Source of the DNA: Luidia sarsii
Lineage: Eukaryota; Echinodermata; Asteroidea; Paxillosida; Luidiidae
Assembly (NCBI GenBank): GCA_949987565.1
Contig: OX465102.1
Span: 8,482,512-8,546,511, forward strand
Length of the DNA: 64,000 nucleotides
Direction of reading: 5' to 3'
Part shown: one piece after another, positions 1 through 64,000 of the stretch
How the letters are laid out: the number at the start of each line of letters is the position of its first letter
Numbering within the stretch: position 1 is the first letter of the stretch
Translations under genes and position numbers: made by a program
The notes under the pieces: generated by a model
Told to the model about the DNA's origin: nothing
Database searches by the model: none
What the model saw: only the letters and a program-made list of their open reading frames with translations

Positions 1-1
1 G

Positions 2-1330
2 AAGCTCCGTTCTTTCTTTCGTTTTATTTCTAACTTTGCCCAACTAGCTCGTCCATTGCATGCCTTACTTGGAGTCTGCCAGAGTCATGATTCAAAGTTC
101 TTTCGTGGCAGATGGACCCCAGAGTGTCAACAAGCCTTTGATTCTTTGAAATTTAGATTCATAACAACCCCTATCCTTGCATTCGCTGACTTTTCACAAA
201 ATTTCATCCTTGACATGGATTCCAGCCAATCCGATCTTGGTGCTGTCCTATCCCAAAATCAAGACGGTACTGAAAGAGTTATTGCATATGCCAGCCGTAC
301 ACTTCGGGATAGTGAAAAGAAGATGGAAAAGTAAAGCTCTAGGAAGTTGGAGCTGCTTGGTCTCAAATGGGCGATAACGGATAAATTTAAAGACTATCTG
401 TTTGGTTCACAATTTCTTGTCCGAACTGACAATAATCCATTGACTCACTTAAAGAATGCGAAGTTGAGCGCTGTTGAACAGAGATGGATTGGTGAACTTG
501 CATCATTTGATTTTCAGATTGTCTACCGACCAGGTCGTGTTAATGCAAATGCTGATGCACTTTCTCGTCAGCATGACTGGATGAACCTGCATGTACTGTG
601 TCTGAAGTCTCAGCACATAACCTTACCTGCCCTATTCCACCCTTGATCCCTACCGACCTACATTCCAAGGCTAACAAATCAGCTTCAGATTTAGGTTCAA
701 ATAAAATACAGACAAACATATTTCTCAAATATCATTAAACAGGGGACATACCATCGAGACGACAACGCAGAAAGGAATCCAGAGGGTTGCAAACCATGCT
801 GTGAACGCTTTTATCGCACCATGCATGATCTCCGTACACTTTCGGTCCAGCAGAAGCGTTGTTGGTCCAGGTTTCTTCCTGAATTGATATACGCTTATAA
901 CTCCACACCTCATTCGTCCACGGGCCTTTTCCACGTTCTACATTATGTTTGGACGAGAACCTTGTCTACCAGTAGATGCTTTATTGGATAGGAAAGAGAG
1001 AGATGCAGCTATACAGAAGGATTGGGTTTCCTTGCATCAGGAGAGACTACATGAGCAAAAATCAGCGGGAGCGTAAGAAAAATAAGGATATATATGACCG
1101 GAAAGTAAATCCCAACTCATTTAAAATTGGAGATCATGTGTTCCGTCGAAATCATGTTTGAGGTCTAAATAAGATCCAAGACAATTATCTCCCTCAAATC
1201 TACGTGATTATTGCTCAGCCAGATCCCAATAATCTAGTCTATACCATAGAATTAGCCGAAGAAGGTGGAGATAAGAGAACAATGAATTATGTCGAATTGA
1301 AACTTGTCCCCACCGGTTGTCTACAAACGC
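2..1330 (+). pseudogene. Ty3/gypsy pol fragment (RT tail, RNase H, end of integrase)
   Basis: The window opens inside a reverse transcriptase: the frame from base 2 reads the RT C-terminal helix region ending ARPLHALL, followed by RNase H. RNase H acidic positions appear in LDMDSSQSDLGAVL and later in LVRTDNNPLTHL, and the domain closes with NANADALSRQ. Around 334-347 the frame shifts, so RNase H is split in two. From about 740 the sequence resumes in other frames as the end of an integrase ([16 protein letters not shown], then VNPNSFKIGDHVFRR). The integrase zinc finger and first catalytic aspartates are missing between about 650 and 740. Together these show an internally deleted, frameshifted LTR retrotransposon pol that entered the genome as a plus-strand copy. 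The gypsy assignment is firm; the lineage within Ty3/gypsy is not determined. Confidence 0.88.
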
Positions 1331-1699
1331 CAGTCTCAAAACCTACCGGCACTGGTTAACAGTTTTTTTGTTTCATTTAATATTTTAACCCCGGATGATT
1401 GTGACGAGCCAGACTGCGCGTGCTGCCTGGCACTTATTTTGTACATTTTAAATAGCGCCACCGTGCCTGGGTTAGGGATTCACGGCGATTTGTCGCTTGT
1501 TGAAGTTACGCGCGCTTCACGCGCAAGGAAATTTCAACAATGGTTGCCCTGCATTTTGGGAAAGGCCTGGCGCCCCTATCTGTCCAGTTGTGCCCCTCTC
1601 ATCTCCTTGCCCTTCCCTTTGATCTCACCCTACCAGCTTTACTCTTTGTCCTTTGTTTCTCATCCGTGTCCTATTCACTCTCTTCCCCCTTCCTTCGTG
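1331..1699. other. Non-coding stretch after the gypsy fragment
   Basis: No domain-bearing ORF is visible. It begins where the gypsy pol tail fades out and is pyrimidine-rich towards 1600-1700. It may hold 3' UTR or LTR sequence of the preceding element, but I found no matching second LTR copy. Confidence 0.4.
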
Positions 1700-1714
1700 T
1701 ACATGTATCTGTTG

Positions 1715-1966
1715 TGTCCTGTTACGATGGAAACGTCAGACCCACTAAATTTTATAATGGTATAAGTTTAGTAATGCCACTCAAGGTGCAAGGAGTTAGT
1801 ACTCCTTCTATAGTAGTCTGAAGGGAGCAGGGAAGTCGAGCTAGAAAGTTTCCTGGCGTTCCTTTAGAGATAGGCAGTTGTAGATATTTTTGCGACCTTC
1901 TGGTAGCCCCTATTGCGGATAACTTCATATTAGGCCTAGATTTTTTGAAGGTACAAGATGGCATGA
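1715..1966 (+). pseudogene. Retroelement aspartic protease fragment with foldback-repeat remnant
   Basis: Bases 1773-1966 read in a single frame as a piece of a retropepsin-like domain, with one in-frame TGA near 1818. It contains the hydrophobic strand VPLEIGS and the C-terminal signature FILGLDFLK, equivalent to the LLGxDFL motif that ends gypsy proteases. The catalytic DTG is absent. Directly upstream (about 1718-1760) lies a degenerate copy of the GAAACGTCAG..CCCACTAAATTTTA repeat also found near 22.0, 43.5 and 55.3 kb. The fragment therefore looks like a broken gypsy piece next to a repeat insertion. Its relation to the element at 2-1330 is unclear, since protease lies upstream of RT in an intact element. 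Confidence 0.6.
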
Positions 1967-2235
1967 AAGATCTTGCCGACGATATCGTGATCTTTAAAGC
2001 CTAAGGGAACAAAATTTAAGCAGAAATGAGAAGAAATAGAGATGAGATATGTGGAATAACGGACACAGGAAACGAGATAGGTTTCGATGTCGTGTAGCTC
2101 ACGGTATCGTATAATGTGTACCAACATGTCTGCCTCAACAATGCAAGGTCACAGGGCAAAGGACAGCGCCCTCATGAGACCAAACCAAAACAGTTAGAAA
2201 CACAACATAATTTCCCCCCTCTGAAAAACCCCAGT

Positions 2236-3670
2236 TCACGAACAGTCCTTTAGGTGATGAGGCTCAGTGCGGGTGCGCTGAGATCGGCGTAGTGTAGCTT
2301 GAGCTGTTGCAGGGGTAGTGTCATTTATTGGGAAGCAGAATGGATGATCAGGTGTGTCGTTCTGTAAGTCTGTAGGCGTAAAGGTCGGAATAAGTCGGCG
2401 GGTATTCCATCGGGTGCCATCACTGAGTTGATAGGTGCTGGGACTGAAACGACGCGAGATTTGCTTTGGCTCTGAGAGTGAAGATGCCAGCTTGTAACTG
2501 CGGTTTGGGCGTTTGATTCTGACCCAATCACCGATCTGAAACTGTGGCATCCGAGCACGACGTGTAGGCCTTGGTCATCTGTTGGTGTTTAGCGATTGCA
2601 GATGCTTGGGCGGTTACATTTGCCTCAGGTTTGGCCGGTGGTTTGAGAATGTCCAGTGAGAGGCGAAGGTTGCGACCAATCATAAGCTCTGCCGGCGTCT
2701 TCCCCGTCAGCGAGTGTTGGGTTGAGCGATACGTGCGAAGGATGGTTTGAATGGCCTCATTGAATGTGCGGCCTGCTGCAAGGTTGACCTTCAACCCGTC
2801 TTTGATAACTCGGTTAAAGCGCTCAACGCCACCGTTGCACTGGGGATTGTATCGAGCAGTGAGACGGTGCTCGATACCATGGCTGATGAGGAAGTTGGCG
2901 AATTGGTCAGACACGAATTGTGGACCATTGTCAGTGATGAAGGCTTCTGGTAGGCCCCATTTGGTGATCATTCTCTGAAGAATGTTGATCACTGTGGCAG
3001 AGGTTACTGTACTGGTAGTAACAATCTCGGGCCACTTGGAGTGCAGGTCATGCACCACAACGAGGAAACGGTGGTTGGCTGGGGCTGCTTCAACTGGGCC
3101 AAAGATGTCCAGCTGAAGCTGTTGCCATGGTTTCTGTGGCCATAGGATGGGCTGCAGTGGAGCTGGTCGGATGGTAGTGGCCTTTTCGCTCAAGTGGCAG
3201 GCGTCGCAAGTGGAAACAAACTGTTCTATGAGACTGTCAATTCCAGGCCACCATACTGCATCGCGACATCGTTGCTTCATACGGACAATGCCTGGATGTC
3301 CGTTGTGTGCGAGTGACAGAACACGTTGCTGCAGGCAGTTAGGGATTACTGTTCTATCCCCACGAGCTAGGCAACAATCGTTCCACACTGAGAGTTCATC
3401 CCGAAGTCTGTGGAAGGGCTTGAGTTCTTCCGTGAGTTGTTTTGGCCATGCTGTCTGTAAGCAGTGGCATACCTGTTGCAGCGTCACGTCGTCTTGTGAT
3501 GTGGCTCGGAGTTCCTCACGAGACACAAGGTTGCCGAGGGAACCGGTGATGAGCGACATGACATACGAGTCATCGTCAGTGTACAGATCAGCGTTACAGT
3601 CTGAAGCAGGTGTCAGGCGGCTGAGCATGTCGGCAACATGGTTACGGTTGCCAGCAATGTACTGAACCAA
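2236..3670 (-). pseudogene. Ty3/gypsy A: RNase H end and integrase
   Basis: This is the 3' half of pol of a minus-strand gypsy element. The 380-residue frame starts with the RNase H terminus (VQYIAGNRNHVADMLSRL). The integrase follows: zinc-binding H122, H125, C155 and C158, then the catalytic D188 (LDIFGP), D247 (TDNGPQF) and E283 (GGVERFN), a DX35E spacing as in the family. A second frame (2236-2550) carries the C-terminal SH3-like region (FQIGDWVRIKRPNRSYKL) and overlaps slightly out of frame, so one frameshift near 2540 separates them. Integrase would insert the cDNA copy into chromatin. Upstream pol parts lie at 3675-4002 and 6386-7215 beyond a PLE insertion. A purine-rich tract with a G run lies just past the end (about 2210-2225) and could be the polypurine tract. 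No LTR pair was found. Confidence 0.88.
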
Positions 3671-3674
3671 GAAG

Positions 3675-4002
3675 TTATACTGGTGAAGACGGTCTGACCA
3701 GCGGCTGATGCGAAGTGGACGGTGTGCAGACCCAGTCGTTGCGAGGAGCGTGGTCAGCGTCAGTGTTCACATGCGTAGATGCATGCCAGGGCTTCGCGTT
3801 CTCCTGCGTGCGAGAAGCGAAGGCTACAGGGCGTTCTGTGCCATTGACCAGTTGCAATAGCACAGCCCCAATAGCAGTGTCAGATGCGTCAGTGGTGACG
3901 TATGTCGTGGCGGCAGGATCGAACTTTGCGAGAACTGGCGGAAAAGTGATTTTTGTGATAATGATGGTGTTATCCCATTCAGTGACACCGCCTCTCTGTT
4001 GA
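3675..4002 (-). pseudogene. Ty3/gypsy A: RNase H N-terminal part
   Basis: The frame reads the start of the gypsy RNase H domain: PPVLAKFDPAATTYVTTDAS with the first catalytic Asp, then GAVLLQLVNGTERPVAFASR. Downstream it degenerates before reaching the RNase H end at about 3670, so part of the domain is lost or shifted. On its 5' side gypsy homology stops at about 3985, where the PLE-containing insertion begins. The matching upstream half (RT) resumes at about 6386, showing one element split in two. Confidence 0.8.
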
Positions 4003-4326
4003 CCTGTGAAACGGAAAATGTAAAACATTTTAGGACCACATGCCGTGTTCTTTGCTATATTCCAGGGGGTAGTCAATTTAACCATAAAGCAAGAACCTTG
4101 CTCTATGCGTCGACTGGGTTGGGCTAATATAGCAGGCCATAAGTCTAAGATCGGAAGGTGCTCTAATGGAAGGAGACTAGGAACGCTTCGCAGCTCCCAT
4201 GGTGTCGCAATAACATGTTTTCATGCCATCTGGGCAATAATCAGTTGCGGTGGTGATCTTGGCAGATCAGTATGTCTCATGGTAGGGGTGCCAAGTAGGG
4301 GTAGGTTTGAGTGACCGGGTTGGTTG
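4003..4326. other. Insertion junction sequence, no gene
   Basis: This stretch lies between the PLE stop codon and the gypsy RNase H. I see no coding signal. It should be the 3' UTR of the PLE plus any foreign sequence carried with it. No clear target-site duplication against the 6.36-6.39 kb side was found. Confidence 0.4.
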
Positions 4327-6260
4327 TTATTGGGTGATTTGTTCCTCGAGTAAGGAGAGCAGAGTGTTCAGGGTTTCATCTGGTTCCTCAACGAAACCAG
4401 AATCTTCTGGGACGGGGTTTCTCTTGGGCTTGGGAAGTTTTGCCCGTACGATCATTTCCCGTATGTTTTGGGCTTTTTTGTAAGCAATGAGGGGTGGTTT
4501 GGGGAAGATATCCCTGGGTTGTTCATTGCTTTGGATGAGGTGCCAATTCCTGTTGACTGCTCGTCTCAAATCACAGTGGTTAATTGCTAAACACCAGGGG
4601 TTTGTGAACCAAGTTGGATCGGTTGGCGGGAGATACTTTCCTTGTTGCAAGGTCGATCTCGGGTTTCGAGTAGCCTCTTTGGAGAAGTTTTTGTGAGAGG
4701 TTTTTGACCGTTTCTTCGAAATCTTCAGTATTGTTTGTATTCCTTGCATATCGGAGACATTCTCCGTAGATGAATGCGTTGAATACATGGGGTGGGTGGG
4801 GAAGACATTCGATGTTAGGTATTGGTATGTTCCGTGGGTTTTCGGTAGACTTTGGTGTCTAGTATACCCGTTGAGTGGAAACGATTACCTTTGAAAATGG
4901 TGAGGTCAAGGTAGTTAATGGAGGTGGTTGAGGCTTCGTAGGTAAATTTTAGATTGCCGTCGTAGATGACGTCGTATCGCCACCAGGTTAGGATGTGTTT
5001 CGCTTTTTCCAAGGATTTTCTTTTCGAAATCGTGCAGGGTGATATCACACATTTCGGGGCTCGCTGTGGAGCCCATGGCACAACCGATTTGCTGGAGAAA
5101 GAATTTTTCCCAAATTGGGAACAATTTCTTCCAAGGATTAATTCCAGTAGTTCTCGGATGTAGTTGTTGGGTGGTTTTGTGATACCATAAGTGTGACTGG
5201 TTAGGTCGAGGGCTCTGCATACACATTGAATCGCTTCTTCTTGGTGGATGTTTGTGTACATGGAAACTACATCAATACTAGTAATCAGAACATTGGATGA
5301 AAAGGTTTTCTCTTCTAGTTTCCGCAGGATGTCTGCTGTATCGCGGACATAGGTTGGTTGTGCGGTAACTATAGGTAAGAGGAAGTAGTCAATGTATTCT
5401 GAGATTTTGGCCGTTGGACTTGAGCATCCACTGATAATTGGTCGCCCGCCGAAGGGTTGCCCAGTTGGGGGCTGTTTGTGTATCGTCGGCAGAAAATACA
5501 TTGTGGGGCAATCGCAGTGGTATCTGAGTGGGTCAGGTAGGCCAGGGTATGGTGGTTGATGTAGTTTTGGTTGTACATTTTAGTCAGGGTGTAATGGACC
5601 ATACTGATGGTCGCGGGGGTTATGTCCTGACTTAGTTCCAAGTAGTGTTTGGATTCGAGGTGTTTAAATCCGTCAGAACGGTAGTCAGATTGGTTGAGTA
5701 TACAGATTCCTCTACCCTTGTCATACGGTTTGATGACGATTTCGGGGTTGTTTTTGAGGTTGCGGAGTGTGGTGGTTTCTAACCTTGTCATATTCCTCTT
5801 TTGATTTCTCAGACGGATATGGGCTAGTTCGGCTTTTGTGACTTCCAAAAAGTTGTTGAGCGTATTGCTCTAAAAGAGGTTTTTGGATGCCAGGTAGAGG
5901 GTGGTTTGAACGGTTGGTTCAGGGGTGGTTTGTGATGCATAATGTATGCGGTTCACTTTCGTTTTTCGAAGGTGGTAATCGCACTCAGTAGAGTAGATGT
6001 TGTTGGTTAAGATGGAGTTGGAACATAACGTAGGCCTTTTCCTAATGCAATTTTCTCAACTGGAAAAGGGTTACATTGGATAGATTGGTTATGAATTGTT
6101 CGCTGTTCTCCGCTAAACTAGTCATTAGACTTGTAGGTTGGGTGCTCAGGTTAGAGCTGTGGCGGGAGAAGGTTTTGCCCTTGGTGGAGTTCCGCGGTGA
6201 TTGTTTGCTCGATTTGTGGAATTTTTGTTTTGCCATGATTGGTGGGTTTATAACAAAAAA
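4327..6260 (-). pseudogene. Penelope-like element reverse transcriptase without a GIY-YIG domain
   Basis: Several minus-strand frames together give a PLE reverse transcriptase. The N-terminal region (6042-6236) ends NLSNVTLFQLRKLH. The next part (5369-5848) has NPEIVIKPYDKGRGICIL. The 4815-5501 frame begins YFLPTIHK and holds RPIISGCSSPT and the motif-A region ITSIDVVSMYTNI. A GCAMGS block sits in an overlapping frame. The thumb region (4327-4788) contains RRAVNRNWHLIQ, FPKPPLIAYKKAQNIR and VRAKLP. Between WWRY and KFTYEAS the segment that should hold the YxDD catalytic pair is deleted, and at least three frameshifts are present, so it is dead. After VRAKLP the protein ends within about 35 residues, with neither the CxxC linker nor a GIY-YIG endonuclease. 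The element sits inside gypsy A. PLE assignment is strong; whether the missing endonuclease is ancestral or a truncation is open. Confidence 0.85.
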
Positions 6261-6340
6261 AATCCCTTATTTTGGGAGGATATATTGCAAACGGGGGTTG
6301 GCTTCGACGACTGTTACTATGCCTCTCTTTGGCATGTGGT

Positions 6341-6356
6341 GGTCCTGAAAAGGACC
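6341..6356 (-). ncRNA. Histone-mRNA-type 3' stem-loop
   Basis: Read on the minus strand, GGTCCTTTTCAGGACC forms a 6-bp stem with a TTTC loop and is followed directly by ACCACA. This matches the metazoan replication-dependent histone 3' processing signal (consensus GGCTCTTTTCAGAGCC-ACCA), with compensatory changes that keep the stem paired. A purine-rich CCAAAGAGAGG follows a few bases further, at the position of the histone downstream element bound by U7 snRNA. No histone coding sequence is recognisable upstream; gypsy RT ends about 30 bp before it. I infer a fragment of a histone gene's 3' flank caught at the gypsy/PLE junction. Confidence 0.5.
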
Positions 6357-6385
6357 GCTTGGTTTTCACGGGCTTGGGGTCCACC

Positions 6386-7215
6386 TCACTCCAAAGGCGC
6401 GTCCTTGCGTAGCAGCTTGCGCAGTGGCTCTGCGATGTCCGCGTAGCATGGGACGAACTTGAGGTAGAAGTTGCAGGAGCCAAGAAACGAAGCAAAATCC
6501 TTGGTGCTGGAGGGAGCCTGTATCTTCAGGATAGTATCCATGTTTGCGAGCGTAGGCTTGACTCCTTCGGCTGAAACTCTGTAGCCGAGGAAATCGATCT
6601 CTTTGCCTGCAAATACACACTTGTCTGCATTAAGTGATAGTGTGCTCGGCAAGTGAGCACAGCATGTCGTCGAGCAGATTGATGGCTCCATCGATTCCTT
6701 TCAGAATACTGGTGACAATCTTTTGGAATGCACTGGGCGCTGAAGAAAGACCATAGGGCATTCTGCGATATTGGAATACCCCGTCATGTGTCACGAATGC
6801 TGTGAGCTGTCTGCAGTCCTCAGCAAGCGGAATCTGCAGGTAACTGCGACGCATATCTAGTTTGGAGAAAACAGTGGCGCCATGAAACTCATTAGACAGT
6901 TCATTGATAGTGGGAAGTGGTACTTGTCAGGAATGACAGACTTATTCACCTCTTTCAAATCGACACAGAGGCGAATTTCCCCACTGCGCCTCCAAGCGAT
7001 GACCAAGTTCGAGATCCAGGGTGAAGAGTCGATGATTCGAGTCGGCGGGGTTCTATGGAAACTTGGTCGCAAACTGCAAAGGGGAGGCGGCGAAGGCGTT
7101 GAGATACTGGTTTGACAATGTCAATGTCCACCATGTACATAGGGGAACCAGCAGGATCAAACACCTTGAAGCCGGGCTTGTCGAACAGATCAACACCCAT
7201 AAGACTTCTGCCTTT
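6386..7215 (-). pseudogene. Ty3/gypsy A: protease tail and reverse transcriptase
   Basis: This is the upstream half of the split gypsy A. Reading leftwards, MGVDLFDKPGFKVFDP matches the end of protease and linker, then RT follows in several frames: EIRLCVDLKEVNKSVIPDKY, the LQIPLAEDC..AFVTHDGVFQYRRMPYGL block, INLLDDML carrying the YxDD-equivalent DD pair, CVFAGKEIDFLGYRVSAEGV, and the thumb end NFYLKFVPCYADIAEPLRKLLRK. Frames change near 6855 and 6690, so RT is frameshifted. Homology stops at about 6385 after DAPLE, where the PLE/histone-flank insertion begins. The 5' end is truncated near 7215, abutting plus-strand LTR-like sequence. Confidence 0.85.
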
Positions 7216-7239
7216 AGCGACGTGAAAGGAGAATTGTTG

Positions 7240-7440
7240 TGTACTTGATTGATGACTACATGTATGTGCGCATGCGCATGCCGCGCCTTGTGTCAGATTG
7301 AGTTTGCAGTCCTGAACAATATATTCATGATGTAGCCACTACCACATCTGCCGTCTCTTTGTACTCTCATTTATGATGTATCCATCAGAATAAATCTAGT
7401 ATCATGTTACAAAGGACATAACATTTTGAGGACGAGGATG
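7240..7440 (+). mobile_element. Possible plus-strand LTR end and leader
   Basis: An AT-rich stretch with AATAAA near 7400 leads to GGACATAACATTTTGAGGACG. An LTR ending ..ACATAACA followed by TTTTGGCGACGAGG is a recurrent arrangement at the LTR/leader boundary of gypsy elements. No partner LTR is visible in the window, so this is at best a solo remnant. Confidence 0.3.
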
Positions 7441-7489
7441 GGATGAAACTCAAGAAGGGAAAATGTGAATTCCTGAAAGAGTCTGTCGT

Positions 7490-10400
7490 GACGTGATCTC
7501 ATGAATATTAATGAGTTCATGAACTTTTCAGATTTTAACATTCAATTAGGCATATTTGGCCAACGGAGCAAGATTTTTTTCATTTTTTCGTTTATATCTA
7601 TTGGGGATGTAGTTTTGAAACACCCTCCATGGCCAAAATGCCATGACGCAATCGTGACGTCATCAAAATGCGTGTTTTAAAAACACATATTTGCCAAAGG
7701 TTAATTTTTTTTTTTTCAAAGAGAACCAGATGCGGAAAAGCGTTATGTTCTGTTAGCCAACAGACATAAATCTCTAGTTAGCTTTTCCGTTCCATACGGA
7801 AAAGCTATTGTTTTTGTCCTGATTTTTTTAGCTTTTCCGTTCCATACGGAAAAGCTATTGTTCTTGTTCTGATTTTTTTTTTTTTCTTCTTCTTCTTCTT
7901 CTTTTTCTGGTCGGAAAAAATCCCATAGACAAAGCACAGGGTTTTTGTGACCGGCACTTTTGCCATTGAACACACTTGGATTTTTTTCAAACTTGGCAAA
8001 TTCATAGAGCCAATGTTGAGCTAGTGCACAGTGGTCTTGAAAATGTCATGACGTCACCACGTGTCACGTGACAGCGCTTTAAAGGGGCAAATTTCAAACT
8101 GCAATAAAAGCAAAAAAGCAATTTCGTTTTGTTCCAAGTTTGCACTATATCTAAGTTGGGAAAAGGTGTATCCGAAAATTGCCCTCATTTGATCGTTACG
8201 TCATCTCATGAATATTAATGAGGTCATAAACTTTTAAGATTTTAACATTCAATTGAGCATATTTTGCCAACGGAGCAAGATTTTTTTCATTTTTTCGATT
8301 ATATCTATTGGGGATGTAGTTTAGAAACACCCTCCGGGAACAAAATGTCATGACGCAATCGTGACGTCATCAAAATGCGTGTTTTTAAAACGCATATTTG
8401 CCAAAGGTCAATCGTCTCGAAATTTGGTGGGCATTTAGCTATTGGGCTAGACATCTTAAATCCTGAGTTTGGAACCAATTGAACATTGTTTTGAATTATT
8501 ATAATTTGTTAAATATCATTTCTTAGTCCCATAGACTTTGTGCACGATACGTTGGTGTGCCTTTTGGGGGTAGGAATGGATGGTACAGGTTAGAAACAGA
8601 GTTGCCACCTTCATGAACTCAATCAAAACGATGCTAAAAGGGGTTTACACCAATAAACAGTAAAACTGTGGTTTTTTTCGTTTGTTTGTGCTTGAGTTGT
8701 CACGTGACCGCCCTTTAAAGGGCCAACCTGGCATGTGCAATCACGCCACGATCTTAGATCCCGCAGGATCAATATTTAGCATATATCTAAGTTGGGCAAC
8801 AGTGTATCCAAATATTGCAATAATTATGATGATGAGGTCATCTCATGAATATTAATGAGGTTATAAAAACACCGATATTAAATCAATGGTTAACTCCCTT
8901 GTTGTGCTGTTGCTAGCGCATATAGCATGTGAGAGGAGTTTCAGGGACCAAGGTTTCATGACCTTCCTCGTGTCATGTGACCCTTTCCTCCGGTCCAGAC
9001 CGGAAGTACTGTAGTAATCATGCATGTGCTACTGGTTTTCAGATTTTCAACTTGGTCTTTCTTCGGAAAAAAAAAGGAAAAGCTACACGTTCTGTTACAA
9101 CAGACGTATGTTTCTAGTTTTTTTTTCTTCTTCTTCTTCTTCTTTTTCTGGTCGGAATTTTCCCATAGACAAAGCACAGGGTTTTTGTGACCGGCACTTT
9201 TGCCATTGAACACACTTGGAATTTTTTTCAAACTTGACAAATGCATAGAACCCTTGCTGAAGTTGTGCACAGTTGTCTTTAAAACTTCATGACGTCACCA
9301 TGTGTCACGTGACAGCGCTTTAAAGGGGCAAATTTCAAATTGCAATAAAAGCAAAAAATTAATTTCGTTTTGTTCCAAGTTTGCACTATATCTAAGTTGG
9401 GAAAAGGTGTATCCAAAAATTGCCCTCATTTGATCGTGACGTCATCTCATGAATATTAATGAGGTCATAAACTTAAGATTTTAACATTCAATTGAGCATA
9501 TTTGGCCAACGGAGCAAGATTTTGTTATTGTTTTTGTTTATATCTATTAGGGATGTAGTCTAGAAACACCCTCTGGGGCCAAAATGCCATGACGCAATCG
9601 TGACGTCATCAAAATGCGTGTTTTTAAAACACATATTTGCCAAAGGTCAATCGTCTCGAAATTTGGTGTGCAGGTAGGTATTGTGCTAGACATCTTAAAT
9701 CCTGAGTTTGGAAGCAATTGACCATTGTTCAGAATTATTATGATTTTTTGAAAAATATAATGAAGTCCCGTACACTTTGTGCACAAAATATGCACGTGCG
9801 TTTTGGGTTAGGAATGGAGGTTACGGGTTCGAAACAGAGTTGCCACCTTCATGAACTCAATCAAAACGATGCTAAAAGGGGTTTACACCAATATACAGTA
9901 AAACTGTGGTTTTTGTCGTTTGTTTGTGCTTGAGTTGTCACGTGACCGCCCTTTAAAGGGCCAACCTGGCATGTGCAATCACGCCACGATCTTAGATCCC
10001 GCAGGATCAATATTTAGCATATATCTAATTTGGGCAACAGTGTATCCAAATATTGCAATAATTATGATGATGAGGTCATCTCATGAATATTAATGAGGTA
10101 ATAAAAAAACGATATTAAATCAATGGTTAACTCCCTTGTTGTGCTGTTGCTAGCGCATATAGCATGTGAGAGGAGTTTCAGGGACCAAGGTTTCATGACC
10201 TTCCTCGTGTCATGTGACCCTTTCCTCCGGTCCAGACCGGAAGTACTGTAGTAGTCATGCATGTGCTACTGGTTTTCAGATTTTCAACTTGGTCTTTCTT
10301 CTGAAAAAAAAAGGAAAAGCTACACGTTCTGTTACAGCAGACGTATGTTTCTAGTTAGCTTTTCCGTCGCGAAGCGAAGCAGAAAAGCTATTGCTTTTGT

Positions 10401-13260
10401 TAAGATTTTTTTTTTTTTTCTTGTGCCAAAATCCCATAGACTTTGTGCAGGGGTTTTGTGGACGGCACTTTTGCCATTGAACACACTTGGATTTTTTTCA
10501 AACTTGACAAATGCATAGAGCCCTTGCTGAAGTTGTGCACAGTTGTCTTGAAAACTTCATGACGTCACCACGTGTCACGTGACAGCGCTTTAAAGGGGCA
10601 AATTTCAAACTGCAATAAAAGCAAAAATGCAATTTCGTTTTGTTCCAAGTTTGCACTATATCTAAGTTGGGAAAAGGTGTATCCAAAAATTGCCCTCATT
10701 TGATCGTGACGTCATCTCATGAATATTAATGAGGTCATAAACTTTTAAGATTTTAACATTCAATTGAGCATATTTTGCCAACGGAGCAAGATTTATTTCA
10801 TTTTTTCGATTATATCTATTGGGGATGTAGTTTAGAAACACCCTCCGGGGCAAAAATGCCATGACGCAATCGTGACGTCATCAAAATGCGTGTTTTTAAA
10901 ACGCATATTTGCCAAAGGTCAATCGTCTCGAAATTTGCTAGGCCTTTAGCTATTGGGCTAGACATTCTAAATCCTGAGTTTCGAAGCAATTGACCATTGT
11001 TCAGAATTATTATGATTTTTTGAATGTTATAATGAAGTCCCTTACACTTTGTGCACGAAATATGCACGTGCGTTTTGGGGTAGGAATGGAGGATACGGGT
11101 TCGAAACCCAGTGACGTAAACTCTCTTTTTTTCGTCCGTCACAAATTCAATTAAAACGACGCGAAGTGGACCTTAACCTATTATAGAATAAACATATGTA
11201 TTTTGTTCTGTTTTTCTTTGTCTGTTTTTGCTTGGGTGGTCACGTGAAAGGGCCAAACCGTCAATCACGATGCTACATGTATCTATCCGCGTATCAGACA
11301 GTTGCTGTGAAGTGCGCCCTCATGTGGTGCAGAAAGAAAATAAATGGCTGGTGTACCGCATAATTTTTTCGGAAGGCATTTTTGCCATTGAACAAACTGA
11401 TTTTTTTCAAACTTGGCAAATGCATGAAACCCTCGCTGATATTTTGCGTCGTAGTCTTGAAAACGTCATGACGTCACCACGTGTCACGTGACAGTGCTTT
11501 AAAGTGGCACATTTCAAAATCAATTTTAAGCAAAAATGCAATTTCGTTTGGTTTCAATTTTGCAGTATATCTTAGTTGGGAAAAGGTGTATCCAAAAATT
11601 GCCCTATTTGATCGTGACGTGATCTCATGAATATTAATGAGGTCATGAACTTTTCAGATTTTAACATTCAATTAGGCATATTTGGCCAACGGAGCAAGAT
11701 TTTTTTCATTTTTTCGTTTATATCTATTGGGGATGTAGTTTTGAAACACCCTCCATGGCCAAAATGCCATGACGCAATCGTGACGTCATCAAAATGCGTG
11801 TTTTTAAAACACATATTTGCCAAAGGTTAATTTTTTTTTTTTCAAAGAGATTCAGATGCGGAAAAGCGTTATGTTCTGTTAGCCAACAGACATAAATCTC
11901 TAGTTAGCTTTTCCGTTCCATACGGAAAAGCTATTGTTCTTGTTCTGATTTTTTAGCTTTTCCATTCCATACGGAAAAGCTATTGTTCTTGTTCTGATTT
12001 TTTTTTTTGGTCTTCTTCTTCTTCTTCTTCTTCTTCTTCTTCTTTTTCTGGTCGGAATAATCCCATAGACAAAGCACAGGGTTTTTTCGGAGGGCACTTT
12101 TGCCATTGAACAAACTTTGATTTTTTCCAAACTTGACAAATGCATAGAACCCTTGCTGAAGTTGTGCACAGTTGTCTTTAACACTTCATGACGTCACCAT
12201 GTGTCACGTGACAGCGCTTTAAAGGGGCAAATTTCAAATTGCAATTAAAGCAAAAAATTAATTTCGTTTTGTTCCAAGTTTGCACTATATCTAAGTTGGG
12301 AAAAGGTGTATCCAAAAATTGCCCTCATTTGATCGTGACGTCATCTCATGAATATTAATGAGGTCATAAACTTTTAAGATTTTAACATTCAATTGAGCAT
12401 ATTTGGCCAACGGAGCAAGATTTTTTTATTGTTTTTGTTTATATCTATTAGGGATGTAGTCTAGAAACACCCTCTGGGGCCAAAATGCCATGACGCAATC
12501 GTGACGTCATCAAAATGCGTGTTTTTAAAACACATATTTGCCAAAGGTCAATCGTCTCGAAATTTGGTGTGCAGGTAGCTATTGTGCTAGACATCTTAAA
12601 TCCTGAGTTTGGAAGCAATTGACCATTGTTCAGAATTATTATGATTTTTTGAAAAATATAATGAACTCCCATACACTTTGTGCACAAAATATGCACGTGC
12701 GTTTTGGGTTAGGAATGGAGGTTACGGGTTCGAAACAGAGTTGCCACCTTCATGAACTCAATCAAAACGATGCTAAAAGGGGTTTACACCAATATACAGT
12801 AAAACTGTGGTTTTTGTCGTTTGTTTGTGCTTGAGTTGTCACGTGACCGCCCTTTAAAGGGCCAACCTGGCATGTGCAATCACGCCACGATCTTAGATCC
12901 CGCAGGATCAATATTTAGCATATATCTAATTTGGGCAACAGTGTATCCAAATATTGCAATAATTATGATGATGAGGTCATCTCATGAATATTAATGAGGT
13001 AATAAAAAAACGATATTAAATCAATGGTTAACTCCCTTGTTGTGCTGTTGCTAGCGCATATAGCATGTGAGAGGAGTTTCAGGGACCAAGGTTTCATGAC
13101 CTTCCTCGTGTCATGTGACCCTTTCCTCCGGTCCAGACCGGAAGTACTGTAGTAGTCATGCATGTAGTGTGCAGGTAGCTATTGTGCTAGACATTCATAA
13201 TCCTGAGTTTCGAAGCAATCGACCATTGTTCAGAATTATTATGATTTTTTGATGTTCCGT
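7490..13260. repeat. Non-coding tandem array, units of about 1.25 kb
   Basis: The same ordered landmarks recur: CTCATGAATATTAATGAG (near 7498, 8206, 8841, 9446, 10079, 10715, 11625, 12346, 12979), CAATCGTGACGTCATCAAAA, CAATCGTCTCGAAATTTG, TCACGTGACCGCCCTTTAAA (about 8700, 9940, 12840) and GATCCCGCAGGATCAATATT. Equivalent landmarks lie about 1,240-1,270 bp apart, except where a block is gained or lost (about 1.6 kb between 10.7 and 12.3 kb). Each full unit holds two divergent copies of the ATATTAAT-centred block, giving an A/B/C higher-order order. There is no credible ORF; the open frames inside are short and depend on CTT/GAA microsatellites. Copies at 9.4-10.2 and 12.3-13.1 kb are nearly identical, which points to recent homogenisation. 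I could not assign it to a known satellite or transposon. Confidence 0.85.
7779..7862. repeat. Tandem AGCTTTTCCG/CGGAAAAGCT hairpins inside the array
   Basis: Two adjacent perfect hairpins read AGCTTTTCCG-TTCCATA-CGGAAAAGCT. They are repeated at about 11,904-11,985, and a related form at 10,355-10,392 has a different loop. They are followed by a (CTT)n polypyrimidine tract. The function is unknown. They look like terminal palindromes of a small element absorbed into the array. Confidence 0.7.
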
Positions 13261-13714
13261 ATTTACTGCAATACTGCGTCATGACAACCTTGAAAAGAAG
13301 AAGCAAATACGAGTGCACAAAATGACAGCTTCGTGAATGCATGCTATTCGGAAGAAAAAGGTGTGTATGCTCCTATACTTTGCTTGCATTGCACAGTCGT
13401 GGAGAAATTTTATTCATCACCCAGGTTTTCTTGATCGAAATCACACATCCGCCATGTTAAAATTTGCACCAGGCTGCTCGGTGTGTATACGAAGTTACGA
13501 ACATACAATAAAAGGCGTACTTTTAAAATCAGGATGTGCACTCAATTATGCAATTTGCTACCAGTACCATTCTCACCAAAATATGAGCATTTTATTCATA
13601 CAAATTCAAGTATTTATAGGCCTACATGTATATACTTGTCTAAGTAATTATTTTACTAGGTAGTATCATAGATGCTTGAACTTCCTAACGTTTGCTTGTC
13701 TTTACTCTTTATAC
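13261..13714. other. No feature recognised
   Basis: AT-rich unique-looking sequence between the tandem array and the next mobile element. I see no conserved ORF, splice pattern or RNA gene. Confidence 0.5.
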
Positions 13715-13719
13715 ATGAC

Positions 13720-14979
13720 CAAGCCTCGCGCTTAAGTTTTTTTTACTAGCCCCCCGGGCTAGTAAATTGAGTTTTTTGCTAGCCCGCAGCAAGTTTTACT
13801 AGCCCTGTATAATTAATATTGAATTTAACACGAGGTTATTAGGTCAAGTAAAACAAATAGTTTCTCATCCCCGCCTGCATTTGTTTGGCCACATATATAC
13901 CGTACTTATTAATATTAATTACTATTAATTAGACTACCAAAGTTTAGGGGGGAAACTTGTTTTGGAAAAGGGGAAAAAATAAACAAAACGTGCCCACATT
14001 CTCCTTTTTTTTAAAAGTTTGTATGTGTAACTAATGATAATATTATAATTTGTTTTTTGGCTTATCAAATGCTGAGTCATTGAATTTAATTAAGAGATCA
14101 TCAATGAATTAATTGGAATTTAAATCTGGCAATGGTAGGCTAATTAATAAGTCAGTCTCTGGAAATTTGACAAAGAGTCCATGTACATCATTCATACATT
14201 ACATGTAATGATCATATACATATGAAAATCATTGTCGCTTGTGATGGAATCTGGATTGTCAGCTGTCTGGTTATCCGTGCCGTGGAAGAAAAGATTCCCC
14301 TGCACACGTCACAAAACATAAATGTATTCCTTCCTTCATCAACTTCCCATCGTAGGCCAGCCAGGAAAACTCCTCCCACTATCGTCTGTAGGCCGCGATC
14401 TTTTATTTCTCGCGTAATCGGCATCGCGGTCCCTTTTACATGTAGCACGTGTGTGAATGGCATACACTGTATGTACATGTACAACAAACCATGTGGTTTG
14501 CTAGTCTTGTGTACGGACGCAATCCACACTGCGACCAGTATCTGACCAATCACAGGACCGCATTTGCCACACTTATTCATATCTACTTTCAGTCGGAGTC
14601 TAGCAGTATAGGTCTGGTTCCGTAACGCAAACATATGCTGGCATTGGGTCAAAGATCCGACTTTGAGGACATGTATGGTCGGTCGTTGGTCGTGCACGTG
14701 CATAAAATAATGCGTGCGAACTGGTGCAGACATCGTGTACGCTGCATAGTGTATACTGTACAGTGTACGTACGTACATGTACACGTACATGTACTGTACA
14801 TGTACATGTACATGCGAGATCGGCGGTGCAGCGTGCGTGCTGCATGCATTGCCTACTGCTGTCTAACGGTACTTTTTATTTTTACTAGTCCGCCGGGCTA
14901 GCAAAGTGGGTCATTTTACTACCCCGCGGCTGTTTTTACTAGACAATGACCACCGGGCTAGTGCTAAGGTCGAGCCCTG
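13720..14979. mobile_element. Non-autonomous DNA element with CTAGCCCG/CGGGCTAG repeats
   Basis: Both ends carry related inverted sequence: the left end runs CAAGCCTCGCGCTTAAG then ACTAGCCCCCCGGGCTAGTA, and the right end runs GGGCTAGTGCTAAGGTCGAGCCCTG. Multiple internal CTAGCCCG/CGGGCTAG hairpins sit at each end. The 5-bp direct repeat ATGAC (13,715-13,719 and 14,980-14,984) lies exactly outside the two ends. The interior has no coding domain and includes a (TACATG)n palindromic tract. The CAGGGCTCGA-type terminus resembles hAT-like ends, but a 5-bp rather than 8-bp duplication does not fit, so the superfamily is left open. Confidence 0.5.
14752..14815. repeat. (GTACAT)n self-complementary microsatellite
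   Basis: A run of TACATG/TACGTA units, each its own reverse complement, able to form long cruciforms. Similar tracts lie at 33,930-33,990, 35,345-35,475, 44,855-44,886, 53,297-53,330, 58,086-58,111 and 58,175-58,235. Confidence 0.85.
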
Positions 14980-15826
14980 ATGACCCATTGAGTAGTCATC
15001 CACTGCTCAAAAATACTGCTACAGAAATATGGATGATCAAGGCGGTGTGTTGAATCATGGAGGAAGGTTGAATCATGGTTGAATTTCATATCATGTGAGA
15101 TTGCATTGCTGTTGATTTACCCCATTCAGTGAGCTCACTTGCAGGTCTTGGAACTTACAATCCATGTACAGTACTTCCCTCTCTTAGTCTTACGTAATGG
15201 GATAGCCCCAAACCCTACATATGGGAACCATTAGGACCAGTGGCTCGCAGAAGCCAAACATTACCTCAGGGGACTTTCTTATCTGATTGTTTACGGCGGG
15301 CAGTGTGGGGTCTAGAGCGTGTCCTCATAAGGCTATTGATGCCAGCATCATTAGGATCCTGCCAAGCACCACGATACACCCCCTTTAAATGTCATGATTT
15401 TTATCTGCAGCTTTTGCAAGTGAACAAAAACTACTGGCCTACATCACAGAATCTCGTTTCTTTCAAGAACATTAAAAGGGGCGAAAAACAGACATTTTGG
15501 GCAACATCATGGCTGATGGACAACAAATCTTGCTGAATCTCCTTGATCCTGTTTCCCTCATGTAGAGATGAAAAAATGGGCTGTTAGGACATGTACCGGT
15601 ATATACAATGAACACATTTTGACAACACTTTTGACCTATAGCTGGAAATCTAAAAGGAAAAAAAAATTCTTAAAATACCAAGAATGTACGGGCTGTAGTA
15701 CAAAAATTAATACAGTATACACTTTTGGGGTTTGCACATTTCTAACGCGTTAGCTTCGGCTCGTCCTTTTCAGAAACTGTACCGTCCGTCAAAGATTTAC
15801 AGCCTTTGGTAGAATAAAAGTGCAGA
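14980..15826. other. Upstream region of the THAP-type gene
   Basis: No coding domain is visible. It would hold the promoter and 5' UTR of the THAP/D(2)H gene, but I see no convincing TATA box or initiator. Confidence 0.4.
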
Positions 15827-15889
15827 ATGCCGACTAGGTGTGTTGTCGCAGGTTGCAGCAACACACCTAAGGAGGGGGTGAGCCTACAT

Positions 15890-15892
15890 TGA
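15890..15892 (+). other. Premature TGA in the THAP domain
   Basis: The frame runs ..GVSLH, TGA, FPQDEALRKIW... THAP domains usually have R or K here (HRFP/HKFP), so CGA to TGA by CpG deamination is the simplest explanation. A GGTGAGC just upstream (about 15,877) resembles a splice donor, but THAP homology continues without a break across it. Confidence 0.85.
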
Positions 15893-18800
15893 TTCCCCCA
15901 AGACGAGGCATTACGGAAGATTTGGGCCTCAAAAGTGCAAGTGTCGAGGGCAAACTTGCCCGGACCATCGCCGACCAGCGTGATCTGCAGCGATCACTTT
16001 ACTGCAGAAGACTTTGTCTTCGGGCTTCATTCTCAGTTTGGGATATCGAAGGGAAGACGACTGAGAGAAAATGCCATCCCTTCTGAAATAAAGGTCAGCT
16101 GTGCTGTTCAGAATCCGAAGCGACGAAGCCAGGCTTCTGCAAAACGTGAAAAGCTGAGGGTAAGTAAGTTTCCATTTATTAATCAATAATAATGACGTGG
16201 ACTAACCTGACTACTTATAAATAGTCCGAGTAACTTGGACTCGGACTACAACCATGTATTCTTAAATCTGTACTGCAACTGTGCAAGTGCAACTGTAGAG
16301 TGCAGACCCGTAAACAGGATACTGGACCGACGATTTGGACCTACATCATGTATAATAAATTCCATTTACACAGGTCTACGAAACCTGTAGCCCAGTTTAC
16401 TCCTTTTACAGCAGTTTTTGGCTTCAAAGTTTGAATTTTATTATTAATGATTTTACAGATACTAGAGGAACTTCTTGAAGATTCACCGTCTGCGACCACT
16501 GATATGCCTGAGGATCTGGATGCAGAGGTGCCCATGGATGTATCATCACTTCATCCACCAAGTGATGATGAGCCTGTATTTCAATTCTTTTATTTTTTAA
16601 TGAAATTAATTAAAATGTCTTCAATTGACTGTCACATAGCATTTTGGTAAATTCTTAAATTGTAGTTAACGAAATTTAAAAACGGGCAACTGTATACTAT
16701 GTGTATACGGTATATAATGGGCGCCAGCAATAGTTCCCGCAAGATATATTGCCAGGACAATTCTGTTGCATTGCTGGCAACAAATATGTCATGGATGGCA
16801 GTGGGTATGGAGTAATCTAAAAGGCTTGCCGATAAAATAACTAAGAAACTTGCTGACACCAGCTAAAATATTCACTGCTTAGGGTGTCAGACGGAGGTGT
16901 TGACAGTTACTGTTGCAACTCAAACTGAGAAAGTGACAACCAGAATAAAGCGTAAGTTCAGATTCTTGCTTTCAATTTACTGGAAAAAAATAATAAAATA
17001 CTAATTAAGCAGCCTGACATTTCGATCTTTATACATGTAGTACCTTGCTAAAATGCAAATGTATTACTAGGAATAAAACTTTCCTAGAATGACTTTTAGG
17101 ACGGCTGTAATCAAATAGCTGACAAGCTCATGATGCTTCACATCCCAAAGGTCTCGGTTATCGGGTTCAAGTTCGGGTCCAGTCGAAAATTTCTGCCAAC
17201 TGCCGAGCCAGTTTTCCAATTTTTTTACTCTACTTTTTCAAATGTTTGCATTGAAATGTAGGGATCCAAGCAAGTGAACGGGTGTCTGACAATGGAAGTC
17301 AGTGTGAGCTGATATCTCCTCCCTGTTCCAGTAGCCCACACAAGTTGGGCAAAAAAGCACCAGAGGATGACTGCCCTGAGGACACTGACATTGTTTCACC
17401 AAAGATGCCCGAGTCACCGGAGTACAAGCCTGAGAGCTCCTCAAGTTCCTCAGATTTTCCCGATAGCCCCGAGAAGGCCAGCTTAATTAGTAAAAAGTGA
17501 GTCTTGCAGTTGTAATTCACTTGCTGACCCAAATATATTTATTTTATATGTGTATTTTTTTATTTCAGGAAAAGAGGACGAAGCCCAAGAACCGAAATTG
17601 ACCTCAAAAGCATCGGGAACAAGGACGCTCATCATGAGACTAAGTACATTGTGTGTGCTTCCCGTCTCCTTCAACTGTTTGAGCGATGCTTAAGCTGTGC
17701 ATCATTTGATGTCACAGTGAGGCAGAGAGTGACTGGAACGTTGCTTTCAATCACTCAAGATTGCAATACTTGCAACAAAGGATCACGAACCTGGGAGAAC
17801 CAGCCCTGGTATGGCAATATACCATCAGTGAATGTCCTCTTCTCAGCTGCAATTCTTTTTGCAGGTGGAAGCTGTGCCAGCACTTTGAGGATTTTCAATA
17901 GTTTGAAAATTGCCACCATTGCGGAGCGAGCCTTCTACCATCACCAGGCTGTCTTCCTCCAGCCAGTTATGAACGCCTTTGGAAGGGAGAGCAAGGCAAG
18001 CTGCTGGAGAAGCTTAAGAAAGAGAAGCTCCCACTGACCATTGGGGGAGATGGCCGAGCTGATAGCCCTGGCCATTCGGCCAAGTTTGGCGCCTACACTG
18101 CCGTTGAACTGAATATGAACAAAATAATTGACATTCAGTTGGTACAGGTCAGTTTATAATTACTTGTTACAAATTAAAGAATTAAGATTTTTTGGAGATT
18201 CAAGAATATTACCTGAATTAACAGGATGCAACTTTTCCCTGGATCAGCTGATTTCCTCTTCTCTTTTCACTTCAAAGGTCTACCATTGTAAAGAATTTAA
18301 TTCTCTCTTTTTTGGCAGATTCAAGTCAAATGCCTGAGTGTAGAAGCAACACCAATTTGTGTATCCCTATTTCAGTGTCAGTGACAAGATGCCCAGTAAA
18401 TTGGCTTTGAACATTTTGTTTAAGTTACTTTCATCTTGCATGATATATATGTATGTACATGAGACCTTTGTTTTTGACCCTTTTTATAATAATAGAGCAA
18501 TGAGGTAAAAAACAGCAATAATATGGAGCTTGAGGGATTCAAGAGGATGGTGAGTAAGATTGACAAGGCAGATCTGAGCATTGGCAAGTTGGTGACTGAC
18601 CGACATCGCCAGCTTGCTAAATATGTTAGAGAGAACTTACCAGGCGTTCTGCATACGTATGACGTATGGCACGGGAAAGGGTAAGTTATTATGGCACATT
18701 GTATAATTGCCTTAATGATTGATTTCCTTTCCCACTTATTTGCAGTAGTATGCAGTATGTTTACTAAGTTTTCTTTTACATTTCAGCGGTCAAGAAAAAG

Positions 18801-19192
18801 GTCCATGGGTTGCCGATGAGAAAAGGATTTGAAATAGTTGGGAAGTGGAGGCAGAGCATAAGCAACCATGTTTACTGGGTTGCCTCATCCACAACTGACC
18901 AAGAGAAGGAGGATCGCATGGCAAGGTAGGTAATATATTATGGTTTATTTTATTTTGCCACATCGCAGCCGTAGGGCTGAATTGCATTGGCATTACACTC
19001 TACATTTAAAATCAATAAAACATTGCACAGTATATGAATAAACAATTAAAGACGTGATTAAAACGGAGCGATAGGAAAATAAACAAATATCTTTACCATA
19101 AGTTAAGAACAAAAACCAGACTAATTGGAACAGGTAAGGATTTATAAAAGATAAGCTCAAATATACAATCATGACCATTTGTAATTAAAAAG

Positions 19193-20345
19193 CTACTGGT
19201 GGTTCAAAATCCTGACAAAGAAGGGAATTGGGCTGTTTTTAAACCGCTCAGTTTTACACAAATCTTCTTTGAACTGGCTACGATTTCTTAGGTTCCTTCC
19301 TATGGTATTATTTAGTGGCAGCCAGTGACAGAATTGAGGGGATTTAACGAGTGACTTTGCGAATTTAAGGCAAAGTCTATTCCGTCTATCACAGAGTGCT
19401 TCCAAATTAGCAAGGCTCAGGGCAATTTCGTATGTTTGATATTGAATGCCTAATATTAAGCGTAATACTCGTTTCTGAACCCTTTCAATTTGGTGAGTTA
19501 GGCTTCGAGTAAGGGCTGGATGCCAAACAGGTGCAGCATACTCAAGAAGCGGCCGAATGTATCCTACGTATACTGTAATGAGATCACGCCTAGGTAGGTT
19601 GAATGGGATTAGTTGGCGTAACATATGCACTCTATTATTAGCTTTTTTGACTATTTGTTGGATGTGGTTTTCCCATTTAAGGTTTGACTGAATGAGGACA
19701 CCTAGCACTCTCACAGACTCTATTTGCTCTAATACCTGGCTGCCAATAGTAAGATGCAGTGGCTGAAGTGTAGTTTTGCCAAAGTATACTCTCATAGCAT
19801 GACATTTATTAGTATTGAGACGCATATTGTTTTCCATACACCATTGGTCTAAAGTATCTAGTGTGGCTTGGATCTCGGTGATCGCACCTCGTGGTGTCGA
19901 TTCAGCGATTGTCATGTCATCGACATACTTCCAACACTTGGATCCCGCAGAGGCAAGAGCATCGTTAATAAGGACAAGAAAGAGCACAGGGCCCAACCTT
20001 GTTCCCTGGGGAACTCCCGCAGTAACTGGGGACCAATCAGATTGGCAACCACGGTATCGCACACACTGGGTGCGGCCAGAAAGGAAGTCGGCAATCCAAG
20101 GAATAAGCCAGCCACGAGGATTTAGATTCAGCAGTTTCGATATTACAACAGAATGGTCTACCCTGTCGAACGCTTTAGAAAAATCAGTAGTTATTAGAGT
20201 TGAGACAGAACTTGGTTTATCAGCACACTTAGCAAGATAATTAACAATATCCACCAAACAATGAGTGGTTGACATCCCTTGGCGACTTCCAAACTGATTC
20301 AGGTCCAGGCAGTGATTAATGTCTGAAAGTAACCATCTAGTTACT
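19193..20345 (-). pseudogene. 5'-truncated non-LTR retrotransposon RT in intron 7 of the THAP gene
   Basis: An open 360-codon frame, extendable upstream to the palindrome at about 20,330, encodes a reverse transcriptase: motif A LITTDFSKAFDRVDHS, motif B AGVPQGTRLGPVLF, motif C KYVDD (residues 116-120), and a C-terminal region with LLEYAAPVWHP and IERVQKRVLRLI. This fits a jockey-superfamily (CR1/Rex1-like) LINE. The endonuclease domain is missing, as in the usual 5' truncation. The element is antisense to the surrounding THAP gene and lies wholly within an intron, between exons ending 18,925 and starting 20,650. It ends in a normal stop after RILNHQ at 19,193 and has no internal stop, so it is younger than the gene's lesions. 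Confidence 0.88.
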
Positions 20346-20395
20346 TTCAGACATTAATCACTGCCTGGACCTGAATCAGTTTGGAAGTCGCCAAA
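20280..20395. repeat. Perfect palindrome at the LINE 5' end
   Basis: About 54 bp at 20,280-20,333 (LINE coding for DINHCLDLNQFGSRQ on the minus strand) is repeated as an exact inverted copy after a 6-bp centre at about 20,334-20,339. A third, direct copy of part of this segment lies at 20,537-20,580. An inverted 5' end is a known by-product of LINE integration (twin priming). Confidence 0.85.
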
Positions 20396-20536
20396 CACAG
20401 TATGCACAGTATGCACAGTATGCACAGTATGCACAGTATGCACAGTATGCACAGTATGCACAGTATGCACAGTATGCACAGTATGCACAGTATGCACAGT
20501 ATGCACAGTATGCACAGTATGCATAGTATGCATGTG
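20396..20536. repeat. 9-bp minisatellite AGTATGCAC
   Basis: About 15 head-to-tail copies of AGTATGCAC with almost no divergence, lying between the inverted and direct copies of the LINE 5' segment. On the minus strand it translates to a CILCILCIL run, which is not a gene. Confidence 0.95.
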
Positions 20537-21974
20537 TTAATCACTGCCTGGACCTGAATCAGTTTGGAAGTCGCCAAACACAGTATGCATGTGTTTAGCG
20601 TTGTTTGAATTAAAGGGTGTAACTGAATTTTGAATCTTTTCTTTGAAAGGTGGCTGTCATTGGGGAACCACATCCAGGGAAGGCATGAAGGCCACTCTGA
20701 GAGATTCCCTCGATGCCTACATGGTGAACTTGAGGAAGGTCAACGCAAGAAGAAGTTTATGAAGCCTGGTAGGTATTCAATTCCTTTTGTGACTTCACAG
20801 TTGCACTAATTATGAGACCAACATGAATATTAAAAAAAAAGGGAGATGAATTTTCTGAGGATTTATTTCTGTGAAGAACTAGAGTGATGAAGTGATTTTA
20901 ATGAAATGCGTTGATTTTCTGCTTCAGGCACAGATTTGTGAGAAGCTGTGTTGCATCATCGAGAACCCGATCTTGGTGAAGGATATCGGCAAGATGTCCA
21001 GCACACAGCAGACTTCATCTCTGGAGGCATTTCAGTGTGCTAAACCACTTTGCGCCCAAGTTAATGTCCTTCTCCTACCATGGAATGGTTACCAGGTAAC
21101 TGGTGAGGTGTATCAGTCATGATCTGTGCAACACTAACATTTATTTGAAAAGTAATGTTTCTGGCACTACAGACTTCCCTCGATGGAGATCACGGAATTG
21201 AAAATCTAAATCATTCTGATCCCATAGCCTATGTCCCAAGATTAAATTTCTTCTGCGAGGATTTCATCATAAAAAACACTAATTCTGTTTCCATTAATTA
21301 ATAAAATGCCAACAAGACTTTTCTCCTGGAAATGCTGGTAATAATGTATATTTCACTTTTTTTGCTTCCATTATATTGAAAGACTTCATTTAGCTGCAAT
21401 ACATTTCAATGAGAACAGCGAGAGAGAGCAGGCAACGACGCAAGAAGGGGTAAAGCGCTACCGCCTTTTCAAGCCAAAGTATAAGAAGGGTGCCGCTACT
21501 GCCAAGCCCATCAAGGAACCTGTTCGATTGAGTGAGTACTAACTATGCATGTATCATATAACATGATTTTGAAAGGAAACGTCCAATGGTGAAAACGTGG
21601 AGCATTCCTACACATTGTAGTGTTAGTGAATAGTGATTGCACTTTTCAAATAAATTAAATGTATAAAATCTAATCATGTTTGTTAATTTATTTTATTTCA
21701 TTTGTTTACAGCATATGTAGATAACTTGATGGCAGGAGTAGCGAGACGTGCCTTCAAAGCAAAAAAGCCGAAGAAGAGGCAAAAAGCACCACCAAGTCTG
21801 GCTAGCAAGTTCGTCTACCCACCCAAAGAAGAAATCATTGAAGCCCAAAAGAGTAGATTTAACCTCAAATAATCTGATCACACTTCCAGTCTTTGGGAAA
21901 ACCCATGTCCAAAAATCAAGACAAAACAAAGCAAAAGAGGGCTTGAGAAAAATACAATTAAAATACAATACAAT

Positions 21975-22040
21975 TAATCCTTTGAGAAAGGTCCTGCTAG
22001 GATCGAAACGTCAGGCCCACTAAATTTTAAAATTAATTTT
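21975..22040 (+). repeat. Half copy of the GAAACGTCAGGCCCAC foldback repeat
   Basis: It reads TTTGAGAAAGGTCCTGCTAG then GATCGAAACGTCAGGCCCAC and an AT-rich tail. AGGTCC and GGATC flank the loop as a short stem before GAAAC. It matches the arms of the palindrome at 43,489-43,593 almost exactly and lies about 100 bp after the THAP gene stop. Confidence 0.75.
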
Positions 22041-23420
22041 GATTTTAATTTTGATTGAAAAGCCCATTCCTCATATTTTTTTCAAAGATTGGACCTTAAA
22101 ACATGAACTCATACAAATACTGTTCACAGATACTACAGTGTACGGTAATAAACCAGTGTCACATTTATTCAATTAATATCATCAGACTAGCATATTTGCA
22201 TGGTGGAAGTGTGGGGATCCGGGGTTTGCACATATTACTTTCATTGAAGAGCCTGGAAGCAAGCCTAGGGATCTGGAATATCTAACCCTTCCATGGCCAC
22301 AATAGTTTATAAATTCGCCAATAAAATAGGGCCTTAGTCTGTAGCGCATGGCCTATATACAGTGCCAATGGTCTATGTAGTGTGTCCGTGAACTTCGGCT
22401 TGCTGGCGCACTGATACAGCCTTTCCTATGCGTTGCATGCTAGGCGTGTGGTCGGCCGTTGCATGAGGCCGGACCACTTTCTTGAGGGTTGCCAGCAGTT
22501 TGGCTGGGCAAATATTGCCTCGTTGCGCCCCCTTGGAGGGTTTTTGGACTGCTGTCCTTTGGTTACATTAATTAATCATAATTCTTGAGGTATCACGTGG
22601 TATTTGCGGTGTTTTGGGGTCACCATTTTGGTCCGAAGTTTTATACATGTCAATGCGTTGAAGTATACAGTGTACGTGTACTGTATTTGCGTGCACACAT
22701 GTTCGTGTTGTGTTGCTGCACACACGTTTTCCATTGCTGATGGTTGTGTGGGAAGCCATGTGCGTGACCTTTGACCCTCCCACTGTACACTGTATGGGTT
22801 GTGTTCGCTGCGCTATTGCAGTAAGAACTCATAGCAGTTGTTGAGCTCTTGTCCCGCTGCCGCCCATTACTTTTCTACCTGTATTAGGGCCATTATATTG
22901 TTATTAATACTATAAATGATGTAAAGCTTATGCTCTATTGGTCCACATCAATAACAGATCCACAACAGTAACGGTCTCGGCATGGAATCGGTATCCTCGT
23001 ACTCATACTACTAGTACACAAATAGAGCAGCTGGGTATGTATCCATTTAAATCTAAAATCAGTTAGCACATAATTTTATATACAACCTGAAACATTTAGT
23101 CGCCAAACCATATGGTTGTAATTATGCAGAAAGCTTATTTTGGTTTTTTTGTCTTTCTCGCCACAGGGGTTTTGTTTTAGTTTTGTTTAGTTTTTGTCTC
23201 TTATTGTCCTTGTCCTTCATCGTACTGCTGATGATCAAATTAAAACCAATTAAGAGAAATCTACCATCAATCTTCCTGTGATTGTGTGCTCCTCACCGGG
23301 TCCTGGGGATCACCTCCCCTCCCCCCGTCCTCGCCCAAGCTGGGGACACCCCGTAGGCGCGCCCCCGCGTGACTCTACAGAAGTAACAAGTACTGTAGTA
23401 GGTTGGCGGTGACATGAATC
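22041..23420. other. No gene recognised
   Basis: AT-rich spacer with small GTACAC/TACATG tracts near 22.65-22.7 kb. I saw no splice-linked coding segments or RNA genes on either strand. Confidence 0.45.
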
Positions 23421-23539
23421 AACTCTCAAGAAGGAGTGTGGCTCTGGAAAGAGCCGGTAAGTTGACGTTTCGGGCAGTGCGTACGCTGCTGAAACGTTGA
23501 TTTTACGGCTCTTCTCAGAGCCACACTCCTTAAGAGAGT
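23421..23539. repeat. Foldback element with GAAACGT core
   Basis: The left arm (about 23,421-23,471, AACTCTCAAG..GACGTTTC) and right arm (about 23,491-23,539, GAAACGTTGA..TTAAGAGAGT) are inverted copies around a GC-rich centre. The tail GATACACATGGTGTTAACGC after the right arm matches the tail of the foldback at 42,763-43,039 (GATACATGGTGTTCACCGC), so both are one family. Confidence 0.8.
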
Positions 23540-23957
23540 CGATACACATGGTGTTAACGCAATCCTACAAATTCATGTCATGCAAAGGAAAAATGTTTTT
23601 AAAATAATGTTAAGCACATCATTCGCATCTTTTCGAAAGAGTTGTTTTTCAGGCATTGCAATTTTTTTTTTAATTGTCTCAAATTAGTGATTTGTGATAC
23701 CCGTATATTTAATTCCCAGTTTGTTGTCTTTGCACTTCTTACCCTGTACTGTGGAAAATGAGTCATGGCCAAATTCTTGACTCATCTGGGTATTCTCTTT
23801 GGCATATTTTTCATTTAAAGGTGCTTAATTCAGTAAATAGAGGGCAAGATTTTATAGCACGTTTTATACACACTGTTAATTTTTGTTGTAAATAGATTTG
23901 AAAGTAAAGGTGCCCTCTATCAGTCTATATGGTAACTGTTTACAATGTTACATGCAG

Positions 23958-25499
23958 TTAAATTTCTTGAAAACCCCTGTACTCGTCAGACGGATACTCG
24001 GCTCTGATCTTCACAACAGCGCAAGAAGGAAGAGGGACGCGTACACTTCTTCCTAAGAAGCCCCAGCACCATCTGGCCATCTGGCGATAGGCAGCGTGTC
24101 TATATTTCCTGTATGGGTCAGAAATAGAATCGATACAAACAATTACCAACATCATGAATTTACCAGATGTAATGCAAGAAATATGAGAGAACTCATGTTG
24201 GAGAGAATGAATAAACAATTATAAAGAAATGTTGTTTAACTGATAACTAAACAGTGTTGTTTGTGTCTCGTTCATATATTCCACTTGAGCCAAATTCAGA
24301 ACAACATTCGGGTACAGTATGTACATGTATCTCTAAAAAGAAATAGGTTTTAAATTGAATTTTTTTTTTTACTGGTTAGGGGTGGCATCTTGTCTTGCAT
24401 TATCCTCGTACTGTTGCCGAAATTGAAGGTAAGCTGTATTCAGCACATGTCTGTTGAGACAGACGGGGTTGAATCCCTCGTGCTGTGTGATGCAGTCAAT
24501 GGCAGCTCCTTCTTGCTCGTCCATTTTTGGTATAACCTGTCCGAGCTCTTACTGCAGAATCCACAAGAACACCTGAAATTGTGATGAGTATTTAATACCG
24601 ATTAATTTATTAATGCAGGTGGATGGGGGAAAAATCATCAATTGACCAGCTACTGGCTAGTCTTACTTAGTCTTATTTATTTTGAAGACAAGTTGTGAAT
24701 GTCTGGTACTCGTACAGACTCACTTGCAGAAATAAAGGGACTCCCAGTTTTCCAAAAAATATTTTGAATTTGTGCCACGTACATTATGTACTTTACATGT
24801 GTATGTGAAACAGACTTGATCTATGGTACAATCCTGGCTCCTGGGTCAACCGGGCGACGGTACGTAGCCTGCTAGCCTATGAATATGAACCAAACACACA
24901 AGCCACACTGACAACAGTGACAAGTCACCCTTTTTTATCGAAATTTGGAGGGTCGGTTGACTGTAGTGTAGGGTCCAAGTCCACCCGAGTCCCAACCCTA
25001 CTGCCACCAAAACATTTCGACTACAGTCACCCGACCCTCCAAATTTCGAATTTCGATAAAAAAAAGGTGACTTGTCGGGTCCAAGTTACTCGGACTAACT
25101 CACTATACAGTTTACTACTACATACCACTACCACCAGCATACGCGTCGCAAAATCAAAACTGTCAAGTTGTCAGTTCACTTTTTCTGTGTTTGTGCTAGA
25201 CATTGGTTATTGTCTGCGTAATTTTGGTAATCAAGAATACTAAACAAATCGTTTTGAGTTCAAACCTACCAGTTCGTATTCCCGAGCCTTTCTTCCCGAT
25301 CCTCTTCGTCGTTGTGTACGCCGGGTATTTCTGAATCCGAGTCACTTTCGTCACTGTCGACTTCAGGTTCGTACATATATGGGGCAATCCCTCCAGCTTC
25401 TCCACATTCCAAATCCGATCCAGAGTTTGAAGAATCATTTTCCAAAAAATCCACCTCGAACTCGCTATCAGAATTTGATATTTGAAGTGATTCTTCCAT
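23958..25499 (-). pseudogene. Stand-alone P2X7 C-terminal-domain-like gene, 3 exons
   Basis: Minus-strand exons: 25499-25270, 24572-24373 and 24108-23958 (TAA). Splice sites are canonical and phases match: the W of GNTNW is split across intron 1 and followed at once by CSCGFC. Exon 1 is acidic with GIAPYMYEPEVDSDESDS and ends RLGNTNW. Exon 2 has the CxCGxC zinc ligands and DCITQHEGFNPVCLNRHVL. Exon 3 carries KYRHAAYRQMARWCWGFLGR and VPLPSCAVVKI. This order matches the cytosolic ballast domain of P2X7 receptors, which in vertebrates binds guanine nucleotide and zinc. Invertebrates have many short proteins with this domain alone and unknown function. No channel part is present. Exon 2 contains a 1-nt frame slip near 24,505-24,525 at or before an A5 run, so the 581-nt coding sequence is one base off. 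This may be a real lesion or an assembly indel. Confidence 0.85.
24915..25085. mobile_element. MITE-like inverted-repeat element
   Basis: The left arm (about 24,919-24,967) reads GACAAGTCACCCTTTTTT then ATCGAAATTTGGAGGGTCGG; the right arm (about 25,020-25,080) is its inverted copy with a small internal duplication. Partial relatives occur at 39,843-39,915 and 54,243-54,305, each beginning CAGTAACTTGGACCCGACAA or a near variant. It lies in intergenic sequence upstream of exon 2 and inside intron 1 of the P2X7-like gene on the opposite strand. No ORF. Confidence 0.75.
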
Positions 25500-26161
25500 A
25501 ACTTTATCTCGACTGGAATCAGCGTGCGTGCTCAGTAGTGCAGTGACAGTACGTTGTTGTTGTTGTTATACAGTAGATAGACGCGACGCGACCAAGTAGT
25601 GGCCGGTCGCCCAAGCTTCTTTAAGTGACGTCAGAGCTATTACATCCGGGTAACTTAGCAAAGTGGTCGTTTTTTGGGGGCGGGGCAATGGGTGCAAAAT
25701 TTGACAATAAAAAGGCTTCGTATTCCAATAACATGACAAAAAAATACAAATGATTGACTGAGTAAGATTCAGAATTACATTTTGTACCATATATGTGTAA
25801 CTTTACATTTTAATTCAGTGGACCTTTAACACTCAATCAGATAAGCCAACATTTTTCCCATTTTTTAAAGTTGCCTTTAGTATAGAGCATGTACATGTAT
25901 AAATCGCTAATTGATCTTCAATATAACGAAGTGTTCTCCTTTGTTGACATTTTTCTTTTCTTTTTTATTAGACCAAAAATAGAACGGAGAATGAACCCTG
26001 AACACCCTTTTTTTTTTTACAAAGTATGAACCATTCAACTTGTACAGTAACTTGACTGTCTGTTATTTTTACACATACATGTATTACTCTGTAAAAGCTA
26101 ACGCACATCTTTGCAAAACATGACAACAAACTAAATACATGTACTTTAATCACTGTTGTCC
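25500..26161. other. Intergenic spacer
   Basis: This lies between the start of the P2X7-like gene and the end of the DUF4806 gene, both on the minus strand. It should hold the promoter of the first and the 3' UTR of the second. Its AT-rich sequence has no coding signal. Confidence 0.5.
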
Positions 26162-27810
26162 TCAACGTGTACAGGTCCATTCCACCAGCACAGCAGGCTG
26201 GCACTCCTTGTCTTTCCTAGTTTTTGAGTACTTCATCCAGTCAGAGATGATTGCCTTGATGGCAGTGTCACAAACTGAATCACGGTTTTTCCGCACTGCT
26301 CCTGGAACATAGAGTGAATTTTAGGTTATGTCAATTAATAGTGCAGCAAAAGAGTTAGCAGAGATAAAAAAACGACATTTTGGCAGAGACCAAAGCATGA
26401 GACTCAAGAGGGTGGGAATGAAGTTTCAGATTTTGAAAATGGTTTATTGTCTTGATGAATTTGTTTTGCTTTTCCTATTTTTCAGTAGCAGCAGCTGCAC
26501 CAGCTTCACTCTGCGATTTACAGAGCATACAAAATGTAAATTTTTGTTACTTTTCCTTTGTTATTCATGGTTCCCTGAATGCAAAAATAAATCTGGGTAT
26601 TGATGCCAGAATTGAAGATAATGTACATGTATACGTACTAAATATTGCAGAGACCACACTCTTGAAAGCCCAGAAGTTCTTCTTGGACTTGCGGCCTTGA
26701 AAACTGAAATCATCAGCTAGACGTTTTGTGATGACTTCAGGCATCATCAAGTAGACTGTTGCTCTCAGGTCTCTTCCACCAATGGTTGACAGTCGTCGTA
26801 TCTACCATATTTAAAAATACCACAGACATCCACTGTACTAATATTTTATGGCCAAATCTTGTAGACAAAGGTACTGTTCTGCCTCCGGATAATAAAAGCC
26901 GAGTCTATGGAAGTGCCACGAGCGGGATTATGGAAATTGTTTTTAAAACAGTAAATGATATTTGTTTTTTATTTAATTAAATTGGACATGAGGTTTTTTT
27001 GTGATGAAACCTTTCGTCTCATTTACATATTTGTTCATGGCAGCAGTCCACATGAAACTCCAGGATTTACTTGTATCGCATACCAAGGCTTTCAGAACCG
27101 CTGTAGATCTTGACAGCTTGTCATTGAGGTCCCCCAGCTGCTCTTCAGTTGAAGCTGGAAGAGGTAGGTCACTCATCATATCTATGTCTTCTGCAACAAC
27201 CTCCTTCACTTCCTCAACAGCCTGGAACATCTTCATTTGGAAGTCAGAATCTGAAAGAAGTCAGGCATATATAATTTACATATCAAAGGTAAAGAAATAA
27301 AAAATCAAATTTGTCTAATAAATAGGAAGCACAGGCTTGCTAACCAGTAAAGCTGAATTGGTGGGAAAACTTTGAAATTATCAATAGCAACTCCTTTGTA
27401 AGTTTTAATTGGTTACACTTAATTTTTATGTTTTATCCACCATTCTCATTTAGCCAACAAAATGAAAGTGCACATATCTGCACTTTATGATTGTGCATTC
27501 ATTTGCAGTTTACAATGTAAGTGCACAAAATTCTATGGAAAAAGCAAGTCATTTGCTATCTCTTTGTGTATAAGTCCAGGTAAAAATGTTATTTGTTAAA
27601 TTATGTTATTTATAAAATTATTTAAGAGGTTCACCTGATAAAGCGACTGTTGCATGATGAACAGACTCTCGCTGTGAACCTCTTGCCCATAACGGGGATG
27701 GTACAGATGGTGATGGTGACAGCCTCCTGTGAAGAGGTGTGCGAGAAGTAAACCTCTGCGGTGTTATAGCCTCGGTTGAACTCTCTGTGACCAGTTGGAG
27801 GACCCTGCAC
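26162..27810 (-). CDS. DUF4806-domain protein, four visible exons (5' end not found)
   Basis: Exons on the minus strand: about 27810-27635 (5' end uncertain), 27250-27084, 26803-26639 and 26301-26162 (TGA). Junction phases agree and no stop or shift is seen. The first visible exon is Ser/Pro rich (RRLSPSPSVPSPLW). The second gives DLPLPASTEEQLGDLNDKL, the third RRLSTIGGRDLRATVYLMM and ADDFSFQGRKSKKNFWAFK, the fourth AVRKNRDSVCDTAIKAIISDW. The run P.xT.EEL..L..KL / L..IGG...... / LA..FS..G.K.K..F / AVR matches the DUF4806 domain, a small alpha-helical module of unknown function that is frequent in invertebrate and transposon-associated proteins. The protein ends shortly after the domain. The start lies to the right, near the LINE insertion at 27,837. 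It is the only spliced gene here with no visible lesion. Confidence 0.7.
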
Positions 27811-27824
27811 CAGAAGATGACCCC

Positions 27825-27836
27825 GCACCAGAGGAT
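27825..27836. repeat. LINE target-site duplication, left copy
   Basis: GCACCAGAGGAT here is repeated exactly at 31,976-31,987 and borders the LINE on both sides, marking a target-primed insertion. Confidence 0.85.
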
Positions 27837-28161
27837 ATATATATATAATAATTTATTCAACTTATATTGCGCTCTCTCCAGGACCAGCCTGTTCAAAAGC
27901 GCATTACAAAAAATGAATTCCACAAAACCTAATAGAATAGTATACAAAAAGCAAGAGCAGTATTAAAAAGCCTTAGAGAACATACTACATATATATAATA
28001 TTATTATGCATACTAAATCAGAAAAAAGAAAAAAAAAGATCAAGATAAAAATGAACCTAACATAAAAATATGTAATTACAGCAGTTAGAACCGGATAATA
28101 AGTGAATACAAGAATTAGGTATATACAATTAAGATGAAATTAAAACAATTTGGAGAACACA

Positions 28162-31100
28162 TTATACATCACCAAACGCTTTCCTGAAAAGAAAGGTTTT
28201 AAGTTTAGTTTTAAAAAGATTTAGTGAGTTTATATTACGAATGCTAGATGGTAACTCGTTCCATAACTTTGGGGCAGCTGAATAAAAAGATCGGTCACCT
28301 AATGTGGACAACATTTTGCCTTTAGGATATTGTAATAAAATTTCACCTGATGATCTAAGATTGTGACGGCGCTGACTTCTGACAATAATCAATTCAGTTA
28401 AGTAAATCGGAGCGAGACCATGTAGACATTTAAAAACCAAAAGTAAAATCTTAAAATCAATCCTAAACTTAACAGGCAGCCAATGTAAGCAGTTTAGGAT
28501 AGGAGTTATATGACTCCATCGATGAGAATTGGTTGCTAGCCTTGCTGCGGCATTTTGAATTCGCTGTAACTTCGACAATTGACAGCTAGGTAATCCATAA
28601 AGTAGTCCATTGCAATAATCCAAACGACTAGTAACAAAAGCATGGATTTAAACACTAATTGATTTAAATGATAAGTACTTACTAATACGTCTAAGGTTAT
28701 GGAGGTGATAAAAACCAGAGGAGCATACTTTCGTAACATACGTGGACATTGACATGTTTGAGTCAAACCAAGAACCAAGAATCTTAACTTTGTGCATCGG
28801 AGCTGTCTTTGAATCGCCCACGATAATAAATGGAATGTTGATCTTAGAAAGTTGTTGTTTCGTCCCAAGACAAATAAACTCTGTTTTACTATCATTTAGC
28901 ATGAGCCTATCATGAAGCATCCAACTTCTTATGTCTTTAATACACCTTTCCATGGCAGTAATTGCTTCGATTTGATTTATAACACTATTTGGCTTAAATG
29001 ACAAGTACAACTGTGTATCATCAGCATAACATAGAGTATTTGGTAAATGATGCTGAATGACATCAAACAGTACTGATGAGTACATAGTGAATAACAGTGG
29101 TCCGAGACAAGAGCCTTGTGGTACACCACACGTGAGATCAAATTTGTCCGACTTTGCTTCCTGTATCATGATACGTTGACTCCTGTCAGATAAGTATGAT
29201 GTAAACCATTCAAGTGCGAGACCAGATATGCCAAACTTAACATTCATGCGCTTCAACAAAATTGAGTGATCAACAGTATCAAAAGCGGCACTAAGATCAA
29301 GTAAAATAAGTAGAATCACATGTTGGGAATTCATTTGTAACAGTACATCATTATTCAGCTTCATAAGTGTTGTTTCCGTGCTATGGTTCTTCCTGTATGC
29401 TGACTGAAAAGGAGGGTACAAATTATTGGCAGTCATATGATTATGAACCTGGTTAAATATCGCCCTCTCAATTAATTTGGAAATAAATGAAAGATTGCTA
29501 ACAGGCCGATAGTTTACAAAATGTTTAACATCCAGTCCATTTGTTTTTAAGAGAGGAGTGACAAGAGATTCTTTCCAATCTTCGGGAAAAATACCGGATA
29601 TTAAAGAAGTATTGATGATCTTAGTGATGACCGGAAGCAGTACATCTATGCAATCTACAATGACAGTAGTTGGCATGGGATCAAGTGGGCATGACTTGCG
29701 TGGAGAATCAAGAATGAGTTGTTTCACTTCCGATTCAGTGAGTGGCAAGAACCGATCCAACCTGTTAGCTGTATACAGGGAGATCTCACATATGCCTATA
29801 GGAGGTTCATGAATACATTGACAGTTAAGCCTTGTATGAATTTTATCAATTTTAGATTTGAAAAAGCATCCCATCTCATTTGCAAGATCAATCTTGTGAT
29901 TGAATGGGGGAAGTGGATGATCTGTATGCTGTTTCAGTAACTTTCTGGTGACTCTAAAAAGCTTAGCCGGATCTGAGGAGTGATCATCAATTAGACCTGA
30001 ATAGAATGAGCGCCTAGCTTTTTCCATTAGATTATTGGTTTTATTTCTGTAAAACTTGTAGATAGTTAAGTCCGAAATACTTCCAGTTTGTCGCCATTTC
30101 CTCTCAGCCCGCCTCTTTCTCTTTTTCCCAGCTTTAATGCTTCTATTGTACCATGGGACAAGCGACCGAACAGTAATCGATTTCACCTGCTGAGGGGCAT
30201 GACGATCTAATACACGAGCTAAGGTGGTGTTGTAACAATGCACCAGTTCGTGTAGATTGTCTGGGGCATTGTCATAGAGCTTAGTGGCAGCCAGTTCAGT
30301 TCCCAAAGATTGGAGATCAATGTCTTTTATTTTCCTGTAGACTGTTTCTCTGGTTGGAAGCGGGGGTTTTGCGAACTGCAAGTTGCACAGAATGGCGAAA
30401 TGATCCGAAATCAAGTGATCTGGAAGAGGTGAGCTGGTGATTATAGAGTCTGACCTACGGGTAATGATCAAATCAAGAGTATGGCCAAGTTGATGGGTTG
30501 GTTTGTCAACATGCTGCTGTAAATTCATAGACTCGAGAAGATCAGCAAAACGAATTGAATCACGATCCTCAGTGACGTCCACCTTGATATTGAAATCACC
30601 AGTAACTAACAATGGTTCTGTAGACAGTATAACTGTATCCATGTATACAGCAAACTCTTCGAAAAATGTAGCAGTGGTAACAGGATGATTTGGAGAATAT
30701 GGAGGTCTGTATATTATCACTAGTCGCAGTCTATGAGAATTGAACTCAATAATCCACTCAGAGAATTCAAAAGAATTGAGCTCATTAGCAGAGACTCTGG
30801 TGACTTGCATGGAGTCCCGTAGAACCAAGGCGGTACCCCCACCTGCTCGCTGACTGCGTGCATGATCAACAAGCCGAAATCCCGGGGGTGGCAATTCATT
30901 CTTGAGAGCAGTGTCGATATCCTTGAACCAAGTCTCCGTCATAGCGAATATATCCGCACCGCTTGAGCTTGCATAATCTTGAAAAGCAGCAGATTTATTC
31001 CTGGCGGATCGAATATTCAGAGTACACAATTTCAAAAGACCGCTGACATCACGGTTAGCAATTCCCGAGAAGGGCACTGTCACCAATGTTCGATTCCGCA

Positions 31101-31704
31101 TTTCGGGCTTGTGATTTTGATGAGCGGGGAGACATTGACGCTGGATGTTTACCGGAATACGGCGTGCACGCTTGATTCCGGCCCCTTTGCCCCGATAACG
31201 CAGAAGCCCAACGATCTTAAGTTCTTGCAGCCGCTTCGGTTCGGGGCGACACAATGGCGATTTACGTAAGTCGTAGAGTTGGTGGCGAGTGTATATCTGC
31301 CTGCATGTTTGTGCGCTTGCGGAAACACTTTCCTTCAGTGGCACCTTCTGTAGGCCTACGGGTGTGTCGTGATTCACGTATGATGGACCAGGGTTTAGCG
31401 ATATGTCCATATAGATGGTAATGTTTACAGTAGGCTCAAGCTCGGAGCGAGGAATCAATAATGTAGTTAAGCCATGCTTGGTCCATTTGGTGAGGGCGAA
31501 TTTATTCTTCCAATTGTTGTGATAAGCACCTAGATTCCGGTTTGCCCTGACCCCACGCCTGGGCCACATGATCACATCAGAGACTGGCAATGTATTGGCA
31601 AACGAAGTCGGCATCAGGTATTCAGGTCCTGGTAGGTGATCACATTGAAGTGTTGACAGCACAGCAAGTGCAACGCACAAAGTACTTACAGTTAAAGTGT
31701 CCAT
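28162..31704 (-). pseudogene. LINE ORF2: endonuclease and reverse transcriptase
   Basis: From ATG at 31704 the frame is open for 1,018 codons to a TAA at 28648-28650, then continues in the same frame to 28162 (FGDV, stop). Residues about 224-440 form an APE-type endonuclease (LCTLNIRSARNK, TETW at 256-259, GDFN at 369-372, SDHF). The RT has RPVSNLSFISKLIER, ILLDLSAAFDTVDHS, CGVPQGSCLGPLLF and CYADD. The segment after the TAA carries the conserved end SRLDYCNGLLYGLP and LWNELPSSIR. Nicking by the endonuclease and target-primed reverse transcription would be the activity. The single TAA removes the C-terminal 150 residues and probably inactivates this copy. The N-terminus looks like a signal peptide and is followed by a 2A-like motif. 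The clade is CR1/L2-like within the jockey superfamily; finer placement needs a tree. Confidence 0.92.
31384..31407 (-). other. 2A-like DISLNPGP motif in the LINE N-terminus
   Basis: Residues 100-107 read DISLNPGP, matching the D(V/I)ExNPGP core of ribosome-skipping 2A peptides except S for E. It lies between an N-terminal hydrophobic stretch (residues 2-20, TLTVSTLCVALAVLST) and the endonuclease. 2A-like motifs with signal-like N-termini are known in some animal APE-type LINEs. Activity of this variant is unproven. Confidence 0.65.
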
Positions 31705-31987
31705 TGTTGATTATGGTCAAGTATCCCTACAGCATGGGCGTCATGTAGATAAAAAGTTCATACAGCAAAATCCAACAACAGAAATGTAAAAATCCTATAA
31801 AAAGGTTACCACAATGATCACCAAACTGTACAGGTCACAGGACACACAGGACAAGCAAGGATGGCAACAGCAGACAGTGATTGAAGCGGATTTTAAATCC
31901 ACAACATGAGAGTAAAATAAGAATGGCAGCTCTCACTTAGAGCGCCCTCTACCGGATCCATCCTCTGGTGCCCTTGCACCAGAGGAT

Positions 31988-32493
31988 GGATCTAGGTTTT
32001 GCGTCGATTATAGAAAACTGAACGACCTAACATACAAAGACGCTTATCCCCTTCCTCGTATTGATGATAGCCTTGACACTTTAAGCGGCTCACAATGTTT
32101 TTCATCCTTGGACCTAGCCAGTGGCTACTGGCAGGTAGAAGTTAATCCCAACGATAAGTGCAAAACAGCTTGTACAACAGGGTCAGGCCTTTATGAATTT
32201 AATGTAATGCCTTTTTGGGCTTTGCAATGCCCCTAGCACGTTTGAAAGGTTGATGGAACGTGTCTTATCAGGATTGCATTGGCAGACCTGTCTGGTGTAT
32301 ATCGATGATATTTTGATTTTTGCTCCATCTTTCGAAGAGCATTCCTCACGGCTGAGCGAAGTTTTCAATAGATTATCCTCAGCAGGGCTTAAATTGAAAC
32401 CCAAAAAGTGTCATTTGTACCAAAAAGAGGTCTTGTATCTGGGACATGTGGTATCTAGCAAAGGAGTGACAGCAGATCCCGAAAAGACAACAG
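31988..32493 (+). pseudogene. Ty3/gypsy B reverse transcriptase, inverted segment
   Basis: The plus-strand reading gives gypsy RT: GSRFCVDYRKLNDLTYKDAY, CFSSLDLASGYWQVEVN, the VYIDDILIF catalytic motif, LKPKKCHLYQKEVLYLGHVV. An extra T in the TTTTT run near 32,213 shifts the frame within MPFGLCNAP. The segment stops abruptly at about 32,493 after ADPEKT, where minus-strand gypsy coding begins. It should continue the minus-strand ORF ending NSPWANPVV, so it is the next piece of the same element, flipped. Confidence 0.85.
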
Positions 32494-33704
32494 GGTTTGC
32501 CCAGGGACTATTAGATGGTGAAATCACGCCTTTTTGTAACATTTCTTCAATCTGTTTTTGGGCTTCAGCTCTCTGAAAATGGGGTAAACGATGAGCAGGT
32601 TGTCGTATAGGGCGGGCATTCCCAGTTTCAATGTCATGAAACACTACACTGGTACGACCAAGTTCGCCTGATTTTGAAAATACATCTTGATGATTACTCA
32701 ACATTTCTCTTAATTCCTCCTTTTGATTATGGGTCAACTCTTTAGAACAACGTTCATACATTTCCTGTAACTCTGGGTACAATTCATGATTAGCAACATC
32801 TGTTGTGTCACCATTGCCTAATTCGGTTGCTGATTGAAGAACAGCCACCCGAGTCCCTTTATATAAAGTTGAAGGTTCATTTTTCAAATTTAGCACACGA
32901 ATCGGGACATAATTATTCTCACCAGCGTTAGAAAACGTTCGTCCTATCAACATACCATTGTCTTTAGCTACAAAACGGCCAGTTGGTTCTATCAACCCCT
33001 GTCTGTCTGACGTGCAGCTGTCCAGGTACTATAACCTCTTGTCCTTGGGGGATTGTCATTGTTTCTGCCACAGAGACTCTGCAACATTTGCTTGCCACTT
33101 CGTTCTCAAGCAGTATTTTAACATCACATGATCTAAATCTTAGCTGTTTTCTAACCAAATCTATAACTCCTTCATGACCAGAAAGAAAGTCCATACCTAG
33201 GATACCAGCTTGAGTAATTGGGGCAATATACATTAGATGTCGTTTTACTAGACTTCCTAATCTAATAACCATCTCTGCACAACCTATTACTTCCAGTCCT
33301 GTACCTTCGACAGCTATAATAGATTTAGTGCAAACTCGTAATGTCTGCCTTATGTTTTGAGGCAGTAACTCATACATCTGCGGGTGTAAAATGGTTACCG
33401 ACGATCCTGTGTCGACCAGAAATTTAATATTTACACCATGCACATTATCATGAACAAAAATAGTAGTTTGAGCCTGACTGTCTTCTATTGGCTGGGTACC
33501 GACCCCATACTCAGCCGAACCTAAGTTTTCCTGCGCAGGGATTTGTCTATTATCAACATGTGTGGGCACTGACTGTGTATTAGGACATTCAAAATGTCTG
33601 TGCCCTTCCTGTCTACAATTCCAACAAATTAATGGTCTTTTAGGTGTGGTAGCACTCTTTTGTTTAAGGGTAAACTGAAGTTGCTGAACTGCCTGCTCTG
33701 ACAC
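32490..33704 (-). pseudogene. Ty3/gypsy B: nucleocapsid, protease and pre-RT linker
   Basis: Reading leftwards, the 246-codon frame starts at the end of gag with a CCHC knuckle (CWNCRQEGHRHFEC), then a retropepsin with FLVDTGSSVTIL and GILGMDFLSGHEG. An overlapping frame (32,411-32,995) adds the pre-RT region VVFHDIETGNARPIRQPAHR and KGVISPSNSPWANPVV, after which gypsy homology ends at about 32,493. Protease would mature the polyprotein. The element lacks its RT in this orientation because that segment is inverted next door. The gag 5' portion is separated by the 2-kb element at 33,707-35,705. Confidence 0.85.
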
Positions 33705-33706
33705 TG

Positions 33707-35705
33707 CGTTTACACTTGATCCCGCGAGGAGGATCAGATCCTGCGGTCACGAAGGATCTGATCCAGTGCCGCGTTTACACTGGATCCTGATCCCGCTTTG
33801 ATCGCGCGTGGAGCAGCGGAAGCGCTCTCCAAAGGTTATACACATAGGTCAGTAGTTATGCACAGTAGAACGTCAGCCCGGCCATGACGCGCGATGGACT
33901 CTTGCAACGGTACAACCTCTATGCATACAATGTACATGTACTGTACAGTACATACATGTACATGTACTGTACATGTGTACATGTACATGTATCGTGGGAA
34001 CCCCCGTTTTCGACGGTACACGTTTTCGGCGCTTAGCCTTCTAACTCACATCGCACGATGAAAGTTAAGGCTTTTCCAGTAGGCCAAACTCGTCTGATTC
34101 AAAAAGTTGCTATTTTGGGGTCTATTTTCCTAGGTACAAAATTGGCAGTTGCTTCGAAGCTCCAGTTTTCTTTATTGTTGGTCGTAAAAAAAAATCTGAG
34201 TGTACCATAATAAACCCCAACATCCGTAGAAAAAAAATATATCATGAAACTTGAGGCAGTCCGTTCTGGGTAAAAACTATGGAGCCTCCTATAGGGCGTC
34301 TCGTTTATATAATTTTTTTATATATTTTTTTATTATTGTTTAAAGACAGAAAGTAACATGGCCCAATAGGCTTTTATAAAAAATAAAAGGGCAGCTAGAG
34401 AAAGTACCAAGAAGGAGGAAATGTCTCTCTGGAGTGACATTGGGAAAGGTCATAACTGAAGAAGCAGTGAGAAAGAGGATTGTGGAGTTTTTTTAAACGT
34501 CACAAAAGAAGACATCAACCAGACCAATACGTTTTAAGCATAAATTATGAATGATTTCAGGAAAGTGTTAGAAGCAGTGTCGAAAAACAAAAACAAAGAT
34601 GAACACAAAAAACAAATACAGGGAAGAATTTTACAGTGCCACACAGCATTTTGAGTTATTTAAGGAATTTATTTTGCGTTTGGCTGCACTGGGACACCTT
34701 ACTAAACACCACCGACGAAAATAGGTGACGATGCTTACTGCGCGGTGCGCCGCGGACGTCAACAAAACCGGGCAATCTTACGGAAGTGACAGGCTTGATC
34801 AACCGTCTCTATGATTATTCTAATAGTCTGAGGTGTGGAGAAAGTGACAGAACTATTTGTGTGTGATACTTTCGTCCACATTGTTCAGTTTGAAGAAAGG
34901 TCCTTATATCGTCGAAAACCGGTTAACTTATTGGAGGATACATGTACTGCACACATGCACGTGCACACGTATAATGTACATTACGTACGTGCACACTACA
35001 TGCAGCTGTGTACCAGCTTGCCGCGTTGCATGTTGACAACTGACACTGAAAGTACGATCAAGATGGAGGATTTGTTCCCAGTTCTGAAACGCTGTTAAAC
35101 ACCGCTGTGTTTCTGGTGGTACCGTCCAGTTTCGTTAGTATTTCCTCACTGGCCCAGATGTCTTAAAATAACTTCAATTCTTCATCGGTCCACAGCCGTC
35201 CGCGCTCTGTGTCCGTCGCCACTTTGCAGCTACCGTGCTGTATGCGGATACCAGTTTCTCACCCCCCCCCCCACCCACACGACCACACACACACGACCCT
35301 GTCTAGTATTGGTTACCAGCGTAAAGTTGGACAAATTGTTTGCCGAGTGTACGTACGTGCGTGTACATTGTGTGTACATGTACATGTACGTACATGTACA
35401 TGTACAGTACTGTACACCATGTACTGTACATGTACATGTACACGTACACTGAACATGTACTGCACACGTACACGCAAGATGCTAGTTTTCGCGCGTTTTT
35501 CCAGGCATGGGCCGGATGTGGTCGCTGAAAACCGCAGGATCAGATCCCGCGTTGCGTTTACACTTGCATGTTGATCCCGCACGCGGGATCAGACCCGGAT
35601 CTGATCCTTCCCGAGAGGTGGATCAGATCCCGGGATCTGATCCTGATCGCGCGAGCGTTGGTCGCCCTTTGATCGCCCTCGCGGGATCAAGTGTAAACGC
35701 AGTCT
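33707..35705. mobile_element. 2-kb non-autonomous DNA transposon in gypsy gag
   Basis: The ends are inverted copies beginning ACTGCGTTTACACTTGATCC followed by CGCGAGG, with further GGATCAGATCC repeats nearby. Gypsy gag coding stops on one side (SEQAVQQLQF) and resumes on the other (DDLKLKIKQL), so this is an insertion. No intact ORF is present. TWA-like flanks (TGA left, TAA right) hint at PIF/Harbinger but are not identical. Two (TACATG)n tracts lie inside (33.93-33.99 and 35.35-35.47 kb). Confidence 0.7.
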
Positions 35706-36010
35706 AACTGTTTTATCTTAAGTTTAAGGTCGTCCTGCTTTGGTCCATCAATATGTGGTGATTGAGATTCGTTAGACTTAGTTTGACAGGCATTAACACC
35801 ACTCCTCTGCCAAAAATGTGCCTTATTGTATTCAACCTGAAAAAAGGCCTCTTCTTCTAATGCTATTGTTAGAGCATTCCCTAGGTTTAGCTCGCCGAAC
35901 CTGCATGGATATAAAGGAAATTCCAAAGGCTGAGCCAACTTGCAAATGAGGGTCTTCTGGTGTAGCACCCCAGAAGGAATGCCCATTCAATAGAACATGG
36001 TGTGTTACTT
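35706..36010 (-). pseudogene. Ty3/gypsy B gag fragment
   Basis: Two minus-strand frames give gag-like sequence (ATPEDPHLQVGSAFG, then FWQRSGVNACQTKSNE and DDLKLKIKQL) immediately beyond the 2-kb element. The frame changes between them. It is cut off on the right by the minisatellite. This completes the disrupted gypsy B in the order gag, protease, (inverted) RT. Confidence 0.55.
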
Positions 36011-36029
36011 GGAGGCCCCTTTTGTTACA

Positions 36030-38690
36030 GTATGTGAACATTTTGATTCAGTTGGACTGAGAACATGACGTTCAGCAACGTTCTTTGAACGTGAGATATA
36101 CGTTGTCTGTGAACATTTTGATTTTGGACCAAGAACATGACGTTCAGCAACGTCTGATCCTTTGACCGTTGAATGAACGTTGTCTGTGAACATTTTGATT
36201 ATGGACTGAAAACATGAAGTTCAGCAGCGCCCTCTGAACGACCTTTGAACGTTGTTTGTGAACATTTTGATTTGAGAACGAAAACATGACGTTCAGCAAC
36301 GTCCTTTGAACGTTAAATGAACGTTGTCTGTGAACATTTTGATTTTGGACTGAGAACATGACGTTCAGCAACGTCCTCTGAACTACATTTAAACGTTGTT
36401 TGTGAACATTTTGATTTTGGATCGAAAACATGACGTTCAGCAACGTCCTTTGAACGTTGAATGAGCGATGTCTGAACATTTTGATTTTGGACCGAAAAAC
36501 ACATGACGTTCAGCAACGTCCTCTGAACGTTAAATGAGCGTTGTCTGTGAACATTTTGATTTTGGACCAAGAACAAGACGTTCAGCAACGTCCTTTAAAC
36601 GTTGTCTGTGAACATTTTGATTTTGGACTGAGAACATGGCGTTCAGCAACGTCCTCTGAACGTTGTTTGTGAACATTTTGATTTTGGACCGAAAATATGA
36701 CGTTCAGCAACGTCCTTCAAACGTTAAATAAACGTTGTCTGTGAACATTTTGATTTTGGACCGAAAACAAGACGTTCAGCAACGTCCTCTGAACGATGTT
36801 TGTGAACATTTTGATGTTGGACCGAAAACATGACGTTCGGCAACGTCCTCTGAACGACCTTTGAACGTTGTTTGTGAACATTTTGATTTTCGACCGAGAA
36901 CATGACGTTCAGCAACGTCCTTTAAACGTTAAATGAACGTTGTCTGTGAACATTTTGATTTTGGACCGCAAACATGACGTTCAGCAACGTCCTTTAAACG
37001 TCGATATCGAACGTTGTCTGTGAACATTTTGATTTTGGACCAAGAACATGACGTTCAGCAACGTCCTCTGAACATTAAATGAACGCTGTCTGTGAACATT
37101 TTGATTTTGGACCAAGAACTTGACGTTCAGCAACGTCCTCTGAACGTTACTAAATGAACGTTGTATGTGAACATTTTGCTTTGGACAGAGAACAGATCTC
37201 AGCAACGTCCTTTGAACGTTAAATGAACGTTGTCTGTGAACATTTTGATTTTGGACCGAGAACGCATGACGTTCAGCAACGTCCTCTGAACGTTGTTTGT
37301 GAACATTTTGATTTTGGACAGAAAACATGACGTTCAGCAACGTCCTCTGATCGTTAGATGAAAGTTGTCTGTGAACATTTTGATTTTGGACCGCAAACAT
37401 GACGTTCGGCAACGTCCTGTGAACGACCTTTGAACGTTGTTTGTGAACATTTTGCTTTTGGACCGAGAACATGACGTTCAGCAACGTCCTTTGAACGTTG
37501 AATGAACGTTGTCTTTGAACATTTTGATTTTGGACCAAGAACATGACGTTCAGCAACGTCCTTTGAACGTTGAATGAACGTTGTCTGTGAACATTTTAAT
37601 TTTGGACTGCAAACATGACGTTCAGCAACGTCCTTTGAACGTTAAATGTCGAACGTTGTCTGTGAACATTTTGATTTTGGACCAAGAACATGACGTTCAG
37701 CAACGTCCTCTGAACATTTAATGAACGTTGTCTGTGAACATTTTTATTTTGGACCAAGAACATGACGTTCAGCAACGTCCTCTGAACGTTACTAAATGAA
37801 CGTTGTCTGTGAACATTTTGCTTTGGACAGAGAACAGATCTCAGCAACGTCCTCTGAACGTTAAATGAACGTTGTCTGTGAATATTTTGATTTTGGACCG
37901 AGAACGCATGACGTTCAACAACGTCCTTTGTACGTTGTCTGTGAACATTTTGATTTTGGACTGAGAACGCATGACGTTCAGCAACGTCCTGTGAACGTTC
38001 TTTGAACGTTGTCTGTGAACATTTTGGTTTGGACCAAGAACATGACGTTCAACAACGTCCTCTGAACGTCCTCTGTGAACATTTTGATTTTGAACTGAGA
38101 ACGCATGACGTTCAGCAACGTCCTCTGAACGTTGTCTGTGAACATTTTGTTTTGGACCAAGAACATGACGTTAAACAACGTCCTCTGAACGTTGTCTGTG
38201 AACATTTTGATATTGGACAAAGATCGCATGACGTTCAACAACGTCCTCAGAGTTAAATGAACGTTGTCAGCGAACATTTTTTTTTTGGACCAAGAACATG
38301 AAGTTCAGCAACGTCCTCTGAACGTTAAATGAACGTTGTTTGTGAACATTTTGATTTTGGACCAAGAACATCACTTTCAGCAACGTACTCTGAACGTCCT
38401 CTGAACGTTGTCTGTGAACATTTTGATTTTGGACCGAAAACATGACGTTCAGCAACGTCCTCTGAACGTCGTCTTAACGTTGTCTTTGAACATTTTGATA
38501 TTGGACCGAAAACATGACGTTCAACAACGTCCTTTGAACGTCTTTTGAACGTTGTCTGTGAACATTTTGATTTTGGACTGAAAACATGACGTTCAGCAAC
38601 GTCCTTTGAACGTCTTCTGAACGTTGTCTTTAAACATTTTGATTTTGGACCGAAAAAATGACGTTCAGCAACGTTCTTTGAACGTTAAAG
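36030..38690. repeat. Minisatellite, units of about 55-75 bp, roughly 40 copies
   Basis: Head-to-tail variants of GACGTTCAGCAACGTCCTCT, GAACGTTAAATGAACGTTGT and CTGTGAACATTTTGATTTTG fill 2.66 kb. Units differ mainly by presence of a GAACGTTAAAT insert. Each unit contains nested inverted motifs (ACGTT..AACGT). Because the common long form is near 72 bp, the minus strand shows periodic open frames (24-residue VMFSVQNQNVHRQRSFNVQR-type repeats). No start context or non-repeat domain supports a protein. Confidence 0.95.
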
Positions 38691-38941
38691 GCCCTACACA
38701 CCATTTGCACGAATCCGAATTTCGACCTGACGAATTTTGTTAAAGTAACTTACTCAAGTGGAAGTAAATACCAGTAGGAGACACACTGTGAAGTTTCAGC
38801 TCTTGGAATGCTGCAATTTTCCTAAAAAGTGGAATTTTGTACGATTTTAAAAAGGTAGTTTATAAACGACCTTTTCGAAAAAGCCATGCTTACCGCCCTC
38901 TATTGTCTGGATATAGTTAGCCTTTCCGTATTCTTGAACGG
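38691..38941. other. Spacer between minisatellite and RecQ transposon
   Basis: About 250 bp without coding signal. It ends at the 9-bp target-site duplication of the RecQ transposon. Confidence 0.6.
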
Positions 38942-38950
38942 GCAAAATGT
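38942..38950. repeat. Target-site duplication of RecQ transposon, left
   Basis: GCAAAATGT directly abuts the left TIR, and the same 9 bp directly follows the right TIR at 44,577-44,585. Confidence 0.85.
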
Positions 38951-39024
38951 TAGGCTGGTTCCCGTCCCCTACATGGTCTCCAGACGTCTCACGTCCTCCG
39001 AAATGTAGGGGCCGGTAGCTAGCA
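38951..39024. repeat. Left 74-bp TIR of RecQ transposon
   Basis: It starts TAGGCTGGTTCCCGTCCCCT and ends GGCCGGTAGCTAGCA, and is identical over all 74 bp to the reverse complement of 44,503-44,576. Within it CCCCTACAT (38,966-38,974) and ATGTAGGGG (39,003-39,011) form a hairpin stem. Confidence 0.92.
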
Positions 39025-39842
39025 AAAAATATCGGAGGAAAGCTGACGGTCTTATGCTAATGAGGCTTGCCATTCCCAGAATGCAATACTGTCAGGTGAC
39101 TAAACTTGGGCCGGCTTTCTCCTATTCCGAAAATGTCCGGAAAACTCCGAAACCATTTTCGATAACTTTCGGATCGTAATTGCTACTATCGGTAATTTCC
39201 GGCTGTGTTGTTCAGCTGATCAGCTGGATATCAGCTGGGAAATCAAGGTCACACGTGCCGCTATAAACATGATGACAACATGATGATCATGGATTCGCAT
39301 GCAGATATTATTGAGTTTTCGCTCAAATCGAAGCTGTCCTTAGGTAAAATCAATGTGAGGCGAAACACCGAATATTCGTTTTTGAAACCAAAGCAGGCAT
39401 TGTGTCTGAAAAGTTCTCTCCAAGGTGATACTCTGGCAGTTTTGCCGACCGGGTACGGGAAGAGTTTGATCTTCGAACTGTTGCCGCTGATGACGACGAA
39501 GCGAGGGGCATCGCCATCGAGTATCGTTTTATGCTCTCCGTTGAACTCCATAATCGAGGAACAGCTGACCAGGTAATCACTTCAGAGTTCAGTATGTTAA
39601 AATTAAAATGAACATATATTTTGAGTTTGGGCCTGACTGGATCTAGGAGTATAGGAGTAGGAATTCCCTATTCTTTTGAGTTTTGTACTGTTTTTTTCCT
39701 ATGATGAGTATGACACTATTGTATTGACACTGACACTGACAGTATGACTTTGACACTAACAGTGACAGTATGACTATGACTAGTATATATATGGCCTGTG
39801 ATTATTACTATTTAGTATTTTAGTAATAGTAGTATATTTATA

Positions 39843-39915
39843 ATATAGTCCAGTAACTTGGACCCGACAAGTCACCCTTTTTTGTTCGAAATTTGGAATT
39901 TGGAGGGTTGGGTGT
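39843..39915. repeat. Partial MITE relative in RecQ intron 1
   Basis: CAGTAACTTGGACCCGACAA then GTCACCC and GGAATTTGGAGGGTTGGGTG, matching the arm of the element at 24.9-25.1 kb. Confidence 0.65.
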
Positions 39916-42762
39916 CACCATGCCATTAATTTTTTTTTATCATCCGACATGGGTGATGCTGGTATGAGGGAATTTGCATTCAAGTCTCTAAGTTTAACAA
40001 GCAGTTTTATTAAGTTTTATGATCAGTACTTACAGTTACACAAGAGATTGTGTAAACAAGTTCAGCCCTAGGCTATGGTACCCGACAATGCTACATCGAT
40101 CGTAAATGATCAAAAGCTATAACTGTATTAACTTAAATAAATTCATTCAATAGTACTACTATACAAGTAACTGGGGTGAATAATTAGATCCATGTTAAAA
40201 AGCACGATAAGCATCCAGATGATCATTCACTAAATTGACTAAGTCAGTAAGTGTTATTTCTTCCACTTCCACTTTCAGATACGGTGCGCAAGCTATTCAT
40301 GTGAACAGCGACTTAATTGGGTGCCTGTCAAGGACAGATCAACCTCAAAATGCTACCATGACAGCTTTCAAAGATACAAGCTTCAGCTACATCATTGGTC
40401 ACCCTGAGCAGCTTTTAGATAAGCATGTGTGTGATGTGTTTGTAACTGAGACATTCCAGAATAATGTGACACATGTAGTAATAGATGAAGCACACAGTAT
40501 TCTTCAGTGGGGAACAGATTTCAGGCCTGACTTCAAAAAACTATCCAAACTCAGATCCATCTTTCCAGGAGCAAACTTCCTTGCCCTCACAGCAACAGCC
40601 ACCAAGACTGCATGTGATGAAATATTTCATTGCTTGGGATGAAATCTACTACAGTCCTGACATCAAGCATTGACAGGTCCAACGTCAAATTCAGAGTTCA
40701 GCAGAGACCACCCTTGAAATGAACACATGATGCCGAACACTCATTCAACAGTGTCATGGATCCGCTGGTGAAAGAGCTGGTTTCAAGACAGGAACAGTTC
40801 CCGAAAACAATCATCTACTCAAAATTAAAAGTATGTGGAGCCGGTTATGAAAAGTGCCAGCAAGAGGCAGTCTCTAAAGATGTACCTGTAAAAGAACTAG
40901 TATCCCAGTACCATGCTGCATCCACAATTGAGGTAAGCACATGTATATCCTCGGAGCATGCATCCACAAACTTGAATTGTTAAGTACTTTGAGTTTATTG
41001 TTTTCAGGAAAACTTACTGCTTACAAGCGAATCCATAACACTGCTGAAAGAGATTTCAACATCATGTAGGCCTAATAATGGTCTTTTTTTCTTTTCTTTT
41101 TTGACTGTAAATTTGATGCTTTGCCTGTCTGGAAAGTGATTTCATTTCAAGCAGTGACCAGATCTTGTCACATTAAGATTTGGTGGCTGTTGCTGTGGCA
41201 AGGAAGATTACTCAGACTGGCACCCAATTTAGTTGTTGACCACATGACTAGCATGTGCTCAGTACATGTATGTATCTGGAAAAAATAAACACCTTATTAT
41301 TCCATGTGGTTACATTCTGTTACTCAATGCCAAGTTTCCTTTTTTTTTTTTTAATATACATGTACATGTAGATGAAAAAGAAAGTTGTGAATGACATGGC
41401 CAAAAAAGGGAGCAGGCTGAAATTACTGTTTGCTACTGAGGCCTATAGTATGGGCACAGACGCTCCAGATGTCCGTAGAATTGTGCATATAGGCCCACCA
41501 TCTACTCTGGAAAGTAAGTAATCCTTTAATGTTGAAGTTTGGACCATTAACTTAAGTTTGTTTTAAGTTGTCACTACATGTACACCTCTTAGTCTTACAT
41601 ATTCATGATCAAAGGTCAAATTTTTATTGGACCATCCACCATCATGTGCATGTACCGGTACATGTACCATCCAGTATTTGTGCTGTTCACAAGGTGGACA
41701 TGCGAGCTTCATGAACGGAATAAATATGCATGCTTTGATGAACTATTGCCCAGACATGTGGGTGATAATTCATCTGGGCATGCACTTTAATTTGCGACTT
41801 GATTGAGGAACTGTTTGTTGTACTGGTGCAGTACCCTCGCAGGAATATTGCCCTCCATGAAGCTACACAGTTGAAAAGATGGCTGTTCAGTGTTCACACT
41901 ACAGTTGTGGAGCCACACAAGTTAGCTGAATATGTGTACATGTATAAGTGTAGTGAAACAAGTATACCTTGGTTTGGGGGGGGGGGTTGAATAGTTATTT
42001 TTAGCTCACCCTCAGTTCTGTAACCTTGGGAAATTGGTTCCCTCGGTTTTACCACAGGGACTAATTCTTCAGTTTCCAATACCTTTGGGACATGAAACCA
42101 TGTTGTTTTTTTGTACTGTGCTCCAACAGGGGTCCCTTGGAATGACATAGGTATTACAACAGGGACTAGAGAAATGTACCCTCAAGCAAGTTACTCTGAT
42201 GTGGCTTCAATGCCAACCTGCCAAAACTGTGAAACTTTAATGACAGCAGGAAGTTCATTTCCCCAACTATCAATCAGCAGTATAGATAAGAAATACATTG
42301 ATTGACAATTGCATGTGAATATAAAGTTATAGCTATTGCAGATACATGTACATTTACATGTTACAACCAGAGTTTACCTGTGATTGAATGCATTCATTTA
42401 GATCCAGAACAAAATTGAGGAGACTAATTCCATGACACTGATTACAGGGTGAGGCTTCATTTTGGGGACCTTTAAGAAAATGTTCCTTTTACACCCCCAC
42501 CAAAAAAAGAAAAAAGAAAACTGGCCTGGTTTGGCCCCGCCCTTGTATCCTCTCCCACATGCCCATGGTATTCTGGCACAATAACACTGTTTATTACATG
42601 TACTTACTTTTATGCATCATATTTCAGCATACATTCAAGAGACAGGTAGAGCTGGACGTGATGGTCTTTCAAGTGAAGCCATTCTTCATTTCAACAATAA
42701 TGATGTGGCAAAGAACATCCCAGGAATGACAGATGGTGTCAGAGAGTACTGCAGATCAACTA

Positions 42763-43039
42763 ATATAGGAAGGTTTGCGGTGAACACCATGTATCGGGTC
42801 TCTTAAAGGAAGGGGTATGGTTCTGAAAAGAACCTGAGGGTAACTCGACGTTTCGACCAGTATGTTCTGGCCGTCATCAGGAGAATGGTGACGGCCAGAG
42901 CATACTGCTCGAAACGTCGAGTTACCCTCAGGTTCTTTTCAGAACCATACCTCTTCCTTTAAGAGACCCGATACATGGTGTTCACCGCAAACCTTCCTAT
43001 ATTGATTCACCCACCATGCAAAACCTTAAGTCTCATTTC
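42763..43039. mobile_element. Foldback insertion with 12-bp TSD in the RecQ zinc-binding exon
   Basis: The arms 42,763-42,876 and 42,889-43,002 are inverted copies with about three mismatches in 114 bp, followed by a 37-bp tail (TGATTCACCCACCATGC..). GCAGATCAACTA flanks the insert at 42,751-42,762 and 43,040-43,051. Removing the insert and one copy restores the RecQ frame from REYCRST into CRRQFLC. On the minus strand the left arm reads CTGATGACGGCCAGAACATA then CTGGTCGAAACGTCGAG, resembling a hammerhead ribozyme core. Confidence 0.88.
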
Positions 43040-43488
43040 GCAGATCAACTACTTGTAGAAGGCAGTTTCTGTGTGAGCATTTTGGCTCTGTCTTGAATCA
43101 GTTACCTAATGAGATTTCCCATAACTGCTGTGACATATGTGAACAAAAATGTCAGTGTCCTGACTGTGAACTAAAAGCTGCTTTAGATGATCAGCTTTTG
43201 CTTGACTGTTCAGATAATGAATATCCTATTCTCAAGGACCTACTTACACAGTACATGGCAGCTGAAAATGCTGAAGTTTGTGAAATGTACACTGGACTTT
43301 CAGATAAGTTGGTAACCGATATTATTAAATTGTTTCATGAGTGGTGTTTAATTCCTGATGCAACATTACTAAAATTCAGATTTCCTTTCATTAAAGATTC
43401 TTACATTGAGAATATTGTGTCAATACTTGCCGAATACAAACGTCTTTAGCAAGACCAATTGAAAATGTTCTAGTACAGTCAAATTTTA

Positions 43489-43593
43489 AAATTTAGTGGG
43501 CCTGATGTTTCAATCCTAGCAGGACCTTTCTCAGGACACGTGATCCTTTGAGAAAGGTCCTGCTAGGATCGAAACGTCAGGCCCACTTAATTT
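43489..43593. repeat. Foldback repeat of the GAAACGTCAGGCCCAC family
   Basis: Inverted arms of about 46 bp (43,489-43,534 and 43,546-43,593), read as AAATTTAGTGGGCCTGATGT and its mirror ending ACGTCAGGCCCACTTAATTT, around GGACACGTGATCC. It lies 40 bp after the RecQ stop codon. Half copies occur at 1.72, 21.98 and 55.31 kb. Confidence 0.85.
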
Positions 43594-43843
43594 TGAGATT
43601 TGCATTTTGGTATTTTTAGTCAGTAAGCAGTTTGCAACATTCTTGAATATCACTTTACAGTCAAATTTTGATCGGAAGAGCACTGTTTTTTGTTTTTCTT
43701 TGTTTCAACTGCCCAGACCAACCTTTCCCCCTGCCCACACCCCATCCCAACATTTTGGCTCAGTCATTTAATTATATTCCTAATAATTGCTGTGACATAA
43801 TAATAGTGTCAACATCTATGTTAGTGTCCTGAATGTGAATAAA

Positions 43844-44356
43844 TCAGTTGTACTGGTGGTCATCTTTGGGGCCTAGTCTTTGTTCCTCTTGGATAGGCAA
43901 GAGTGCATCCTTTGTACCGATTTTAATAACACTAGAAGGCCCCAAAGAATATGCAGACTTAGATATTATTGCCTGTCTCTCACTCTTGCTGAATGTGTCA
44001 CGCTGGGGCTTGGTAGACTTTGCTGCGTCCAAAATCACATGATGATAGTTGCAGTTGTTTATGATTTTCCTTGGCTGTTTTTTAGTTTGCATTTTTTTTG
44101 TCTTTGAGTATGTGTGGCAGCTAATTTCGCGGTTTTTTCAGCCTGGGGTGTAGTCATTGGTGACCGTGCGCAATTTCTGCATAGAGCCCCTTCTACAAAG
44201 TTAATCCCCCCCGTACTTCATGATTTTTTCTGACAACTTTTTCCGCATCCCTACTATTGACTGAATCATTACTTTGTCTGCCGAGTCACTTCCGCAAGAA
44301 ACACAACTTTTCCTCAGATTTACCTGCTTTTTCGGGGTAATCGGCTGAGCATTCAT
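43844..44356 (-). pseudogene. Zinc-binding ORF convergent with RecQ, frameshifted
   Basis: From ATG at 44356 the frame reads MNAQPITPKKQVNLRKSCVS with CVSCG, then RKKLSEKIMKYGG. A G7 run near 44,205 shifts it into a frame reading INFVEGALCRNCAR, and an A8 run near 44,090 shifts it again into CNYHHVILDAAKSTKPQRD and SAYSLGPSSVIKIGTKDALL to a stop at 43,844. The spacing CxxC ... CxxC over about 45 residues suggests a small zinc domain, followed by a basic region. Both breaks are at homopolymers, so a real shared frame of about 170 codons is likely. I do not recognise the family. Position inside the TIRs makes it a candidate DNA-binding partner for transposition; that is inference. Confidence 0.5.
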
Positions 44357-44502
44357 GGTTATTATTGTGCGTGAAGGAACGTTCTCCTAGATCCATGTGC
44401 TGCGCTGTCAAAATACGCACATGTAAACATTACATCATCTCTATAAGTAGAAAAAATAAAGGCGCATGCGCAAAACTGAACCAATCACAGGCCGTGGATG
44501 GC

Positions 44503-44576
44503 TGCTAGCTACCGGCCCCTACATTTCGGAGGACGTGAGACGTCTGGAGACCATGTAGGGGACGGGAACCAGCCTA
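44503..44576. repeat. Right 74-bp TIR of RecQ transposon
   Basis: Exact reverse complement of 38,951-39,024, followed at once by the second GCAAAATGT (44,577-44,585). Confidence 0.92.
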
Positions 44577-44602
44577 GCAAAATGTGTGCACGCGCGCGGG
44601 GA

Positions 44603-44673
44603 CCGGGGGGCGTTTTTTTTTTTCCGTAACCAACCGAGGCCAAAATTAGCATCCTTTCATGAATATTCATAAC
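44603..44673. repeat. MULE left TIR
   Basis: It contains a T11 run, then CCGTAACCAACCGAGGCC and CATGAATATTCATAAC. The mirror copy is at 53,194-53,262. Confidence 0.8.
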
Positions 44674-44854
44674 CCAGTCTCAGGAAACGGTTTCGATTGG
44701 TTAGGACTCCGCTCGCACGTACTACGCGTGCGATCGATCTTGTATGTTTTCATGAATGCACCATTCACAACGTACAGTACATGTCATGTAGGCTACATCA
44801 CGTACGCGTACGCGGATATGTACACACTACAGTACATGCACATGTACACCCATA

Positions 44855-44886
44855 CATGTACATGTACATGTACATGTACATGTACA
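44855..44886. repeat. (TACATG)n tract
   Basis: Uninterrupted TACATG units just inside the MULE left end; a similar tract lies just outside its right end at about 53,297. Confidence 0.9.
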
Positions 44887-45224
44887 ATACTAATGTACAC
44901 TGTACGTGGCAGTTATTATTTATTAATCAATATTATGTCTATGGCTTCATTGTCGTTGTTGGTTGTAGTAGTAAAGGTAGTATCAAAGACAATTCACTCA
45001 AACGCCTGGATCTTGGTTTCCACCTCATCACCATTTCTTTCTCTATTTATTGGCTTTTAATTATTTGAAACTTAAGGGCAATTATGATGCAATCAAGGTT
45101 CCATGCAATTAATATTTTGCCTGTATCTTATAGTTGGGAAAAGGTGTATCAAAAATCTTCCATCATGTGTTCATTTCCTTCCTGGATGTTGAAGACATAC
45201 AAATTCTCTACAGTGCTTTGAAGT

Positions 45225-45810
45225 TCAACTCAGCTCATTCAGGTTCTCTCTGAGCAAAGTATCACCCTTGAGACTGCCCATCAGGACATCAATAATTTGG
45301 ACTCCAAAATTCGTTCCATTTATTCTGAAAGTCAGTTTAAGGATCTCATCAATGAAGAGATTAAGAACGGTCTCTCTAATATAAATTACCGGTATGTTCT
45401 TACTGACAGGAAAATAACTAAGGAAAAGCATCATATCCTGCATACCTCAGACCGTCTGGTCAGTGCCATTCCTAAACCACCAGTCTTGCCTTTCAGATGC
45501 ACTCGTAACCTGCATGACTAAATTGTCGGAGCAGAGGTTCCACCTTTGTAGTTTGTACACTTCCATTTCTCTCAAATTTAGTGTACAGTACATCCAAATG
45601 TGTTGTTTGCAAAACTTTAGAAATACTGATAGGACCTATGGTCACTTGCTCAACCTCTAACATTATATTTACATGTATACCTCATCTCATGTCAAGTGTG
45701 TAATGTTCAATATGTTGGTAAGACAAAACACACACTGGAAAACGCATCGATCTACAGAGGTTGATGGGGTATTATTGTAAGCCCAGACTAACTTTGGTGT
45801 GGGAGCAGGA
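45225..45810 (+). pseudogene. Penelope-like element C-terminus with GIY-YIG endonuclease fragment
   Basis: The plus strand reads HHILHTSDRLVSAIPKPPVL and FRCTRNLHD, matching the PLE thumb/linker (PKPPxLxFRRxxNLRD). It continues, frame-broken, through KCVVCKTL, a TSNIIF block and QVCNVQYVGKTKHTL, the YIG-containing half of a GIY-YIG nuclease preceded by its CxxC. At least three frame changes occur and the RT is absent, so it is a dead 5'-truncated copy. It belongs to a PLE type that has the endonuclease, unlike the copy at 4.3-6.3 kb. It lies between the MULE TIR and the MULE gene's 3' end, i.e. inserted into the MULE. Confidence 0.7.
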
Positions 45811-45865
45811 TACAGTTGTAGTTGTTGCTGAAGGGCCGAAGGTAAGGGTTGGCTTCGAACAGGCT

Positions 45866-45911
45866 GGTAGAGCTCTGGCTTAATTCTGCAGAGTTAAGCC
45901 AGAGCTCTACC
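45866..45911. repeat. Short perfect hairpin
   Basis: GGTAGAGCTCTGGCTTAA and its inverted copy, arms of 18 bp, about 10-bp loop. It lies just downstream of the PLE fragment. Confidence 0.85.
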
Positions 45912-45919
45912 ATCCATGG

Positions 45920-46447
45920 ATGGGGGACCTTACTTTATACAAAAATAATGGGGACTGAGCAGTGGTGGTTGTTACCTTTAAAGGACATGTCTTCATCCCA
46001 TGTTGAATATTCAAGTCTACACTAATGATCTAAGATTCAACAAGGGATTGGTGGTTGGTGGAGAAACTACAGCCTATAGTCAGTAGAGGAGATGGAATAC
46101 TGTAATGAGGATAGTGTTTTTCCTAATAAGGGCCTACATGTGGTTGTCTTGTCTTAACCATAAACACACTTTCTCAGAAGAGTGGCCATAAACAATGATG
46201 TCATGAGACAAGCTTCACATACCTAAGGGGATTAGTCACTACTGGACATGGTCCACAGGGGCATGGCTGGGGTGGACCATGGGGTGGACATTAGGCAAGG
46301 TTACATGTGTATATTTGAGAATGGAGGAATAACCAGGAATGAAAGCTTATTCAATTATACACTGCGCTAATTGAGAGGAGCTGAATTTAGGGCTTACAAT
46401 GGTGTCTTATTTAGCACTGTGAGTCCTTCCTAAGGACATGTTCACGG
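45920..46447. other. Downstream flank of the MULE gene
   Basis: No gene is seen. It would contain the 3' UTR of the minus-strand MULE gene. Confidence 0.5.
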
Positions 46448-49400
46448 TCACACAGTGACCCAAACTGTGTGGAGCCAGTTTCCTGTGCCTTGGAGTGGGC
46501 AACAGTGCAGAGGTACATGTAGCAGTATGCCTAGCATAGGCATGCTCACTTCTTGTGGTTTTTGAAGGTCGACCGGAACCAATTTGTCTCCCCCTCTTCC
46601 CATATGGGTCCTTCTCCTGGCAGTAGCAGTTGGCTGCACCCCTATCTTCCTTGTCCCAGCCAGATTTAATCGCTTGACAGCAAGTTTCTTCGCAGATGCC
46701 CCTCTCCTCATTAGTGCGGGTGCTGCACCACAGTACTTAGCAAAAGCATGCATGCTAGATGCTAGGTGGCTGTCAGTGTGTATGTTGCTACACTGCTTGA
46801 GCATCGCCTCTAAAGCTGGTACAAATGTTTCTGGGCAGGTCCCCACTTTCTCCATGACTCTGTCACAGAATTCAGTCTGCAACCTCTCTCTGAGATCTGT
46901 AATATACATATAAAAAACCAAAACACATAATGCAAGGGGATGTCACATATTGTGTGTTTAGGCAAATTCTGGGCAGATCTGATTAGGGCATAAATGAAAA
47001 AGCAGTTGAAACAACAAAATTTACCGGTTTGTGAATATGTTGCCACATTGGAGGATGGGGCGGCAGAAGGCTCTCCTAGATCATCCTGGATATTGCTTGA
47101 TAGCTCTTCAACTTCTACCAGGCTTTCTTGGACGGCAGGTTCATGTGCTGACTCATTTTGCAATCCAGCAAACCAGCCTGATTCAGGAGCATCATGACCT
47201 ATTGGAATGAAAAATGAATATAAGAAATATCATATTTATATAATAATATATTTATATAATAATATTTTATGATACAACTTTTAATGAAAAGCGCTCAAAC
47301 TCACTGAAGAAAGGGATAACTCATAAATTTGACCCAGGTGAGAAAAGAAAGACCCTAGACTTTTGTTGAATGTAATTACATACATCTGTTTTTGAAAAAA
47401 ACTAGAATACCAACTTATACACAAGCACAACCAAGCTGGACTGATACAGTTTTGTCAATGTCTGACTTTTGACCCCTTGTGTGATATGACCCAATTTAAT
47501 CAGTTGATGAATTCTCACATTCACAAGAGCTATTTCACAGGGTTGGCTGCAAAGGTTTGGCAAAATCAAAATCATTTAAACTAGGCTTCATGAACCTAAA
47601 AATCAATGGAAAACAGCGGCACTTTTTCTATGCTGCTTCTAATATAAATTCAAGAACAAAATTCATATCACCAATATTTGCACATTTAGTATAAACTTCT
47701 GTCTGGAGTATGTACCTGTAGCAATTCTGTATAAAAGGATCTTGGAGCCAATGTCGGCTGTGGGTACAAAGTTCATGGATGTGACGTGGTGGTACTTGAC
47801 AACAGCAGCCTGGTGTTTGCATGGCCCTCCTGTCCTTCCTACATGACATGTGCAGCATCCAACTTGGGTGTCAACATGGTACTCCAAGCCAGCTTGACTA
47901 TGGCTCACTGTTTCGGATATCTGCATTATATGGAAAATTGGAGTTCAGCAAGCAATAATGGTGAGATTCTTACACATTGTTGAACTCAATGTCCCATGCT
48001 GTGAGATGTGGGCATGTATTCATTGTCTTGGTGATGGGCCAAATGACTAAATAAGATGCAATTAAATTAAATGAAATACAGTAATAAAAAATAAGGAAGT
48101 AATAACAAGAAATGATAATAAATTGGTAAATTAGTTTCTTTCATTTTATATTCATTGGGTACCGTAGTACTTTTTTTAAGAGAGCTAACTTATTACAAAG
48201 AAGTGTACCTTGGTGATGTCTTGATAGGTAATATTGCCAGGATTGACCATACTTCGGCTGGACAGGACATGATCCAAACGCCCATTAGCAACATCAAGAA
48301 TCCTTCTCTCATAATATTCCTGCAGATGACTGGAAAGGAAGTCTGCAACTTGGGCAACGTTAAAGGCCTTGGTCCTTGCTAAAATCCGGTCTTTCAACAC
48401 GCGCATAGCGGCCTCACAATAGTTGTTTGTTGTGTTGCCCCTTAGTGGCAGATCCGTCCTGTATGAGCACGCCCATTCCTGCCTCCTTGAGTATGCACTG
48501 GCCAGATAGTCCCTGTAAGACCTGGGAGTGGTGAAGACAGAATTTAAACAAATAAGAAATTTGGATGATAATGCTGCAAATGTTGACAAAGTTGCTGAAT
48601 AGTTTACAATAGTCTGAATATCCTTTTATGCTGCACCAATGCTACTAATAATTGTAATAAAATTGATGAAGAACAAGCATGTACAGTGCATAAAAACCAC
48701 TCACTTCTTAATGGTCAGATCAGACATACTGGAGTGAAAAAAATTAGCAGTTTCCTCAGGAGTTGAGGCGAAAATCATCCTTCTCATGTGAGTAAGGTAG
48801 TTTGGCCTGTCAGCAAGTGGGATTTGGTGTGTGCTGCTCCATAACCACCTCCATGTGGCCTGTAAGAGGTGGAAGGAACACAACAGCAGCTTGGCTTGTG
48901 GAAAAGCCTCCTTCAGCGCCTGTCGGTCAGCCATACAGTCATCTGTAATGAATAGCTGTGGGCCGCTGGCACCCCTTCCACCAAAGCATCCTTCTGGCAA
49001 GATGGTCTGCAGTAGCCGTAGGGCAGCTGCAATTGTAGCCTGTGTTTCTGATGTTGTGATCAGGATCCCAAGAGGAAGCCCACCAACACATGAGTGTGTG
49101 AGCATCACAAACACCTTGCAATTGTGACGGTCCATATTGCTGGATGCATCCATGAATCACAGTTCTCCAGAAAAGGAGTGCAATGTATGGACGCGTTGCA
49201 TTAAAGGCGTGCAGATGGCCACGATGAGCTGGTTGTCAGCAACCTCAACAGCCATCTTTCCGTCTTGGGCATTATACTGATCAGCAAGTTCTTTCAAACT
49301 GGTTAGCATCTCTTGATCACCACTGGCAGAACCATAATTAGATTCGAAAATCTTCCGATACAACCTTAAGAAAGTAAAATGGTAAAAAGGCAACATCCCA

Positions 49401-51633
49401 TAAAAACCTTTTGTAATGAAGAAGTGGACTTTAATATGGAGAGGTAAAAGAATGTATTCTATTATAAAGAAAAAAAATTCCTTGTCTTGTTGGATTCCAT
49501 CCTATTTCACACAAAAGTTGGAAAAGTTGTCAGAGTAACTAAGCATTTCAAGCAATCAGGGTTTGTAGATGGCCTTTAACAGAAAATCTGAAAATTAAAA
49601 TCTTTTCAGCAGGGTGTTTACTGGAAGTATGAGAATGCGTATAAGTTCTCATTATTTGCTAATGCACTTGCCTTAATTATTACCCTAAACTGCAAGTCAG
49701 TCTTATTAGCAGTATTTTAAACCAACGCTCACTAATATAGCAATTTAAACAGACAACTTTACTCAGACCATTAAATTATTTCATGTAATCTCGTTCTTGT
49801 AAAAGGTGCAAATATACTCCTCACCTGCTGCAGTACTGTAGATCAGGACATACAGATCGATCACCAGCCACTTTGTAGTATTGGTCCCCATGTTCCAACT
49901 GTAAATCATACTTAAGGGCCTCAAGTGCAGCAGTGGGACCATACTTCTTGTAGAACAGTGAGGTTAGTTTCTCCTCCGTTGCCTTGGATACATCTCGATG
50001 TCTCAGAGACTGCTGCGCACAGGATGTTGTGATTATGTTCATACTTGAAACTTATCACAGTTGGAAACTGAAGGAGATAGTTGTCTGTCTTGTTTCTGCA
50101 AATAAAAGAAAAGTGTAGATTGTTTCATTTCCAATCAAGGTTTTCTTTACTTTGGGAAACTTTCATTTCAAAAAAAAATCTGCAGACTTTTAGACACAAA
50201 TATAGATACTTACATTCAAAACTATCAGGAGTGATTTAAGAATGAAATCTTAACAAAAAATAAGTCAAGTATTGACCAAGTGTCTACTCAATACATGTAC
50301 ACTGATCATCTATTTGGCATAATAACTTCAGAAGACACAGACTGATGTATGGATTAAAAACTGTCCTTATGGTTTCTGTTAATGCTTAAATTACTAATAT
50401 TTTGCTTTTGATTATATTATTGCAATTGTCACATGTTCCTTACCTTGACTTCCTGTTTTCAGCATTCGTGGTAGTCTTCACAGTGATGGTGAATGTGGTT
50501 GGGCACTTTGTATCTTTACTCTGGGTTTTCCTTTTCTCATTGGTGCCTGCTTTGGCCCGAGTATTGTGATGACATCTGTACGTTTTCTGTGTCAAGTGAT
50601 AAGGATACAAAACACTTTTCACGATCTATAAGATTTAGCTGGCCACATGTACATGCACAAATGAGAACTTAGAATGTAGTTAAAATGCTTGTAGGGCAAA
50701 CATTTTAGTAAGTTGTTTTGCTTTCACAAAGGCTGATCCACATTTACACATATGTGGATATTATATCCCACTTCGATGGATATCCCACATCTGTTGCTGT
50801 TAATATTATTTGTTTATTAAATTATGTTATCTCTCTTTTTTAAACTGTAATTTATTCCTTGCGACTGGTGTTTTTTAAAATCATGTTGATAGAGTAGCTA
50901 GTGATTCTATCTGCTTGATACCTCATTTGACACTTCTTTGATTACCTCCCTGTTTGAGGCAAAATTAATCCCTGTCAGGCCTCTATTATTCAAGTTACAA
51001 TACAAGTGCCAACTGGCAAATACAGGTACATGTACCAAGTTTGCACCTTTGCAAAGGCAAAGTTAATCAAGTTCCATCACCATTTTACTGAGGGAGGAGC
51101 AGATATGTCACTCTGAATCAATCATTCTCAATCAAACATGAAAATAATGTTTTTGACGTTTGAAAGTTGGCAAAGATGTTGGAAAGCATTAATTTTCTAG
51201 AAATAAATCGATTGCCCCCCCCCCAAAAAAAATGCAGGCCAAAGGCAGAATGACAGGGACAAAACAGACAGGGAAGAAAGAAAGTAACATGGATATGGAT
51301 GACAGACAAAGGACAAAGGGGATTCTGCCTTTTTATATTTACATTTCGATCATTTTAGTCAGTAAGCAGTTTGCAACATTTTAACATATTACTTTTAATT
51401 GCAAAAATTGTTAGATGCTGGCTTACTTTGAACAGAACATATCTCTGAGTGGAGATGAAGGTCTTCAAAACCCGCCAAGTGCAGAATGAGGATTCCTCAA
51501 AGTCCTTCACCCACTGTTTAGCACCATCTTCATCCCTAATGTCTACCCTGATGACACCTGAAAAGCTGAAGGTGGGTCCAGGATGTTCATCAATTGTGCA
51601 AACATGGTAATCATACCCAGTGGGCAGAATCTC
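46448..51633 (-). pseudogene. MULE transposase / SWIM zinc-finger gene, 8 exons
   Basis: Minus-strand exons: 51633-51427, 50586-50454, 50095-49825, 49364-48705, 48521-48209, 47920-47716, 47198-47025, 46896-46448. Phases agree at every junction. The N-terminus has a WRKY/GCM-type C2HxH DNA-binding region (YRCHHNTR, KCPTTF, YEHNHN). Exon 4 has the MULE core: first Asp in MDASSNMDRHNCKVF, second in FITDDCMADR, and the C(2)H block LLCSFHLLQATWRWLW. Exon 5 has NTTNNYCEAAMRVLKDR, a likely site of the catalytic Glu. Exon 6 is a SWIM finger, CCTCHVGRTGGPCKH. The enzyme would cut the MULE TIRs. Lesions: a 1-nt shift near 50,010 (before RHRDVS) and TGA at 49,157-49,159 just before MDASSN. Upstream exons were not found. 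The surrounding TIRs show it is an element gene, not a host gene. Confidence 0.9.
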
Positions 51634-51639
51634 CTGGGG

Positions 51640-53190
51640 GATAAAGACAAAGGGGAGAAAGAACATTATGTAAAAATCTGTGGAGGAAATACCTTCTCAT
51701 AAATGTTCGAATCATTTACAGCGGATGTACACTGCTTTCTGTTTAGCGCCACCCCTAGGACAACAATGATATTTGGCAGAGATAGTACATTTCTGCTTTC
51801 CATACTGTAGGATTTGCAGTTCCCTACATCTCATCAGTTTCTTGTTTCTTTGTATTGTGTGATTTTTGAAGGCAGCTTAATTTTGGTTGTCTTAAGATTT
51901 TGTGATGTGATGTTTTACTTTTTGATATTTAACCTTGTACAGTTTTTTTTGTAATTAATTTCATCGGGTTGGTCAGCTTGTTTAAGGAAACTATATCACT
52001 TTTCTGCCCTGTTGTTAGTATAAATTTCTATAGAGGTTTGGTATTTTAATCCAAGTTGAAAACAAGTGGGAGATGAAACTCGGTGCTGCCACAGTTTTCC
52101 TCACTTTCCTGAAACTTGATTTACTGTTAGACTTGTATAAGTTGGTGGTCAACAGGCCCGCAATTTTTTGGATATCCTGAATTTGTGTTGAATAGGTGCT
52201 GTATTACCTACTCCTAGGCTTACTGTGTCAAAAATGGGTTTACATGCATGTACATGTACAGGTGATATCCTAGCCCCAGGGCTATGTGCTTGGAAAAGAG
52301 TGATAGGCCCTTGGTTGTCCTTGGTGTTTAGCATGACCAGTGGAAGAGAGATTTCTCTGAATTGCCCTTCCAATGGGAGTGGACAGGACTTGGATTGACC
52401 ATGTGTACTTTTAGGATGGAGTCAACTGAAGAATGCCTATGTTTTCTTGTGAATAGCTAATGAGCAGCCTTCCTAAAAATCCGGTTAGGTCAGAACAGTT
52501 CCTGTAGGCTGAAGTGAGACTGTGTTTAAAAGGTTTTCTTGTGTAATTACCATGACCATGTGCTTAATCATGTATTCCTTTTGTGTTTTTCTTCAGCTGT
52601 TTAATTATTATTAAGGATACTGCCTGTTGGAACATATGGCAATCAGTATTAGCACTGTGTTTGGTTGTTTATTTATTTTTTTATATATTTTGTTGGTTGT
52701 TTCAGATTAATTGATGTTGTTTGAGTTTTGTTTTTATTTTTCCCAATCTGGAAGTTTTTTGCAGACTCTTAACTTGTTTTTTTTTTTTGAAGTCAGAAGA
52801 AAAGCTCCACCGTTCTGTTTGTTTGCATAACTTAGAGTAAGACTTCCTCTCCCTGTCCCAACTCTTTTCAGTATTTTTCTCCGCTTCACTAAGCAGATTA
52901 AGACAATCAAGGAGAAACCTCCATGCCTAGGCTATACAATGTACAAACCAATGATTTTGTTAACTTTTTAGCTACTGAAAACAAAGTGCGTAACTAGTTT
53001 AGTGCTACTGCTACTCGTACCATCAATCATATTTTACTGATTATGTCTAATTGAAATTTTTAAAAAAAGAATATCGAGAGTAGTGGACATACCTGCAAAC
53101 CGGCGGAATCCATGCTGTCGATGTCCACTGAACTTTAGTGCGCGCGCACACACACCTGAAGCCTGCCCCCCCCCCTCCCCTCACCGAGCA
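51640..53190. other. 5' region of the MULE
   Basis: T-rich and AT-rich sequence between the first visible exon and the right TIR. A first coding exon and promoter must lie here or be lost. I could not identify either. Confidence 0.45.
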
Positions 53191-53193
53191 GAC

Positions 53194-53262
53194 GTTATGA
53201 ATATTCATGACAAAATGCTAATTTTGGCCTCGGTTGTTTACGGGGAAAAAAGGCGCGACCGG
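53194..53262. repeat. MULE right TIR
   Basis: GTTATGAATATTCATG then GCTAATTTTGGCCTCGGTTG and TTTACGG, mirror of 44,603-44,673. Confidence 0.8.
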
Positions 53263-54560
53263 GGGGGGGGGCAGAAACGTTTGTATAGCACTACAATGTA
53301 CATGTACATGTACATGTACATGTACTGTACACTGTATAATAATGTACATGTACACCCACACGTACAGTACACACTCTACGTATGTACATGTACGTTGTCG
53401 TGTAGGCCCTACATACCCGCATGTGACAAAGTTGCATAGGTCTGTGTAAAACCATGGTAAAACTAAAACTCAAAAGTTGAAGTCTGTAAAATCATGGATC
53501 AGGAACAGCGGAAACGTCGGCGGCGTTCCGCAGGACGGGTAGTTCTGTCCCCTGTTTCGAAAAGAAGATCTGTGAAATAGAAGCAGGCAAGGTATCGTGC
53601 GAAGCACTCAGCAGAAATCGAAGCAAAATGGGAGGCGTCATTCATGATTCAGTGTGAAGTCGGACATGGGTCGGCCTGCAAGAACGGCTGCAGTGCAGGG
53701 ATGAGAACAATGACCATAGGCATCACCATCACTATGGCATTATGAATGACGAGTCTTGCAAGTGAGTACTCAAGCCGAATTTCCCCCATAGCCACTGTAC
53801 ATTAGTTTGTAAGTTAAAACTATTATTATTTAGGGCTTAGATTTGCAAATTGTTGGTCGGCCTAACACTGGATTGTTTTTATTGTCTAATTTGTCTTTGG
53901 GGAACCCCGTAACTATTCCATGAAGAGAAGAAAATACTGTTACAGCCAAGTTTCTCAAATTTTTCCCAGAAAATATTCTGTAACGACTAAGACCTTTGAA
54001 ATATCCTATGCCTCCATGGATAGACAATGTCATTTTCAAGTGTTTGAATCTAGTGAGAACATCGTAAATGGAATAGTTTCTCAAGTAACAATTACTGTAC
54101 CCGACATTTGGAAAACATTGTAAATTTGTAATGATTGAATATATTTTATTGTAAGGCCGTACAATTAATTTCATATTACATATGTATAAGGGTTAATTAT
54201 AATATTGTAATAATTGCTACTTTAGAATCCCCATTCCTATTTAGTCAGAGTAACTTGGACCCGACAAGTCACCCTTTTTTTATCGAATTTTGAAATTTTG
54301 AGAGTCGGGTGAGAAGAAAATTATACTTTATTTGTAGCTAAGTTTTGTCTTTTTCAATTGAATTTTCCTGTATCACTCTGTAGTCTCTAAATCATTTCTT
54401 CCAATTAAAGGAGATCTAAGTTACAAAATTACATTTCCAAGTGGTTGAATCTGGTTAGCAGCATCATAAATGGAACTGGGATTGAAGAGTAACAATCATT
54501 TCAATGTAGAGTTGGTTAAGTGTGCTGGATATTGATAAATGTTCAACAATTGTTTTACAG
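53263..54560. other. Spacer with (TACATG)n and a MITE relative
   Basis: A TACATG tract at 53,297-53,330 and a partial GGACCCGACAAGTCACC MITE at 54,243-54,305. A short ORF from ATG 53,494 (MDQEQRKRRRRSAGR, 28 codons, TAG) is followed in frame by another basic stretch (KQARYRAKHSAEIEAKW). It could be a dead first exon of the next gene, but this is unproven. Confidence 0.4.
54243..54305. repeat. Partial MITE relative
   Basis: AGAGTAACTTGGACCCGACA then AGTCACCCTTTTTTTATCGA, as in the arms at 24.9-25.1 kb and 39.84-39.91 kb; only one arm is present. Confidence 0.65.
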
Positions 54561-56365
54561 GAGTCATTCATCAGGCCCTGGATCCCCAGGATCAAGTCAT
54601 CAAGACAACCTTTTGCCACCTCAGCCCCTGTTGATTTTTCTAGTGCCCCAGTAAGGTAAGTCCTTTTAACATTACAGGCCAATTTCATAGGGAAAGAAAC
54701 CTCCAACAATTCCCAGGAATGTACTCCTAATTTTTGAGATTTCTTCTGAAAAGAGGGTCATTTTAACTACTACACTTGTGCAACTGCAAGTTTGGGGTTA
54801 GGGCACCTATGTTAATCCCAGGAAATTTCCGTGTAAGCAAGTTCAATGAAAAGTCCAACCATTAGGCCTATAAGGAGGTTACCTGCACTGTGCGGCAACT
54901 TATTTCATCATGAGGGAACTTACACATGTAGTTGAATTATTGAATTTGTAAATTGCTTTCCAATTCCAAATATTAAACTTTACAGACAAAACCGAGACTC
55001 AACAAATCATCACTCTTTGTGTTTACTTACCCTTTCATCTTTCCCCTCATGATCTTTCTTTTGTGTTTATTATTTTACCCTTTCATCTTTCCCTCTTTGA
55101 TCTTTTTTAGTGATTGTTACCTAAATTATCTTTCCCCACTGTGATCATTCCCCACTCCATGGCCTTCCATTATTTTGTTCCCCCTAGTCTGTCCACCAGC
55201 TTTCCCACTTGTTTGCCTCATTTTGTCCTCTGTCATCAGCTGCTTTCTTTTCCTACACTGTTTGTAGGCCTCTCTGTTTGTGTTATACTGTCTTCGTAAT
55301 TTTGCCTTTGAGAAAGGTCCTACTATACTAGGATTGAAACATCATGCCCTATAAGTTTTTTTTATGTATTTGTCATTGGTGCTTGAAGTTGACACAACCA
55401 GCTGTCAATAACTCTTATATATACAGCTTTATTTATAAGATTAGTTTATGACAGCTGACACTTCCTGGCATGCATAATTATGTGAATCACCAAATCTTCA
55501 AAATGTTTCCATTTTATTTTTGCAGCATAAGCGTTGACTACCAACATGATGGGGACTTTGTCTGCTTGGAGGACGCTGTTTCTGATGAAGGAGACCTGGA
55601 TGAGACATGGGAGCCTGTTGTCTCATTGAAGAGCAGGTAAGGCGCTGCAGCTCAAACACTTCAAATACATTGTTTTTGAAATCACAGAGGGTCGTTCTCT
55701 GTAATGTGGTTTGCCACAATGCTACTTGTTTGTTATGGTAGCGATTGAACTACATTTGTGATGTTTCATGCTTGAAGCTAAACTTGGTAAGATGCTATCG
55801 TACATGCAAACATTTATACTCAAACATAAGAATCATGACATGAAGCTATAACATAAAGATAAACATTTTTGTTTCTAATTTGCATGAAGTCATTTCCTTT
55901 GCTCCAATCTTTGAAGATTTGCTTTCTATTTTTGTATAAAATGTTTGGCTACTTTTCACCTCTGACATTGGTGTCTGAAATCATATTTTTGTTGGCCACA
56001 ATAATTGTGCTAATTTTCCACAAGCAGTCTGATGATCATCATGACATAAGAAGCAAGCTAAATAGTAATAATAATTTATAACTAAATATTGTTCGTCTTT
56101 TGTATGATTGAAATAGTCAACAGTCAATTTAGTAGAAGCGGTATTTCTTAACTGTCTTGAACATTTTGTGATTTTTTTTAGGGAAAATCTAGATGGTTTG
56201 GATTATATGGCAACCAATGAAGAGGCAGATGATGAAGAGACTGGGACAGAAAAGTCCTTCACAGGGAGTGGGCTGCAACGGGTGTTGAATAAATGTGAGG
56301 GCGCGGAGCAGACCAAGCTCTACATAATAACGGAGACAAGGCAGTGGGGGCTGAACAATCAATAA
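54561..56365 (+). CDS. Unidentified spliced gene, three linked exons
   Basis: Exons 54561-54655, 55526-55636 and 56182-56365 (TAA) have canonical acceptors (TTTTACAG, TTTGCAG, TTTTTTAG) and GTAAG donors, and their phases agree (phase 2, then phase 2). The product reads ESFIRPWIPRIKSS and SAPVDFSSAPV, then an acidic middle (VSDEGDLDETWEPVVSL, EEADDEETGTEKSF) and ends KLYIITETRQWGLNNQ. No known domain is recognised. Acidic linkers of this kind often precede the core of THAP-type transposase proteins (compare the 17.3-17.5 kb exon), but that link is speculative. The 5' exon is not secure, and the last exon may read past a lost donor. Confidence 0.45.
55308..55352 (+). repeat. Half copy of the GAAACGTCAGGCCC repeat, diverged
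   Basis: TTTGAGAAAGGTCCTACTAT then ACTAGGATTGAAACATCATG: same order as 21,975-22,026, with point changes. It lies in intron 1 of the unidentified gene. Confidence 0.7.
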
Positions 56366-56369
56366 TTAT

Positions 56370-58560
56370 GTCAGTAGTATTTCTCTCAGCAGCTTGAAAT
56401 AGATCTCTTGCTTCTTCCAGGTTCAAACGGCCTATGTTATCCTGTAATGGACCCTAAACAACATTGATAAATTGTTCAAATAATCATGCCAAACAGATGT
56501 GTCTTGTTTTAAAAACTAGACAGTCATTTGTAGAACTAGAATTATAAAAAAATAATGTGATGAAAACTGATGAATCATTTCTAAACTTAGGGATTAAGCA
56601 AGGCTAAGACATTCATCAGGTCCCATGCTTATCACCGGTTTCTAATTTCCATGTAACAACATCAATTAAAATGTACATGTAGGCCTACAATGAAAAAAGG
56701 ACATTGGCTTTGTAGGGGTGTTTCACACACATTAGTGCTAATACACATTATACATGTTGATAATATTTGTGTACTGTTGTAATTGTAAATTTGAGTACTG
56801 TATCTAAAAAATAGCTGTGTGCGTTAGCGTACTCTCAACCTTTGTCATAGTTAATCGGCCTAATCAACCACTTGTTGGCCTTGTGCAACAGGTTGAAGAT
56901 CCCCTACCCGTTGCTGTACCGCTTCTTTATCCTCTCTCTCCTCTTCCTGTGACATTTTCTCTATTACCAGATGCCCTACTTCCTCTCCTACCCACACCCC
57001 TTGCTCTTCTATTCTACAAGGAATAGCAACCTGACAACAATGCATATACATGTACATGATGTAAACTGTAAATAAAATTGACAAGACACTTTGTAAAAAG
57101 AAAGTAACTTGAATCCGTCCATCACTTACTGTACTATGATTATGTACTTCAAATTAAACTTACGGGTATGCCTCAGGTTAGTCACATTTTGGTAAAATCT
57201 ATATTTATTTTATTGCAAACCTACATGTATCTAGAATGAAACTTTCTTCCTACGTACCTACGTCAGAAAGTTTATTTCTTTTCTATATCTCCCTCATACA
57301 AACATGAAAAGCAAACAATGAGAAACGAATTCGGTTGAACAATATGGGGCCTGGCTGAAAGGGGGAAAGGGAGGATAAACGGGATGGGTGGGTGGGTTCA
57401 CAGGGTACGATAGGCGTGGTGCATGTGCTCAACCGAGAATGAACGGTAAGCGCGGACAATAGCGCTTATATGGCAATGCCGTCAATAGCGTTATTACGTA
57501 AGCGCTGTAAGAGCGCGCATATCGTACGATGCCGAAAAGAAATTCCACAAACCCTGGATCAGATTGGAGCAGTCAGTTCAGTCACATAATTATGTTACAG
57601 CCAAAACCAGCTACATGTAATTGCACTATTTATGGACATGCCTCACTCTGCATCAGTACCTACAACAAAAATATGAATGGACATGTTGCGGACGTGGGGG
57701 TAAACATTATAACGCGGTGGATGGTTGTTGCTAGGTGTTTCTGCAATGGATGACTGTAGAGAATTAATAACTAATCCTGCTTGCATTCTTTCTCCAGCCA
57801 GCGGATTAAGTTACAGACTACAAACCCATTAATGACTCATAAATATTTACTGGTCAATGACCGGAGACAGTTTCAAGATGTGCATTTGACCACAATATTC
57901 ATGTCACTCGGATAGTCACTTTTGCAGGCATGTTAATGTTTTTATTTGTAAATGTCGACAAAGGTGATCCTTAGGCAAAATAAATAAACTGGTATCAAGC
58001 AAAAAATCACATGGCCTGCCGGCCGCGATATTTTTTTCCGTACCATATAAACGCTATCGGCTTATATGTTTGTGCACAAAGAAAGTACATGTACATGTAC
58101 ATGTACATGTATGAAGAATTGAGTCTCAGGTCCAACTCAGACGGTACCGGGTGCGGGACGCAAGTGAACGACGAACATGTGCATGTACAGTACATGTACA
58201 ATGTACACAATGTACATGTACATGTACTGTACATTGTACAAACGAACAACGTTTAGGTTGTTCGTTTTTGCCATGGCAAAACAATAATAATATAACGACA
58301 CAGCGAGAACACATCAATTTCACATATAATTCATTACCCAACGTTATTAATATTTTTTCTTGAGCATTTTCAACTTCAATTTCGTTGATACTGCCAGATA
58401 CCGGTTGTGATTGATAACACCATGATAACACCTGTCCAGATTTCACACACATGTATCATTATGACACCGTGGAAATATGATTATACTTGATTAAAATAAA
58501 CACACATGACACAGGTTTGACATTTTATGTGAAATTCAGACAGTTTTTCTGTCAAACAGG
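56370..58560. other. No gene recognised; TACATG tracts
   Basis: AT-rich sequence with self-complementary TACATG/GTACAT tracts at 58,086-58,111 and 58,175-58,235. Short open frames present lack domains or splice partners. Confidence 0.5.
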
Positions 58561-60192
58561 TCTTGGAAAAAACACGTGAGTTCGATCAGACTTTTGCACG
58601 GCCGGCCATGTACAGTACGTACGTCCATGTACCAAAACAACTGTGATGCAATCGCCCTAAACGACGGTCGATCCCGAAAGGGTCTCCCGCAGGGCGACGC
58701 TACCGGACGGCCTCACCGGAAGTTGTCCGAGCGGCTGGAGCAAGTTCCGTTGGGATAGCAGTTTGCCGTCCCGACTGATTACAGATTGTCTCACCTAACT
58801 ACTCATTGGCCCAAAATGACACAAGGGGAATCAATTCTCAATTAGAATGCACGATAATTGTTTTATTATCACCTCACCTGTGAGGTGCCCTGGCTTACTT
58901 CAGCAGATAATTATTAGGACCTCACACAATCACCATAACATTACAAGATGAGGGGCTTAAACTACCTCACCAATTACAAAACCAGTACCAGCTGAGGGGA
59001 TAAAACTACCTCACATGGGGTAATAGTTATGCCTGCATTTGAGCCCTGAGTTCGTGAACCACGTGAGGGGCTATCGGCCTACACCTCATTGAACACGAGG
59101 GTACCCACTACCTCCCGTCTACATGTACATGTATGCAAGGGCAAAGAGGGGCCGCGCACACACTGACACCACGCTCTCACCGCGTTACGGTCAGTATTAC
59201 AGTGCCCACTGAGTAGCACACCCTGGACAGCTCCTGAATGAGGTGCCGTCTGTGCTTCGTCAATGGCCCCTCGCCGTTCCCCCACGCAATACCAATGCCG
59301 GGATACAAGTGCCCAACCCAACACACAGTACACGGACGTCTACTCACCGTGGCTCGCTCTCACGAACTGCCCCTGCTCGTCCGGCCGCCGTGGTGTCTTC
59401 TCCTGTTCTCCCCAAACAGTGGAGCATGCGCACTGGCATGGCACCCGGACCGTTCCATTTATCCCTAGGGGAGTTCTAGCCAATTTCTTTATACAGTGTC
59501 ACCTCTGTTGCACCACAAAGCCTCCTGACAGGCTTGAACGTCCCCGTTCATATCAGCCGATAAACCAAAATGGAAGCAACAGGCAATAATTTAACATAAC
59601 TTTAATTTACATGAGGTCCTTGTAAGTCTTACAATCAGACATAATCAACTTTAGCAAATAACTCAACAGGTGAACATCATACATGGAAAGTCAAAAATGT
59701 AAGTTACATATGTACATTACCCACCCCTCATCAGCAATTATCATATTATACAGTTTCATAACAAATCGTGAAGTGATCCCTTCTTTAGTATCGTTAACGA
59801 GAAATACTCATGAGTATATGTCAAAGGCACAACAGGAAGACTTAGATAAGTCGGTGATCCGTTACTAAAATTGACACCTCCACAGCTAAATCTCATCATG
59901 ATTTCTTTTCTCCAATTACATCAAGATCAAAGTATGTACACAAAATTAAAGTCATTCGCGTCCTCCTCTCCTGCACTTGGAACAAATCTTATCGAATCAA
60001 AATACACGTGATTAGAAACATACTAGTGGTAGATTAGAGATGTTTGTGATTCTGCAGTTCGAGATCCTTGATTTCTTTAGATGCTTGGTTCCTATTGTCC
60101 CTTGGGGATGTCCCAATCCACGACGATCCTCTTATAAATAGGTCTCGGTTCGCTCCTCCTTCCGGACGAGGACGTCATCCACGTAGGTCAGC
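58561..60192 (-). other. Probable 3' UTR and LTR region of gypsy C, not delimited
   Basis: It follows gypsy C coding in the sense (minus) direction and has no ORF with a domain. A purine-rich GGAGAGGAGGACG near 59,955-59,970 could be the polypurine tract. Local direct repeats built on a TGAGGGG..TAAACTACCTCAC motif lie at about 58,950-59,020. The second LTR would be outside the window, so ends cannot be set. Confidence 0.35.
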
Positions 60193-61071
60193 TCAAGCGT
60201 CTTCTTTACGACGGTGGCCAACTTCGTCAGATGAGGATGCGGTGTCAGCCACCTCATACATCCGGCTCAACATTGCCAGCGGCTTCCCAGACGTGGCAGG
60301 CACACTGGACGGAACGGGATTCCGTGGTACGATCGCTGGAGAGGCACTTCTTAGCGGCGACATGCGACCGGGCGACAGACTCAGCACTGGTGAGGTGATA
60401 GGACGCTCCTCAGCCTCCTGACTCTCTGTGTGCGCCTCAGGCGGCTTTGCCTGAGTGCACACGACTGCTGCGGCGGTGGGAGGGCGTGCCAGCGGGCTCC
60501 CAACCAGATCACCTCAAGCATCAGAAGCCTTACGACTTCGCTGCCAACTATCATGGGAGTCCATCCTTCTGGCACCACTTGATGTCGACACCCGCCGTGC
60601 GCTCCCCCATGACGAACTCTGCTGACGAACCGGCTCCGCCCTGATACCGTCAAGGTCGACCATCTCTTCCGCCTGATGCTGGTATTGGTAGTGCCTCTTG
60701 AGATTGTCGCGTCGATTCGCACTATACGAACACCTCCGGCAGTACCACCTCGTCTCTGGCCCGTGCTCCAACCTGCGGTGCCGGGACAACCCTCGAGCCT
60801 GTGTGTACGCATTCATGCACAAGTTGCAGCGGAAAAGCTTGCGAGAACTGGACGATGACATACTCGATCTGCAAGTAAGAACACAAATCAAATATGCGTT
60901 AGAACTAACGGTACCTAAGAGGTAACCGACGCTCTCTTTGGGGATACCGCTTACTCCGCTCAGGTGTTGGCCCCTCACCCACACCTGCTTCACGGGCCTC
61001 ATTCCCCTCATCGTCACCTCCACTAGCATCATCACCTGAATGCACACTGGTAACCTCATTCGTATCCTCAA
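60193..61071 (-). pseudogene. Gypsy C third ORF: two C2H2 zinc fingers
   Basis: Downstream of integrase, a frame encodes two C2H2 fingers: FRCNLCMNAYTQARGLSRHR..H (CX2C-X12-HX4H) and YCRRCSYSANRRDNLKRHYQ..H (CX2C-X12-HX4H). ATG at 60,861 (MSSSSSRKLF) is the likely start: 7 nt before it a textbook acceptor TTCTTACTTGCAG ends at 60,869, so the ORF could be made from a spliced RNA as env genes are. Upstream codons overlap pol in another frame. A TGA at 60,514-60,516 interrupts; the same frame continues with a Ser/Pro-rich tail to 60,193. The role is unknown; it might bind DNA or nucleic acid during integration. It occupies the position of env, but has no signal peptide or membrane segment. Confidence 0.75.
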
Positions 61072-62512
61072 CCGAGGATACCGTCTCCGAAACTACGGTA
61101 TTCTGCACCTGGTCAACCGTGGTTTCTTCAGAACCTCCCGTGGGTGCTTGTTCCATCTGCCCCCACGGTACAAGAGGGTTCCCTTCATAGGGCTTCAGCC
61201 TATCGGCGTGCACAACTCGTGGTTTTGCACCTCTACTCTTATGTATCCGGAAGACTACATCTGAGAGTTTCTTCAATATTATATACGGTCCCTCCCATCT
61301 CAACTGGAGTTTAGGGCAGTTCCCCTTCTTTTTGGCGGGATTGTAAAGCCAGACAAACTCGCCTTCTCGTAGACACGGATCATTCGCCTTTCTGTCATAA
61401 TTTCGTTTTTGACGCCTCTTATTTTGATGTGAACATTCACGTGCCCTGTCGTTCGCCTGCTGGATCCGAGACCTCAACTTCCCCGCAAAGTCGGAGACTA
61501 ACTCTTCCCGACCAGCATTCATCTGCGGTGTCATTATGTCTATGGGAAGGGTCACCTCCCTCCCGAGCATCATCATATTGGGCGACTCTCCCGTTGTCGC
61601 TTGTGGTGTGGACCTGTACGCGCTCGTCGCGAACGGCAGACACCTGTCCCAATCACGTTGTCCTTTCAGCGGGTCAACCATCTTTGACACCATAGCCATG
61701 AGAGTGCGGTTGAATCGCTCCACTAACCCGTCTGATTTAGGGTTATAGGCAGTTGTTCGTGTCTTCGTGATACCCAAAATACTGCAAACCTCACGGAAAA
61801 GCTCCGACTCAAAGTTCGTACCTTGGTCCGTGTGAAGTTCGTTAGGGGCACCAAATCTACATATAAACTCACTAACAAACTTTGCCGCCACAGTTTCGGC
61901 CTTCGCGTTTGGTAGTGCATAGGCTTCCATCCATCTGGAGTTATAATCCGCCACCACCAGGATCCATTTGTTGCCATCATCCGTCATTGGCAACGGTCCC
62001 ATGAGGTCCATGGCGACCCTCTCCATATTCCCTCCTACATCATACTGCTGGAGAGGTGCCACTCGTTTCTTGGGAGGTGACTTCCTCCGTGCACACTCAG
62101 TGCAGCGTCGCAGACACGACCGAACATCTGCAGCAATGCCTGACCAAAAGTACCGCTGCTTGACTCGAGCCATGGTTTTCTTCAACCCTAAATGGCCACT
62201 CAGCTGCCCACCGTGCAGCTCGTCTAAAACCCAACATCTGTACTTCTCAGGTAAAACTAGCAACCACCGAATTGATTTACCGTCCTCCGATTCCCACTTC
62301 TTATGAAGGACCCCGTCACAGATGGTCAGCTGCTCCCAATATGACCAATACACCTTACTCGCTGGAGGCAGAGAAGAAATATCCTGCCACTTAGGGCGTT
62401 CACACTCATTACCCTTAGCAGTCAATAGCCAACTCATAGTGACATCTGCCAACTGAGCCTCACGGAGGTCCTCATAACTTATCGCCGGTTGAACTGTCAC
62501 AACTCTTGCCAC
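60905..62512 (-). CDS. Ty3/gypsy C integrase
   Basis: An open frame of 535 codons. It begins in the RNase H-integrase linker, then the zinc finger (H100, H107, C137, C140) and the catalytic core with D169 (AMDLMGP), D229 (HTDQGTNF) and E265 (DGLVERFN), an exact DX35E. The GPY-type module follows (EGEFVWLYNPAKKKGNCPKL, RWEGPYIILKKL) with VHADRLKPYEG. The long C-terminal tail is acidic then basic (RYPQRERRLPLRYR) and has no chromodomain. The frame is intact, but the upstream RNase H is largely deleted. It should be made as part of a Pol polyprotein, so the apparent start is not biological. Confidence 0.92.
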   Translation of the reverse strand: MARVVTVQPAISYEDLREAQLADVTMSWLLTAKGNECERPKWQDISSLPPASKVYWSYWEQLTICDGVLHKKWESEDGKSIRWLLVLPEKYRCWVLDELHGGQLSGHLGLKKTMARVKQRYFWSGIAADVRSCLRRCTECARRKSPPKKRVAPLQQYDVGGNMERVAMDLMGPLPMTDDGNKWILVVADYNSRWMEAYALPNAKAETVAAKFVSEFICRFGAPNELHTDQGTNFESELFREVCSILGITKTRTTAYNPKSDGLVERFNRTLMAMVSKMVDPLKGQRDWDRCLPFATSAYRSTPQATTGESPNMMMLGREVTLPIDIMTPQMNAGREELVSDFAGKLRSRIQQANDRARECSHQNKRRQKRNYDRKANDPCLREGEFVWLYNPAKKKGNCPKLQLRWEGPYIILKKLSDVVFRIHKSRGAKPRVVHADRLKPYEGNPLVPWGQMEQAPTGGSEETTVDQVQNTVVSETVSSVEDTNEVTSVHSGDDASGGDDEGNEAREAGVGEGPTPERSKRYPQRERRLPLRYR

Positions 62513-62517
62513 AGGTC

Positions 62518-64000
62518 CTAGGGACTCCTCGGATATGCCGTCACTACTACGCCCACACTGCTTGCAGGGCAGTCTCGAGAGACTGTCTGCATTGGCGTGT
62601 TTCTCGCCAGGTCGATGTTTGACCTCGATATCAAACTCCGATATCGTTTCAAACCATCGCGCACCTTAGACTTCGACGTGAGGGCGTGCAGAGGACTTGC
62701 AATATCCGCAAAACCGCGTATAAACTTTCTGTAGTAGGACGCGAGTCCCAAGAAACTCCTCACCTCCCTGACCGATTTAGGGGTGGGCCACTCTGCCACG
62801 ACTTTCATCTTAGCCGGGTCTGCGCTAACACCCTCTGCAGTAACTATATGCCCCAAGTAATTCACTGACCTCTGGAAGAGGTGACATTTGCTAGGTCGCA
62901 CCTTTAACCCAGCCTTCCTGAGTCTGGAAAACACCTGTCTGAGACGCTCTATCTCTTCATCAAACGTCCTACCAAATACGATAACATCGTCCAGGTAAAT
63001 TAGGAGGGTCTCCCACTGTAGACCACTCGTCACCTTATCCATAAGGCGCTCAAACGTCGCTGGCGCATTAGCCAACCCAAATGGCATCACTTTACACCGG
63101 TAAAGCCCATTTCGCACTACGAACGTCGATTTCTGCTGCGCGTCCTCATCTAGTGGTACCTGCCAGTAACCGGACGCAAGGTCAAGTGTAGAGAACCATT
63201 GCGCACCACCCAGTGCATCTAAAGTGTCGTCTATTCGTGGGACTGGGTACGCGTCCTTGATAGTAGCAGCATTCAGGTTCCGATAGTCAACACACAGGCG
63301 CTGGGAACCATCTTTCTTCTTAACCAACACAATGTTGGCTGACCATGGACTATCTGACTCCTCAATCACTCCCCGGTCTTTCAAATCATTGACTTGACGC
63401 ATGATTTCCTTCTGATTACACACCGGGTGCCTTCTTGGTCTCTCCTTTATAGGCCTTGCTTCCCCCGTGTTGATAGAATGTTTCACAACACCGGTCCTGC
63501 CAAGATCCCAATCACCCTTCGAAAAGACGTCCTGAAACTCATTGAGACACTTCGTCACTTCCATGTGACGGGATGGGTCCAAGTTTGCGACCGCCCTCTC
63601 ATAAAGATCTCTCATATGTGTAGGGAGACCGTCCCCCACTTTCACATCCCTTACTAAAGGATCGGAGCTCACATTCACTGTGGATACTATCGCAGCTGTC
63701 GTACCAGCCCGAAGGACTCGTTTTTCTCTGCCCGGGTTAAAAACCCTCATCGGTATCGTGTCCGTTGACAAATCTACAAGTGCCCGGGCCATCATAAGGC
63801 CCCTCTGTGCAAGTTCTCCACCTCCCTCAACAGGTTCAACTAATAGTGGACCTCTCAGTCCCCTATCATCACCCAAAATAGCACCTCTAACCATCCGCAG
63901 TTGAAATAATGACTGCAATTTGTCACGGTTTTGGGGGGAAATGCACAAGTAGAACTGTCGAATAATACTGTATGGTTCATTTTTGCAAAATAAAGATTGT
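62518..64000 (-). pseudogene. Ty3/gypsy C reverse transcriptase (continues past the window edge)
   Basis: The frame is open to base 64,000. From a convenience start at 63,948 it holds the protease-RT linker (SINTGEARPIKERPRRHP, SDSPWSANIVLVKKKDG), RT motif A TLDLASGYWQVPL, motif B MPFGLANAPATFERLM, the YLDD catalytic motif (residues 318-321), and the thumb end GLASYYRKFIRGFADIASPL. At about 62,660 the sequence jumps from HALTSKSK to the RNase H tail, readable in another frame as RWFETISEFDIEVKHRPGEK. About 150 residues of RNase H are therefore missing and the frame is broken. Reverse transcription could not be completed by this copy. Confidence 0.9.

Follow-up and report, generated by a model that had tools for sequence, protein, structure and literature searches.

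RESULTS

A transposon with a broken RecQ-like gene

The window, that is, the whole analysed stretch of 64,000 nucleotides from Luidia sarsii (contig OX465102.1, positions 8,482,512 to 8,546,511), contains a transposon of 5,626 bp at 38951-44576. Its terminal inverted repeats (TIRs) are perfect over 74 bp; the left one (38951..39024, plus strand) starts with TAGGCTGGTTC, and the right one (44503..44576, minus strand) has the same sequence. The element is flanked by an exact 9-bp target site duplication (TSD), GCAAAATGT, with unstranded copies at 38942..38950 and 44577..44585. Repeats and duplication were both recovered as an earlier note on this DNA had described them.

The main gene lies on the plus strand. 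Exon 1 (39278..39572) has a Pfam DEAD match and contains LPTGYGKS, which we take to be helicase motif I; exon 2 (40279..40932) carries the DEAH box and is followed by exon 3 (41372..41513). Exon 4 begins with a part containing ETGRAGRDG (42628..42762), is interrupted by an unstranded insertion at 42763..43039, and continues at 43040..43449 with the RecQ zinc-binding region and the C-terminus, where the Pfam RecQ_Zn_bind match scores below the family cut-off. The insertion consists of foldback arms (42762-42879 and 42886-43003) and a short tail, and is bordered by a 12-bp repeat, GCAGATCAACTA. A second palindromic sequence, an unstranded dispersed inverted repeat with similar copies at other loci, lies 3′ of the RecQ stop (43480..43602). 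Matches to TIGR00614 (E=2.9e-63; 214.3 bits, just below the curated cut-off of 219.8) and to the PDB RecQ entry 4tmu (E=1.8e-39) bear out the earlier description of a multi-exon RecQ-like helicase. The lesions described there were also found: in exon 2 the reading frame is broken near 40634-40640, and an in-frame stop codon lies at 40720-40722.

In trees that lack chromosomal RecQ genes of the source animal, the window RecQ clusters with marine-invertebrate RecQ-like proteins, and a split supported at 100/100 separates this cluster from insect and nematode WRN-like and bacterial rows. Other RecQ matches in the same genome, at C2:21729739, C10:18419408-18422550, C1:22172007, C12:11270735, C18:2363144, C20:4097334 and C15:8196540, are ~30-52% identical or short; some of these may be RecQ genes of the host itself.

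A partial gene on the opposite strand

Remnants of a second gene, which we call the zinc ORF, lie on the minus strand, opposite to RecQ. Its first part (44201..44356) contains a CxxC motif, and its second part (43844..44137) includes a dispersed repeat at roughly 43864-43948 (limits by eye). The zinc ORF proposed in the earlier note is real, though partial. Near its second part, two blocks found in another copy of the element, on C7, are missing from the window copy, and alignment and translation showed that the surplus of the C7 copy is mainly more zinc ORF.

Pfam searches with five zinc-ORF peptides gave no family match and no transposase family, and no protein homologue emerged from 274 candidates (E<=1) or from 694 (E<=10). 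The reading of the zinc ORF as a known domain was therefore rejected. Three further loci (L053-L055) match only the zinc ORF tail, which is a dispersed repeat, and the open reading frames listed for L053 and L054 showed no transposon core.

As the earlier note had stated, no transposase is visible: no transposase family, MuDR or other, was among the Pfam matches of five ORFs of the window, no transposase core was found there, and no transposase was found in the C7 copy either. The window had no Rfam matches at gathering scores.

Copies of the element in the genome

With 40 of 461 first-look candidates scored, at least 41 places in the genome match the 74-bp TIR, hence the TIRs of the window element are not a chance pairing. 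Only two near-identical RecQ copies were found, those of the window and of C7, and both are enclosed by these TIRs. The earlier note had considered that the TIR might occur nowhere else, or that RecQ copies might lie outside such TIRs; neither was observed. The C7 copy (L009) is a full-length element of 5,908 bp; its TIRs are also perfect, and its exact 9-bp TSD, GTGGAGGAT, differs from that of the window copy.

At 14 of the 20 fetched loci we found deletion derivatives of 384-392 bp, in which the left ~256 bp of a window-type element are joined to the right ~131 bp. Their median pairwise difference is 1.8% (91 pairs), and they have TSDs of their own despite being devoid of any gene. For all 22 TIR-bounded elements taken together (the window and the 20 loci, one of which has two elements), TSDs were exact and 9 bp long in 16 cases, exact and 10 bp long in 2, imperfect in 3 (a 10-bp TSD with 1 mismatch and two 9-bp TSDs with 2 mismatches) and absent in 1. 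Autonomous copies that carry the TIR of the window element were not found, and none of 11 further zinc-ORF loci has RecQ (tblastn) or coincides with a DUF6589 place.

The window and C7 copies agree at ~99.3% of aligned sites, and substitutions at exon sites (8 of 1,626) and other sites (31 of 3,978) do not differ in frequency (Fisher p=0.29). Frame break, in-frame stop and palindromic insertion are common to both copies. When the two 3-kb flanks of the window copy were compared with the 272 and 321 bp beside the C7 copy, matches were confined to a low-complexity ACATGT-type repeat array (68-94%).

A second family pairing RecQ with DUF6589

The same genome contains a second family (family 2) of four near-identical elements of 14.7-15.6 kb, which are apparently full-length, intact and recent. 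All four long copies have exact 9-bp TSDs, each different. In these elements a RecQ gene is convergent with a DUF6589 gene, an arrangement present at five of the six DUF6589 places of the genome. The left end of family 2 on C7 was absent from a 13.8-kb stretch because it sits 2.2 kb further out.

The terminal sequence of family 2 is TAGTCTAGG(T/C)TC and that of the window family TAGGCTGGTTC. The two can be aligned with one gap, as TAGGCT-GGTTC and TAGTCTAGGTTC; without the gap, mismatches occur at 4 of the first 11 positions, more than the single mismatch tolerated when Repbase groups elements by termini (excerpts of PMC4455052). In the tree, the family-2 RecQ belongs to another RecQ sub-lineage than the window RecQ, so that family 2 need not be the helper of the window family. 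The question about a transposase is thereby answered only indirectly: none was found with the window TIR, and family 2, with similar termini and 9-bp TSDs, pairs RecQ with DUF6589.

DISCUSSION

The AcademH lineage of the Academ superfamily is reportedly due to Kojima 2020 (Mob DNA 11:15). From its published description, we consider it quite likely that the window element belongs to this helicase lineage as a defective and non-autonomous DNA transposon, since TSDs of 9 or 10 bp together with a helicase match the signature given for AcademH (excerpts of PMC10045372). Such TSDs were exact in 18 of 22 elements, in addition to the 9-bp TSDs of the four long family-2 copies, and the helicase is of the RecQ/SF2 type, its gene broken in the window copy. 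The window element shares with AcademH a helicase gene in an animal TIR transposon, and differs in being defective and without a recognisable transposase, which in AcademH is an Academ DDD/E enzyme. AcademX belongs to the same superfamily but is described with a nuclease instead of a helicase and with TSDs of 3 or 4 bp (same excerpts). According to the earlier note, RecQ is not normally encoded by cut-and-paste elements, and an undescribed element class was one of its two readings. Neither statement is supported by the literature: 'RecQ Helicase in Academ' has been described (excerpts of PMC3627910), excerpts of PMC9587614 report RecQ in KolobokH, and helicase-bearing AcademH was already published. 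What stands of the choice between mobility machinery and passenger is that RecQ belongs to the element and is not a one-off passenger. The literature searched contained no paper on an amphioxus RecQ transposon with terminal inverted repeats.

Other element classes have to be weighed against this placement. KolobokH, the RecQ-encoding type of Kolobok DNA transposon, resembles the window element in its helicase, whose gene lies downstream of the transposase there and, in Kolobok-1_CCri, on the complementary strand; however, excerpts of PMC9587614 give Kolobok TSDs as TTAA-specific and 4 bp long, and report KolobokH from fungi only. Our TSDs are 9-10 bp long and none of those read is TTAA-based, hence this identity was ruled out and has next to no probability left. 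Helitrons are not known to have a TIR and TSD structure like that of the window element. They are alike in being helicase-bearing transposons and differ by their HUH nuclease and single-stranded transposition (excerpts of PMC12730594).

A non-autonomous element of another superfamily with 9-bp TSDs, for example a MuDR-like one, carrying a captured host RecQ as passenger, is also unlikely, somewhat less so than KolobokH. MuDR elements also make 9-bp TSDs, and an element with no detectable transposase would suit this explanation, as would the fact that the animal's chromosomal RecQ genes are absent from our trees. However, TSDs of 10 bp occur as well, as in published AcademH (excerpts of PMC10045372), the window RecQ falls on the marine-invertebrate side of the 100/100 split, and the nearest other RecQ frames of its own genome are ~30% identical or short. 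Moreover, family 2, with 9-bp TSDs in the same genome, also has RecQ, therefore RecQ is not a one-off.

The window element is dead but moved recently. The same lesions in window and C7 copies at different targets, GCAAAATGT and GTGGAGGAT, suggest that an already dead element probably moved in trans, which makes probable the trans-mobilisation of a non-coding copy that the earlier note had proposed. Copies ~99.3% alike could also have come to share lesions by gene conversion, as far as their sequences tell, or by segmental duplication. We regard both routes as improbable: each copy has its own exact 9-bp TSD, and flanks that are unlike outside the ACATGT-type repeat speak against segmental duplication. 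In addition, gene-less short derivatives have their own TSDs, and thus trans-mobilisation operates in any case.

In our proposed mechanism, the ancestor of the window element would have had two convergent genes, RecQ reading from the left end and a gene started by the zinc ORF reading from the right, the latter probably the transposase. The first part of the zinc ORF is then probably the first exon of the lost transposase gene, a role assigned from position and orientation, since no homologue, Pfam match or DUF6589 similarity was found (a BLASTP comparison of the zinc-ORF extension at L045 with the N-terminal exon of family-2 DUF6589 showed no similarity, E=0.92). A transposase made elsewhere would recognise the 74-bp ends, excise the element and join it at staggered 9-bp breaks, and RecQ from intact elements would probably unwind or remodel DNA in excision or repair. 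This can help to understand how a transposon that seems to carry only RecQ may come about: a helicase transposon with two genes would lose its transposase half while its ends are still recognised.

DUF6589, convergent with RecQ in apparently intact relatives, is the likely transposase family of RecQ elements; the literature searched contained no paper on it. About evenly balanced, in our estimate, is a wider proposal, in which this Pfam family of unknown function is a DDE transposase and convergent RecQ and DUF6589 form a mobility module conserved across at least two RecQ sub-lineages of this one genome. RecQ would be obligate, setting the 9-10-bp stagger or resolving an excision intermediate, and the pair would move the window family in trans. 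With RecQ in cut-and-paste elements already known, the pairing of RecQ with DUF6589 is the most interesting remaining point, and the four full-length elements offer material for studying the role of RecQ in cut-and-paste transposition and DUF6589 as the candidate transposase.

Results

The transposon described in the earlier note is real, and its limits were placed correctly: a complete element of 5,626 bp at 38951-44576 is bounded by perfect 74-bp terminal inverted repeats (TIRs) and an exact 9-bp target-site duplication (TSD), GCAAAATGT. Between the TIRs lies a plus-strand RecQ-like gene with at least four exons, whose joined exon peptides matched TIGR00614 (E=2.9e-63; 214.3 bits, slightly under the model cut-off of 219.8) and bacterial RecQ 4tmu (E=1.8e-39). 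Exon 2 carries a frame change and a stop that disrupt the gene, which is further split by a mostly palindromic 277-bp insertion with a 12-bp repeat on both sides. Two near-perfect foldback palindromes occur in the element, at 42762-43003, which is the one breaking a RecQ exon and has the 12-bp repeat at its flanks, and at 43480-43602; similar stretches were found again at other loci. In addition, 43755-43839 is a second copy of the RecQ zinc-binding stretch 43093-43170 (76-82% identity), as recombination between two related elements might leave. Directly left of the element, a 2.6-kb minisatellite (36033-38689) consists of 72-bp units with higher periods of 144 and 216 bp, and a 119-codon minus-strand open frame runs through its last 360 bp.

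The TIR had at least 41 matches in the genome of the source animal (40 of 461 first-look candidates scored), and copies were surveyed at 20 loci fetched around such matches. At 14 of these the copy measured 384-392 bp and joined ~256 bp from the left of this element to ~131 bp from its right; the remainder were 110-917 bp, except L009 (C7:23827272-23833179), which spans 5,908 bp and is a second RecQ element of full length, with the TSD GTGGAGGAT. Searching the genome at the DNA level with a 700-bp query from the RecQ exon region found no RecQ copies other than the window element and L009 (two of two candidates); a RecQ protein search (41 of 41 candidates) agreed with two near-identical copies, plus one exon-1 fragment within L010, a 917-bp derivative.

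TSDs were counted for 22 TIR-bounded elements, from the window and the 20 loci, with L025 contributing two elements, L013 counted once despite its two left ends, and the row pairing the outer ends of L025 excluded. Exact TSDs of 9 bp flanked 16 of the 22 and exact TSDs of 10 bp two (L010 and one of L025's); three more were imperfect, with a single mismatch in the 10-bp TSD of L015 and two mismatches each in the 9-bp TSDs of L017 and L027, and L022 had no TSD. Two insertions were compound: L013:255-897 has two left ends with an identical 15 bases before each, and L025:6797-7290 holds two elements ~100 bp apart, with TSDs of 10 and 9 bp.

Near the right end of the window element lies a partial minus-strand frame with CxxC motifs, the zinc ORF, which had at least 37 genome matches (150 of 333 candidates scored). 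Window-family end sequences were present in eight of 11 further loci fetched around these matches (L045-L052), and tblastn found RecQ in none of the 11. At L045, a 1,094-bp derivative, the frame runs 36 residues longer and then meets a stop. The zinc ORF matched nothing in Pfam or the protein database and had no BLASTP similarity to the N-terminal DUF6589 exon of a second RecQ family (family 2). It starts just within the right end and is directed inward, as is the DUF6589 gene of family 2; from this place and orientation, it may have been the opening exon of a transposase gene that has since been lost.

Family 2 emerged from the RecQ protein search, which also returned, among others, four equal-scoring intact open frames with ~30% identity to the window RecQ. 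A Pfam DUF6589 search of the genome gave 12 matches at six places (15 of 15 candidates scored), five of them with a convergent RecQ frame ~3 kb off; C2:3726405-3727192 is a DUF6589 place with no RecQ match nearby. DUF6589 was absent from all 14 control genomes searched. Four of the paired places are long copies of 14.7-15.6 kb end to end, with exact 9-bp TSDs that all differ: C7:5766952-5781655 (TATGTAACG), C7:17708977-17723689 (GGTACGGTG), C10:7872076-7887660 (CATTTTACA) and C10:8644540-8660124 (GTTCACCAG); the fifth is at the start of contig C2. The RecQ and DUF6589 frames of the four long copies are convergent and intact-looking. Of the C7:5766952-5781655 copy, parts of which are in L056-L058, 12,456 of 14,704 bp were read, the left 2,248 bp lying outside, and the longest exon read matched DUF6589 with E=8.8e-28. 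The four long copies look recent because they show 100% identity across 157 bp at the right end, and family 2, the second family, is probably active or was so recently. Left and right ends diverge more (71-80% between arms, in short derivatives). The 9-bp flanks of three short derivatives, read by eye, agree at 8/9, 8/9 and 6/9 bases; a 3.7-kb derivative at C10:7234699, whose right-end match started at query base 3, has the TSD ACATCGGAG if the right end is set 2 bp outside the match.

With one gap, the termini TAGGCT-GGTTC (window family) and TAGTCTAGGTTC (family 2) agree. Ungapped, they differ at 4 of 11 bases, too many for the two families to be grouped by their termini under the Repbase rule (PMC4455052). 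Past ~12 bases the TIRs differ.

Outside the family-2 right end, L056:6038-6311 is a palindrome with 137-nt arms and dozens of genome matches (40 of 3,321 candidates scored). It includes GGTTCGAATCC, which we take to resemble a tRNA B box, and is perhaps a tRNA-derived palindromic repeat.

Discussion

The window element is probably a degenerate AcademH-type element. The earlier note held that cut-and-paste elements do not normally carry RecQ and considered an undescribed class. However, published RecQ genes occur in Academ, as PMC3627910 lists ('RecQ Helicase in Academ'), and in KolobokH (PMC9587614). PMC10045372 gives TSDs of 9 or 10 bp for AcademH and 3 or 4 bp for AcademX, and ties these lengths to helicase and nuclease, respectively. 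Our family fits AcademH in both its 9-or-10-bp TSDs and its RecQ, so a new class is unnecessary. KolobokH, which also carries RecQ, is excluded by its TTAA 4-bp targets (PMC9587614).

The family has TIRs, TSDs, several insertions and shared lesions. The window and L009 copies lie at different targets, their flanks matching only in one low-complexity repeat, and have in common the frame break, stop and palindromic insertion. Because both carry them at different targets, the lesions are probably older than both insertions; less probably, later gene conversion may have spread them. The copies differ by substitutions at 8 of 1,626 exon sites and 31 of 3,978 other aligned sites, rates that do not differ (Fisher p=0.29), and by 14 indel events. 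With the 14 short derivatives a median of 1.8% apart (91 pairs), recent trans-mobilisation of an already dead copy, as first proposed, is the simplest reading.

The helicase was placed in two trees of 45 and 30 rows, hand-chosen among 120 listed matches, plus the window RecQ; the second also includes family-2 RecQ, and the root serves drawing only. In both, window RecQ groups with RecQ-like Mytilus, Ptychodera and Pinctada proteins. In the second, family-2 RecQ falls in a different part of the same side, where its weakly supported neighbour (85/60) is a coral protein. That side is split 100/100 from insect and nematode WRN-like and bacterial rows. Some rows on this, the transposon side, have host-like names (P0046 'BLM', P0064 'WRN-like'). 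An old host origin is compatible with these trees.

According to our model, a transposase supplied in trans would move the window family, DUF6589 would be its likely family, and the helicase may help to open the strands or to repair them. Family 2 exemplifies a probable autonomous form. The remaining interest lies in the RecQ-DUF6589 pairing: DUF6589 is named in no paper of the literature searched, and this transposase may go by a different name in the AcademH paper.
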